A stretch of 64,000 nucleotides of DNA from Laetiporus sulphureus 93-53 (lineage: Eukaryota > Basidiomycota > Agaricomycetes > Polyporales > Laetiporaceae), in the NCBI RefSeq assembly GCF_001632365.1, contig NW_024468525.1, positions 210,335-274,334 on the forward strand, read 5' to 3'. This document shows positions 1 through 64,000 of the stretch, piece by piece. Made by a program: the position numbers and the translations under genes. The notes below the pieces were generated by a model that was given only the letters and a program-made list of their open reading frames with translations, searched no databases and was not told the DNA's origin. Position 1 is the stretch's first letter. Every line of letters begins with the position of its first letter.

Positions 1-3
1 TAG

Positions 4-3000
4 AACAGCTTGCGGCAGTCGTGGTACGCCTCGCTCGACGATGCCCAGGCCAACTTTCGACAACTCCTAGCTTCCCATTCTTCATCGGAATGGAAGCGCA
101 TCCCTGTGCCCAGCGATAGCAATGGCAAAGGAAAGGCTCGTGCCTCACAACCTGAAGTCACTGATGTAATCATTCATCGCAAGGCTAACAAGTCTGCCGA
201 GAGTATATACAGAGCTATCCTTGACGTGCCAGCGGGTGATGCTCCAGTCTCGCTAAATAGCTGGAAAGCGGTTTTATCCACGCCGGAGCTTCGGAAAGAA
301 TGGGACCCCGCGGTAGAAGGTGCGCATCTCGTCGAAATGCTCGACCCGAGTACCAAGGTCTCCAAGATCAACTTCACGCTTGGCTGGCCTGCCAAGTAAG
401 TAGCAGCAGAGCAGATCATCTGCAGTCATTGACAGAGCGCTTATAGTCCTAGAGACGCTGTGACGATATCCCGCAGCTTCAGCGACGCTACAACTTTGAT
501 CGACATCTCAACGTCTCTCCCGCGCTCTCCCGATGAGCCAGCCTACCTGCGTCCTTCTCCTCCATACGTGCGATCAGAGGCTACGCGTACGTGATTTCTT
601 ACGTTGGAATTCTCCAAAGTTGACTTCCTTTCAGTCTTCGCATGGTGTATTCAACTCACTGGCGAGCAACCTTCGTCTAAGCACGAACCTAGGCTGCGCA
701 TTACCTGCTTTTGGCAGCATGACTTCAAATCGCTTTGGACATTCAACACAACTTCCAGTCTCGCTCAGCAACTTTGCGCTATGATGATCGGCCTCTTCAA
801 GACGGTGTGCACGCGTGGCAATCGCGTCCCTCAGCTCACCGGCTATGGCAATGGAGTATCCGTTGAGCGCCTGCGATTTGAGATCGATCGTGAGGCACTC
901 CAACTGGACTATTCGGTTGTGCCAGAAGATGAAGATCACATACCACACACGACAGAGCAAGGCCTGGACGAGCTACACGCGATACGCGAATACAAAAGGC
1001 TTACGCGTTCGATTGAGTGCGCGGTGCCTGGCGCGGTTGGCTGGGATGTCCAAATCACGACGAAAGCCTCTTCTGATCACGTTGCAAAGCTTCCATGGAC
1101 GGCTCGCGCGACACGGACTGCTTCTGGATCTCAGGGATCAGGCTCGACTACCGCCAAGGACGAGAATATTGTATTTGCGGTCAAGCATGCATCATTACCA
1201 GACGATCACACTGTTCTGAAAGTCAGGGTCGTTATCGAGGCCTCTGGGTCCTCTGGTGGGATTCGCTTGAATGGCATTCCTCAGCCAATAGAGCAGGTTG
1301 AGGAGCGGGATCCACTTTCGTACACGATCTCTCAGCAGGTGTTGCAAGATGCTTCTAGCACGGCCGATATGAGCCTCAATACACATTCATCTGTTGGGAC
1401 GGTTGCTGAGAGCGCTTCCAGATCGTCCACACTGGCGGAACGGCCGCCTCTGGGACGAATGCAGACCGAACGCACGGCAGCGGCGGAGAAGTCTATCATG
1501 TCCAGGGTGAAACGCAATTACATCTACTTCTCGTCTCTTCTGCAGGAACCAGAAGCGAAGTGGAGACGCAGTAAGTGCAGCATTACTGTGCGTTCGTGAC
1601 AAGTCCTCACCCCTTTGAAGCTATGGAGACGCGAGGAGTGTCCATAGCGCAACTTGACTCGATCGACCCGACCCTGGTGGTGTACCGCGCGGAGTCAACG
1701 TTCGTGGGCCTCGGGCTGTGGGATCTCTACGCTGCCGTTGCAACACCGGGTGCGCGTGCGTACTGGGATAGATTGTATGATGATAGTACCCTGCTTGAGC
1801 ATGTCAATGAGCTGACGGAGCTGTGGCACTTCAAGACGAAACCTGCGTGGCCTGTTACGTGCGTAGCCCTGCTGTTCCTAAACAGATACGTGTGCTGAGC
1901 ATGTCTTGCAGTGGACGAGACTCGGTGGTCCTTAAAACGGTGTACAAATCGCCGACTACAATACATGTGTTTGCATTCTCAGCAGACGACCCAAATCTAT
2001 TTCCCAACATACCCCCTGTTGACCCAAACGTGATCCGGACGCAGATCGACCTGCAAGGCTGGGCCATTGAGGTGCTGTCTCCCACCACAACACAGCTAAC
2101 CTTACTCGAGCAGTCCGATCCAAAGGGCTGGTCTAACAAGACGTCCATCCCACATCAGATGATCGCTACCGTAGCGGGTGTCGGCGAGTTCGCCATCAAG
2201 TGTGGAGGACCACCGATCATCACGCGGCTGGAGGGCGCAAAGGCGACGCAGATGCGGTACGACCACGAGCGATGGAACTTCCGCGTCGAGTATGAGGCAT
2301 GTGCAGCCAGTCGGAGGACAAATGAGCCGACGTCGGAAGAGACGCCTGCGACACCCACATCACCTGCGTTGCCCGTCATCGAGTGCGAGTTGCGGTGTGA
2401 TCTAGATAACTGGGCGTCTTCTCTGGATATTGTGGTCGATCCGCCACCGCAATCGATAGCGTGTCTCCGGCGACACCGTCTATCTTCCGGTGGTGGCGGT
2501 CTATGGCTCACGATTACTCACGATGCGGTCTTCACGGACGACGATCGATTGCAAATAATCGTGCGACGTGGCCCTGGCGTGGCGAAGGAGAAGGGGCTGG
2601 TGATGGTGAATGGTGCAAAGGTAGATGTGGATGTGGAGGAGCTGGCTGAGCGCGAAGTGAAGAGCCTGCAGAAGAAGAAGCGTGTCAAGCCTCAGCGCGT
2701 GCCGCTTGATCAGCCTCCCGTCCTTGGCGTCATACGGAGACGGAGGGCGGAATGGAATGCTGATGCAGAGACAGAGAATGTCGAGAACGAGGAGGAGGGG
2801 GACAAGCCTAGTCTGTCGGAGGGCATTGTCACTTCTGCACCGACTTTTGCTACCTCATTCAACCGCTGGTTTAATTATGCGGTTGAGCAGGCGACGACGA
2901 CCACGCAACAAGCTGTCGCTGCTATCTCGCCTGTCGTGACGAGCTTCGCTGAAATCTCGCCTCTTGCATCCAAGCCGCCAATGCAGTACGCTCTTGAGGC

Positions 3001-5434
3001 ACTCACATATCTCCAGAGCATTCACTCGCGAGTGCCTTCCGACGAATGGACGCTGGTCAACGAGAAGGACGTGCCTGTCTACCGGAAGGTGGATGCGGAG
3101 ATATCGCCCGTCATCCCTGTACATCGAGGCGAGAGGGTTATTGAGGGTGTGGCCGCAGATGAGGTTGCGTCTGTTCTGATGAGCCATGATTGCCGCAAGC
3201 AATGGGACACGCGATTCGACTCTGCTCAGGTGTTCGAAACGTTTGGCGCCGAGATGCACACGGAGTTTGTGATCATGAAAGGCGGTTTCCCGTTCCGCGA
3301 CCGAGGATTTTACCTTGCTTCGTTGATGGCCAGAGGGAGCATCGTGCCTTCGCTCTTGCGCCGGAACACAGGCGAATCAAGCGAGACCCAGGAAAGCAGG
3401 GCTGCCATATACTGCGTCTCGGCGTCTTTCTCTCCTGACTCCGTAGCAGGGTTCGCGCCGTCAAAGTACAATTCCTATTCCTTACCCATGGGACGTGTCT
3501 TCGTGGACGGCTGGATACTGGAGACGCTGGACCCTTATGGTGCGGAGAACTATGCTATCCCGTCGACTAGATGCACTCGAGTCGTCGCGGTAGACTTTGC
3601 GGGTTCGATCCCTGCTGCCGTAAACGCATCGATCAACAGTATGCTGCCGAAGTCTATCTTGGCCGTAGAAGCATATGTGAAGAGTATCTCACCGCCTCCA
3701 TCACCCAGATTGCCGGCGGCTGGAGTGATACTCTCGCAAGCGACAGAAGGTCTATTGAGGCACAAGGCGTGGACACTGCGACGCCGAGATCCCCATCGCG
3801 TGCTGGTTGTTCACAGATACAATCCTGTGGACAAGGTATTCAAGAGTATGGTATTGCTCAACAGTTCGACGGCTCTATCACGGCGACCACTGTCTGTTGC
3901 ACTTGGTAAGAATAACAAGACTCGCGCAGCTGATGAACGCCAGATATCACCTGTCTCAGACGAAGGAACACAAAGACAGAGCCGCAGCAAAGCTACCTCA
4001 AGCGTCAGCCCCGACTCCTCCACCCAGCAGACTGACAAGAAGTCTCCAGATTCCGCTCGATCTCGGTCGCCAGACGGCGTTCGTTCAGCCACCATGTTCA
4101 CCTCCAGGGGAGAAGTACGCCACCCGGCGAATCTGCTCGTCGCGGAGCTGATTGTGGACTCAAAACTTTATCCGGATGGATATGAAATCCACGTCGCATC
4201 ATGTATCGACAAACTAAAGGAACGGATCTCGCTATCTTCGCCACTTGGCGACAGGCGTTCCGAACACACGCTGCCGTTCGTATACACCGTGTACACGCTC
4301 CCGTCCTCACCGCTGCATTCAGCGGGACTGAACACAGATCGTCCGCCGCGCCATCTCCTTCGGCTCACGCTCCCTACGGCGCAGTACCAGGTATCCACTA
4401 TTAATGATCCACTCACAGGGGAGACGCAGAGCGCCCCGCCGAAGCCGCAATGGCTATTGGAAATGGAAGAAGGCTGCGTTATCCTGGATATCGAGATAAA
4501 GCCGGCGATTGCAATGCCCTCCGGGAAGAAAACAATAGTTCTGGTCGATGGAAGCGCCGTGCCAGTCCTTGATGAGAAGGAATCATTGACGAGTCTCGGA
4601 AGGGATGAGCTACTGGATAGCCGGGCGTCGAAGATGGATTTGCTCATTGGGTATGCGGGTTCTTCCTATTTGATTTGGCGCGGGATGACTGATTGCGTCT
4701 CACGTCCATAGTTCATCAGGAGAGGGTGACCACTTTCCGGAGGAACTGCAGGTGCCCATTGCTGTGGCGGATGATCTTTTGGAAGTCTCGGCACTGGCTC
4801 TGCAGAACACGCCGAAGGTCGAGACGCTAGAGAACGACAGCACAGATGCAGCGCAGGAGATGACGCCAGAAACTGGTGCCAATAGCGTGAGCGCCTGATT
4901 CGGACTTACCGTCAGATGACACATGCTGAGAAGGATGTTTGCGATGTGCAGGTCCCGCAAGTGGTAATCTCTGCGCCCGAAGCGCCGGCACCTGACTCGG
5001 GCGGGCTCATGCGTTTCCTGAACGCGTATTCCAGCCCGTGGACACGCTTTACAGGGCAGTCACGGCGATCAAGCATGACTTCGAGCCCAGCTCCTCTGCC
5101 TGGAGCGATGCCTCGTTCGCCCCCGGAAGATAGCATTGGTAAGGATGTCTCCGCTGCATCGGAAGCTCAGAGCGAGCAGGTGGGGCTGTTGACGCGCAAT
5201 GCGGCGAACAGGATGTACCCGCTGTCGACGGTGGTTATCATTGCGCTTATCGCATTCCTCATGGGCTCCTTTCTGCGCTCGCTGTTGTCGCCGGCAGATT
5301 TTATCTACGTGGTATCGGACCGCAAGGAGCTGGAGGGCATGAACACGGGGTGGCGGGAGATCCGGCGACTGCTGGAGGTGAAGTACATTGTGGGTGGTTG
5401 GGACTTTCAGATCGCGGTGGTACGACGACAGTGA
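4..5434 (+). CDS. Multi-START-domain lipid-binding protein with C-terminal membrane anchor, 5' partial
   Basis: Seven exons join in frame: 4-395, 447-586, 635-1570, 1621-1858, 1912-4650, 4712-4886 and 4916-5434. They give about 1712 residues from the window edge to the stop. The first three bases are a likely splice acceptor, so the N-terminus lies outside the window. Three START-like lipid-transfer regions are visible, near residues 50-260, 500-720 and 930-1180. Motifs include NPRDAVTISRSF, then RDSVVLKTVY, then a third fold with KQWDTRFD and GFPFRDRGF. Acidic/basic low-complexity linkers separate them. A hydrophobic helix (VVIIALIAFLMGSFL) about 80 residues from the C-terminus suggests tail anchoring. 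START domains bind sterols or phospholipids, so membrane lipid transfer is the inferred role; the ligand cannot be read from sequence. Exon junctions are all GT-AG. Confidence 0.8.
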
Positions 5435-5988
5435 CGAGAGTTTGAGGACATGACTCGCTAATCTAATATCTCCTAATATTAGCCAATAATGCAGATGATG
5501 TACGAGCTAGCAGTTTCTGTCATTTGCCGATGTTTCGCGGGGTGAGAAGGTGCTGTGGCGTTTCGGGGACTGCCGAACTGGTTCGCGGTCCGCCCTGGTC
5601 CGCCCGATTCCCATCGGGACGTCCTCGCGCTTCTGGCTCTGCACTGCGCCTGTCTTCGTCCGTCACGTCTTCCCAGCCCTGCCGATACCATCTCCCTCCT
5701 CGTCGTCGCCCTCGACGGCCACAACCTCAACGACCCCCTCCCGACATCGCGTCGACCGTTATCGAGACATTTCTGCCATTGCCTCGATTTTGACTTAACA
5801 GCGCCGGGTCTAGTCCTTTTGCGTCTCGGGACCGTCTTCTGCACAACGCTCCCATCCTACCCTCTTTGACTTGCATACCCTCGACATCCGCGTTGCACCA
5901 GTCATCCCACCAGTGCATCGCTGCTTGACTGTCATTCCTGATACCCTCGTCGTCGCACATATCACCTTTGATCCTGTCCTCACTAGCC

Positions 5989-8531
5989 ATGGCCACAGGC
6001 GGAGACGGCGCGAACCAGAATCCCCACACCTCTACACCTCCTCCGACTTGGGAAGGGGAAGGAATGTCAGTTGCATTGTTATCGGTGTCCATTTACTATC
6101 TGACTGATCTGTGGCGGTGTGTAGGTTTAATATATATATCCATGACTACTGTACCAAGCGTGGTTTCGAGCAAACTGCTAAAGCGCTGCTTCAAGAGGCC
6201 AGGCTCCCTCCCGATTCAACGCCTCCGATTAACGCTAAGCAAGGTCTGCTGTTTGAGTGAGTCTTACTTTATTGCCAAATTACATACCCCTGGAATTCTG
6301 GTTTTAGGTGGTGGAGCGTATTTTGGGTGCTGTTTCAGGCAAAGAGCAATAATCAGGGCCCAGATGATGCGATGCTGTATACGCAGGTGCGTAAAATAAT
6401 TATATCGCCACTCAGTATCGCTCATTGAGCTGATCAGCAACAGGCACAGAAGCAAGCGCAATCTCGGCTCCCGCCACAAGTTCCGCAGACTCGCATGATC
6501 AACGGTGTTGTCAGACCTGGAGGTCATTCGATGCCAAACGGCATAATTGCCAATGGCTTGCCTCAACAAACGCTGCCGAATGGGACAACAGCATCGGCTT
6601 TTTCTGGTCTGCCTCAAGCAAACGGAAATGTCGCCCCTGGTACGACCGGGGCGGCACCACCGACACAGCCGCATCATATACCGCCACTGTTGGCTGGACA
6701 AAGACCGGTAAGTGCGAGAGTGACGTTGTCGCGCTTCGAGTTTGCCGACTCTACTTCACCCTCCCCAGAACGGTGCCGCGGGGCCGCAAACCAATTCCGC
6801 TTCCGCGATAGGCCAGATGGGCGCCTCGCAGCCGCTAACCCAAATGAATGCCCGTAGCGGCATGCCACCTCCGGGTGGTCCCCAAGGATCGTTGGCACCA
6901 GGACAGGTTCCTCAAAATATGTTTCCACAGATCGGTCGATCTCCAAGCCAGCCTGGTTCACCAGCACAGAATGGCATGATGCCATCGCGAAGTCCATCGA
7001 TGGCAGCGCGTCAGCCGCCGAACATGCCGGGCAACGCTCAGCAAATGCAAGACGTTGAGCTGCATCGCTTTCCACCAGAACTTCTGCGCATGGTCAAGCA
7101 GGAGGCAGGGGTTGGCGATAGGGACCTGTCGATCTTGACGCCAGACGAGAAGGTCCGTGCCACCTCCTATAACTTCAGATTGTCAAACTGAATGTTCCTT
7201 GTAGCAACGAGTATTAAATGTTGCAAGGCAGAGGCGACATATTCCGCAAGGCAAGCAAGTGATGTCTGGGATGCCTGGGCCAAGTAATGCAGGTGCTGGG
7301 CCTTCGGGCTCGAATCAAGCAATGCAACCACCTCGCAACCCGCAGATGCCACAAATTTCGCAGCAGGCTCAAGCGCAGCAGCAACAGCAACAGCAACAGC
7401 AGCAAGCGCGCGGGAACAAACGCAGTAGTACCTCTCCTGGACAAGATGTACGTTATACGTTTTGTGTCCTTTCTCAAACGATATCTGACTGTGTCACAGC
7501 AGGATATCAAGTCTGAATCATCGCCTCCCGATCGGAAGCGACTACGCAAGTCTCCTGGTGGCGAGCAACCAGCGATGCATTCGGCAGCTATGCCTTCACT
7601 GTTCCCTCAGCAGTCGCCCATGCCTGGTGGACCTGGTGGACCCCAAATGGGCAATAACATGAGACCCATGCCCCAGTTCTCCCAACGACCAGGGATGCCA
7701 ATGCCACCCAATGTTATGATGCAAATGGCTCCCATGGGAGGGCCTCCAATGAATAGTGCAATGAGTCCCGCGATGATGAGTCACCAAGGCCCGAATGGTA
7801 TGATGAATTCCCAACTCACGCAGGTCAGTCGCCGTATCATGCATTGGGTGTGAAAACGAACGTTGACGGCGTCTCGAACGCAGCAAACGTATAGCCAATC
7901 AATGCTCCAGATGCACAAGAATAACATCCCTACGGGTGCACTCAGTAATCTGCATCAACAGGGAGCTGCGGGCTCGCCGTCATCTTCAGATGGTCAGTAT
8001 ATAGTGTATGGCTCACCGATGTGGCGGCCGACTGGACATCTTACAGGTCCAGGCGGGGTGAATCGACTGCAGAACAAGGGCATGGTTGGGATGATGCCAC
8101 CGCCGCCATCGCCGAGCATGAAGAATACGCCGGGGCAGAACAAGGAGGGGGTTAGCGGTGATCCATCGGTACCGAACAGTGTCCGGCAGGATGGTTCCCC
8201 GCAAAATGCTGCACTTGGCACAGGACCAAGCCATCCCTCTGTACCGGGCGGTCCATCCGCGGGTCCGGGCACTGCACCCCCTACTCCCGGTATAGCGAAT
8301 GCAAGCATCACGGCTCCCTCACCTTCGGCGATGCATAACGCCACAGGCACACCGTCTATGCCGCCGAATCAGCCGCCTATACCACCACAGCCTCAGCAAG
8401 ACCCCCAAGATTTCTTCGCCAATGAAGACTTCATGACGGCTGGGGCGATGTTCGAGGACCCGATGTTCAGAGGTTCCGAATTCGATCTTGCCGATTGGTT
8501 CAACGTCGACAATGAACTCCGCCCAGAATGA
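5989..8531 (+). CDS. LisH/LUFS-domain Gln-rich transcriptional regulator (Flo8/Som1-like)
   Basis: Nine exons fit in frame: 5989-6065, 6125-6256, 6308-6386, 6444-6707, 6769-7152, 7205-7447, 7503-7823, 7884-7992 and 8047-8531, giving 697 residues. The intron at 7993-8046 is 54 bases and in frame, so it could be retained. Residues about 26-90 form a LisH motif with the LUFS extension: YIHDYCTKRGFEQTAKALL, then LLFEWWSVFWVLF and DAMLYTQ. The rest is Gln/Pro/Met-rich and disordered, with a polyQ tract and a basic RKRLRKS-like patch after residue 450 that may act as nuclear signal. This matches fungal Flo8/Som1 proteins, which act in the nucleus downstream of cAMP/PKA in adhesion, filamentation and fruiting. 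Family assignment is strong; target genes are not inferable. The ATG follows a pyrimidine-rich leader. Confidence 0.85.
7361..7405 (+). repeat. CAG/CAA polyglutamine tract
   Basis: Fifteen codons, almost all CAG or CAA (with one GCT and one GCG), encode a Gln run inside the LisH regulator. Mixed CAG/CAA codons suggest the tract is kept at protein level and is not a pure microsatellite. Confidence 0.85.
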
Positions 8532-9435
8532 TCGCATTGCTGCGTCGCCGTCGGCTGATCACTCTGTTCATCTGCGTTGGGTGAGGGATTTGTAGTACCA
8601 TCTTTTCTTGAATGATGCTGCCGGACCTGTATCGATCTTGGTGCTGCTGGTAGCTGTAGGTTTTGAACCCATGGGTGCTGCTTCACCTTTACATGGACGT
8701 TGTTGTATTTATTACAAAACCTGCGCGCACCCCGTGTGGTGCTAGTCCTCCTCTCGTGCTTCCTGCGTTTGCATACTAGTTGCGCGTTTTCGTTTTCGTT
8801 TTTTTCCCTGCTGTCGCGTTAGCTCATCCCAGATATCCTAGGTTCTGCGATCATAGTCATCCAGTGTATTTTGATACTTTTTTACACTATGCGGAAGGAA
8901 TCGATCTTTTTCTCGTTCCATCGTCACTGCAGTGCAAGTGATGATCGATGATGCATCAATGAAGCTCCAGAACCCTCGCATTCCCGCCTAGCTTCTACAA
9001 TTGGGCATGGCGGGAACATTTCGGCTCTGCTCCTCAATCCGATTAGTCTATTACTTCAGCCTGTTGTCAGAAGGCATAGATTTTATTTTATGCAGTGGCT
9101 TGATGCCATATCATACGTATGTTATTTGCACGATATTCGCAGGTCCTATCAGCTGACACCATCATTGACGCGTTTCCCACTTCGAATAGACGACGAGTTA
9201 GAAGCGGTACACGCTCTTTCCGCGAGTTCCTGAGCAGCCAGAGCCGCCAAAATGGACATATTCTTCACAGCGACGAAACGCCAGGTACGATGCCGGTGCT
9301 GCGGTGAGCTTGAAAGCCGCCCATTCAATGTAAGCAAAAATGTGTGAAATGCTGTCCGTGTCGGGAGGCACGCCAGGGCGATTGGGAATCCTGCGAACTT
9401 GTGGCCTGCAAGAGTTGCCACTCACTGCATCTGTA

Positions 9436-9472
9436 CGGTTGCCGAGGAGGATCAGGTCTATTTCCCAATTCT
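9436..9472 (-). repeat. Inverted related segment, left copy
   Basis: The reverse complement matches 10079-10115 at 34 of 37 bases. Read on the minus strand it encodes WEIDLILLGNRT within an open stretch that runs back to about 9538. A shorter match (GAGTTGCCAC) lies just left of it, so the similarity extends beyond the core. Confidence 0.6.
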
Positions 9473-10078
9473 TTCGGCTCAGGACTCTCAAGAGGCGCCA
9501 GTCAACCGAGCAAACGGCAACGGCCCGGCTTCCTCTACAATAATCATTCTTATTTTCCTTGTCCAGTGCAGAGGATGGCGCCAGAGCCTTCGTGGAGGAA
9601 GGTTAAGGTAATCTGAATGCTACTACAAGATGCAAAGATGCTTATAGAGAGTAGATGAGACTCCACATCAAGTCGAACTGTATGCTCACATGCGATAAAT
9701 GGTGCTGCAGAACGATATCTGTCACAACAGTTGGCACTGGAATGGTAGTCTAATCGACACGGCACTTGACATGGAGTGGTTTTTCATGGTGGCGTGTCAA
9801 GACCCCAAAAGTATGTCCAATGACAACGACGAGCACGACTTTCCAAAGTATGACATGCCAAGGGGTGAGACTAATTATTCTCCAAAAATTGTGCTAATGA
9901 TGAATTATTCACGAACGCTTGCTCAATGTGCAACATCGCCTCCATCACCGCCCTCACGGCCCGCCATGTCTATGAGCGCTCGAGCACGGCTGGACTGTGC
10001 GCCGTTCGGTTTCAAGCACAAGGTATCGAGAGTTACGTACTGGCGCTGAGGACACGAAACCTTGCGACTTGCGACTTC

Positions 10079-10115
10079 AGATTTGGGAAGTAGACCTGAT
10101 CCTTCTCGGCAACCG
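10079..10115 (+). repeat. Inverted related segment, right copy
   Basis: Read on the plus strand this encodes WEVDLILLGNR, nearly the same peptide as the left copy at 9436-9472 on the opposite strand. The two copies are about 600 bases apart and converge. Upstream in-frame sequence is short and interrupted, so an intact gene is not supported. Confidence 0.6.
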
Positions 10116-10296
10116 AACCGATTGTGGCAACTCCGTAACAGTTTATTCATGCCTTCACGCTCGTATGGAACTATTTCTGCCTGTTTGACCGTACATTTCC
10201 AAGACTTAAGCCTCAAGGCATTGTGAACACGCGGTCGCGAAAACGCCCTCCGTATCAGGTTCTTGTAATCACGTCCTCGTGTATCTCACTCATCTG

Positions 10297-10304
10297 TATA
10301 TAAG
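10297..10304 (+). promoter_or_regulatory. Candidate TATA box of the BTB gene
   Basis: TATATAAG lies 80 bases upstream of the ATG at 10384, a reasonable spacing for a fungal TATA box with a short leader. It is supported by motif and position only. Confidence 0.4.
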
Positions 10305-10383
10305 TCAGGCGATTGGCATACATCCCTGCTGACCCGTCATCCTTCTCCTTTCAACCAACTGAGCACAGGCTCCTTCAGCAGCT

Positions 10384-11946
10384 ATGGAGGCTTCTCGCTC
10401 GCCAACCTCATCTACAGCAGCGTCACCATTTGACAAAGCGGATGCCGACGTCATTGTACGCACTTCAGACATGGTCGACTTCCATGTCTTCATGGTCATC
10501 TTGCGGTTTGCGTCGCGGTTCTTCGAGGACATGTTCTCACTTCCCCAGCCTGTCCATCCCGAGGATCATTGCGAACAAAGCAGCCGAGTTCCCATCATTC
10601 CCGTTACCGAGGACAGCGCGACTCTGGATTGCCTACTCCGCTTGTGCTACCCGATACCAGATCCGGTCATAGGAGATGCCGCCCAGATGGGCGCGGCGTT
10701 GGAAGCCGCTATGAAGTATCAGATGGAACAGGCCACGAACCTGCTGAAGCAGCAGTTTGGCCAGATCACAGCTGCCAGTCCGGTCCGTGCATATGCGGTG
10801 GCGTGCCTTTTCAACCTCGAGCATGAGGCAAGGCTTGCTGCGAGAGCTACGGTCAGCATCCAATGCATACAGTACGATGCAGAGATGGACAAGATACCTG
10901 CCGGAGCTTTTCATCGTCTATTGGAATATCGTCGTATCGGCGGCCCAACTGACGATCGGGATTTTTGTCGACCCATCCGTGCAAATCCTGCAATTCCCCC
11001 ATCGATTGACGAGCTACGTTCCTTTGAAGGCTGGCAGAGTCACCCAGATAGAGGAGTCTCAGGGGAGACTGCACCTTCGCCTAGGGCATTATTGTCACCA
11101 TCGCAGTCAGTCAACCTACCACCTGCCGACATGATCGTGCTATCTTCGGACGCAGTGCAATTCCATGTCCACAGGACCCTTCTCACATACTCCTCACCAG
11201 TCTTCGCGGACCTTATAGGCGAGACCACCGCAACTCTGCAATTGGATGCGACGTCTCAGGATATCCCGACGGTTGCTCTGGAAGAGCGCAGTGACAACCT
11301 GTCGAGGCTGCTCTTGTGCTGCTATTTTAGCGGAGACCCGGAATTGGGAGACTTTCAGGTCGCAATTGACATTTTGAAGAGTGCGACCAAGTACAAGTTG
11401 GCGAGAGCCATGCAGGCGGCGAAGCGAAGAGTGATGGATCACCTTGATATGGATCCTGTGCGTGTGTACTTCGCCGCGAGCCAGTACGGATGGGAGGAAG
11501 AGGCACAGGTTGCGGCCAGACATGCTATCTACGAGAGAGAGGACTCCTATTGTCCAGAAATGGAGGAAGTTTCGGCAGCCAAATATCATCGCCTGCTGGT
11601 TTACCGCCAGAAGTGCATAGATATCATCCGAGGACGCTGGGGATATCTGTCTCTCTCGATCCAGCCCTACGAGTGGGGTAATCGGGGCCGCATCAGCAAT
11701 AACCAGCAGTCATTTAGTCACTTCTTCCAAGGACACCGGATAAAAACACCGGAACAACCTCGCTCTACCGCATTAATCGCAATTCCGGTTATACAGAGAT
11801 ACACTGGTAACATGGATGGCATAATTACCGAAAGCATGACATTCTATGATGCCGTACAAGAGGATATCGCTCAAGTGAGTACGGTTTTTGCCTGCACAGA
11901 ACAGAATAGCGTCATAACACGACTTGCTGATATACTTCTCTTATGA
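10384..11946 (+). CDS. Tandem BTB/POZ domain protein
   Basis: A single open frame of 520 residues. Two BTB-like modules occur in tandem. The first starts near residue 20 (DADVIVRTSDMVDFHV) and the second near residue 240 (ADMIVLSSDAVQFHVHRTLL). Each is followed by a helical region ending in a similar signature, HRLLEYRR in the first and HRLLVYRQ in the second. BTB domains mediate oligomerisation and often recruit Cullin-3; agaricomycetes carry large families of such proteins with no assigned role. The last 80 residues do not resemble the repeat, and a GTGAGT near 11875 could be a donor, so the C-terminus is uncertain. Its neighbour at 12371 is another BTB protein on the opposite strand. Confidence 0.75.
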   Translation: MEASRSPTSSTAASPFDKADADVIVRTSDMVDFHVFMVILRFASRFFEDMFSLPQPVHPEDHCEQSSRVPIIPVTEDSATLDCLLRLCYPIPDPVIGDAAQMGAALEAAMKYQMEQATNLLKQQFGQITAASPVRAYAVACLFNLEHEARLAARATVSIQCIQYDAEMDKIPAGAFHRLLEYRRIGGPTDDRDFCRPIRANPAIPPSIDELRSFEGWQSHPDRGVSGETAPSPRALLSPSQSVNLPPADMIVLSSDAVQFHVHRTLLTYSSPVFADLIGETTATLQLDATSQDIPTVALEERSDNLSRLLLCCYFSGDPELGDFQVAIDILKSATKYKLARAMQAAKRRVMDHLDMDPVRVYFAASQYGWEEEAQVAARHAIYEREDSYCPEMEEVSAAKYHRLLVYRQKCIDIIRGRWGYLSLSIQPYEWGNRGRISNNQQSFSHFFQGHRIKTPEQPRSTALIAIPVIQRYTGNMDGIITESMTFYDAVQEDIAQVSTVFACTEQNSVITRLADILLL

Positions 11947-12370
11947 CAGATTGTGTTTTGAACAGTGGCTGGGGTATTTCATACACTTGCGACTCTGTAT
12001 CCCGGTCGAGGCTTGTCTACCGCAGAGCGTGGTAAATGAAAGATTACACTAAACCTATGTAACGCCGTAGGGGGTTCAAATGAACTCATACATTCCATTG
12101 TGATTCAGCGCAAGCCGAAACACTACCATAACCACGAAAGATTGCCAGCTCAGCGGCGCGTTTTCCATGAAAGCGCGAATGTTCATCTCGATAAGCAATC
12201 ACCAGCTTACCTCACTAGAACGACTGTTTTCCGCAGTAATAAGAACATGAACTTGAGCCTTCGCTCTAGCCATTCCCGATAGATGAGAACATTCGGAGCA
12301 AGTGAAATCAATTTAAGACGACCAGGATATCTTCCAAGCAGAGTAACATTCGTGCACTGCGGGCATGCTT
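11947..12370. other. Convergent 3' intergenic spacer
   Basis: This is the shared downstream region of two convergent BTB genes. I see no open frame above 60 codons that looks coding and no RNA gene. Confidence 0.5.
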
Positions 12371-13459
12371 TTACAATTCAAATATCTTTGGAAGCTCATC
12401 CCAAATCTCCCGTCGCGCCTCTTCATGCCGTTGCTTCATGTAATTAATACATACCCAGCAGAGTCCCCGCTCTTCCCCCTTCTCCTCAATCCACCGGTCA
12501 ATGTTGGTCAGCGCATCACAGGAGGCGAAGATGTCCTCCTGCAGTGCATCGCCTGCCAGCGCTACCAACGACTCGATGCACGAGTCCGGCATCGGACAGC
12601 ATGGGTCGAGGCTTTCCGCGGACGGTCGCAGACATAGTGTGGCGGCACTGTTCGCTTGCATCAGGTTCATCCTGCCGGCTACGCATCTTCGTAGATCGTC
12701 CAGCGATAAGCATTCTCTGCTGCAGTCGGAGCGTACGACGCCTTGCACGAGATGGATAGCATCGAGCTGACAGCACAGGTAGAAGGCGATGGGAAGGAAG
12801 GTGTTCAGTTCGGAAGTCTTGAGCTGCCGTGCAGCATTGATCACGGAGAGGAGACTGGCGTGGTCGTCCGCCGAGAAGGGGTCCAGTTGAAATGGGCTCA
12901 TGGCATTGAACCTCTCGAAGGACCTGGGATACGCTTCCGACAGGCGATGAATCGCCTCTTTATGTAGGACTTGGATGTCGTATTTATGCGCGAGAGATAT
13001 GATTCCGGATGCCACCTCGGGTATCTTATGGTGCATATCCAGGTCACCGAAGAAACTGCAGATGCGCACGCAGGCGTTCAGCGATAGGATGAGTGACAAG
13101 CGGCAAGCTGTGACTGAGACGTACAATCTATCATACAGCGCGCTCAGTGCAAAATCCAGATGGAGTGGGTCGTCCGGCAACCGTAGCATGGGACACGCTC
13201 CCGTGGAGCAGTAATTTGGGGATAGCGGAAGGAAGAGTTCGCGGAACCCGGGCGAACGCTGCATAAGCACACCGCGGTGGACACGGAATCCTCTATCCCC
13301 TGCGATCAAGATGACATTGCCGTCATCATACCACAGATGCGCAACACGTTCAAAGTTTTGCAACTCGGAATGCGCAAGAGCCATGACGGGTCGAGATAAG
13401 TAATCGTCGATAGTTGTTCGTGACAATCGTGACGCTGGGTCGTGAGAGGTATCTACCAT
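12371..13459 (-). CDS. BTB/POZ domain protein
   Basis: The open frame runs 362 codons from the ATG at 13459. A BTB core begins near residue 43 (WYDDGNVILIAGDRGFRVHR, then GVLMQRSPGFRELF). A 69-base in-frame intron is likely at 13056-13124, with donor GTACGT and acceptor CTGCAG. Removing it joins YDRL to FFGDLDMHHKIPEV and gives a 339-residue protein with the expected continuous fold. The C-terminal half has the mixed helical layout of agaricomycete BTB family members, with a Cys-containing segment (CWVCINYM) near the end. Role unknown; protein-protein interaction or Cullin-3 adaptor function is inferred from the fold only. TATATATA at 13606-13613 lies 150 bases upstream of the start. Confidence 0.75.
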   Translation of the reverse strand: MVDTSHDPASRLSRTTIDDYLSRPVMALAHSELQNFERVAHLWYDDGNVILIAGDRGFRVHRGVLMQRSPGFRELFLPLSPNYCSTGACPMLRLPDDPLHLDFALSALYDRLYVSVTACRLSLILSLNACVRICSFFGDLDMHHKIPEVASGIISLAHKYDIQVLHKEAIHRLSEAYPRSFERFNAMSPFQLDPFSADDHASLLSVINAARQLKTSELNTFLPIAFYLCCQLDAIHLVQGVVRSDCSRECLSLDDLRRCVAGRMNLMQANSAATLCLRPSAESLDPCCPMPDSCIESLVALAGDALQEDIFASCDALTNIDRWIEEKGEERGLCWVCINYMKQRHEEARREIWDELPKIFEL

Positions 13460-13842
13460 TGTTCCTCAATACAAGAAATATTGGTGGACCAAGGAGGCAA
13501 TCACTCACCTGGGCGCGAGAATAATTTACAAGTACAGGTTATACAGCAGAAGCGGGGGCGATGCAAAACGATAATGTTCGGGATGAGAAGGAGGGCTCAA
13601 ATTAATATATATACGGTCGTCAACGCCACTCGCGCGCTGCTGGGCTGTAGAACACGTGACCGCGTCGCGCAGGCCGATCACATCCGAGTGGCTTTGCCGC
13701 TGGCAGGTAAACACGAGGCAAGCTACCAAATGTGAACACGAGGCACTACTGAATGTGTGAAACAACATGCGATAGCCGTACAAACCGTGGCGATCAATGC
13801 CAACTTGATTTACAATAGCATCTTGTGCGTGTACAACATCCC
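13460..13842. other. Promoter region of the BTB gene and 3' flank of the M20 gene
   Basis: This holds a TATATATA element at 13606-13613 upstream of the minus-strand BTB gene. A GTGAGT at about 13510 on the minus strand could be a 5' untranslated intron donor. No coding sequence was recognised. Confidence 0.4.
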
Positions 13843-16004
13843 TCATTCTTTCATCTGCTCCTCCCAAGCCTTTCTGACCTACAACAGAACGGTCAGCACG
13901 ACGTCCCACGGCGCGACATACTACAGAGCCGCCATACGCACCTCGCCAGCAAACGCACTATCATCGAGCAACCTGAAGCCCGCCATCGCCAAGCCCTTGA
14001 TGGTGATCAGCGTGGATTTGTGCGCCTCTGCCTTGCCCGCGGCCTCCGTGAACTGCGGCGTGTGATTCGCACCGTTAGGCACCGTCGGAATGGAATATCC
14101 GGGGTGCAAAGCAGGGAGAGCTGTCATGGATGGGTTGGTCAGCACTCCGCGACACTTTTGACCGCAACGTGCAAAGGGGCATCGTACCGTACGTGACATC
14201 GCCCTAGTGTCATGCGATTAGTGCGAATCCAGCTCGTGCGAGATTGCGCGGACGTACAAAATCGGTCGATGCAGCCATGCCCTCTTCAAACACGGTTGTT
14301 ACGCCATAGCGTGCCACAACGTTGGCATATTGGTGCCCTACGAACGTATTCGGACTGTCGGTCACCAATCACACGCTGGATGCTGGGAAAACTATACCAA
14401 GGATGTTATTTTGTCTGAGATCCTTATATCCGACACCTTCAGTGATAGTCAACTTGCAACCTGTGGCATGTGCAGCAGCCCTAAAATGAATGAAGTATCT
14501 GAGTGAGTGGTTCCAGGATACAAGGGTCATCTCACGTACTCGAAGCAGGCTTTTACACGGTCTCGAAGGATTTCGACCTCGCTCCATGTCGGTGCGCGTA
14601 CAATCCAGCGCATCTTGGAGTAGTCCGGAATGACTAGTCAACAGGTAATTTTCGTTCATTTTTGAAAGAAGTCAACATTCCAGCGCAAACACGTACTGTT
14701 AGGAGCCCAGTCCTTTCCACTCACGATTCCATGCACGCGATGAGTAGGCTTTATTTGTTGCCTCAGCACGGAGATACTCGAGTATGCGAGGAAGGCGGCG
14801 TCGAGTGCATTCTGCGCCTCCCATGGTGCCCACGCAGCGTGAGCTCTGCATTGTATCGAGATCAGGAACCTGAGAATCCGTTTAATGAAACTACTTACCC
14901 ATGACCGAAGAATTCGACATCGATCGGCTGGGATGCCAGTGATGGGCCGAGGTAGGCATGATCGACGGGAGTAGCTGAAGGATGGCACCTGTTCCGAGAG
15001 CATGCATTAAATAAGTGACACAATCTAGGATGATCATGACCACGCGCACATAATGCACGCATCCATCTCCTTGTATGCGCCACGCTTGAGGAGAGAGATC
15101 TTGCCTCCTCCACCCTCCTCAGCTTTATTCGAGCCATTCTTCAGCATGCATATATGGATTGACGAAGCGCATACACGTACCCGGAGTACCAAGCAAGATA
15201 ACCTTTCCCGACACATCGTGCTTCTCAAGAGCAGCCTTAATCGCCAGCGCGACGCCGACGCCAGCAATGGCAATCAGGTTGTGGCCGCATGCGTGTCCAA
15301 TACCTGGGAGCGCGTCCATCTCCGAGTTCACGCCGATCACGCGCGGTTTCTCCTTCAAAGCCTTTGCGGAAGTGGACTTGTACGTGTACACCGCACTCCA
15401 GGCAGTCTCGAGGCCGAGATAGTGCGGAATGACGTCGAAGCCATGCGTGGACATGAACTTCGTGAGTTTGTCATGGGTGCGTCTGGAGGGAACCTCCACA
15501 GTCAGACATATCTCACTCAAAAAAAACGACGTCACGAACCTCTCCTCCCACCCAAGCTCCGGGTGATGCAGGATGTCGAGGCTAAGCTCGCGCAGCTCGG
15601 GGTCGAGCTCGTCGATCTTGTCCTCGATAGTCTTCATGACGTCCGCACGGAAGAGGTCTCCCAATGCATGAGCAGCATATGCGGGAGGCTTCTCCGAGTG
15701 TACATCCGTCTTGTGGGCGCCGGGCTCGTAGTAGAGGCCAGCATTGGCAAAATGAGCGTAAGGTGGCTGATATGATCGTATCGAACGTTAACCCACTTGA
15801 TGCGTATAGCCACGTTATGGCACTCACCAGCTCTCCATCACGAACCACCTCGGCGGCATCAACAGTCGGCGCCGTGGGTATCTCGGCGATGCGGGGAGCC
15901 TCCTGGACGCGCGACTGGGACTGGGCTGATGAACGCCTCCGCCAAAATGGCCGAAGGCGAGCGACTGGGAAACACCCGGCTTGAACGTCTGAGCCCGACA
16001 TCAT
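13843..16004 (-). CDS. Peptidase M20-type amidohydrolase (PM20D2-like)
   Basis: This is a multi-exon gene; the start is MMSGSDVQAGCFP at 16004 (or the second Met at 16001), and the end is KAWEEQMKE before a TGA at 13843-13845. Exon peptides in order: ELRELSLDILHHPELGWEER, then GVNSEMDALPGIGHACGHN, ALEKHDVSGKVILLGTP, AEEGGGGKISLLKRGAY, an AHAAWAPWEAQNALDAAF dimerisation segment, and GYSIPTVPNGANHTPQF near the C-terminus. GHACGHN and the EEGGGG motif carry metal-site residues of M20 amidases. The family hydrolyses amide bonds of N-acyl amino acids or dipeptides; PM20D2-like members act on unusual dipeptides. Substrate here is inferred only. Exon borders were checked at both ends but not for every internal intron. 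A LINE lies directly upstream, head to head. Confidence 0.8.
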
Positions 16005-16296
16005 TTCCAGCAGCAGCGCTCAGGTAGGTCCTTTGAGGCGTTCAGCGTCGCCGAAGAAACGGGGACTCATGGAATTCAACCTTTTATAGAGATAGGTAAG
16101 AGAAGGCTGAGATAACGTCCGGGAGCATCGGAGCGCCGATGGTCATAAGCTTGGAACATTACTGCACGCAATGCACAGAAATTGGTTTTTTTGATCACGA
16201 AAGATCAATTCAAATACATTGCTGAACAGCATAGAGTCCTGCAACCCTTCTCTCTCTCTTACCACGATCATCTCTTCAGCGCTTAAACAGTTTTCT

Positions 16297-17871
16297 ATGT
16301 CTCAGCCTCCAGCATCGCAGCCCTCCGGGACGGCGATGAGCTCTACTCAACCACTACCTGGCGAAGATCACGAGATGTCGCCGAATGGCCTTGACGAGGC
16401 CCCTCTCGACACCCCCGACGACGAAATATTGTCGGCCTGCGGTAATGATCTCGCGACGAAACTTGGACGCCTGTCCAACAGCCTCTACGACCGCAGGGAC
16501 ATCACTGCCGAGGAGATCCTCGGCACCCTTAGCAAACTCATGGACCTAACCTCTCTAACCATCCACGACCTCGGCATCGCCAAAGTCTCCCTCCTCGGTC
16601 CTACCTTCGATACTATCGTCGGTGAGGCTGATTCATTTACCTCTCACCTGATCTCGATGCGAGGAGGACCGGCACAACCGGCCTCCAAGAAAGCTCGCAT
16701 CGACGACACGCCGAGCGATGTCATCGCCGACGCAGTCAAGGGCGCCCTTGGCCCTATCATGTCCGATATCATGAGGCGTTTCAACCGCCTCGAGGATGAA
16801 GTGCGGCGCAAGCCTGCCTCACGCTCCACACGTGCACACCCCGATGCTGCTCGCGATACCACGCCGCCGCTTAGCTACAGTCAGGCTACGACAGCTGCGT
16901 CCGCCACCCCTAACAAGGGAAAGCAGGCGCCAGCTAAGGCGAAACCCCAGGCGCCTGTTAAGAAGGCTGCCACGTTCAAACCCACGCTGCTCTCTCTGAC
17001 GGAGGAGCAATACGTGAGGTTACATAAACTCGGTGGCCCCGCCATCACACGTACTGTTTGCAATGCGCTGCGCGCCAAACCCTCTTTCGCGAGGGTGACG
17101 CTGCATGCTGTCACATTTTCTCCGGCTCGTAAGCTCGTGTTCCAGTGGGCGCTCGACACCCCACAAGCCCTGATCACCGAATCCGCGCCCATCGTGCGCA
17201 CCGTACTGGACGTCCCTGCCCCAGCGGTGGGAGGCCAGTCGGACATGCGCCCGGTAGTGCAGTGGACCAAATTCTTCATCCCCGGTTCGGTCATACGGGC
17301 CACGCCTGGCGATCAGCCGTATTCTCCTGAAGCGCTGTGCGCCCATCTTCAGACCAACCCTGCGTTGGCACATGCACACTTCTCCATCATGCCCCGTTTC
17401 CTGTGTCCCGTCGATCAACTGGGGTCGCGCGATCGCGCTCCAATTATGTTCGCTGTTGAGGACCCCTCTGGGACGATCAAGTCATCGCTCCTGGGCAAGG
17501 GGGCCCGCTTCGTGTTTTTGGACTGTCAACGACTTTCTGTAAAAGAGTACACCGACCGCCCCATCTTTGCGCAGTGCACGCACTGCTGGAAGATGGGCCA
17601 CCGTATGTCCACCTGTCCCACAAAGAACCGCAAACCGGCCTGCCGGCTGTGCGGCAGTTTGAACCATCGCGAGGATGCGCACAGTGATGTGTGCAAACCC
17701 TGCATCGATGACCGTGCTGCAAACGGCATATCTGCTCCCTGCACGCATTACAAATGCATAAACTGTGCTGGGCCTCATGCCAGCAATGATGATTCCTGCC
17801 CAACGAGGAAAAACTACCGCCACCCGGCGACGCGTTCCATTCCGTCCCAGGGACTGGCCGATTCTCAATGA
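16297..17871 (+). CDS. LINE ORF1, Gag-like nucleic-acid-binding protein
   Basis: 524 residues from the ATG at 16297 (MSQPPASQPS). The frame is open from 16219 upstream, but without an ATG. The N-terminal third is Ser/Pro/Ala-rich, followed by a basic Lys/Ala-rich linker around residues 205-225. Three Cys/His knuckles lie near the C-terminus: CTHCWKMGHRMSTC, CRLCGSLNHREDAHSDVC and CINCAGPHASNDDSC. ORF1 proteins of this type bind the element RNA and form the ribonucleoprotein needed for retrotransposition. The stop codon TGA (17869-17871) overlaps the ORF2 ATG. Confidence 0.85.
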   Translation: MSQPPASQPSGTAMSSTQPLPGEDHEMSPNGLDEAPLDTPDDEILSACGNDLATKLGRLSNSLYDRRDITAEEILGTLSKLMDLTSLTIHDLGIAKVSLLGPTFDTIVGEADSFTSHLISMRGGPAQPASKKARIDDTPSDVIADAVKGALGPIMSDIMRRFNRLEDEVRRKPASRSTRAHPDAARDTTPPLSYSQATTAASATPNKGKQAPAKAKPQAPVKKAATFKPTLLSLTEEQYVRLHKLGGPAITRTVCNALRAKPSFARVTLHAVTFSPARKLVFQWALDTPQALITESAPIVRTVLDVPAPAVGGQSDMRPVVQWTKFFIPGSVIRATPGDQPYSPEALCAHLQTNPALAHAHFSIMPRFLCPVDQLGSRDRAPIMFAVEDPSGTIKSSLLGKGARFVFLDCQRLSVKEYTDRPIFAQCTHCWKMGHRMSTCPTKNRKPACRLCGSLNHREDAHSDVCKPCIDDRAANGISAPCTHYKCINCAGPHASNDDSCPTRKNYRHPATRSIPSQGLADSQ

Positions 17872-20800
17872 TTCATACACTTTCATTCTTTCAACTAAAT
17901 GCAGCGCGTGAGAATACGCGCCTGCATACCATATTCAATCGACTCCAACCCTCTGTCTTTCTCTGCCAGGAACCCTGGTGGGGACAAATCGGCGAACAGC
18001 AGGTCCATGGGGCAGAAGGTGGCGAGGCCATTTTTGGCACCATCAACCACCCCCAGTGGACGGCATTCTTTACTCCTCATTCCTTGGGTGAGCGTGCTCC
18101 CCGAGCTATCATATTTGTTCACTCCGACATCCTTATCCATTGGCGGGTTTATGTCCGCCGCGATATTATCTCTGATCCCGATATCATTTGTTTGCAGTTT
18201 ACTGCCGGGGACGTCTCGTTTCTCGTCACTAACATATACAACCGTGGGCGAGCTACGCTCCACCGCGAGTTGAACCTTCTCATGGGGGCCCCGGTGCCCG
18301 CCACCCTTCCCATTATTATTGGAGGCGATTTCAACCTTCACCACCAAGCGTGGAGTTGGTCCGCCATCCCTCAATATGATAACACCGCGATCGGTTCGCA
18401 GTTCACTACGTGGGCTGCAAATCGTGACCTTATGCTTCTCAATGACCTCGATGTGCCCACTCGATGTGGCCAGCGAAACCAAACCAATTCCATTATTGAC
18501 CTGACCTGGTCGTCGGTCACTGATAACTTCCTCCCGCAGCAATGGTCTGCACACGACGAGCTCAGGTTTGGATCCGATCATCGGGCCATAACCTGGTTGG
18601 TCCACATCAACTGCCCTGGTGGTGTCGAAGAGGCGCCGCCGCTGGGCCAGCGTATCGATCCAGAAAAGCGCAAGGACTGGCTCGCCGCCCTCGGCTTGCA
18701 GCTGGCCATCAACCCACCTCCGGCTTTCTATCACATCCACGACGATCTGGAACGAGGCGCCGTGGCGCTCATCAATGCTATGCATGCTGCGATCGTGGAC
18801 GTAATGCCCGATCGTAAGCGAGTCTCCTCCCCCACTTCACTGTGGTGGAACGACGACTGTGACCGCGCCGCGGCTGCCGTCTCTGCAGCTGATCCCCTCA
18901 ACAACCACCCCCAACGTCTCCAGCTGCGGTCCACTATCCGAGCTGCCAAGCGAGACTGGGCTAACCACGTTATCCAGAAAGTCCAAGACCGCGATCCTTG
19001 GTCGCTCACATCCTGGTCTGTCGGCCGTCGTCGAGCCCCACTACCTCCCATTCGAGGCCGTGATGGGCTCGCGTTTGAGGTGCCAGCGCAAGCTGCCGCT
19101 TTTCAAGATACGTTTTTTCCTCCGCAGCCGGGCCCACTGCCGGTTGCTCTTCCTGATGATCCTCCTCCGCGTGCAGCACGTCCCTTCGAGGATGTAACTG
19201 GCCCGGAAATCTTTGCCGTCCTTCAGACGGCGTCCAACACCACGGCGCCCGGCGAGTCCGGCGTGACCTGGCGCCTTCTCAAGTGGGCCATGCGCTCGCC
19301 TGCGGGGCATCAATTCATTCCTTTCATTTCTTCTTCCATCGCCCTTGGTCACCTTCCGTCTGCTCTCAAGCGGGCGGTGGTGGTGCTCATTGCCAAACCC
19401 GCTAAACCTGATTACTCGCTCCCTAAAGCGTATCGTCCCATCGCTCTGATGGAGACACTCAGCAAACTCATCGAGAAGGTTGTGGCCAAACGGCTCCTTT
19501 TCGACATTGGACGGTACGAGCTCCTCCCCACTAACCAATTCGGTGGCCGGGATAAGAGCTCGGTCATCGACGCGGGCTTGTCCCTTGTCCATGACGTCCA
19601 AAGCATTTGGCACCGAAAGTGCGATGCTACGTTTCTCGCTCTCGACGTCGAGGGTTACTATGATTCCATCCGCCATGAGCGGCTTTTCCATTCTCTTCGC
19701 ATCCTCGGTTTCCCTGCCCCAATTTGCGATTGGGTGCAATCTTTTCTCACCGGTCGTTCAGTTCGCATTCGCATCGGCGACGAGCTGGCTGACTCGGCAC
19801 CGATTTCAGGAGTCGGCATCCCTCAGGGGTCACCGGTCTCCCCTATCTTGTCTACCATTTATTCCTTTCCCGTCTTCAATTTATTCCACAATGATCCCAA
19901 TGTATTCATCAAAGGCTATGTTGATGATATTGGATTGCTTGCGGAGGGTCTCACACTCGACATGTCCACGGACTTCGCTGTCCGGGCTGTCCCTGTCGTG
20001 AACCACACCCTCGGCCTCCTCGGTCTCCGCGTGGGGGCTGCGAAAACTGAGGGCATCCATTTTCCTCACCTCCCTCTTCACCGTGTACGTTTGCCGATGA
20101 TCACTCTCTTTCCTGGTGAGCGGGACGAATTCATTGTGCCTGCTCGCCCATACACTCGGTGGCTTGGGTTCTGGTTAGACCCGCGCCTCACCTTCCGTCA
20201 CCATGTGCGTGTTATGACGACGCGTGCTATTTCCCGGGTCCAAGCATTCCGTATGCTGGCCAACACCATTCGCGGCATGTCTGTCAAGGCTGCTCGCACC
20301 ATTTATCTTTCCAACATTCTGTCCGTGCTCACCTTCGGAGCACCGGTCTATTTTCATGATTTCCGCCAAGCGACGCTCATTCGACCGTTGCAAATCGCCC
20401 AGAACAAGTGTTTACGCTGGTTCTTGGGGGCTTTCCGCACTTCACCCGTGGATGCTATGCACCACCTGGGCAGTATCCTACCCATGCGATGGCAGCTGAA
20501 TCGCATATGCGACCGTGCCGCCGTCCGATTACACACACTCCCTTCAACTTCACAGGTACTCGCCAGGATGCCTCATCCTTGGCCCATCACCGCGGTCCCC
20601 GAGCCGTACCCGATCCCTATTCGCGTCATCTCCCGGGCCAGGCGCCCGTTAACAATCATCCACCAGTTGGCGCGGCGAACGACTCCAGGCGTCGTCCCCG
20701 TCATTCCCTACTACGCGGCTCCATGGGAGTCCTACCACAAGTGGGGCGATCACATTCACGTCCTCGCCCCGGCACCCCTCAAAGGTGCTTCAAAAACCTT

Positions 20801-21998
20801 CGTCGACGAAGTGCTCCAGCCCAAGCTGGACGAATTTGCCACCCACCCCTCCTGGATGTGGGCATACACCGATGGGTCGCGACTCAAGCATAATCGGGTC
20901 CCTAGAGCGGGCGCAGGTGCGTGCGTGTTTCTGGCCGGAACTCTTCTGCTCGAGCGATCCTGGGGCCTTGGACGTCAGTCCGAGGTGTTCGACGCTGAGA
21001 TGTTCGCCCTCGCTGCGGCGGCGGAGAATGTCTCACGTCTGCTTCGTACCAGGCCGCACGTAGAATGTGTGGTCTTTGCTTCAGATAATCGCGCAGCGGT
21101 GGAGTCGATTCTCGATCTCCGCCCTCACGACTGCCAACTGCATTCCATCCTCTTCTATAGGAAGATAACCGAGATGCTCGAAAGCCGACCGGATCTGCGC
21201 ATTGAAATCGTGTGGATCCCTGGTCATGCTGGCTTTCTGGGCAATGAAATCGTTGACCGTCTGGCGAAGCACGGTGCTTCCTCCCCAGCCACTCATCCAC
21301 CTTCACTGGTGTGGGCGAAGGGATCTGCACGCATAAGAGCCCTTCATAAGTGGAGGCGTGACTTCCGTCGAGACGCACATCCATCCGAATTCCGTGCAGC
21401 AGTCACGACCGAGCCTAAGTTGACCTTGCATTGTTACTTCAAGAAGAACGAAGACCCTCGTAATGTCGAGTGCCGACTTGTCCAGCTGCTCATGGGGCAT
21501 GGCCACGTCGGCAGCTATTACCATCGCTTTGTGGCAGAAGAGTCCACACAATGCCAGTGCCGCACCACTAACCTACAGACACGCGAGCANNNNNNNNNNN
21601 NNNNNNNNNNNNNNNNNNNNNNNNNNNNNNNNNNNNNNNNNNNNNNNNNNNNNNNNNNNNNNNNNNNNNNNNNNNNNNNNNNNNNNNNNNNNNNNNNNNN
21701 NNNNNNNNNNNNNNNNNNNNNNNNNNNNNNNNNNNNNNNNNNNNNNNNNNNNNNNNNNNNNNNNNNNNNNNNNNNNNNNNNNNNNNNNNNNNNNNNNNNN
21801 NNNNNNNNNNNNNNNNNNNNNNNNNNNNNNNNNNNNNNNNNNNNNNNNNNNNNNNNNNNNNNNNNNNNNNNNNNNNNNNNNNNNNNNNNNNNNNNNNNNN
21901 NNNNNNNNNNNNNNNNNNNNNNNNNNNNNCCTGGAAAGAATATTGTGGAAATTCTTCTTCCGCTTCAGACAAGAGCAGCCCGCCTCTTGCTTCTCTGA
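17868..21998 (+). CDS. LINE ORF2: endonuclease, reverse transcriptase and RNase H (gap inside)
   Basis: ORF2 begins at the ATG overlapping the ORF1 stop. An APE-type endonuclease occupies about residues 1-240, with FQLNAARENTR, CQEPWWG, GGDFNLHHQAW and the SDHRAI signature. The reverse transcriptase spans about residues 480-760, with YRPIALMETLSKLIEK, LDVEGYYDSIRHERL, GIPQGSPVSPIL and the catalytic YVDD near residue 683. RNase H follows near residue 1000 with AYTDGSRLKHN, SDNRAAVES and GHAGFLGNEIVDRLAKHG. A run of N from 21590 breaks the sequence. The frame after the gap ends at 21998, but whether it is the true ORF2 end is unknown because the real gap length is not given. Confidence 0.88.
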   Translation: MIHTLSFFQLNAARENTRLHTIFNRLQPSVFLCQEPWWGQIGEQQVHGAEGGEAIFGTINHPQWTAFFTPHSLGERAPRAIIFVHSDILIHWRVYVRRDIISDPDIICLQFTAGDVSFLVTNIYNRGRATLHRELNLLMGAPVPATLPIIIGGDFNLHHQAWSWSAIPQYDNTAIGSQFTTWAANRDLMLLNDLDVPTRCGQRNQTNSIIDLTWSSVTDNFLPQQWSAHDELRFGSDHRAITWLVHINCPGGVEEAPPLGQRIDPEKRKDWLAALGLQLAINPPPAFYHIHDDLERGAVALINAMHAAIVDVMPDRKRVSSPTSLWWNDDCDRAAAAVSAADPLNNHPQRLQLRSTIRAAKRDWANHVIQKVQDRDPWSLTSWSVGRRRAPLPPIRGRDGLAFEVPAQAAAFQDTFFPPQPGPLPVALPDDPPPRAARPFEDVTGPEIFAVLQTASNTTAPGESGVTWRLLKWAMRSPAGHQFIPFISSSIALGHLPSALKRAVVVLIAKPAKPDYSLPKAYRPIALMETLSKLIEKVVAKRLLFDIGRYELLPTNQFGGRDKSSVIDAGLSLVHDVQSIWHRKCDATFLALDVEGYYDSIRHERLFHSLRILGFPAPICDWVQSFLTGRSVRIRIGDELADSAPISGVGIPQGSPVSPILSTIYSFPVFNLFHNDPNVFIKGYVDDIGLLAEGLTLDMSTDFAVRAVPVVNHTLGLLGLRVGAAKTEGIHFPHLPLHRVRLPMITLFPGERDEFIVPARPYTRWLGFWLDPRLTFRHHVRVMTTRAISRVQAFRMLANTIRGMSVKAARTIYLSNILSVLTFGAPVYFHDFRQATLIRPLQIAQNKCLRWFLGAFRTSPVDAMHHLGSILPMRWQLNRICDRAAVRLHTLPSTSQVLARMPHPWPITAVPEPYPIPIRVISRARRPLTIIHQLARRTTPGVVPVIPYYAAPWESYHKWGDHIHVLAPAPLKGASKTFVDEVLQPKLDEFATHPSWMWAYTDGSRLKHNRVPRAGAGACVFLAGTLLLERSWGLGRQSEVFDAEMFALAAAAENVSRLLRTRPHVECVVFASDNRAAVESILDLRPHDCQLHSILFYRKITEMLESRPDLRIEIVWIPGHAGFLGNEIVDRLAKHGASSPATHPPSLVWAKGSARIRALHKWRRDFRRDAHPSEFRAAVTTEPKLTLHCYFKKNEDPRNVECRLVQLLMGHGHVGSYYHRFVAEESTQCQCRTTNLQTREXXXXXXXXXXXXXXXXXXXXXXXXXXXXXXXXXXXXXXXXXXXXXXXXXXXXXXXXXXXXXXXXXXXXXXXXXXXXXXXXXXXXXXXXXXXXXXXXXXXXXXXXXXXXXXXXXXPGKNIVEILLPLQTRAARLLLL
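21590..21929. other. Assembly gap (340 N)
   Basis: A continuous run of 340 undetermined bases inside the 3' part of LINE ORF2. Gaps of this kind commonly arise where a repeated element collapses or cannot be bridged in assembly. Confidence 0.99.
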
Positions 21999-22734
21999 AC
22001 TGTACTATTGTCGATTTCTCATGCTGTACTGCGTTTGAGCGCATCCCGCTCACCACCTGCTCTGGCATACCTTGATGGTGTACTGTCGTGCAGTCGCAAT
22101 GTGGCAGTGTGTTTGATATTCTGCCCCGTCCAGGAACACTCTCGCGTTTTTTGATGCTCTAGAAGCGTTATCTATAGCTGGACGGAATTTGTCCTCCGCC
22201 GGGTACAAATCTAGTAGGACAGCTCCTTTACAAACAGACGAAAGCAATTGCAATTCAAATCATCTCCATAAAAAGAGCGCATCCTGTGCCGATTCACGGT
22301 TCTGCCGATTAGTCTCGGAATGCCGCACAGCCTTGTGCATTTATACTTGCCGATGTCTGCGAGTAATGAGTACAAACGATGCCTCATGTGGACCTTCCGG
22401 CTTCTTGGGCCTGACAGAGCGCCGCCGAGAACTACCAAAACGATGCGACAACCGCAATGCATAACAGTGCAGCTGCACGGACTTTATGGTCAGTGGGTAT
22501 AAGACTGAGGAGATTCAAAGGTAAATTATTAAAAGATTACATTGATATGAAAGCTATCATGACTGACGGGCGTGGAGAGGAGTTTACGGTCTAAACGCTC
22601 TAGATACAGCAAAAAGTAGCGTATGTATTATAACAAAAATTGCAGACGAACACCCAGCCCACACCTCAAACCAACAGATGAAAACAGCAGTTGGCCCGGA
22701 CAAGATCGCTATCGCGGCCTCGTCGGGGACATAC
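21999..22734. other. LINE 3' flank and spacer
   Basis: This may include the LINE 3' untranslated region followed by spacer to the J-domain gene. It has short shadow frames only. No clear A-rich tail, tandem repeat or target duplication was found, so the element end is unresolved. Confidence 0.4.
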
Positions 22735-24992
22735 TTAGCTCGCGGACGGGTGGGAAGCATGCCCCTTCTTCTCTTGCGACGACGTGGAGTGCACCGACTC
22801 CTGGCCGTGGCGCTTGCTCTTGGGGCGCACATGGTGCTTAGACTTTCCAGAGGCTGCCTCGGCCACCATCCTGTTTTCAACGAAGTCAGAGCTACCGCTG
22901 GAGAAAAATCTCGTACATACTCACCGCTCGAGCTCGCGTCGCTCCTCGTCAGTCTCATCGGGAACTGTGGACTTGAAAATGGCGCCCATTAACAGCAGAC
23001 CCTAACGGTGAGGGAGTAGGTCAGATACTACGCTTCACAAATGAACGAATGGAAGGTCGCATACCTTGGCTCTGTTATACAATATTTGATCTGTGGCTTC
23101 GTGATCTTTCAACACATTATCCACGACCTGATGTGGCAGAGTATATGGATTGAGAATGACGTATAATGACGGAAGAGCAGAAAATAACGAACCTCGCGCA
23201 ATACTTGCACGACCTCAAAGCGGGTCCCTCGCCATGATGCAAGCATGATCTGCGAAGCGTGTGTAAGCAGAGTAGCCCAAAGAAACCGTCACAGGCCGCA
23301 TACCTTGCCAGTGACGTCCTCTTCTAGCGCACGGAGTTCATCTTCTGGAACATCTCCCTTCGCTTGTAGTTTTTCCATTTCCTGTGGACCTCAATCAATC
23401 TCTCGCACATTTAGAATTGAAGTGAATCTAACCTGCATCACTTGCTGAACGCCTATTCTGCATCGGGTTTTAGACGTGTTTTTGATAAGGGCAATATATG
23501 CATCATGCTCGCATGCTTACGCGGATCCAATGACTCCCCACGCGTCTTTTGCAACAGTTCCCTTCTCCTTCAGCCGTGAGAAGAAGCCAGGACTACATAA
23601 AGTATCAATAACGGCTCGTCTGGAATGCTTGACAGCTGCACGCACATCCCGAGGAATTTTCGTGATTTCAGGAACGACGTCGCCTTCATCATGTAGACAT
23701 TACCGATGGTATGTAGAAGCTATGAAAAATCTGAGCAAACAATCCGAGTCAAACGATCAAACAAAACTCGTCGCCGGGTTCTGCATGACAAGTAAAAATT
23801 AGCTCATTCACCTCGACGCCAAAGCTCTCCAGCTTCAGATCATCCGCCTCTTGCCGAACCTTCGCCTCGAACACCTGAGTCTCATTGTCATCCTTATCCC
23901 CTGGACGCTTTGCCTCCACGAATGGCCGCAGTCGGTCCTTCAGCTTCTCCGTCAGCGTCCGCACCCGTTCCTCCATGTTCTTCCGCCGCTCATCTTCTAG
24001 CTCCTGCAGCTTCTTCTTCTGGTCTATCGAGAGCTTCGAACGCTTCTTCGTATACTCTTTCTGCTCCTTCTCCCGCAGGTTTCCGGTTGAGGACGACGTA
24101 AGGCTCTGAGACGAGGATGCGGGAACTTCGGAGCTAACGGGCGAGGATAGCGGTGGGGACCATACGCCAGAAGCACGCGAAGGCGATGTAGGCCCGGCAG
24201 AGGTAGGCCGAGTTTTCGGTAACTCGACGGTGGGGCTGCTGGCGGAAGGCGATACAGCGGGCGACGTTGCGCCCTCGTTGAGATCCTTCTCCATCTCAGC
24301 CTTCTCCTCCTCAGACATCATGGTCGTCGCGACAGAAGTCATCTCTTTCATGAGCGAGATCTCGCCAATCTGCGGTGGCGTCAATACGTGATTTAAGGGG
24401 CGTGTGGCGCACTCACGTAGTCTCTAAATCGCTCTCCTCCAAAGACGTTGGCGAAGAAGCCCGCGGCATCTTCCATGCCCACTCCGCCTTCCTTGTCCAC
24501 CTACACCGTAGACGTGTCAGCACCGGTATCGGCAACAGACGTGGCTGCGCACCATTTTAGCGCCATTCCGGTCGTAGACTGCTCGGAGATTCTGAAAGGG
24601 ACGATCAGCAAAGGCATAACAGAGCTGGCTTAAAGGAAGCTCACTGGGTCGGACAAAACCTGATACGCCTTGCTGCAGAAGGCTCAGTCCTGGTATCCAC
24701 GCACCACGCATCCAGAGTGTACTTGCCTAATGTCCTTGAATTTCTCTTCCGCATCCGGAGACGGATTCTTGTCTGGATGGAACTACACATAAGCTCAGCG
24801 ATTGCACTGAGCATTTCAATCGGATTAACGCACCTTGATGGCTTGTTTCCGATACGCTTTCTTCAGGTCCGTATCATTCACATCAGGCGACACTCCTAGC
24901 TAGGTACGGACGCAGGATGATTGAGACTCCTCTCTTCTAGTATGGTCAACAATACGCACCAGATCGTAATACTCCGTTTCAACAGGTGCCAT
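22735..24992 (-). CDS. J-domain co-chaperone with DnaJ-X domain (Caj1/Djp1-like)
   Basis: The start is MAPVETEYYDL at 24992, and the first exon is only 33 bases. The J domain continues across introns as LGVSPDVNDTDLKKAYRK, then FHPDKNPSPDAEEKFKDI, so the HPD motif needed to stimulate Hsp70 is intact. After AVYDRNGAKMV and GMEDAAGFFANVFGGERF comes a Ser/Pro linker. A long charged coiled segment follows (KEQKEYTKKRSKLSIDQKKK), then the DnaJ-X region with FFSRLKEKGTVAKDAWGVIG, MLASWRGTRFEVVQVLREV and MGAIFKSTVPDETDEERREL. The C-terminus is Ser/His/Lys-rich and ends before a TAA at 22735. Fungal relatives act in the cytosol on Hsp70 clients, including import of peroxisomal proteins for Djp1. Which paralogue this is cannot be settled here. 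Confidence 0.85.
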
Positions 24993-25537
24993 AGTTGAGA
25001 ATGCAGCCAACGACCGTAGTAATAAACGAAGACAATGGAGACGTTAACCGAAGTGCAAGTCCAAGTTTGGCGATCTCTGCGCGCTCGCCACAGCGTCACC
25101 GCGCCGGCAGGAGCCGACAGATCTTGATGATCTGGCCACAGCCGCATTGAACTCTTCCGAACCGAACCGTGCTTATTTCTAGGCACACCTGCGGACAACC
25201 TCGAGACTTGGAGCTTGGAGTCTAATCGTATACGAATCATGAATAATTTGAACGTGCAGAACGACGTGACAACAGCGAATGTGCAATGGACCGAAAAGTG
25301 CGACTCTAGTACAGCCATGTGGTGATGATCGTGACGTGGAAGATCAATAAGATGCTACAACAGATGCGAATAGAATTAATGCAGAACACGCAGGGCACAG
25401 TGTCCCCAATGACATAAAAATTGGCCCAGTAGCACGATAAATACTCCTGTATGATGCTCCGGGTAGTGATGGGGAATGCGGATAGATATGTATACACCCG
25501 TCAACGGATGGTTATCCCAAATGGGAGGCCCAAAAAT
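24993..25537. other. Promoter region of the J-domain gene
   Basis: 545 bases between the J-domain start and the end of the next minus-strand gene. No coding frame, TATA consensus or repeat stands out. Confidence 0.4.
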
Positions 25538-26513
25538 CTACGAAAGCGTAGCAGTCGCGATCGCCGGCTCGCTCACCGTCGGCGAGGTCGAGAACCGCAC
25601 AATTTTCCGTGGCGTCAGCTCCGTAGAGACCGAATCGTCGTCCGAGTGCTCCGAGCTTGCACCTGAGCCTTTCCGGCTCGGAACTCGGAGCAGCTTTGAT
25701 ACACTGAACTGCAATCGAGTTGGCAGCAGCATCACACCCCTATTCGAGCGAGGCGTTGAGGGTGCATTGGAGGTCAGCGTAGATTCGCTGAGAGAAAGGT
25801 CTGACACGGATGGTGTAAGCGGCACAGCCGATGCGCCAGGGGACGTCGTAGGCGTGCCTCGTTTTTTCAGTGCAGAACGCGCAGGCGGCGGAGGTAATGG
25901 TATTGTGGAAGAGGTGGAGGCACTTCGACGATGTGAGTTCGCCGATGGTGGCTTCAGAAAGCGAGATGCACGCCGCGAATCGTTCTCGCCTGGGTATGCA
26001 CTGTGAGGGGCAGAAGGGTGTGGCGACGGAGGATTGGAGTTATGAGGTTGCCGTAGATGTGGAGTGCGGGAGGTATGTAGGCCCATGGCGATTTGTTGAA
26101 TCGTAGGACGTGGAGCGTCGTGGACATTGTATCGTGAGCGTACAGGGGGACTTCTCTCTTCTGGCGTAGAGTACATGCCACTATCCTATATGAGAGACAA
26201 GATTCGCACCCTCAAATGTCTAATGGAAGCTAGCGGTACTCACCAGAGGACTCCGATCTCTCTTCCTCGCCGCACTGCTCAACGACCTGCGCATGGTGCT
26301 CATAAAATTCATTGGGGTGATGCGCGTGTTGGACCCGCTCGCCCCTAGACTTCCCGATGGAGACTCAGCCAGCCACGGCTCTGTACGCGAGTGTGACGGC
26401 GGTGGGTGATAGCCGGGGTGTGGTTCAACTCGCCCCACATTACGAGCCTCCACCGACGCTGTGGAGGACGAAAGTGTATGCCGACGTCGAGAGGGAGACA
26501 GAACGTCAGTCAT
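25538..26513 (-). CDS. Ser/Pro/Arg-rich protein of unknown function
   Basis: Two exons are proposed. The first runs from the ATG at 26513 (MTDVLSPSRRRHTL) to SAARKRDRSPL. A GTGAGT-ATAG intron follows, then an exon starting DSGMYSTPEERSPP and ending EPAIATATLS at 25538. The product is about 300 residues and is dominated by Ser, Pro, Arg and Thr with no globular domain. An acidic serine patch (SSEHSDDDSVSTELTPRK) and a PRKIVRF motif near the C-terminus look like phosphorylation or docking sites. The frame is open further upstream, but only GTG is available there, so the start is uncertain. Composition and two clean exons argue for a real, disordered protein. I do not recognise a family. Confidence 0.55.
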
Positions 26514-28392
26514 AGGAGATGACTGTGGCGTTCGCCGCCGGACGTGGATGTGGGATGATGATGGAAGGGATGAGAAAGACACAGGAGCTCGTAGGCAGCG
26601 CGGCCGACGATGACGAGGAACTCCGGGACGAACGAAACCGTGCCCAGTCACGCGAGCTGACGAGACAGATGAATCTTCTCAACCCGCCCTGCCCCGGCCA
26701 CGTGTTCCCCATCAGTGCCTGCCATTCCTGAATAGGCAACCCATCAACTTTGTTCAACATTGCCACCACTGCAATTCCGACGTTCGAAACGTTCTCGCCT
26801 GATAAATTGGTCATTCTCCTACATAGTACATGAAGAGATGATGTCTAGTATATGGATAGTAAAGCACGCCCACATGATTGGCTCTGTTTAGAGTTGCCTC
26901 GGACCTTCCGGAACATTGGGCTTCGCCACCGTCGATGACCAACTGGTGCACATCTGTAATTTTTGCCGCTCTTGGCATATCTCACAGGGTGGCCGAGACG
27001 TACAAGATTGGCCTCATATGAGACATGGGAACTTGACTTGTTCCTATTGCGTTCTGAAGAAGGATGATGGGGAAAAAAGAGTAGTCATTGAGAGCGAGGA
27101 TCCGCAGGAGACCAAGTAAATGGAGTCTGAGTGCCGGTTGTGGGAGGGACTGCAATGGAGCAGCTTCGTAGATCGCACGCGTATCACACCTTTAGGGAGC
27201 CAGAGGGACAGCGTCCGATTCCAGCATGATGTGAGCAACTTGACCGTTATTGTCCGTCAAGCGGTGCTTGACACGCCGTTTTCATGGTTGTTCCAGCCAA
27301 GACGTATCTAATCATGTGTATAAGCAACGAATCAAAGTAAAGAGCATCGTTTCACGCGGACCGTACTTTATACGATGTAAGCAAAGTTGGACCACGCACT
27401 TGACAAACGGTTTCATGGAGACGCTGGAAGGATGTGAATGTCCAACCTTACGTAGTCCAAGATCTATACGGGCAGTGATGGACCTGTCAAGGGGTTTCAT
27501 CAAGACGTGACGTGCACGTTGAAACTCAGGTGATGATTAAGTTGCAACGTCTTCGAATCCACGATGATAGGTACGTCATTAAATACAGCGGTGGGTACCC
27601 AGCTTTGAAATGCTACTTGCTATCCATCCCCATTGTGCCAAGCGAAGCGAAACCGGCTGAAAGCCAGCTTGAACAACCCGTACACAGAGCGAATGCCGGA
27701 TGGAACTGCGCTTAACGCCATTGTGAGATACTGCAGGTGGAGGTGAACAGCCTCGCCTTCAAGCCGCTCCTTCCCTGCGTGCCTCACGAACAGAGGACCT
27801 GCTGACTATAAGAACCGAATAGACGGGATACCCCTTGCTATCTCCATGATGTCGAGCATAATGTCATGAGAGCCCCCGTGGTGCATCAGGGTGCATCCCC
27901 AGAACACGACCATTTGACAGTAGACCCGCCGGCCGCATTACATATGACCGCAGGATGGAAAAGGTGCGGAATCAATCAGAAGGTGTGCCGGAAGTTTCAA
28001 GCGTGATCCTGCCGAGGAAATTGGGGTACTTGATGAGCGCATATGACAAGCCAGAAATCGTCAACCCAGTATCGCAGTCGGAACGGATGTCAGGTACGAC
28101 AGGAATTCGATGAGCTATGAATCAGGCAGGGAACGAGAGAACCTGGAGATAGTGAGGGTCAGCGGCCATGCCAGGTATCGGACTAAATCGAGACCCTGTA
28201 TCATGATTGTCAGGGTGGGATAACGTACAGATAGTTCAAACTCAGCTAAACAAATAGGCTTGTTAAATTACTACAATCGCTGACTTATCGGAGCTGGGCA
28301 GCCACAACCCCATATCGAGGCCACCGCCGCGGGGCGCTCAAGTCGCGTTCACCAATTCCACCACAACCACCCCGCTCGCTCCCTCATCTCCA
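26514..28392. other. Intergenic interval with small Cys-containing ORF
   Basis: About 1.9 kb with no assembled gene. A 67-codon frame at 26916-27119 carries two CxxC pairs (CNFC, CSYC). The rest, from 27120 to 28300, shows only short frames. The last 130 bases are the CT-rich leader of the RanBP3-like gene. Confidence 0.45.
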
Positions 28393-30888
28393 ATGAGTGC
28401 GCAAGGTAACACTCCCGTGGCGTCGACCACGCCGGAATCTGAAGAGCCTCTCAGACTTACGCCGCCTACACCTGACGAACTCGGTGAGCCCTCCTAGCAC
28501 TGGTAGCCATTCCGGCCACTCACGCGATTTCTCCGTGTAGACGCCAAAATTCCTAGCAAACGCGAAAGAGAGTTGTCATTGGAACCTTCTACGTCACAGT
28601 CATCGAACATAGTATGTTGATTACTTTCATTGTTCTATGAATCAACAGATACTGTGGTTTCTAACGTCTTACGCGTCATTATGACCCCGCGTCTACGATT
28701 ATCCATGCACTGACGTACCATCTTCTAGGATGATGAAGAACAGCAGATTGAGCATAAGGACCGGCACGTACTCACCAAGAAAAGCCGCGTCGTTGGTCAG
28801 CTGGATGTGCCCGAAGAAGAGGAGGAAGACGATGAGGTCCTCAGATCCTCTCCACCGTACGAGAGCAAGATCCGGGCCATAAGCCAAGGTGTTGAGGACC
28901 TCAGCTGGCAGAACATGCCTAGAGACAAGACTCCGGATCCAGAAGAGGATCGCGAAATGGACCGTCAACAAGATGAAGAGCAAGAGGAGGGTGATGCTCC
29001 GGATAAGGACCATGAGATGCAATCAGAGTCCCCTGAGCCACCGGAAGAGGTAACCACTGAAGCAAAGGTGGTGGATGGCGAGGAGGCCGCTGTACCATCG
29101 GCCCTCTTGCAAGGCGACAATCCACCTGTGGTTAACGATGATGGAGGCCACGATGAACATGCCAGTGAGGCGGATCCTGCGGAAGTGCCTCCCGATGCGT
29201 CACCGTCCGACGCACAGGAGCTCAACAGCTCTGAAGTGTACCCTGAGGTCTCATCCACGTCCATTACTCAGCCAGTTTCGATGACAGAATCTCGCTCTCG
29301 TAGCGGATCCGAGTCCGGGGCCGATCAGGGGAGCGGCGACCAGCATGAGCAACGAGAGACGAGTGTTAGCGAGAAGAGTACCACAAGCGAGACGCCCCAT
29401 GTTGTCAACGGTGTATCCACAGGATCGGGTGCGTCGAAGCGGCGACGGGAAGAGCGTGATACAGACGAAAACCCGCGGGTTGCCAAGCGGCCGACTCCGC
29501 CTCCTGATCAAGAGCGAGAAGCGGAGCTGGAAGAGGCAAAGAAGGCGGCAGCGTCGCTGTTAGCCCGCAGTCAGACGCCGCCACCGAAGCCAGTTGAGGC
29601 CACGTCGACGTCTACTCCTAAGACAGTGCGTACTCAGATTTGGCGTTACTGTGCTTCTCTGACAATTATCTTCCATTAGAGTGGTTTTATGGCATATGCA
29701 TCGTCAAACTCACCATTTGCTTCCGTGAAAGGCCCAAGTCTCTTCAAATCTCCTCCATCCTCGTCCTCACCCTGGGCAAGCGCTAGTTCAAGCGCCAATG
29801 AAGGCCCCAATGGTCTGCATGCTGCCACTGCATCTCCATTCCCTAGTCATTTCGGCACATCCTCACCTTCTAGATCGCCCGCGACCCCCATTGCCAGCCC
29901 TGCGACGAAGCGGAGTGGCTTTGAGGCATTTGCATCCAACTTGTCGATTTTTGCGTCAGCCGCGAAGCGGCCAAAATCCCCGCCACTCCCTGCCTTCGGA
30001 GCGGGCTCGAGTTCGCTCGCTCGCAGTCGGTCGCCCTCACACCCTTCCTCTTCGCGCCCACCGTCTATACTTTCGGCCAACGCTTTCTCTGCGTATGCAT
30101 CCGCAGGCAAGCAGAGCTTCTCCACGCAGTCCTCTAGCCGGTCGAGTCCTGCCCTCGGCGAAAATACTGCAATGTCCATCGACAACAGGAATCGGGATTC
30201 TCCAGCGTTGAGTGTTCAAGATTCCGTAGAATCCGAGGAAACAAAGAAGGAAGAAGAAAGCGAAGAAAGCTCTCGAGACGCGACCACCTTCGGAGAGAGA
30301 CTTAGATCTCAGAAGGACGAGGAGGACAGCGAAGAAAAGCACAAGCAGGAGTTCACTGAACAAGAAGGTGCGTATCCAATAAATGATGGCAACTATGATG
30401 CTTATGAAGATTTGCAGTCATCACGGGCGAAGAAGATGAGGAGACTATTTATCAATGCCGAGCGAAACTCTACGCACTCAATGATGAGAATTGGGCCGAA
30501 CGAGGGACTGGCCAAGTCCGGATCAATGTGCGCAGAGACGACCCGACTAAGGCACGACTAAGTACGTCTCACATTGCTTTTGGGGACCGTGCTTTCATAT
30601 GAGCTAATCTAATGCTCTGTGACAGTCATGAGGAAAGATTCCGTCTACACCGTGCTGCTGAACACCATGCTCGTGAAGGGCATGACGTGGACCAAGCACG
30701 AGCTGGACACGCGCTTCATCAGATTCGCCGCGTACGAGAAGGGTGGATTGATGAAGTACAATCTAAGGGTACGTCAGCTTTCCCCATCACATCACTGGAA
30801 GTGCATTCAATCACACGCATTCTTGCAGCTGCCCACGCTGGCTCAGGCGGAGGACTTCTACATGGAGATCGAGGCGTTCACCAAGTAG
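28393..30888 (+). CDS. Ran-binding domain protein (RanBP3/Yrb2/Hba1-like)
   Basis: Seven exons join in frame (28393-28483, 28541-28611, 28729-29625, 29680-30367, 30418-30561, 30626-30768, 30829-30888) for 697 residues. The first 540 residues are disordered: a basic patch (KKSRVV) that may be nuclear signal, long acidic Glu/Asp stretches, and a Ser/Pro/Phe-rich segment (GFMAYASSNSPFASVKG) resembling FG-type proteins. The last 130 residues form a RanBD1 domain: EEDEETIYQCRAKLYALND, WAERGTGQVRINVRRDD, VLLNTMLVKGMTW, then IRFAAYEKGGLMKYNLR. RanBD1 proteins bind Ran-GTP. Yrb2/RanBP3 with a C-terminal domain works as a cofactor of Crm1 nuclear export. That assignment follows from domain position and acidic N-terminus. 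Confidence 0.85.
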
Positions 30889-31734
30889 ACTACGGACCAG
30901 GGAAGAAGAGACACTCCGACTGTTGCGATCTATACATTAGCTACGAGCCTGTTGTTCTGCTGCGCTATTCTAACCTCTGCCGCAGTTGTAATGTATTCGG
31001 ATGATTCTTAACGAGCCGACGGTGTTCAAATATGCGCCTTTGTGGCTGAAAACTAGGAAGGCTCTTGGCAAATGGCCTCTACATAAGGGGCCTAGCGTCG
31101 GATCTGAGATGCTATTCTTACTGATCGAATTTCAGCTGCCGCGAACAGCCGTTAGAAGGAGCGTTGACGCCCAACTACTGTGAAGAGTCGATAGGTAGCT
31201 TATCCGCTCGCGGGGCGCTGCGATGATGTAAGTCAGTGATGGGAACTTGCTGGTGCAGTTTGCTGACTGAGTTCCTGTGAAGCACAGGTCCACTTTCTAT
31301 TGGTGACCAGTGCTGGTTCTTGCACGTGCAGACATGCTACCGACTTTCACCCTCGTGACATCGATATTGCTTCTAATGCGTCCTTTTAGCTTGTGATGTC
31401 CATTGGAATGGTGAGCCGGTGCTATCGTACCTTCAGACAATGCGTTTATTGAAGGTGGAGGTCGAAGTTTAGGAGTAGCCACAACCGACATGGAGCATGC
31501 TCACCTCAACGTTCCCTAACAGACATGTTCTCCCGAAACCGCTTTTCTTTCGAAGCCGGGGCTGCAGAGCTAACTTTTGATTATAAGTCAGCTTCAAAAG
31601 ATTTCGTCATGTCTAGCGTGGTCCAGATCTCGCAGATCATTCATATTAGCGGCAAGGCGAGACTTGATGTGAACTTTGTAAGAAGCTCAAGACACAGCTG
31701 ATCCGCACTATCCGCACCACACCGAACGTACGCG
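30889..31734. other. Intergenic interval, possible upstream exon
   Basis: It contains an ATG-started 58-codon frame (31525-31701) in the same frame as the gene that begins at 31735, separated by a TGA and 33 bases. Otherwise only short shadow frames are seen. Confidence 0.4.
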
Positions 31735-33078
31735 ATGATAGTCGACACACGCACCGAGGTCACCGAGCGCGACAAGGAGGCTGTGGTGTTTATTCCAAGG
31801 CCCAGCACAGTGCCCGAAGGAAGGATGCCCATGGTACCGGCCCTTGATATAGGAGGGAAAAGGCTGGCCCTCTTCGTCCTCCGCCCTGAGGGCTCTCTGC
31901 AACTTGAACGTGGTGACGGCTTGAAGGTCGTCTATGGTATGCTCTTACGCTCCGTCACGCCTTTCACTGTACTCATCACCCCTGCGCAGGATCCATCAAC
32001 ATGATGGACGCCAACGGGAACACTGTCACCCGCGGAGTCGCTCCTCCAGCAAAGGAAGTAGAGACGACTCTTGTGCTTTCGCCCGACGGGACGATCACGA
32101 GCGGTGAGAACGGCGCGGTGTTCCTCCGCATTGAGTCCTTGGAGCTTCAGTTCCAAGGGCCGTTCAGGAGGACGAGTCAAGTGATGACGCGGAACATCAT
32201 CGGTGCCTCCGAGGTTTCCACTGAGGCGCAGAGGATAGATTTCCCGTTCGTCAAGGTGGAGACACTGCCTTGGGCCGGACATCGTGAGTGGTTCTATGGT
32301 ATGAACGGGTATTAAGAGTGGTGTTGACTATGGTAAACTTCAGTCTTTGACGGTTTTGAAATCTGGAATATGTCTGGACTCTATGTTTACTTCAAGGATG
32401 ACCCCTCCGAGTACGTCGTGCACATGCAGGCGTGGATGTTAGGACTCGGAGAGACGGTGGGTAAACTGATAGCTTTGCAAAGTGGAGAGTATGGGTTGAG
32501 TTGACCTGCGGATTTCAGGGGCGTTTTCGTGCGTATACGTTATCATGCAGTGGAAGACCGACTGACAGCTCTCTCAGACAACCATTCTGACCAGTCCTTC
32601 TGTGAAATCCACCTTTGCCTCTCCAACGGTGGTGGTACAAGCGGGATGGTCAGCTACCGACCTTTGTCGCATGGAAAGCCCGTCTGACACTGTCGTCTCG
32701 CAGCGTTACTTCGAAGACGACTACACGCGTGACATCGATCAGATCGCAGAACTCACGAAGGGCTATGTGGAGAAGAACAGCACCCTCCTCGTAGTGCCGG
32801 ATATGCACGAACATGGTCCGCTGTGGAAGATCCAGCCTGGATCGCAGGCGAAGCCGCTGATGCGCTTTAACAATACGGTGGACTACCCGTGGCATGGCTG
32901 GATGGCGAGTGAGTTTGGGGAGTACGAGTTGCCGATAAAGAGCCCGCTCCCCGAGGATAAGCAGAGGTATGACCTCTGGCTAGCGTGAGTTTTCTATGCA
33001 ACCATATATATAAAGTTGTGATGATCAAAGGCTGTTCGTTCCAGCTTTGAGTTTCCGGATTCGGCATTTCAATATTGA
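31735..33078 (+). CDS. Conserved-looking protein of unknown function
   Basis: Exons 31735-31936, 31990-32283 and 32344 onward join cleanly with GT-AG introns. The last exon encodes FEFPDSAFQY and stops at 33078. The junction between about 32457 and 32579 is ambiguous: one 121-base intron, or two introns around a tiny exon. Peptides include MIVDTRTEVTERDKEAVVF, ALDIGGKRLALFVLRPEG, TLVLSPDGTITSGENGAVF, FDGFEIWNMSGLYVYFKDD and RYFEDDYTRDIDQIAELT, then PDMHEHGPLWKIQPG. The mix of beta-rich segments and many Asp/Gly turns suggests a folded soluble protein of roughly 370 residues. No signal peptide or membrane helix is seen. I do not recognise the family. Regular splicing with preserved frame supports a real gene. 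Confidence 0.65.
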
Positions 33079-33843
33079 TGGTCATGTGCACCCGGTGCCT
33101 GGGACACCTTGACAGTTCAAAGCGGAAAAGGTATATGTTTAAACAGTATGCATAGCCGACAATAGGATCATTCGGATATGTCACCGTTCTTACTGGATGA
33201 GAGTGCATTTACCCGTGTTAAGGAAGCTTTTCCGGAATTGACACGCATCGTCATCACGAAGACATCAATCTAGTCACGCACTGCACTGCTCCGATGTATC
33301 GTCGGAGGTGACTCTGCGAGGCGCGCCATAGAAGATGTCGGCGGCCGAGTGATCCCGGAGACGGTCGCGAATGTATTTGCCAGATGCGCGGATTGAACAT
33401 TGATCCCCGCGTTGTCGAGCTCACAACGCGTGCCGGCATAATTAGGCGCCAGCCGGCGGCGGGGGCGGGAGGCGCTGGATCTGAGATGTGATGACTGATC
33501 GAATGTCAATTGTCGCGTGGCGCTGTCCTGCAACGACTCGGCGCTCGTCTGGATCCTCGAGGACGCGGCGTGTCCCGAGCACTGTCCGATGCGCGCTGCA
33601 GGGGCGACTGCACAGCTGTTCCTCCGACCACCTCAGCCGTGCAATTGTTGTTGCAGAAGAGCACGAACAGAACACAGCGAGGGAGTTCAGGCGCAGAGGA
33701 ATGCGTGCGGGAAAAACATTCGTCGTTTATGTCATTTGGCGAGTCGAGATAACGATCTCGATTGCCCCTGTGATCAGCGGCCTGCGTTTTCTTGACGCTT
33801 CAACATCTGTTCCCGCTTCCCTTCTTCCCAACACCTCACCGCC
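33079..33843. other. Promoter and leader region of the Rxt3 gene
   Basis: About 765 bases upstream of the Rxt3 start, GC-rich near 33440-33680. No gene was assembled. Frames on both strands look like shadows. Confidence 0.4.
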
Positions 33844-36800
33844 ATGAACGTCGCCGCCCTCCTCCAGGACTCCCCCTCCGATGACCACGACAACCGTCGC
33901 AGGCTTCAGCAGCAACGCGACCGTGAGCAACAGCAGCGCGAACGCGAACAGCAGCAACGGGATCGCGAGCGGGAGCAGCAGCAGGCGGCCCATCACATTG
34001 CCCTCCACGACCGCGACCGACTGCCGCCGCCTCATCCACACCTCTCGCCATCGCAGCAGTCGACTCATTCAAGCTCATCGCTGTCTCCTCTTACCTCAAG
34101 GCATCTTCCTCCACCGTCTTCCCCGCATAGGTCTTATCCGCCGCAGGACTACGGCCATGCACAGCGGGTCAACTTCCCCCCGTCGTCGACCTTCTTGTCA
34201 ACTCCATACGAGCACAAATCACGCAGGCCAGAGCCGGAGCAGCCTCGTGTGCCTGAACAGGGTGCGCATATACACCATGCACCACCAACAAGCATAGGTA
34301 TGTCCTTCCTTGTTGGTTATGAAGCGAATCCCGCTGTTGGGCAATCTGCATACGCTCAGTGTTTGAAGCGATGCTGGCCTCGATGTGCACATGACTCGAG
34401 TTGCTTTTGTCGTTATGTTGACGATATGGTTGAGAACACGCCGTTCGTCGTGTATCGCTTGACTTTTGCATGACTGCCTCGTCTGGCGTTGGTCGGACCT
34501 GCGCCCATGCTAATTCGTTCTTTCTCACGCTTCGCTGCTCCCGAGATTCATCATTGTTGGACTGCTGTCATGTGTGGCTTCCCTGCTTCTATTCGGAGAA
34601 CCATATCTTGCATTCATTGGTCTCAAATTCATCCATTTTGACTGTTTGGCTCATCAGCTCAACCGTACACTCTCGAACACCGACCACTTCAGCCTCAGCC
34701 TCGTACCCATCAGGGATCGCACTCGCATGCGCATCCACACCAGCATGCCCATACGAACCCGAGCACGCCTTCCCCAATGTATATGCCCCCGCCCAATCGC
34801 CCCGGTCCATTGCACAGCTCTTCCATAGGCCCACCGAAACTCGGCCCTGGTACATCACCCCCGGGTCCTGGCATGCCTCCTCCGGGACACGGCAGTATCC
34901 CCTTGTACCCTACTCCCGTAGGCCCCGGTGTCCCGCCTGGCATGAGTCCTCTCTCAATGCCGAATCCGGGGCCAGGCATCCCGCCATCGCGACCGCTGCG
35001 CTCGCCACACGGTTACATGGAACCATCGCCAATGTACGGCGGCCATTCGCCGGGCGTTCCGGCGTCCGACTCGCAACACCTCCATAGCCAGCGCCCGCGC
35101 ACGGGTGGCAGCTATGACTTTGGGCGGCGGTCGCCGGTGATGGGCAGTCTTCAGCGCCCGCCTCCTTTTGAGCGTGATGAACGGGATCGGGATCGTGACC
35201 GTGACTGTAGTGACCGAGAGCGCGAACGCGAACGTGACGCGGCGCTACGCTCTGGACCCCGAGCTCCGCCGCATTCCCAGTTTGGCATGCATCCGGGGTC
35301 TGTACACTCATCATCCACTATAGCGGTCGGTCACGGCGTTAGTCCTTCAATGAACGCGCGGACTCCTGGGCCATATATCCCTCCTCCGCAGATGCTCACC
35401 GGACCCGGCGCGATGGGAATGGGCGCAATGATGGAGCCGAAGCAGCGGGAGCTTGAACGCGAGCGGGAGAGGACAGCGGCGGAGACAAGGGCGGGCAATG
35501 TCGGCGAGTCACCTGGCGGGCGGCGCGAGCGCGACAGACATTCCATGAAGGACAAGGATCGCGAGAGGGAGCGTGACCGGCCGCGTGAGCGCGATGCGGA
35601 TGGTTTCAGGCCTATGATTGGCCCGGGGATGGTCAACATTGAGGTAGAGCCCGAGCGCGACTGGTACCGGCGGACGCAGGCGCAGAACTTGACGCGGGAG
35701 CAGGCCAGCGATGGACAAATCTGGTCGCGATTCGCCCAGCCAAGACTGGTTGGAATGCCTTCTTCCAATTCTATGGCGATCGAGGACGAGCGGGATCGAG
35801 AGCTGAGAATGATGCATGAGCGGGATCGGGATCGGGAGAGGAGGATGCGTGTGGAGGAGATGCGTATGAGGGAAATAAGGGAGATTCGCGAGCATGAGAG
35901 GTTCATGGAGGCGGAGGAGGCGAGAATCCGTAGGGCTAGGGAGGCAGAGTGGGATGCGGAGAAGGCACGTTTCACCCGGCCTGTGCAGAGCAATAGGGCG
36001 TCTGCAAAGGAGAAGATCATGCGAGAGGACGAGCGAGAGAGGGAGGAACGAAGAGCGGGGAAGGCACGGGAGGAACAAGTGGACGAGAAGGGTAGGAGAG
36101 TGCAGATGCCTGGTACGTGGGTGAAGGACCTTGAGCATGAAGGGGAACGAGAACGGGAGCACGCTGAGCGGATGCAGAAGGAGAGAAATGACATGGAGGT
36201 CATGCGCTCCGTGCCACAAGTCCAGTCCCAAGTCCCTGGTCAACATCATCATCACTATCATCACCACCATGTTCTACCATCGGCTGCTCAGCAAGCCCAT
36301 GTCCATATTCCGAAGCCTGGAAAGCAGATTGCCCCCGACTCCGGTGCACACCAGCAGACACAGCAAATTATCGGTCCAGGGATGGCTCAACGAGACATTC
36401 AGCCGCTTTTCGGACCATCATCAGAGCACATTCGTCAGCAGAACGTGATGCAGTACAGGCAAGGAGCGTCCAAGATGATAGATGGCCCCGTGGCAGGTCC
36501 GTCAACTCAAATGCACGTAGCAGGGCCATCTCAACATCCACAAACTCACCTGCAACACTCGCTCTCTGCTACACCTATTCGCCAGCATCCACAGGTTCAT
36601 GGATTGGCAGACGTTCCAGGTGCAGCAGCCTTTGTGCATCGTGAGACTCCCTCTCGTCCCTATGGTACCATCCCTCTCAACGTGTCAGGCCCATCGGAGG
36701 CAATGTTCTTCCACCGACGTTCGCCGTCCCCCCGGCCACCGATCAAATCCAAACTCCCAACAGTGCGTCTGGGCACCTTCATCTACCCGCGAACGCCCTT

Positions 36801-37910
36801 CCCATTCCTTGATTTTCCGAGCGTGTCGTATGAGGCCGGTGCACCCGAGCGCGAGCCGCGCCAGTATCGCGCGACGATCCTCATTCCTTGCGGTTTCCTT
36901 CCGACGAAGAGGCCCGCGCAGCCACGTATATGGGGCGGCGCGCAGGTTCCCGCATTGGATCCCATTCCCTTGTCGACGCAGGTCGGACCGCCGGGTGCGT
37001 CGTTCAGCCATCCGCATCCGTACGACAAGTGGGGCACTCGCCGCGTATATACGGACGACTCGGATCTGATACTCTGTGCGCTGCATGCGGGGCTGCTGAC
37101 GTGGAGCGGCACATGGCAGGCGAAGAGCGAGAGGAAGGATCTGAGGATCGAGGTGAAAATCACGAGGGAGGCGCGATTTATTGGTGGCTTTGGGTCGCGG
37201 TACATCAAGGTCGCGGGCTTTGGTACGATGCAGGCTCGTCATGAGAGCGAGGATGATGGGAGTACCCTTCTTAGCGCAGGCTGGGGCAACAGCCATGACG
37301 GGGCCGGCATTGAGATCTTGACGGCTGTTTTCGTTCAGGTAGGTGCTTCCTGACTGCCTTTCCGCGCAGGAGCTGACACCTTCTCCCACAGCGAGGGGCC
37401 GCTCACTCGAAAGGTTTGTGGAATCGCACACAGCGGATTGCTGAGTACTCAGAGCGGCGCTCCGTGCTGTGCGACGCACCTCGAAGATCAAGGAAGCGAC
37501 GTCGCGTTGATTCTGAGCTTCTGGACGATGCGGACTCCGCAGTCATCTTTGAAGTTGAGCGGAGTGATTGTGATTCTTGCACGGCGCATACGATCACCTT
37601 TGGATTTGGACGGGCGACGTGCGTTCTTTGTCGTTCTTCCCTGGATTCGTGTTGACAAACGTGCTGCAGGTGCAAACGGAAGCCGTTGGCGAACGAGGCA
37701 ACTGTGTCTGTGGATGCAGATATAGTCATGTCTAGTCCTGCTCGAAAACGGCCACGTTCTTTGTCGCCGAGCGGGACGAGCGCGACCGCGACGGTACTCG
37801 AACAGTCCGGCGCTATAGCGATGACATTAGACGAAGACAGTACATTGTCCGTTCTGCTTAGCAAAAGTGTTGAGGAAGCCCGGCCGTCGGAAAAGCCTTT
37901 AGATCCATAG
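33844..37910 (+). CDS. RXT3: Rxt3-family subunit of the Rpd3L histone deacetylase complex
   Basis: Four exons (33844-34297, 34658-37338, 37392-37618, 37670-37910) join in frame for 1200 residues. The first intron is 360 bases, unusually long for this window. The N-terminus carries a Gln/Arg repeat, followed by Pro/Gly/Met-rich sequence and a long Arg/Glu/Asp-rich region that is probably coiled or disordered (about residues 280-600). A His/Gln-rich stretch follows (HHHHYHHHH). The folded part starts near residue 855 with FIYPRTPFPFLDFPSVSYE, continues through RATILIPCGFLPTKR and RVYTDDSDLILCALHAGLL, and ends with RIEVKITREARFIGGFGSRY and the following region. The YTDDSD segment and its surroundings match Rxt3. 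Rxt3 is a subunit of the large Rpd3 deacetylase complex that represses transcription. Much longer than the yeast protein because of the N-terminal extension. Confidence 0.78.
33901..33990 (+). repeat. Gln/Arg-encoding tandem repeat
   Basis: Imperfect CAGCAG/CGCGAAC units encode LQQQRDREQQQRERE-type heptads near the N-terminus of Rxt3. It is a likely slippage-prone, length-variable tract. Confidence 0.7.
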
Positions 37911-38310
37911 CTTTTAGTGAGCTTGACGTTTGTGGGTACTTGATGTCGTTACTCTGTCAGAAGTCAGTACGCTGCTGCTGTCGAAAGCTGTCCTTTGCAT
38001 GTCTGTATCCTATATCACGATGTCCAGCTCGGAGGTAATTACATTGTAACACTGACATCGCCCAGTCGAGAGCGATATGATCTAATGCTGTCGGTCAGGC
38101 AATCGTGGGCGAGATTCAGAGTTAGGCAATATAGTGCAACAGTTGAAGTATTTGAGTACAATACAATCGTCACAATCCGTCCCAGGATAATGATCACGGT
38201 ACACGACGGGTACGAAGTGAGAGTTGGTTCTCCCAAGGAACGTAAGGTCCTCGGAGCGACAACATCAACGACTCCTCATGACTTAACAATCCATACAAGT
38301 CGCGAACTCA
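37911..38310. other. Convergent 3' spacer
   Basis: 400 bases between the convergent Rxt3 and monooxygenase genes. No gene seen. Confidence 0.5.
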
Positions 38311-40918
<2,608 letters not shown>

Positions 40919-42286
40919 TCTGAGATGCAAGACAAGCTGGGGGTATGTTACGTCTGGTGGGCACCCCAAGCATCGTCTTAATACCGCATAGGCTAAGGAG
41001 CCGGAGCTTCTGGGATGAGTGGTGTCATCTGAATTGCTCAGGTTAAGAAAATTCTGGCCGCTCCCAGGTCACAGGCGACATCACCGGACGTGATCCTGAT
41101 GCAGCGGCGAAGAGCTAGTCGGATTTCGCCATGAGATCGGGCTAAGTCCGAGGTACTCTTCCGTGGTTGTAGCATCGCCTTTCAGGGTCAATCATCGCAG
41201 TGCTTTACGCATTTGGGCAACCGTCCACCACGCACCGTGGTCATATTAGGGGACGAACCGGCTTCCGCATAGTCATGTGAAGAACGCGGGTACAGCTGCA
41301 GACCAAAGACGGCAACTCCTCCAACACATTAATCTCCCTGACAAATCGTTCTGCCTACAAATTGTTGCATCGTTGCATTCGAGATGACTGCACTTAATCT
41401 GCAGACGGATGTGATGAGGCCTAGCCCGGAGATAGCGGCTCTAAATCAGCTGAGAAGAGCAAATGCAGAAAGCGTCGTGGAAACGGGAGTCGTGGTCGAG
41501 GGACGAGTGTGAATCTAGGTCTCAGGAGCAGTGAAATGTGCATACTGATCGACGTATTATCACAGGTTGAAGGGAGAATGAGAGCAAAGTGGGAGAACCC
41601 CTCCACTTCACTGTCATTAACAGCCGCTGAGTGACTGAACATAGGGACGCTCACTGTGCGCTAGATCCTTAATGCGCCGTGACTGCATGAAGCGCCGGAT
41701 AACAGCGAAGGTCAGTCAAAATCGTATAGTTCTCCCGTATGCGTTTCCCTGTATTGTTCAGGGACGTTCAGGACCGCGAAAATGGCTTCGAAGCAAGCAC
41801 TTTTGAAAAGATCGCGCAGATGGCAACCGTTGCATGAACAGCAGGAAGCAGGATCACACGTCTTGGACAAGTCGAACCTCGATGATGCGCACTGTACTGT
41901 GCAGAGAGGTAGAAGAATCATTCAATGTCAATTTCTACTTGACGGTCCTCGAGATGCCAGCTAGACGCCACGACAACAAGGCAAGGGAGTCGCTGAAGCG
42001 CGTAGTACATAACTGATTCGACACGTTCAAAGTGTGCACATGAAACCGACGGAATATCTCCAGAGGGTAGCAGCTGCAGTGGTGCAGACAATTCCAGAAT
42101 AAGTTAGGGTGAATTTATTCTAAGTAACTTTATCGATAATAATTATCTCAGTTATCCAGTCAATGCCGAAGGCTCGGATTCGCCGTAGTGACCTGATCTT
42201 AGACCCTCTCTCCATGTTTTGTTCTGTGCTCTAGCGAAGGTCTGCATATCTAATCGACTTGCTTGGGTGTCACTTCTAGGGGGCTC
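40919..42286. other. Divergent promoter interval
   Basis: About 1.4 kb between the monooxygenase (minus) and the deubiquitinase (plus). A 42-codon ATG frame (41384-41512, MTALNLQTDVMRPSPEI) is the only mildly protein-like stretch. The final 200 bases before 42287 are AT-rich. Confidence 0.4.
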
Positions 42287-45200
42287 ATGCCCGGTCTCAC
42301 TGTATTGTCGCCCTCGCCAGCCGCAGGAGGTTTCAGCTCGTCATACGCCAGGATGCAAAATGGATCACGAAAGGGAACCGTAGCAGAGATCAAAGAGGTC
42401 GCGAAGGAGCAGGCGCACCGAGTACGAGGCGCCTCTGCTATATCTCTGCTCGGAAGTGCTCGCACGCAGATTCAGCATGCGCAGGAATGCGAGCTGCACG
42501 GAGATCTTACGGGCGCACTCAGCGCACTTACGAAGGCTGCGTCGCTCGCACAGATGTTTATGGAGTCTTCAGAGTTCAAGTTGGAGATCCAGCCAGGGAG
42601 GAAGGGTGTGCTTGTAAAGGAATTCATGGATTTCCAGCAGGTATGTCACTGGCACAATCCATGGCGTCGTTTGTCTCACGGCACGGCAGCGAGAAGGATA
42701 TGATTTAAAGGGCAAGGTGGAGAGCGTAGAGGCCAAGCTTATTGAAGCGGAAAAATCGTCACAGTACGTATCGCAACGTACACGAATATCCACAGCTCTT
42801 CACGATTCACCAGATCTAGCAGTGAGGTTGAAGCAGATGCTCCCCCACATGCGACTGGCGGAAGCATTGCCGACCGCATACGCTCGTTACAGAACACAGG
42901 ACTTGCGGTTTCGACAACTAAGCGGCTTTCGCGCGAGGTTGCCCCTGCATCGCCCGCAGCTTCAACCGCAGCGCCAGCGGCAGACACGTCGGGTTCGCGC
43001 CCAAGTCCGAATGGCCGCACCGGCTCCACCATGCAGAACCTGCCTTCACCTGTGCTCGCAAGTTCCGTTGCGTCATCCTCGTCTCCGCATGCGCTAGTGC
43101 CAGCGTCGAGTCTCGGTCCGCCGTCGCCCTCGTCGAGTACATCATCATCGCCGCGGCTGTCGATCCTGAGCTTGTCCGACTTTGCACAGACGTTCCCATC
43201 AATCGACGAGCTCGACGAAGGTGAAGGGCCGCATATGCCGTCGGCGCCGTCTGGTACGGATCGAGGGCCTCTGTCGCCGTCGGCGCATTCGAAGCCATTT
43301 CCCGCGCTTCCGATGGATCCTGGCCCTCGCCCATCGAGCACGCCGATCCCACACACTATTGACACGTTCATCAGCCGGCCGGCGTCGCCCGTGCGGACGC
43401 CGCTATCGCCCAGCGTGCCCAGGAAGCCGTCTGGCCTCTCGCTCAGGTCGTCGGCGTCGAGGTCTCCTGTCCTGCCCGCAGCGACCCCGGTTGCCCAGAA
43501 ACCGCCAGAAATACCCGTCACGACGACATTATTTCCCAAGGCGCTAATGGATTATAGGCAGCGAAGCAACTACACGGTGCTGCTGCTGGACGTGCGGACG
43601 CGCGAGGAATTTGAGAAGGAGCACATCAAAGCGGATGCGGTCGTGTGCATTGAGCCATCAGTGCTTCTCCGATCAGAGTGGGTGACTGTTGTCTGTCATA
43701 GGCGATTCCGTATCTGATGCGATAACGAATAGGGTCACTTCGATGACTATCGAGGATTCGCTGGTAGTAGCGCCGCGCAACGAGGCTATGCTCTTCTCGA
43801 ACCGTAACAAGTTCGATCTGGTGGCTATGTACGATGATGCATCAGAATCCTTTGGCGACGCGAGCACATTCATGTCCGTTCTTGCACGAGCGATATACGA
43901 GATGGAGTTTCGCAAGATTCTCAAGCATCCTCCCATGATTCTCGTCGGTGGGTTGCAGGCGTGGAAACGCGAGATGGGGGAGGCGGAGCTGATGAGGGGT
44001 GCAACCAGTGTGTCTTCAGGAGGAGTGAGCGCCGCAAGTTTGGCGAACGGGCCGGCCACCACGCACGTCAACGGACTATCATCTCCCACCATTGCCTCGT
44101 ACTCCACAGCGAAGAGTCCAACTCTGCCCGGCCACATTCGTTCCGCTGCAGAATCGACGATGATTTCTAGTGCATCCGCTTCCGGATTTGAGCATGCAGG
44201 ACGACACCGGACTGGCATGGAGTCGTCGATGGAGGTCGGTGCGTACAAACCTTGGGCTCCGACTAAGCCTAACGGAGACGATACCGAGAACTACTCGCCT
44301 GTGCCGTTCCGGTACGTGCCGTCTACTATTTGCATCGACGTCGCCGTGATTGTTGATGATTTTGCGCTTATAGATCGGGCATGGACTCACCTCTCTCACC
44401 GACGTTGGCGTCATCCGTGCGTCTGGTCCATAAGTCACCAGCGACTCGCCCTGCCTCAAGTCCCGTATCTTATCCATACAATGCCGCGCCCCCAATACCC
44501 GAAAGCGTACGTATCGTTTTACTGGGAGCATTGTTTGTGCATTGACACTCGTTATGTCCAGCCTGCTGCACAGCACACTAGTTATCCCCACATGAACGGG
44601 ACGTCGTCCATTCAATACCCAAGCGTTGCACGCAATATATCCCCGCAGATATCCGGAACGTCCTTCTCTTCGTCACTACCCGCACTCAATGGCATGACGC
44701 CGGTGCCGCTGCCACCGCAGGCTTCGATTCATCCATCTCCTCTGTCACGGCGCAGGAGCGACTACACGGATCAGTCTCAGGAAGCGCTCTCCGGCATGGC
44801 TGCGCGCACGCCTATAGACTACCCTGATCTTCCTACTCAGCATGTCCTCAGGCCGCCACCGGCGGCAGCTGCCTCGAGCCTGGAGAGGCAAGATAACCGG
44901 CCGCGATTGATGCAAAGCAAGTCGTATTCGATCGCTCAGGCTGGGCCGAAGCCGCCGGCCATCCGATCGGATTATCCTGTTACCTATTGGTCCGACATCC
45001 AGATTGGTACTTCTGGCCTGAAGAATCTGGGCAATACCTGCTATATGAACTCGACCATCCAGTGCTTGAGTGCTACCGTACCATTTGCGCGGTTCTTTAC
45101 TGGTAAGTGCATTCGTGCTAAGCGGGCATCGTTTGATGCTCATGCATTCCATAGATGGTCGGTGGAAGAGTGCCGTCAACATGGTAAACCCACTGGGCAC

Positions 45201-46408
45201 CAAGGGCAACCTTGCGCTGACTTTTGCAAATATATTGCGAGAACTATGGCAGGGTGATGGACAGTGCTTATCCCCAGTGACCTTCCGCGTAAGTAGAATC
45301 TCTAGCAACAGAACTACGCGTAGAACTCACAATCCTTTGCAGCGGTCCTTGTGTCAATATGCTCCACAGTTCGGAGGTTCAGAGCAACACGATTCTCAAG
45401 AGTTCCTGAACTTCCTGCTGGACGGTTTGCACGAAGACTTGAATCGCATCCTGAAGAAACCCCAGATCGAGACGACCCCTGAGCGGGAGGAGCAGCTCGA
45501 GCGGCTTCCTAACCAGATCGCAAGCGAGCAGGAATGGCAGATCTACCGCATGCGGAACGATAGTCTTGTGGTTGACTTCTTCCAGGGGCAGTTCCGCAAT
45601 CGGATGGAGTGCATGCACTGTCACAAGGTACGAGTGGTGCACGTTGTTGTGTGAACGTGCAGAAATATCTGACTGTCGATACGTAGACGTCGACGACATA
45701 TAATACGTTCATGTACCTCAGTTTGCCGATTCCAAGTGGCCGGGCGTTGTCAAAGGTCACACTGAAACAATGTTTAGATTCCTTCGTTAAGGAAGAAGTC
45801 ATGGAGAAGTCGGAGGCCTGGTAAGTCCGACGTTATGCCGTATTATGGACGTCATGTTCATGTGAAATAGGAATTGTCCACATTGCAAGACGCTGCGGAG
45901 GGCGACGAAGAACCTTTCATTGTCTCGGCTACCTCCTGTTCTTCTGATTCACCTGAAGCGCTTCTCCTCGAAGGGTCACTTCACAGATAAGATTGAGACA
46001 TATGTTGACTACCCGTTGCGAGGGCTGGACCTTACCAACTATATGCCGCCTCCGCTCCCTCCCGGCATAAACGCTGGACCCCAGCTTTCTCGGGAGGATC
46101 CTCGAGCACAGATACCCCCATACAGATACGATCTGTACGCCGTGACGAATCACTTCGGGACGTTGAGTAGCGGTCATTGTGAGTCGTAGGCGTTTCATTC
46201 TCTCTGCATAACTCAAAATCTCGCCCAGATACTGCTTTCATTGCTTCGCGCGGTGGATGGTTATACTGTGATGATAGTCGTATTTCGCATGCCGACCCCA
46301 AAGATGTCGTGGTAAGTTTCCGATGCCGTAGTACACAATGCGGAAGTCTAATCCCTGAGCCAGGGAAAACCGGCCTATATGTTGTTCTACAAGAGGACTC
46401 GGTCTTAA
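42287..46408 (+). CDS. Ubiquitin-specific protease with rhodanese-like domain (Doa4/USP8-type)
   Basis: The start is the first ATG in the frame (MPGLTVLSPSPAAGG). An N-terminal helical region (ISLLGSARTQIQHAQECELH) resembles the MIT-like USP8 dimerisation domain. A Ser/Pro linker follows, then a rhodanese-like domain (VLLLDVRTREEFEKEHIK) continuing to ILVGGLQAWKREMG. The catalytic USP core begins at GTSGLKNLGNTCYMNSTIQ, where the Cys is the nucleophile. It continues with GGSEQHDSQEFLNFLLDGL, a CHCHK/CPHC zinc site, LPPVLLIHLKRFSSKGH and the catalytic His in GTLSSGHYTAFIA. It ends PAYMLFYKRTRS with TAA at 46406-46408. The enzyme removes ubiquitin from cargo, and relatives act at endosomes and the proteasome. 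The rhodanese loop reads LVAMYDDASESFG without a Cys, so it is probably inactive and used for binding. Confidence 0.88.
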
Positions 46409-46546
46409 ATTACTACAGATATCTACTTGTTCCATCTTCTTTTGACTTACCGGTCTCTGCTGTCAGTTGTACATTTGACACCCACTCTGCATCGAACAGC
46501 TTCTATACAACAATAGTACATGTAATCATATAGGTAACATCGGATC

Positions 46547-49500
46547 TTATGCGGACACCATTCCGTTAGTAACGACATGGTTCTCCCTAGTCTCGACGAA
46601 ACATTGGTGGCACAGCCATGTCCGTCCGCCCGACTGTCCCTGTGATGAGGAAGATCCGCCCTTCGAGGGCATCGCGTGGAAGAATGGAGAGAACTCGCTA
46701 TGACAGTGATAACATTGAGGTTCCGCAGTTGTCAAGTCGCCGTCGCCGGATATGGTAGATAGACTGTCTGCTCCGGCGTTGAGGATGTTGTCGAGCCGCC
46801 GAGCCTTGCGAAGCAGACCATGTGTCTGTTCCGTAGGGACCTGCTTGTAGTTCTTGCAGTACACCTGCAGTGAGGTCTGGAATGCGAATCAAGACTGAGC
46901 GCGACAGAGGAATCTCATAACGTACCTCGCCAAGCTCATTGGTTTCACATAGGTCGAATACCTCCCGTTTATATCCCATGTGCCCTTTGCAGATCACGAC
47001 GGGCACCATGCAGCCAGCGCTATCCTTAAACTCCACCATCGTGGTGGTCTCTCGCTTACTATGCTTCACCTGTGATGATGTCAGAGTGATCCGACGGCGC
47101 TCGCCAAATATCGACTTACCGGCTGCACCTCAAAGCCGAACTTGTGTCCCTGCCTCCACGCGCAAGACACGTGGTACTCTGCTGGACATTCACTGCATCG
47201 TATCACCGCCCCTCCGCTCTGATTGCAGATCGTGCATTTCTAGGGCGGACGTCAGACGTCAACCTTGTGCGAAGACGACGACGAAGGCTACATACATTTG
47301 ACCACCTCCACGATGGTATTGTGCTGATACCCTCTACCAAGCGCAATCGCGTAGCATCCGAATACGTCACCTCAGGGATGAACACTGAGCATACGATATG
47401 AACCCAGGCCTGCCCCTCAGTCGGCTTGCAAGCTCGCAGGTATGTATCAGGAGGTGGATACAGGGCCTTCTTCGAGTCTCGCTTGCTTCGTGGGCAGAGC
47501 AGACAGTCCGAATTCTGCAGGGGATCAGGAACGCGACGAGGACCGAGATAACACTGACGTACCAGTGAGGCCTCCAACGTCTTCTCGTTTGCACAAAGCT
47601 CACACACCCACGACTCCACCTCTTCCGCAGATTCCAACACAGCACCGCATGATCCTGAGCAAAGGGCATTTTAGAACCGTCGATAGCCATGCGACGGCGA
47701 TCATTAAAGGCCATTGAATCGGGTCCAACATACCTGCATGAACACGGAATTGACACTGCTTGCACTTCAGTACCTTGCCAATTGGTCCGTTCTTCTGACA
47801 TGCGAGACAGCGCAGCTGCGGAACAGGAGCCGGACCAGCGGGCGGAGGCGTCGAGTGAGACGAGGAAGTAGTCTGCTCCAAGCCTTAGCCTCCTACGGCG
47901 CGGCAGTATTAGACCGGAACTGACCTTAGCACGTTTAGCGGTGTGACCATTGAGAGGCGTCCCTTCCCGCTTGTCGTTCTTCGACTTCGAGATCGTCTCT
48001 TCGCGAAACGGCCTCACGTTCAGATCGGCGTATTTGCGCCAGCTCATGCCGCAGTTATCGCAGAGAACGTTGGTCGGCAGGCCCTTCGGTGCTTTCCACC
48101 ACCACTCTGATTCTCGGGTACGACAGCAACCGCAGTACGTATTGCCTTTAGTCAATTGCTTGACGACAGAGCCTTCGTCGTCTGGAGACGCAGCACGGGA
48201 GGATGCTTGCGGCTTTCCACTGAGGCGGGCGGCCCTAATCCTCGCGTTCTCCTCGCCAAGCTTCGAGCTGGTAAGAGGGTCAGATAATGTGAGAAAATGT
48301 ACAGAGAAGGAAACCAACTTCTTCCAATGGCCATAAAAGCGGACTGTTTCGGGCATGGTCCTCGTACCGACCTCGTCCCTAACTGGACGCAGTTCAGCCC
48401 CGTGGGTTGCGATGGCATCCTCGAAGGCGGCTATTTCGACGTTCGTCCACTCCTTATCGATGTACCTTGTTTCCGCTGTCTTCCACTACGAACGAGCTGC
48501 TCAGCCACAGGTCGGCGCTAGGGATGCGAAAGCTGACCTTTTGCACCCGCATTGGGTTCTTCATGGAGACGGTGGTGAGATCTCGGTGAGCGAGCCATGC
48601 GTCCGTGAAGCGGAACATCACTTCGGTTAGCCAATCCACGCTGCATTTCAGCGTGTCGTCCTTGGTAAGAGTGCCCCTGTGCTTTTCCACTGGATTTCTA
48701 CATCAGTCACTGTTGGGAGATGTGGCGTGAGGCGACCTACGTGTGGAAACTGGAGACAAATAAAGATAAGCAAAAGTGAATCCACCCAGAAAGGCATATT
48801 CCCACGCACCTTCCTCCGAACTCATGTCTTGGACGAGGCAGAGCACTTCGATGGTTGCATCACCACCCCTTTCCTCGATGCCTGCATTCGAAGTTGAGAA
48901 AACAGCCTTTGAGACATTGCTCCACTGACCTGGGATTGGGATATTCTCAACGCCTGGCGCAAGAGGAACATTTGCCTGGTATTTCGGACCCACCCGTGTC
49001 GTAGCGCGTGGGAAGATGAGGTCGTCGGGGTCTGATACTGTATTTTAGGGTGTTTCCGTAAAGCATCGTGATGGGACTGACCAAGCGTGTCTTCCGCGAC
49101 TGTGTACTGCCTGCGACAGGTCTCATCAGCGCCAAGTCATCAGACAGGCAGGCCAAGCGTACCCAAAATATCGAAAAGGCCACATCTTGAAGTGCTTGAT
49201 TTCCATGTTCTCCTCCTTCTCCGCCTGCATGCGGTCCTTCCGCGGCCGACCTCGGCCTCTTGCGGGTGGCGCATTACTCTTGTTGTTGTTTCTCGGCGCT
49301 ATTGCCACTATTTGGCGGTATCCTTCGTGGCTGTCCACCTCTTCCTCGTGTTTGCGAGAACACGGCGCGCAAGTCCAGCCGTAGCCTCGACTCGGCTTGG
49401 CAAGGAGAGGAGGATTGACACAGCTCATATGGAAAAACTTCTTACACCTGTCGCATTGCACGGTCTCGGCTCTGTATGTGCCGTGTTGAGCTCTCATCAG

Positions 49501-50223
49501 CATCCCCAGAGTTACTGTAAAATGAACACTTACGGCGCGCACCACTTTGTGCACGTCTCACAGGTCCTGAGCGTGTCAGTGAGGTCGGGTACAACTTCCT
49601 TTTCCGCCACTACGTATTCATATCGTTCAACCAAAACCTTTCGAATATGTTCTGGTACTGACTCCTGTGTCAGAAAGCGGCACGCTACTGGTGTGAACAA
49701 ATACGTACAGTTCCGTACGATAGTCGATGGTATCACTTCGAATTCTTTCCGGATCCACGGGTCGAATAGACGGGTGAAGTAAAATCTGTCGGGGCGTTTC
49801 TTCCAACCAGCCAAATCCGAGATTTTATCTCGGTGTAGGACGTAGCATTTGCCACGAATTTGGCTGAGATCGCAGACCTCGGAGAATATTGCGGCGAGCA
49901 GGAGGCGGCAGTCCGCGCTCGCGCGATCGCTCACGTCGCTGGGACGATAATACCATGCTAGACGAACACGGGTAAAAGGTTGACTGGGGTTTCCGTCCTT
50001 GTCGAGAGTTGGAATTCCCTGTGCGGGCAGGAATTCCATGATACGAGCCACGGAATACGGAGTGCCATCTCGAATTGACCAGCTGGGAGAGCAATAAACG
50101 TGGTCTGGGGAAAAATCAGCGCTCGCCAGTCTTGGATAGAGCATATTGGGCAGGATTACCATTAACTTTCACCGCATCACCATTTTTGAGGCTGATGTAG
50201 AAGGGCGAGGGGGAAGGTGGCAT
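46547..50223 (-). CDS. SNT2: Snt2-like chromatin regulator: BAH, PHD, SANT, GATA-type finger, PHD/extended PHD
   Basis: The start is MPPSPSPFYISLKNGDAVKV at 50223; an intron then joins to DHVYCSPSWSIRDGTPYSVA. The BAH domain covers about residues 15-180 and includes VRLAWYYRPSDVSDR. PHD1 follows (CETCTKWC, then CDRCKKFFHMSC and WTCAPC). The middle holds VSKAVFSTSNAGIEERGGD and a SANT-like segment (WTNVEIAAFEDAIATHG, then TVRFYGHWKK). A GATA-type finger follows, CGCCRTRESEWWWKAP to LCDNCGMSWRKYADL. The C-terminus carries a PHD (CLACQKNGPIGKVLKCKQC) and an extended PHD with CLLCPRSK, WVHIVCSVFIPEV and CSECPAEYHVSCAWRQGH. It ends at 46547. Snt2 proteins read histone tails, partner with Lid2/Ecm5-type demethylases and Rpd3, and act in ubiquitin-linked histone turnover and stress responses. 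Internal introns were not all resolved. Confidence 0.85.
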
Positions 50224-51582
50224 CGTTAGCGCTGGCGAGAATGGCACGAATTCGACGGGCAGGGAAAATACGGCCTCCTGGACCGATTAAAATAGGCGAA
50301 GCAGCTCTCGAAGCTGATGCCCAAAAGAGCAGAGGGGTGGGAGTATTTTCCGTGAATGTGGGAGACGCTTGCGTGGTGGGGGTATGAAGGTGAGATGCGT
50401 ACTTGCGGGCTACTGAGGGAGCCGGACCTGTTCACTGAACCTAACGAGATAAAACTCCGACGATCTGTGCGCGGAACCACCTCGAACGACTCCTCCTGCC
50501 TTTCCTCCATCCTCTCACCCAGTTTTCCACTCCCTTCAATCGAGGAGACTCATAGAACATTCATTACGAATTTCTCAAAATTTCGTGCGGTCTCGACGAG
50601 TGCGGAGGGAACCCGCTGACCATCGGGCGGCGCCACCGCTGCCGGGTTCGCAGCGCATTGACCTCGCGAATTACAAACCGGTTGCCTTTCTTGTTGTCTG
50701 TGAACCCGCCTCCCTGTCCATCGCGCTGAATAATCTAGCCCGACACTTTCACAGACGATAGCTCTAAGGCTGTTGAGTGTGGAATTAACCAGAATTTTCT
50801 GCATTGACAGAGACCACACGAGCACTTCACCCCCACCTCCCAGAAGGCGGCGCTTCTTTCTGTGGCAACTCATAAACCACAGAATGGGTTCGGCAATCAC
50901 CGAAAGCAGGCATCCTCGAAGGCCACTGGCCTAACTTAACGCTGTCGGACTCGCTTCGACTGATTCATGGCCGACATTTCTCTAGACGAAAACCAGTCTG
51001 AGCCTTTCATCACTTACGAGTTGATGCCACATTGATTGCTACCCACGGCCACATATCAGTACCCGTCTGATATGCTCGCGTCACTCAGGCTTAGGACCGG
51101 CATCGCTCGCCGATCGGCCAATGTTGGGCGGCTGGCCGCCGGAAAGGCCTAGAGCGACCGCTATCTCGGTTGCAGAAAGCATTCTCTGGCACAAACCTAT
51201 CTGTGAGGAAACCACAGCCGTAATCAAAGACAGCTGGCAGGCGGAAAATAGTCGGTCATGCTCGTAGCCAGGACGGGGAATGCATATTTTCAGCTTGTAT
51301 CATGTGGCACAAACAAGAAGGTATCGTAGATTCTATTTTGGAGCACTAAGGCAGGGTGGTATCGACTGAAAGCTAATATTATAGGCGACGCAGCAGGGTA
51401 TTCGTGTGCATACGGAGGATGGATGATACATCGATACATGGTCGTTATAGATGACTTGACGTACGTTTAATGCGGCGGATGCGGTCCGTTCGGCGATAGC
51501 GAGGACCAACTGTACAACATGCCGGAGTCCCAAGATATAACAAACCTCAGAGAAGAAAGACGCCATGAAGCCATAATTGCCG
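50224..51582. other. Promoter region of the Snt2-like gene
   Basis: About 1.36 kb between the Snt2-like start and the end of the histidine kinase. An 87-codon plus-strand frame (50356-50619) and a few minus-strand frames occur, but none shows a recognisable domain or splice structure. Confidence 0.4.
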
Positions 51583-54500
51583 CTATGGAGGCCGTGGCGG
51601 TCGTGGCTGTTCCGTGATTGATGATGCTCGTTGTTGCTTTCGTCGCTCGTCCGCGATTGCGAGCATGCTCTGCAAGCTCTTTTCAAGCACAGGTTTCGTG
51701 AGAACGCTGCGACATGCCAACCGAATAAGCAATCAAAGCTTGTAGGAGAAGAAAGCCGAGCACATACTGATCAGCCCCAGCCTCGAGGTATTCTTGCTGG
51801 TCAGAGAGCAGTGCGTTACCTAGACGACGAAGCGCATCAAGAATTGCAATGGACGCAAACGCATGAAACTACGTGCCAGTAACACCAACGACAAAGTCAC
51901 GCCTACCCATCTCTCGTAATCGCCCGACCAAGTCCAAACCAGACAGAACCGGCATCTGGTTATCGAGGAATACCACCGAGTACCGATACTCGTCCCCTGA
52001 TGGCGGCTCGGCATCTATTGATAGGCCAGTGCTGCCGGTGTCTTCGGAGGACGGCGTTGCGTGCTGTCCGTTCTGCTCGGTTCCCAGAATCATCTCCAGC
52101 GCTATCTCCCCGTTCTCCGCAGTTGCCACCTTGCAGCCGATGCGTGTGAGCATCCGCGACATCAGCAGGCGCGTGAGAGGGTCATCGTCTACCACGAGGA
52201 CCTTGAGAGGAGCCTCCTGCTCGGCTGAAGAGCCTGCCGCGCCAGCTCCGGTAAACGATGCTGCAGATGATGGCGCTGGCGACGGCGGAGGATTAAGGGA
52301 AGATGCCTGCGGTCCTAGCAGCTGTGATAAACGCGGGCGAGTAGTCGCCGACGAACTATCTTTGCTCAAGAGGGGCGGTTCCAAAGCTGTCGGCGTTGTG
52401 ATGTCCCCGACAATAGCATGAGTCCCCGTGGACGGATCGCCAATGGTTCGTGTGAGTACAGGAGAGCGTTCGCCGCGCTTCGTGGAGATCTCGACCAATC
52501 CGCCTACGAGACTGCATCAGGCTGCCTCACATGACTTCCCAAATCGTACATGCTCACCTTGCTCCATGATACTATGGAGCGCAGAGGACGAGCGAGACCC
52601 CTGAGACTGAGCTTGCAGCGCAGCATGGAGCTCGGGGTGATCTGGTAATATATCGGCTTGTGTGATACAACTTGGAGGCATCGTTCTGGTCGCGCTCGAT
52701 GGGGTGCCGAAAGCATCAGCGTGCAGTTCCGCCGGCATCATAAGCGCCGGTATGGCTTTGATTCCCACTCCAAGAGCTACATATATGCGTGATCAATCAT
52801 CGATAATATACCATCGAGCCGAAGCTACTCACGCAATTCGACCCAGAAGGTGGACCCTTGGCCAACCTTGGACTTCACGCCCAGTCTGCCGCCGGTAAGC
52901 TTGACGATCTGGCGGACGAGAGCCAAACCAAGTCCCGTGCCTTTGCCGCCTTTTGCGAAACGTCGAATGTCAGGATCTGTAATGTGACGTCAAACAGTAC
53001 TGAGCTGCGTGCCTTGCAATCTGCCCTGCTCCGTCTGGTTGAAAGCGCCTGGGAAATCAAGTGTCAACGCCACCCGTCAGGCACTGTGTCTGACACAACT
53101 TACTGAAAAGCTTGCTCTGGACCATGTCTTTCGGCCGTATGCCGTAACCCGTGTCAGACACCTCGATTCGCACGACAATCCATTCTAGAGAGGGTGGCTT
53201 GGAATAGACGTTATTATGCTGCGTGAGATGCGTAGCCGACAACCGGTGGGGAATTGGTGGAGATTGTCCTTCTTTATATTTCTTGCCTGCCCAGCCGCGG
53301 TTAGACTTTCGACACAAGGGAATACACTAATATCTACCTTCCCACTGAGCAGACTCAGGCGGCAGAGAGGTCATTGGACGCCCGCTTTCTTCGCTCGGCC
53401 GTCTGCCAATGTCATCCAAACTCGCATTGTCTTCCGGTGACTCCATTTGCGGCAGGATCAACCGTGTCCGGATCGTGAGCTTTCCTCCGGCCGGAGTGAA
53501 CTTGCAAGCGTTACTGAACACGATTGCAAACCATTCTGATTCAGCGTCTGCTACCTCGCATGGCAACTATTACATACCTGGCGAGGTTGGTAATGATTTG
53601 TCGGAGACGCGTCTCGTCTCCAACTACGAAACCATCTTCATCCGGTTGTTCCCGTATGCGCTTATCGATGACGGCCTGGCTCTCTCCTAGAGCGTCATAT
53701 AAGGCTCTGCGTGCAACCTGAGGAAGAGATCGATGCGCGTTCAGCGGCATAGCTAGGGGCGAATGATGGATCATAAATGAAGTGCCCTTACATCATCGAC
53801 ATTCTTGTCAAGTTCAGTAACAAACTCCAGGCCGCGAGCATCAGTGGCCAATTGCAGAGGAACAAACATAGATCGCATGACTTGGTGGAACGAATACGGC
53901 TGCCGCACCCACTTCAGATACACACAAAATCGGCGTGTGCGAGAACTCACTTTCAGAACAAACTCAAAACGCCCACTGTCCATGCGGTTGCTATATTCTT
54001 GTCAGTGCGCGGTGCTTACGGGGAAAGATGGCTACTCACAAGTCGAGCACATCGTTCAGAACTGGACAAACCAGTTAGCGGGGAAAACCGTATGTGAAGC
54101 AGGCAGCCGACCTTTGGACATCATGCTCAGGCTGCCCTCCAGCGCGTTGAACTCGATATCTTGCGATCTTGCAATCGAGCCGTTCGCTTCCATATTCTGC
54201 ACAGCCAACACTGCCGACGAAGCGTAAGTAAAAATCGTACTCAATCTAACAAGACAACCTACACGCCGTATTTAGTGGAACTCGGACCTGTGCAATCACA
54301 AACATCAATAAGCAACGGTACCAAGAAGAGCCTAAAAAGTCACTTATCATGGAATACATAACTTTCAATCAAATTTGTCAGATAAGGGAAGAGACAGCTC
54401 AGTTGGAGAACTTACGAGGTGAGCCGACGCTTCGAGTCAGCCGCTTTACGCTCGTTGACTTGTGCCTTCTGGGTAGCTCTAAATTGGATCTTGAGCTGAT

Positions 54501-56094
54501 CGCGGAGCGTGTACAGGCGCCGCTCTGCCTAATTACTCCGTCAACAAGAATAATCCATCGCAAATGAGCGCGAATGCTCACGTTCTCCCGCGTGTAATGA
54601 ATGTAGAGCAAGAAACTTTGGAATAGCAAGAAATTGATCAGATCTATCAGAATGTCAGAATGGCGGCGCCAGGGGCCCGGAGGACCGGAACATGATACAC
54701 TTACTCCGGATAAAACTTGGATGATACGGGAGAGTCAAGGAACAAGCACTAGGCGAAGATTATCAGCGTTACGGCCGCCGAGCTAATAATGGACGTACAT
54801 GATGAAAAATATGAAAGCGCAGGTTGCAGCAGGGATGCGGTTTAATTTAAGACCAAACAATCCAACGGTTTGGAGAGCGGACGTGTAGCTGTATATTGTG
54901 AGTGATCTGTACGACCGCTAAAGGCTGAGATACTCACTAGAAGAGTGTCAAAAAGTCCTTGTTTCCTTTATTAAGGAGCGCCGGTGAGCCATAATAGCCG
55001 ACAATATACCTGTGGAGAGGCGAGATATCTTAGCTCGTAGTCCATCTGCGAGGCGCAACCTCTGCTTACATCAAGATGATCTGGTATATAGCCCACATCC
55101 AGGTTGCAAAAGATAACCAGATTTGATAGAAGATCTCCCGGTCTCGAGGGAAGTCCCACATGACAAATGCCAGTACTGGGAAAGTAATAGCGGGCGAGAC
55201 CTAAGGCGACAACTTTCGTCACACGAACGTCAAGTATGAGGAAAATCAATTTACCCCATAATAGAAGATCTTGTCTGCTAGGGTGATCGGCTTTTGGAGC
55301 TGGAGAAATCCAATAGCCAAGACCCAGTTGACAATGAGGAACGCCGAAGACCAGAAAGCTAGGTTCTGAAAGCAAGCTATATAATGCTAAGCGCATATAA
55401 ATTCGTTACATTAGCGTACCTTTCGAAGGAACCAATTTTCCTTGATATAATGCATCTCTGCCTTCTCATTCTCGAAATGATTGATGAAAAAGTCATGAAT
55501 GACTGGCCACACACGATAGCGCAAGAACAGGAGGGGTTGAATCGTCCAGAAACCGGTAGCTTGCAGAGCGAGACTGTCTCTGTCGGTGTTCGTGCCGCCG
55601 AGCTGGTTGCTCGATTTCTCCGCCGGTGCACCGCCATGCTCGGAGTGTGTCATAGAAGAGCTCTTGACCTCATCCGACCACTCGCGGTCCACAACCACCT
55701 CATCTACCACCTCATCGTCCGTATCCCCCTGTGTCTCCAGATGCCTCAAGTACCCATGGCGGTAGCTGTCTCCGCTATCATCATGTTCCAGGGCGGACTC
55801 CGACGTAGAAGGCGCGGTGCCGTTGCCTATCCTCCGTTTGAACTGTGCCCAATGCACGCGAAGGCCGCCATTCACCCGTGCATTTTTCCTATTTTTACTT
55901 CGCCGGCCCAATGACGGGGAGGGTTGGGTGACGGGGGTGGGGAGGAGGGGCTGGACGGTGGCATTTGAATTGACAGGAGCGGTGTTCACGGCGCCCGTGT
56001 CCTTCTCCGCGCTGGACCTGCCAATGTTGGGCAGGGGGACCTCGTCTCTGCCGTCAGCGGTGGTGGCCAGGGATCCGCGAGAATGAAAGAGCAT
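51583..56094 (-). CDS. Membrane-bound hybrid histidine kinase with C-terminal receiver domain
   Basis: The preferred start is [15 protein letters not shown] at 56094. The frame is open to an ATG at 56364, but that part looks non-coding. The N-terminal 220 residues are Ser/Asp-rich, followed by several hydrophobic segments ([33 protein letters not shown]) forming a membrane sensor. A coiled linker ([20 protein letters not shown]) leads to the H-box [20 protein letters not shown]. The N-box is [15 protein letters not shown] and the G-boxes are [12 protein letters not shown] and [16 protein letters not shown]. The receiver has [20 protein letters not shown], phospho-acceptor Asp in [11 protein letters not shown], and TKPV, and the protein ends PRPPRPP before a TAG at 51583-51585. 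Such kinases phosphorylate themselves on His and pass phosphate to their receiver, then to an Ypd1-type carrier. Three introns are non-canonical (54290-54347, 52950-53012, 51820-51876). Confidence 0.88.
51820..51876 (-). other. Candidate GC-AG intron in the receiver domain
   Basis: The donor reads ACTG/GCACGT and the acceptor GTCTAG on the minus strand. Splicing yields [20 protein letters not shown], which matches the conserved receiver sequence. The nearby GTAG donor would create an immediate stop. Confidence 0.6.
52950..53012 (-). other. Candidate GC-AG intron before the G2 box of the histidine kinase
   Basis: The donor reads CAAG/GCACGC and the acceptor CAAAAG on the minus strand. Splicing yields [13 protein letters not shown], the family consensus. 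A GT donor 14 bases further on would insert extra residues (TQLS). A CTGAC branch site lies about 20 bases before the acceptor. Confidence 0.6.
54290..54347 (-). other. Candidate AT-AC intron in the histidine kinase H-box
   Basis: On the minus strand the exon ends with TTCCATG, the intron begins ATAAGTGAC and ends GATTGCAC, and the next exon begins AGGTCCGAG. Splicing gives F-H-E-V-R-V-P-L-N-T, the exact H-box. No GT-AG choice at this site keeps that peptide. ATAAGT is the known U2-type AT-AC donor. Length (58) matches neighbouring introns, and TTGAT is a possible branch site. Confidence 0.72.
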
Positions 56095-56648
56095 CGTAGG
56101 GAACTGCGCGGTCGCTGCGCGCGACGGAGAGGGGAGTAGTTGACCACGGCGTAGACGCTGGAGGAAGAGCAAAGTGTCACGGACATTTCTATATTCAATG
56201 CTTCCGCACAGGCACCGCGAGGCGCTCGGCGTTGCCCCACGACGGCCAAATTGTCTAACTGAATCCTCCCTGGTAACATTTGTGCCGCGCCATCGGATCG
56301 ACCGGCATCCCTGCGTCCAGACAGAAAGAGGCAGCGCATTTCCATTTCGGGACTTATCCAGCATCGTTGAATTTCAACTTCGCGGAGATAAGTCCCTCAG
56401 GCTTATGACGTCACGTAACATGTACACGTCGGGGCGGTTCACACATGCATGCGCCCTGCGGCTGAGATGCATCAGGCGGTCCAGCTCTCTCTAGGCACGT
56501 CGCTGCGCCGTACATTAAGCGACGCCTCGCTTGGGTGCCAACGCCAGCCTGTCACCATACGAACGCTAAGTCCGCACCGTGCGCACGAGTGCGACGCCAT
56601 TCAGGCGTGCATCTCTTCAGCACAGGCTGGACTTTTGTCGAGCGGGGT

Positions 56649-57300
56649 CTAGATCTGGAGTCGTTTGCGGAAACAAACAGCGGCTGCACTTGTAACGGAC
56701 GTCACCGCTGCCGACGTCGCACTCGGCAGTGAGGCGAGAGCTCGACCAAGCATCTTCGCTCCAGTGGGTTGATAGTACCTGATCGGATGTCGCGAAGCCA
56801 TAGCAAGCTCGATCCGGACCCCTATGAATCTTCTGCAGAACTTCCAACACTTTCAAGGTATGTGCAGCAGAATACATACTGCTCATCACGTTGTGGCCCG
56901 CATATTTCCACCGATATGATGTTCGGGTCCTCGGGATTTTGAAACACCTGGTACGCCGAACATTGCTCGTCGTCATCAGCTCTGGCTCTATTCAGAATGG
57001 CGCTGAATCGCAGTGTTCGTCAGCGTCACGTCAGTGGCCGGTAAATCCCAGATGACTAGTATTGCATGCGTCCGTGCCGCATGTTTAACGTCAGAATCAG
57101 TCGAGCATTCTGGCCAGCAGTGGCAGATATCTAGCCGTGCAGCATCATAAAATCGGTACAAAGAAAGGATATTTTCACCAAACAAGAGGTGGATAGGCCA
57201 TGACATCGACGAGCCGGGCAAATGGCGCTCGCGGACCTGTGAGATCGCCGATTTCCTCGATCAGAGCTTCCGTGTGGAGGGATCGTAGTTTCCGGATTGT
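56649..57300 (-). pseudogene. Decayed coding stretch of unknown family
   Basis: On the minus strand protein-like exons can be read. The segment around 57190-57300 gives LRSLHTEALIEEIGDLTGPR. The segment around 57000-57110 gives AARTHAILVIWDLPATDVTL. The segment around 56885-56990 gives AYQVFQNPEDPNIISVEICG. A clean GTATGT intron then leads to RFIGVRIELAMASRHPIRYY and a TAG at 56649-56651. The upstream pieces do not join in one frame by any GT-AG intron I could find, and the middle piece runs into a frame break at about 57000. This suggests a pseudogene or a gene whose 5' exons I mis-assembled. Family not recognised. Confidence 0.35.
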
Positions 57301-57446
57301 TCGGACACGCTGACTAAGCAACCTGAGTGCGATCAGTAAGCCGAGGCATGCCCGACCTCATCATTCGTAACCTTTGGAGTGTACGTGTCCGTGTGCACAG
57401 CCGCATTCATCTTTTACACCATACCACCACATACCCATCGTACATC

Positions 57447-58557
57447 ATGTCTTCTAGCGATACTTCACCTATAGAGATTACCGTGACACATCGGGGCGTT
57501 GCACACCGCCTCTCACTTCTGCCGGATGATACTATGACTGTCCTACAAGCTCGTCTTGAAGAACTCACATCAGTACCCCCTTCCCTTCAGAAGCTGCTTT
57601 ACAAGGGAAAGAAAGCCAACATTAAGGACGATGTTACCCTCACGCAGGCCGGTCTGAAGAACGGGATGAAAGTGCAGATGCTCGGGACCACTTCGGAGGA
57701 GTTGGGCAGCCTGCGGGCTGTGGAAGACGAGCGTGCAAGGAAAGAGCGCATCATGCGAGAAAGAGCTAAGAAAGCACCCGTAAAGGTACGCCAAATATAT
57801 TCATATAACATCTGTGGCGTTTATACTGAACAAATTGTCCGATTGCAGGTCCGCTCCACCGGCTCGTCATCCTCATCAGCCTTAAACTACAGATTCCACC
57901 GCATAGAACCCCTCGCGCATCTCCCGGAGCCACCCACTGCTACCGCCTTCCTCACGCGCCTCGCAAATGACCCTGCCATCCTACACGTCATGCAGAAGCA
58001 TCAGTTCTCCGTGGGCGTCCTGACCGAGCTCGCGCCACATGAGCAGCCTGGCTTGCTCGGCCTCAACGTAAATGCTGGACAGGCGATCAAGTTGAGGATA
58101 CGCACGGATCGCTACGACGGATTCCGGCTCTACAAGGACGTGCGGAGGGTGCTCTGCCACGAACTCACGCACAACGTGTGGGGAGATCATGATAATAACG
58201 TACGTGCCATCTCTTATATTCTGACCCATCTCCTTCTGACACGCTTTGAAGTTCAAGGAGATGAACTCGATGCTGAACCGAGAAGTAGTCGAATTCGAGC
58301 GCTCGATGGCAGAAGGCACGCATCGCTTCATCGAAGGTGGCGTATATCAGCCCTCTTCCGAGCTCGAGCTTGAGGCGGAAACGTATTTACTGTCAGAGGG
58401 CCCTCAGGTGCTAGGAGGGTCTGTGTCTGGAGGGGTGGCGGACGAGTCTCGGGAGGAGAGACGGAGACGGATGTTAGAAGCAACAATGAACAGGCTACGC
58501 AAACAGGAGGAAGAACTGGAGCACCAGTGTGGGACTGCAGGTCAGTCCAGGACGTGA
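57447..58557 (+). CDS. Ubiquitin-like plus WLM-domain metalloprotease (Wss1/SPRTN-related)
   Basis: Three exons (57447-57785, 57849-58199, 58252-58557) give 331 residues. The start MSSSDTSPIEITVTHRG is preferred over an in-frame ATG at 57348 because the ubiquitin-like fold begins right after it. Residues 10-85 form the ubiquitin-like domain (LQKLLYKGKKANIKDDVTLT). The WLM domain spans about 130-270 and holds the zinc motif HELTHNVWGDHD near residue 217 (HExxH plus a downstream His). A charged C-terminal helix follows (EERRRRMLEATMNRLRKQEE). WLM proteins are SprT-like metallopeptidases. Wss1 clears DNA-protein crosslinks with SUMO and Cdc48, and the ubiquitin-like version is typical of fungi and plants. 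Activity in crosslink repair is inferred from the family. It sits just upstream of a DNA polymerase delta subunit, which may be chance. Confidence 0.85.
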
Positions 58558-58657
58558 TTATAATGTATGCAGTATGTTTCGTAATAGTGTTTGTTGGAAT
58601 GAAGAGGCTTCATTGCTGTTTTGTTGTAAAATGACTGAAACGATATGGCCACGTACA

Positions 58658-58668
58658 GGATCGAACCC
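58658..58668 (-). other. Isolated tRNA T-loop / pol III B-box match
   Basis: On the minus strand GGGTTCGATCC matches the B-box consensus GWTCRANNC. The surrounding 75 bases do not fold as a tRNA: no A-box, and the T-stem and acceptor do not pair. It is either a tRNA/SINE relic or chance. Confidence 0.35.
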
Positions 58669-58811
58669 ACGACCGAGACATTGCAATCACGAGTCACGTG
58701 ATAATGTATCATTTAGCAAATCAATATTTATGACAGGGCTAATAAGTCATTCCGGCATCTGAACTTGGCCTGAACCCAAACCGCTTACACTTTCCATCCA
58801 TTTACACATCC

Positions 58812-60019
58812 ATGACACCCAGAAAACATAGCTTGGAAGGCGACGCCTCCCCGCCGTTGAAGCAGGGAAAGCTCAGCTTCCGGTCCTCGAAGCGCGCTGC
58901 ATCGACAGGCAGCGCAAACTCGGCGAAAGGCAAAGGCTCTCGACCTGGCCTCAAACGTAGGCTCTCGTCCATTTCGACTGTCATTCCAGAGGTCATTGAG
59001 GCCTATGATACTGAGCCCAGCGAGGCGAAGTCTGTGGATGAACATGAGAGCGCCATCGAGGTCAGCTCCAGCGAGGAAGACGGCGGGAAGCGCCTGCGGG
59101 GACGGGCCGCTCGTAAGGAGGATCATATCGAGGAGGCGGAAGAGCCGATGACGAAGCGGAGGCGTCTGAGGAAGGACGTGTTTGGCTCGCGAGAGGGCTT
59201 GGAGAATGCACATGGTCATAAGCAGCCGCAGGCGAGTCCGGCGAAGAGGGGGAGGAAGAAGGGCAAAGGCAAAGTCGTGAAGGGGAAGAAGTTGGAGGAA
59301 GAGGAGGAAGAGAAGGAGGAAGTGGGTAACGAGGAGGAAGTGGAGGGCGGGCATTTGAATGTGAAGCACAAGAAGTGGAACAAACTCTATGGCGAGGTGA
59401 GGGAGAAGAATAGTCATTTGGAGTTCGGTGAGTGCCTGTGCCTTCTGTTCCCCTTTTCATATGGATATATGCGCCATCAGTAGCGCAGGTCCCACGATGA
59501 ATGCCTCATTTTTTGTCGACCGATGCGGTTGTACAACTTCCCTAGCTGGCTATATGCTCGAGGTTCTGCCTAAGTCGCGGTGTGGGGATGTTATGTACAT
59601 CGTTCGTCACTAGATTGGCCTCGCGCCCTTGGTACTGTCATGCAATCCGCAACACATGCTGATTCCTTTCTACGTAACAGTGCATGGCGAGGGATTGAAT
59701 AAGGTCGATCATATCCTGCGTATGTTTGACCTGTACGTCCATTGTGTTCACATACCTGTATTTTACGCTGATTGTCTTTGGTCTAGTACGTACGACTTCG
59801 GTCCATGCATCGGCGTGACTCGCCTGCAGCGTTGGCAGCGTGCAGAGATGCTCGGCCTGAAACCTCCACCGGAGGTGCGTATTCCCTTTCATATCGTTGC
59901 TTCCGTATCTCACCATTGCGCACGTGTCTGCCGCACTGCAGATCAAGGAAATATTGCTGACGAAAGAAGGCAGCGAGGAGCCGCGCTATAGGGAATGTGT
60001 CTTCTTCGGCGAGGTCTAG
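58812..60019 (+). CDS. POLD4: DNA polymerase delta subunit 4 (POLD4/Cdm1) with long charged N-terminus
   Basis: Four exons (58812-59427, 59681-59732, 59787-59874, 59942-60019) join in frame for 277 residues. The conserved C-terminal core starts near residue 206: VDHILRMFDL, TYDFGPCIGVTRLQRWQRAE, MLGLKPPPEIKEILLT. This is the signature of the smallest Pol delta subunit, which stabilises the holoenzyme and helps contact PCNA. The first 200 residues are highly charged. They include an N-terminal KQGKLSFRSSKR that resembles a degenerate PCNA-binding motif, acidic serine clusters (IEVSSSEEDGGKR) and Lys-rich nuclear signals. The human protein is only 107 residues, so the extension is a fungal feature. 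The first intron is 253 bases, longer than most here. Confidence 0.85.
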
Positions 60020-60530
60020 TTCCGACTGTTCGCCTCATCTGCGTCTCGCTTGCACTTCCTCCGCTTGATGCTTCTCTCTCGGACTGCTCTGCTCATGCTC
60101 TTTGTTGTCTCCGCACTGCTGCTTCTATTACCCTATCCTACGTCAATGCTACCTGGTCTGTACGATACGGAATACTATTGACATTGCGGTCCCGAGGCTC
60201 TGTTCCCGCACTTCCCTTATCTGTTCTGAATTACATCAAACGGCGCGTTGCTCTCATGGCCGCAGAGCTGCGATGGGAGGATATTCTTAGACAGCTAAGT
60301 ATAGCTCCAGACGCCCGCGTGAACACACGACCGTGATTGATGGCTGCTCTGATCTAGTGAGACACCTTGTAAATGTCCCCCGTGATGCCATTCAGCGTCG
60401 CTGCCTGCTCCAGGGTTGCTGCGTGCGCCTAGGTAAAGATACAATCTTCTTCTTCCCTTCTTAGCATGGCAACCTCTCCCTCTTCGCTCCTCGCACCACC
60501 TCTGCGCCCGTCGCTGACAAAGCTGTGCGA
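60020..60530. other. Intergenic leader of the CorA gene
   Basis: Just over 500 bases between the Pol delta subunit and the CorA transporter. It holds an upstream ATG at 60466 (next entry) but no recognisable gene. Confidence 0.4.
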
Positions 60531-60579
60531 ATGTCCTACTTCTCGGATAGCTCGAGCTCCTCGGACGACTCTTCGCTAG
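60466..60579 (+). promoter_or_regulatory. Upstream ORF overlapping the CorA start
   Basis: An ATG 65 bases before the CorA start opens a 37-codon frame that ends with TAG inside the CorA coding region, in a different frame. If the transcript begins upstream, this would lower initiation at the main ATG. Confidence 0.4.
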
Positions 60580-63131
60580 ACCACAACCACACCCGTACTA
60601 CTCGCGCTTCTGCTCAAATGAGCCAACCTACCCGGCCTCTGGCAATCTCGACTGACGAGACGAAGGGACCGTCGAACAGCGACCGCGCAGCAGCAAAGTC
60701 CGTCAAATCAACGAAGTCTGCCGCTCCGCTCACGACCGAGGCGACACCTGCATCTGAAACGCCAAAGCAGCGCTCGAAGGCCAGTGTGCACCGTCCGACT
60801 CCGATGTGGCGGGCGCCCGCAATGAGGATGGGATCGCATATCGGTGCTGAGCCAGGCATTGACCCTCGTCGAGCCTCGGTCAATGTGCGCTACGGCCACA
60901 TCCGACAGCAGTGCATTATTGAGCTTGTGGACTATTCTGTCGACCGCTGCAGCTTTGGCCGTATGACGAACAATGAGCTAGTGGAGATGCTCGGCGATGA
61001 GGAGGCGAGCAAGAGGGAGCCTTGGGCCAACGTACGCTGGATCAATGTGGGCGGACTAAGCTGGGAGGTGATTAGTGCGTTGGCGTTGCGTTATGGTGCG
61101 TCTGTTCACGCAAACAGGGCGGCCGAATGTTTGCTGACATGCGTAGATATCCATCCTCTGGCGGTCGAGGACGTACTGCATCAACGTGGTCGTGCGCGGT
61201 CCAAGGCCGATTACTACCCAAAGCACCTCTTTCTTCGTCTTCTTTGCCATCGAATTGGCTCGGAAGATGAATGGCTCTCTCCCGACTCCACATTGGGACA
61301 TCTTCCGCTAGACATTCCGCGCTCCGAGTCGCCAGAACCTATGGATGAGAAGGGAGACGACTCGGGGACAGCCGATGAGGTCCACGCTGTCTACCTAAAC
61401 CCCGATTTGAACGCGGGACAATCCACTATGAAAGGTGCATGGGACGCGGCCAAGCGTGCGGCGGTGGACGCCGGCACATTGGAGAGATCTCGCCCACGGC
61501 CTACGTTACAGGCGACTTGGTCGTCGAGCTTTATCAATCGCATACACAAGGTCCGTGAATTCGCATTCTCCTCAACAGCAAAATGATTTGATGGCTCACC
61601 GAATGGCTAACGTCAACAGAAGCAGAGACACGCCGAAGACTGGAAGCTCATCCAGAAGCTCAAGAAGGGCGAGCGCGTGAATGTAAAGGTTTACCCGATC
61701 TGCATATTCTTGTTCCGCGATGGTGCGTCATTTTTGCGCATTACCAGCGCTTTGAAAACGCGCGTATATTAGCATTAATATCAACGCACAGGCACTGTAA
61801 TCTCGATCTCCCAAGGTTTGTTCTCCTGTATGCTGATTGTGGCCCTTTTGACGTTTATATGTATATCCACCGAAGATGCCAAGTTAGATTTCACTGCGCC
61901 TATTCGTGATCGCCTTCGACAATCCGATACGGTCCTTCGAACTACTGCTGATCCATCACTATTGGTGGAGAGTCTTATCGACCTCAGTACGTGCGTAATT
62001 CATATTCCATTCCCCGTTAACCCTGGCGATTGTCGTGCCCGCAGTCGTCGATCAGGCACTGGAGGTCGTGGAAGAATACCAAGGTAAAATTTTCAAGATT
62101 GAAAAAGAGGTGCTCCTGAAGCCGGACATGAGGACCGTGACTTCCTGTGCGAGATTTCCTTCTTTCTGACCCGTACAAGCCGCCTCACTTCGAAAATCAC
62201 ATCGTAGTGCACATGCTCCAAGAAGATCTCATTATGCACAAACGTTCACTGGAACCGATCAAGACGCTCGTGTACGGTTTGCGGCGATACGACGTTGACC
62301 GTGTTGGTGCGATTGCGGAGAACCAATCCGAGGGCGTGCCGTGGGATCCTGTGACCCGGCCGGTAGGATTCATGAGCGACCGGGCGAGGGTGTATCTGGT
62401 AAGTCTGCGGCTGTATGAGCTTTTTCAAGCCGAAACACTGAGATGTTCCTTCTGATCCAGGCAGATGTGTACGACCATCTTGAGTATATACTCATGAGCT
62501 TGGATATGTTCGCCGGCGTCAGCGATAATTTGATTAACTACACCTGCAATGCAAGGGGTTTCCAGCATTCACTTCAATCCCCTTGTCAATGTACTAACGC
62601 AGGTGGCTCTCGCAGATGGTATCATACCAGATGAATGAAGTCATGTACGTCAGTCCAGCTTGTAAGAATCTCAGCAATTGATGTTCCACGCGTCGCAGGC
62701 GTCGTCTCACTCTTGTTACAATCATATTCCTGCCGTTGAGTTTCCTTTCCGGATATTTCGTGCGTAGCAGATTGCATGTACGTGCTATGTGCTGCACTCA
62801 GGCTCGTACCCTGACAGGGGATGAATTTTCAAAACATGTGGTCCACCACGACACATACCGACGTTTTGTACGTCCATCGATCTATCTCGTTCCATTGGCA
62901 GCATTCCAACTCATTCGCCTTTTTTTCTTGTACCGCAATTGTGAGTGCAGCTTCTGGGAGATTGCTTTTCCCGTGATGGCTGTCACAATCCCGTTGTTCA
63001 TGATGCCTGACTTGAGGCGTATCGTGCACTACTTGGAAAAGCGGATCATCAGACGGCAGGTGCGAAAGGTGCGTAGGATGACAGATCTTCGTCGGGACGG
63101 GCCTGAATATCGTCGATGGCTAGACCTATGA
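60531..63131 (+). CDS. CorA-family divalent metal (Mg2+) transporter
   Basis: The start is MSYFSDSSSSSDDSS at 60531. A Ser/Thr-rich cytosolic N-terminus is followed by the CorA cytosolic domain: VRWINVGGLSWEVISALALR, then IHPLAVEDVLHQRGRARSK. Further exons give WKLIQKLKKGERVNVKVYP, ALEVVEEYQGKIFKIEKEVL and YDHLEYILMSLDMFAGVSDN. The first membrane helix reads LTLVTIIFLPLSFLSGYF, and the next exon starts GMN (62818-62826), completing the YGMN-type selectivity motif. The second helix (IAFPVMAVTIPLFMMPDL) follows an intron. The basic tail RRQVRKVRRMTDLRRDG ends the protein. CorA channels form pentamers and let Mg2+ or related ions in. Whether it sits in plasma or vacuolar membrane (Alr1 or Mnr2 type) cannot be told. 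Introns in the 61600-62500 region were only partly resolved. Confidence 0.85.
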
Positions 63132-64000
63132 GTACGAATAGCCTGAAGGTGGCGTGTAGGAGTTTTTTGTCGTGTTGGAGTTTATGTTGTTTTCATCAAT
63201 TGATACCCGCTTTTGACACAACCCCGGCATGTTGAAAGCACAAGGCAGCAGTGGCACCTGTGCCGGCATGGCCCGTTACGAGTTGTGGACTCATCCTTCA
63301 CGGGAGACACCGGTATGACCGTCGGGGTTTTGAGAGAATAAATAGATGTGTACGCTGGCCGTACCGTCCTCGGTGGGCAGTTCAAATGAATGAGCCATCC
63401 GAGCACAACCGTTCGCAGTTCTTCCGAGGGAAATGGGTCATTACCGGTCCGCGAAGTTTCTCTATAGTCATCGACAGTGAGAACGAAATGAGGTAGCACA
63501 ATATTGTTTGCATAGATTGTGCAGGAACTGTGGGGAGGTAATTCAGGCTCAAAGGCTTGTCGTGAGAATAGCTTGGAAAGGAATGATCAGTAAATCGTAC
63601 TCGCCCGCCAAATAGACGGTCATAACTTTGCAGGAGGCACGATGCAATCAATTCAAAATGAGGGTTGACTGAGTCCGAGTCGGATCGCTCCAGGTTGACT
63701 GGACAGTCATGTTTTTACTTTGATCCCATTCCGAAAGATACTGGTAATGGGATTCCGCTACTTCTTCATCACTACGGGTGACACGTCAATCAATTTACAG
63801 TGAACACTCATCTTGGGGCACCGGAATTCGAGACTGTTAGAGAGAAATTCGAGTGGCAGACCAAGATGCGAGAGACGCGCGAGGATTCCTGAAAGCAGGG
63901 GTAAAGACTTGAAGAGAGTGCTGCCGCAAACCGCATTGGCAGCGAAGCGGTTTGCGAAACGCGCTTATATGTGCCTGCAAATGATACTATGATAGAGTCA
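63132..64000. other. Intergenic end of window
   Basis: No gene recognised. A 10-bp perfect inverted repeat occurs at 63925-63934 and 63947-63956, with a 12-base loop. Confidence 0.45.

What the first reader, a model, noticed from the sequence alone, without database searches (positions are those of the whole stretch)
54290..54347. AT-AC intron within the phospho-accepting H-box of a histidine kinase
Seen: the only splice that keeps the family H-box (Y-V-F-H-E-V-R-V-P-L-N-T) removes a 58-base segment starting ATAAGT and ending GCAC, cutting the Glu codon right after the catalytic His. Known: rare U2-type AT-AC introns use ATAAGT donors, and most dikaryotic fungi are thought to lack the U12 machinery. 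Inference: this is a rare non-canonical intron at the key catalytic site. It could act as a regulatory or conserved oddity.
Basis: partly seen in the sequence, partly recalled or inferred. Interest (0 to 1): 0.8.

Follow-up and report, generated by a model that had tools for sequence, protein, structure and literature searches.

The report
Conserved AT-AC intron in mushroom kinase
A rare kind of intron (AT-AC ends instead of GT-AG) cuts the codon just after the catalytic histidine of a mushroom signalling kinase, and misread gene models in databases indicate the same odd intron in at least four orders of mushroom-forming fungi, which are thought to lack the special machinery usually linked to such introns.

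Summary
By protein identity the window is Laetiporus sulphureus 93-53 (Polyporales). The gene is an intact hybrid histidine kinase with 22 introns. Of 454 open GT/GC-AG splice paths enumerated, none keeps VFH before PLNTA; removing 54347-54290 (ATAAGT...TTGCAC) restores [13 protein letters not shown], as in the deposited protein. A local error is very unlikely: 37 of 119 other listed homologues lack the intact H-box, and alignment gaps hit this junction in 35 of 119, against 0-3 of 119 at nine other well-conserved junctions. Sixteen of 175 models read into the intron; all give H-D, eleven H-D-K plus a residue codable from T, as CATG|ATAAGT predicts, in Polyporales, Agaricales, Russulales and Hymenochaetales. 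All 18 transcript-like rows have the intact H-box. The donor is U2-like; U2 and U6 genes were found, U11/U12/U4atac/U6atac not (no positive control). Best reading: an old U2-type AT-AC intron, probably trapped. Retention would stop translation right after the His, so a regulatory role is possible but unshown. U2-type AT-AC introns are known; this conservation and catalytic position were not in the papers searched. No relative's DNA and no RNA reads were seen.

The parts
51583..56094 (-). hybrid histidine kinase gene (ATG at 56094, stop ending at 51583), 22 introns, 1093 aa: N-terminal TM-like region, HisKA, HATPase_c, Response_reg
   Evidence: hand model equals P0001 LAESUDRAFT_742984 over 1088 of 1088 modelled residues; Pfam domains; TM region read by eye only
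54290..54347 (-). the AT-AC intron, 58 nt, ATAAGT...TTGCAC, phase 1 inside the Glu codon after the catalytic His
   Evidence: sequence, model, path enumeration, conservation
54348..54361 (-). 14-nt microexon TTATGTATTCCATG coding the last base of S, then Y-V-F-H and the first base of Glu
54349..54351 (-). CAT codon of the phospho-accepting His
   Evidence: HisKA match over residues 427-493 of P0001
54263..54289 (-). 27-nt microexon AGGTCCGAGTTCCACTAAATACGGCGT coding (E)VRVPLNTA and one further base
54305..54305 (-). probable branch-point A in TTGAT, 15 nt before the intron end
   Evidence: YTRAY scan of the 22 introns, 15 of which hold such a motif; inference
54362..54415 (-). canonical upstream intron GTAAGT...TTGAAAG, between S and YVF
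54288..54357 (-). possible competing canonical intron GTATTC...GCACAG (70 nt), in frame, would delete VFHE; in this genome it would leave a 4-nt exon
   Evidence: among the canonical paths (exon lengths 113, 4, 25); 13 of 175 homologue models have TSYVRVPLN
52950..53012 (-). GC-AG intron (GCACGC...CAAAAG)
   Evidence: the deposited protein agrees
51820..51876 (-). GC-AG intron (GCACGT...GTCTAG)
   Evidence: the deposited protein agrees

Best explanation
54347-54290 is a real intron with AT-AC ends, removed by the ordinary U2 spliceosome. U1 and U6 recognise the otherwise consensus donor (A)TAAGT, U2 the TTGAT branch point 15 nt from the end, and the first A and last C take the place of the usual G-G contact (recalled from splicing literature), so the AC is joined and not the AG two bases downstream. 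It was present in an ancestor of several Agaricomycete orders. It has probably persisted because it is trapped: changing one end alone (GT-AC or AT-AG) should impair splicing or shift the frame in a domain that cannot lose its His. Shown: the sequence, the uniqueness of the splice, agreement with the deposited protein, the break pattern and H-D-K read-through in models of other orders, lack of U12 sequence features. Inferred: the spliceosome type, the A-C contact, common descent of the intron, and the trap.
For: No GT/GC-AG path enumerated keeps the His. The deposited protein matches. Of 119 other homologues listed, 37 lack the intact H-box motif and 35 have alignment gaps at this junction, against 0-3 of 119 at the nine other junctions with identity >=0.84, leaving aside the two that flank the 14-nt exon. 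All 16 read-through models among 175 have H-D after YVF; 11 have H-D-K followed by F, Y, C or S. Orders by look-up: Polyporales, Agaricales, Russulales, Hymenochaetales. 18 of 18 transcript-like rows are intact. The donor matches the U12 rule at 3 of 8 positions; the branch-like motif lies at a distance like that in several neighbouring introns. U2 (4 places) and U6 (2 places) found; U11, U12, U4atac, U6atac none. AT-AC introns with transcript support are reported in Ganoderma lingzhi (13; one shown by Sanger sequencing; PMC11590231, passages) and Coriolopsis trogii (0.0235%; PMC13395996, passages).
Against: No RNA read across this junction was seen, and how the deposited model was made is not known to me. 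Conservation rests on misread protein models, not on relatives' DNA, which was out of reach. One search used an H-D-K query, so its list (best 120 of 251) is enriched for such models; the list (best 120 of 1613) has 7 read-throughs, 6 H-D-K and 1 H-D-E. The 128 intact models of 175 do not reveal which splice sites they use. H-D-N, H-D-M and H-D-I (one each) and H-D-E (two) do not fit ATAAGT exactly. Some of the 37 lack more than this junction (e.g. P0046, P0065, P0084). The snRNA negatives have no positive control: the tool's 14 control genomes rang for none of the six families, U2 and U6 included, and only 39-48 of 644-1773 first-look candidates were scored. 7 of the 22 introns have no YTRAY motif, so the branch point is a guess.
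Confidence: 0.9

Rival explanations
1. A splicing gate: the weak AT-AC intron is kept because its efficiency sets the amount of active kinase. Retention stops translation right after the His (HDK*), and a canonical GT-AG choice (54357-54288) yields an in-frame VFHE deletion, a kinase-dead receptor.
For: Retention gives YVFHDK* here. The canonical alternative exists in frame and 13 of 175 models have that form, TSYVRVPLN. In an Arabidopsis reporter a U2-type AT-AC intron competes with a GT-AG intron and smu1, cwc16a and prp4ka mutations shift the amounts (PMC5473141, PMC6283158, passages).
Against: 0 of 18 transcript-like rows lack the H-box. The alternative needs a 4-nt exon here and its donor GTATTC lacks G at +5. 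The 13 models may well be predictor errors (inference). The alternative follows almost automatically from Val codons beginning GT and a Glu codon GAG.
Confidence: 0.15
2. A U12-type (minor spliceosome) AT-AC intron surviving in a mushroom.
For: AT-AC ends; a weak 6 of 9 match to the U12 branch site, TTGCTTATT, its A 19 nt from the end. [quoted passage not shown]
Against: The donor mismatches the U12 rule at positions 4-8. No U11, U12, U4atac or U6atac found (no positive control). PMC10639083 states complete absence of minor introns from Dikarya; PMC2846911 names Basidiomycota as lacking them, though it notes a U4atac in Phakopsora.
Confidence: 0.03
3. Assembly error or fresh mutation: a GT donor lost or changed a base or two, so the gene is misread or a decaying pseudogene.
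For: An ancestral CATGAG|GTAAGT minus GG would give the observed letters; the gene has two further non-GT donors.
Against: The same CATG|ATAAG reading is implied in independent genomes of several orders. The rest of the 1093-aa frame is intact, and GC-AG introns are 1.85% in Ganoderma lingzhi (PMC11590231).
Confidence: 0.02
4. The main isoform lacks VFHE (canonical splice) and the family is a pseudokinase, the AT-AC form being minor.
For: 13 of 175 models have this form.
Against: Intact H-box in 128 of 175 models and 18 of 18 transcript-like rows.
Confidence: 0.02

Closest known systems
U2-type AT-AC introns of animal sodium channel genes (e.g. human SCN4A intron 21; PMC2831892, passages and section 16)
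   Same: AT-AC ends with G at +5; need the major spliceosome; proposed to be trapped
   Different: Unrelated gene and lineage; here in a clade reported to have lost minor introns altogether, and at a catalytic residue
AT-AC introns of Ganoderma lingzhi and Coriolopsis trogii (PMC11590231, PMC13395996, passages)
   Same: Polypores (order recalled), AT-AC, transcript-based curation; an original gene model was interrupted by failing to recognise one
   Different: Given as counts or as another gene (a zf-C4pol gene); no cross-order conservation is described in the passages seen; whether this kinase is among their cases is unknown, as supplements could not be read
AT-AC introns not of U12 type in lineages without U12 snRNAs (PMC2846911 Table 2, section 11: e.g. 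2 in the basidiomycete Phakopsora pachyrhizi; PMC3033335, passages: at least 42 suspected real in C. elegans)
   Same: AT-AC ends, no U12 machinery, so presumably U2 spliced
   Different: EST counts in other organisms; no conserved single case described in what I saw
Arabidopsis GFP splicing reporter (PMC5473141, PMC6283158, passages)
   Same: A U2-type AT-AC intron whose splicing alone gives the working protein, competing with a GT-AG choice
   Different: Transgene; the GT-AG intron is nested inside the AT-AC intron, 3' sites 3 nt apart

Membership tests
U2-type AT-AC intron | AT-AC ends restoring a conserved frame | tested here: met
U2-type AT-AC intron | U2-like donor: A+4, G+5, T+6 | tested here: met
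   ATAAGT here; consistent with 11 H-D-K read-through models
U2-type AT-AC intron | lack of U12 donor and branch-site consensus | tested here: met
   3 of 8 donor matches, 6 of 9 best branch match (consensus recalled, donor rule also in PMC2846911)
U2-type AT-AC intron | excision shown to depend on the major spliceosome | not testable with these tools
   needs splicing assays
U2-type AT-AC intron | junction seen in RNA of this species | not testable with these tools
   no RNA-seq at hand; deposited protein agrees
U12-type intron | RTATCCTT donor | tested here: not met
   mismatches at positions 4-8
U12-type intron | minor snRNAs in the genome | tested here: inconclusive
   none found for four families while U2 and U6 were; no positive control for the four
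Hybrid histidine kinase | HisKA with His, HATPase_c, receiver domain | tested here: met
   PF00512, PF02518, PF00072 above cut-off in P0001

The most novel reading that the evidence does not exclude
An AT-AC intron kept since a common ancestor of several mushroom orders acts as a built-in splicing gate on a histidine kinase: only non-canonical splicing restores the catalytic His, whereas retention stops right after it and a canonical choice deletes it, so spliceosome state would set signalling output.
Probability: 0.15. Interest if true: 0.8.

Novelty: new member of a known kind. Interest (0 to 1): 0.6.

Why it matters
It gives a fixed, apparently old test case for how the major spliceosome handles AT-AC ends in a clade reported to lack minor introns, and lets the 'trapped intron' idea be tested across many sequenced genomes. 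Practically, 37 of the 119 other homologues listed lack the intact H-box in their models, so counts of fungal histidine kinases that rely on HisKA can miss or misclassify them.

Tried and rejected
DNA of relatives: a pattern scan of viral contigs gave 3 hits that read as chance matches.

A third protein search with a full read-through query returned 7 proteins, all seen before. Two other histidine kinases of this genome (L021, L022) have canonical-looking intron starts near their H-boxes (GTGAGC; GTTCGT), so they give no second AT-AC case. For the zf-C4pol gene in which PMC11590231 reports an AT-AC intron, two places were found, one over and one under the cut-off, but I could not settle the intron structure.

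Acceptor test: 13 of 13 residues before the Q in 'Q[VI]R[VI]PLN' allow an A-ending codon, as AC|AG requires; chance about 0.016 under an assumed pyrimidine-rich composition. Weak support, and the Q itself is biased because TAG would be a stop.

My first hand model used a 39-nt intron at 53950; it was corrected to 51 nt, which the deposited protein bears out. One search prints the uncorrected lengths. One search crashed on a regex and was rerun.

Full report
What is there. The window lies in an unnamed assembly of 38.6 Mb in 124 contigs. Its kinase gene is identical over 1088 of 1088 modelled residues to LAESUDRAFT_742984 of Laetiporus sulphureus 93-53, a polypore, so I take the window to be that fungus. 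The gene runs on the minus strand from 56094 to 51583. My hand model has 22 introns: 19 GT-AG, two GC-AG and one AT-AC (one intron corrected). The protein has HisKA, HATPase_c and receiver domains above Pfam cut-offs.

The AT-AC intron. It is 54347-54290, 58 nt, ATAAGTGAC...GTGATTGCAC, phase 1 in the Glu codon after the catalytic His. It lies between a 14-nt exon (YVFH) and a 27-nt exon (VRVPLNTA). I enumerated splice paths with GT-AG and at most one GC-AG, introns of 36-130 nt, up to three introns, from a fixed upstream exon start: 454 stay open, 104 keep PLNTA, and none keeps VFH before PLNTA. AT-AC splicing gives [20 protein letters not shown]; use of the AG two bases further shifts the frame; retention gives YVFHDK*.

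Is it an error? Relatives say no. In the list of 120 homologues (the best of 1613), 83 have the intact H-box, P0001 included, and 37 do not: 7 read-throughs, 13 TSYVRVPLN, 15 otherwise broken, 2 without the region. In an alignment of these 120, 35 of 119 have two or more gap positions within 11 residues of this junction, and 32 of 119 at the junction on the other side of the 14-nt exon. The nine other junctions with mean identity of at least 0.84 show 0-3 of 119. Of the rest, three junctions with identity 0.59-0.80 show 0-3, seven N-terminal ones with identity 0.32-0.73 show 5-14, and one fast-evolving junction (53337, identity 0.04) is gapped in 115 and is not informative. So gene models fail specifically at the 14-nt exon and this intron, as expected of a splice site that gene finders do not use. 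A 14-nt exon alone could also be missed, but would not produce the read-throughs below.

How they fail is telling. Across all 175 proteins fetched, 128 are intact, 16 read on into the intron, 13 have TSYVRVPLN, 16 are broken otherwise and 2 lack the region. All 16 read-throughs give H-D, as a G|AT (or G|AC) boundary must. Eleven give H-D-K followed by F, Y, C or S, all codable from T, as CATG|ATAAGT predicts: Fibroporia, three Trametes, Hypsizygus, Artomyces, two Sanghuangporus, Tetrapyrgos and two Mycena. Two give H-D-E (Termitomyces, Leucogyrophana), which fits ATGAGT. H-D-N, H-D-M and H-D-I occur once each. Look-ups place Artomyces in Russulales, Sanghuangporus in Hymenochaetales, Leucogyrophana in Boletales, Hypsizygus in Agaricales and Fibroporia in Polyporales; the orders of the other genera are recalled. 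One search used an H-D-K query, listed the best 120 of 251, and so favours such models; the list has 6 H-D-K and 1 H-D-E.

Transcripts. Eighteen rows have only lgn or jgi as sources, with contigs of 2.9-7.1 kb and a frame of about 900-1100 aa, which for a gene with some 20 introns points to spliced RNA (inference). All 18 carry the intact H-box. Eleven are and seven, whose query was the H-box region. They suggest that the kinase form is the usual product in the family; they do not show that AT-AC was used in each.

Which spliceosome. The donor agrees with U12 ATATCCTT at 3 of 8 positions and the best branch-site match is 6 of 9. A TTGAT has its A 15 nt before the end; 15 of the 22 introns hold a YTRAY motif, many of them at 11-17 nt. 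U2 was found at 4 places and U6 at 2; U11, U12, U4atac and U6atac at none. The negatives are weak: the tool had no positive control, and only 39-48 of 644-1773 first-look candidates were scored. PMC10639083 (passages) reports complete absence of minor introns from Dikarya, PMC2846911 (passages and section 11) their lack in Basidiomycota, with a possible remnant U4atac in Phakopsora. PMC7072748 (passages) says many fungi have a U12 spliceosome but found its RNA genes in only one, Cutaneotrichosporon oleaginosum.

Known or new. U2-type AT-AC introns are known in animal sodium channel genes, where a trap has been proposed (PMC2831892, section 16). Table 2 of PMC2846911 counts AT-AC introns not of U12 type in several lineages, two in a basidiomycete. 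Manually curated polypore annotations list 13 AT-AC introns in Ganoderma lingzhi, one shown by Sanger sequencing (PMC11590231, passages), and 0.0235% in Coriolopsis trogii (PMC13395996, passages). Searches for AT-AC with histidine kinase, intron and fungal (0 papers), U2-type AT-AC with introns and fungi (1 paper, on Arabidopsis), ATAAGT with intron and splice site (0) and microexon with fungi and histidine kinase (5 listed, none on this by title) showed no report of this intron. The library lacks most subscription journals, and supplements could not be read.

Function. The simplest account is a trapped intron. A gate on kinase output is possible: retention truncates after the His, and a canonical GTATTC...CACAG choice would remove VFHE in frame. 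But the latter needs a 4-nt exon here, has a weak donor, and appears in none of the 18 transcript-like rows. The Arabidopsis reporter work (PMC5473141, PMC6283158, passages) shows that competition between a U2-type AT-AC intron and a GT-AG choice can be shifted by splicing factors, so the idea is testable.

Noticed in passing
window 52950-53012 and 51820-51876, minus strand: Two GC-AG introns (GCACGC, GCACGT) in the same gene, matched by the deposited protein.
   Followed up: partly
homologues P0105, P0122, P0130: Read-throughs H-D-E and H-D-M suggest donor variants ATGAGT (Termitomyces, Leucogyrophana) and ATATGT (Mycena capillaripes).
   Followed up: no
homologue list: 37 of 119 other hybrid kinase models lack the intact H-box, apparently because of this intron and its microexon: a recurrent annotation error.
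   Followed up: partly
window 57448-58557, plus strand: Neighbouring gene with a ubiquitin-like start and an HELTHN metalloprotease-like motif (WLM/Wss1-like, recalled).
   Followed up: no
L021 about 3612, L022 about 3030: Two other histidine kinases of this genome have canonical-looking introns close to their H-boxes at different positions.
   Followed up: partly
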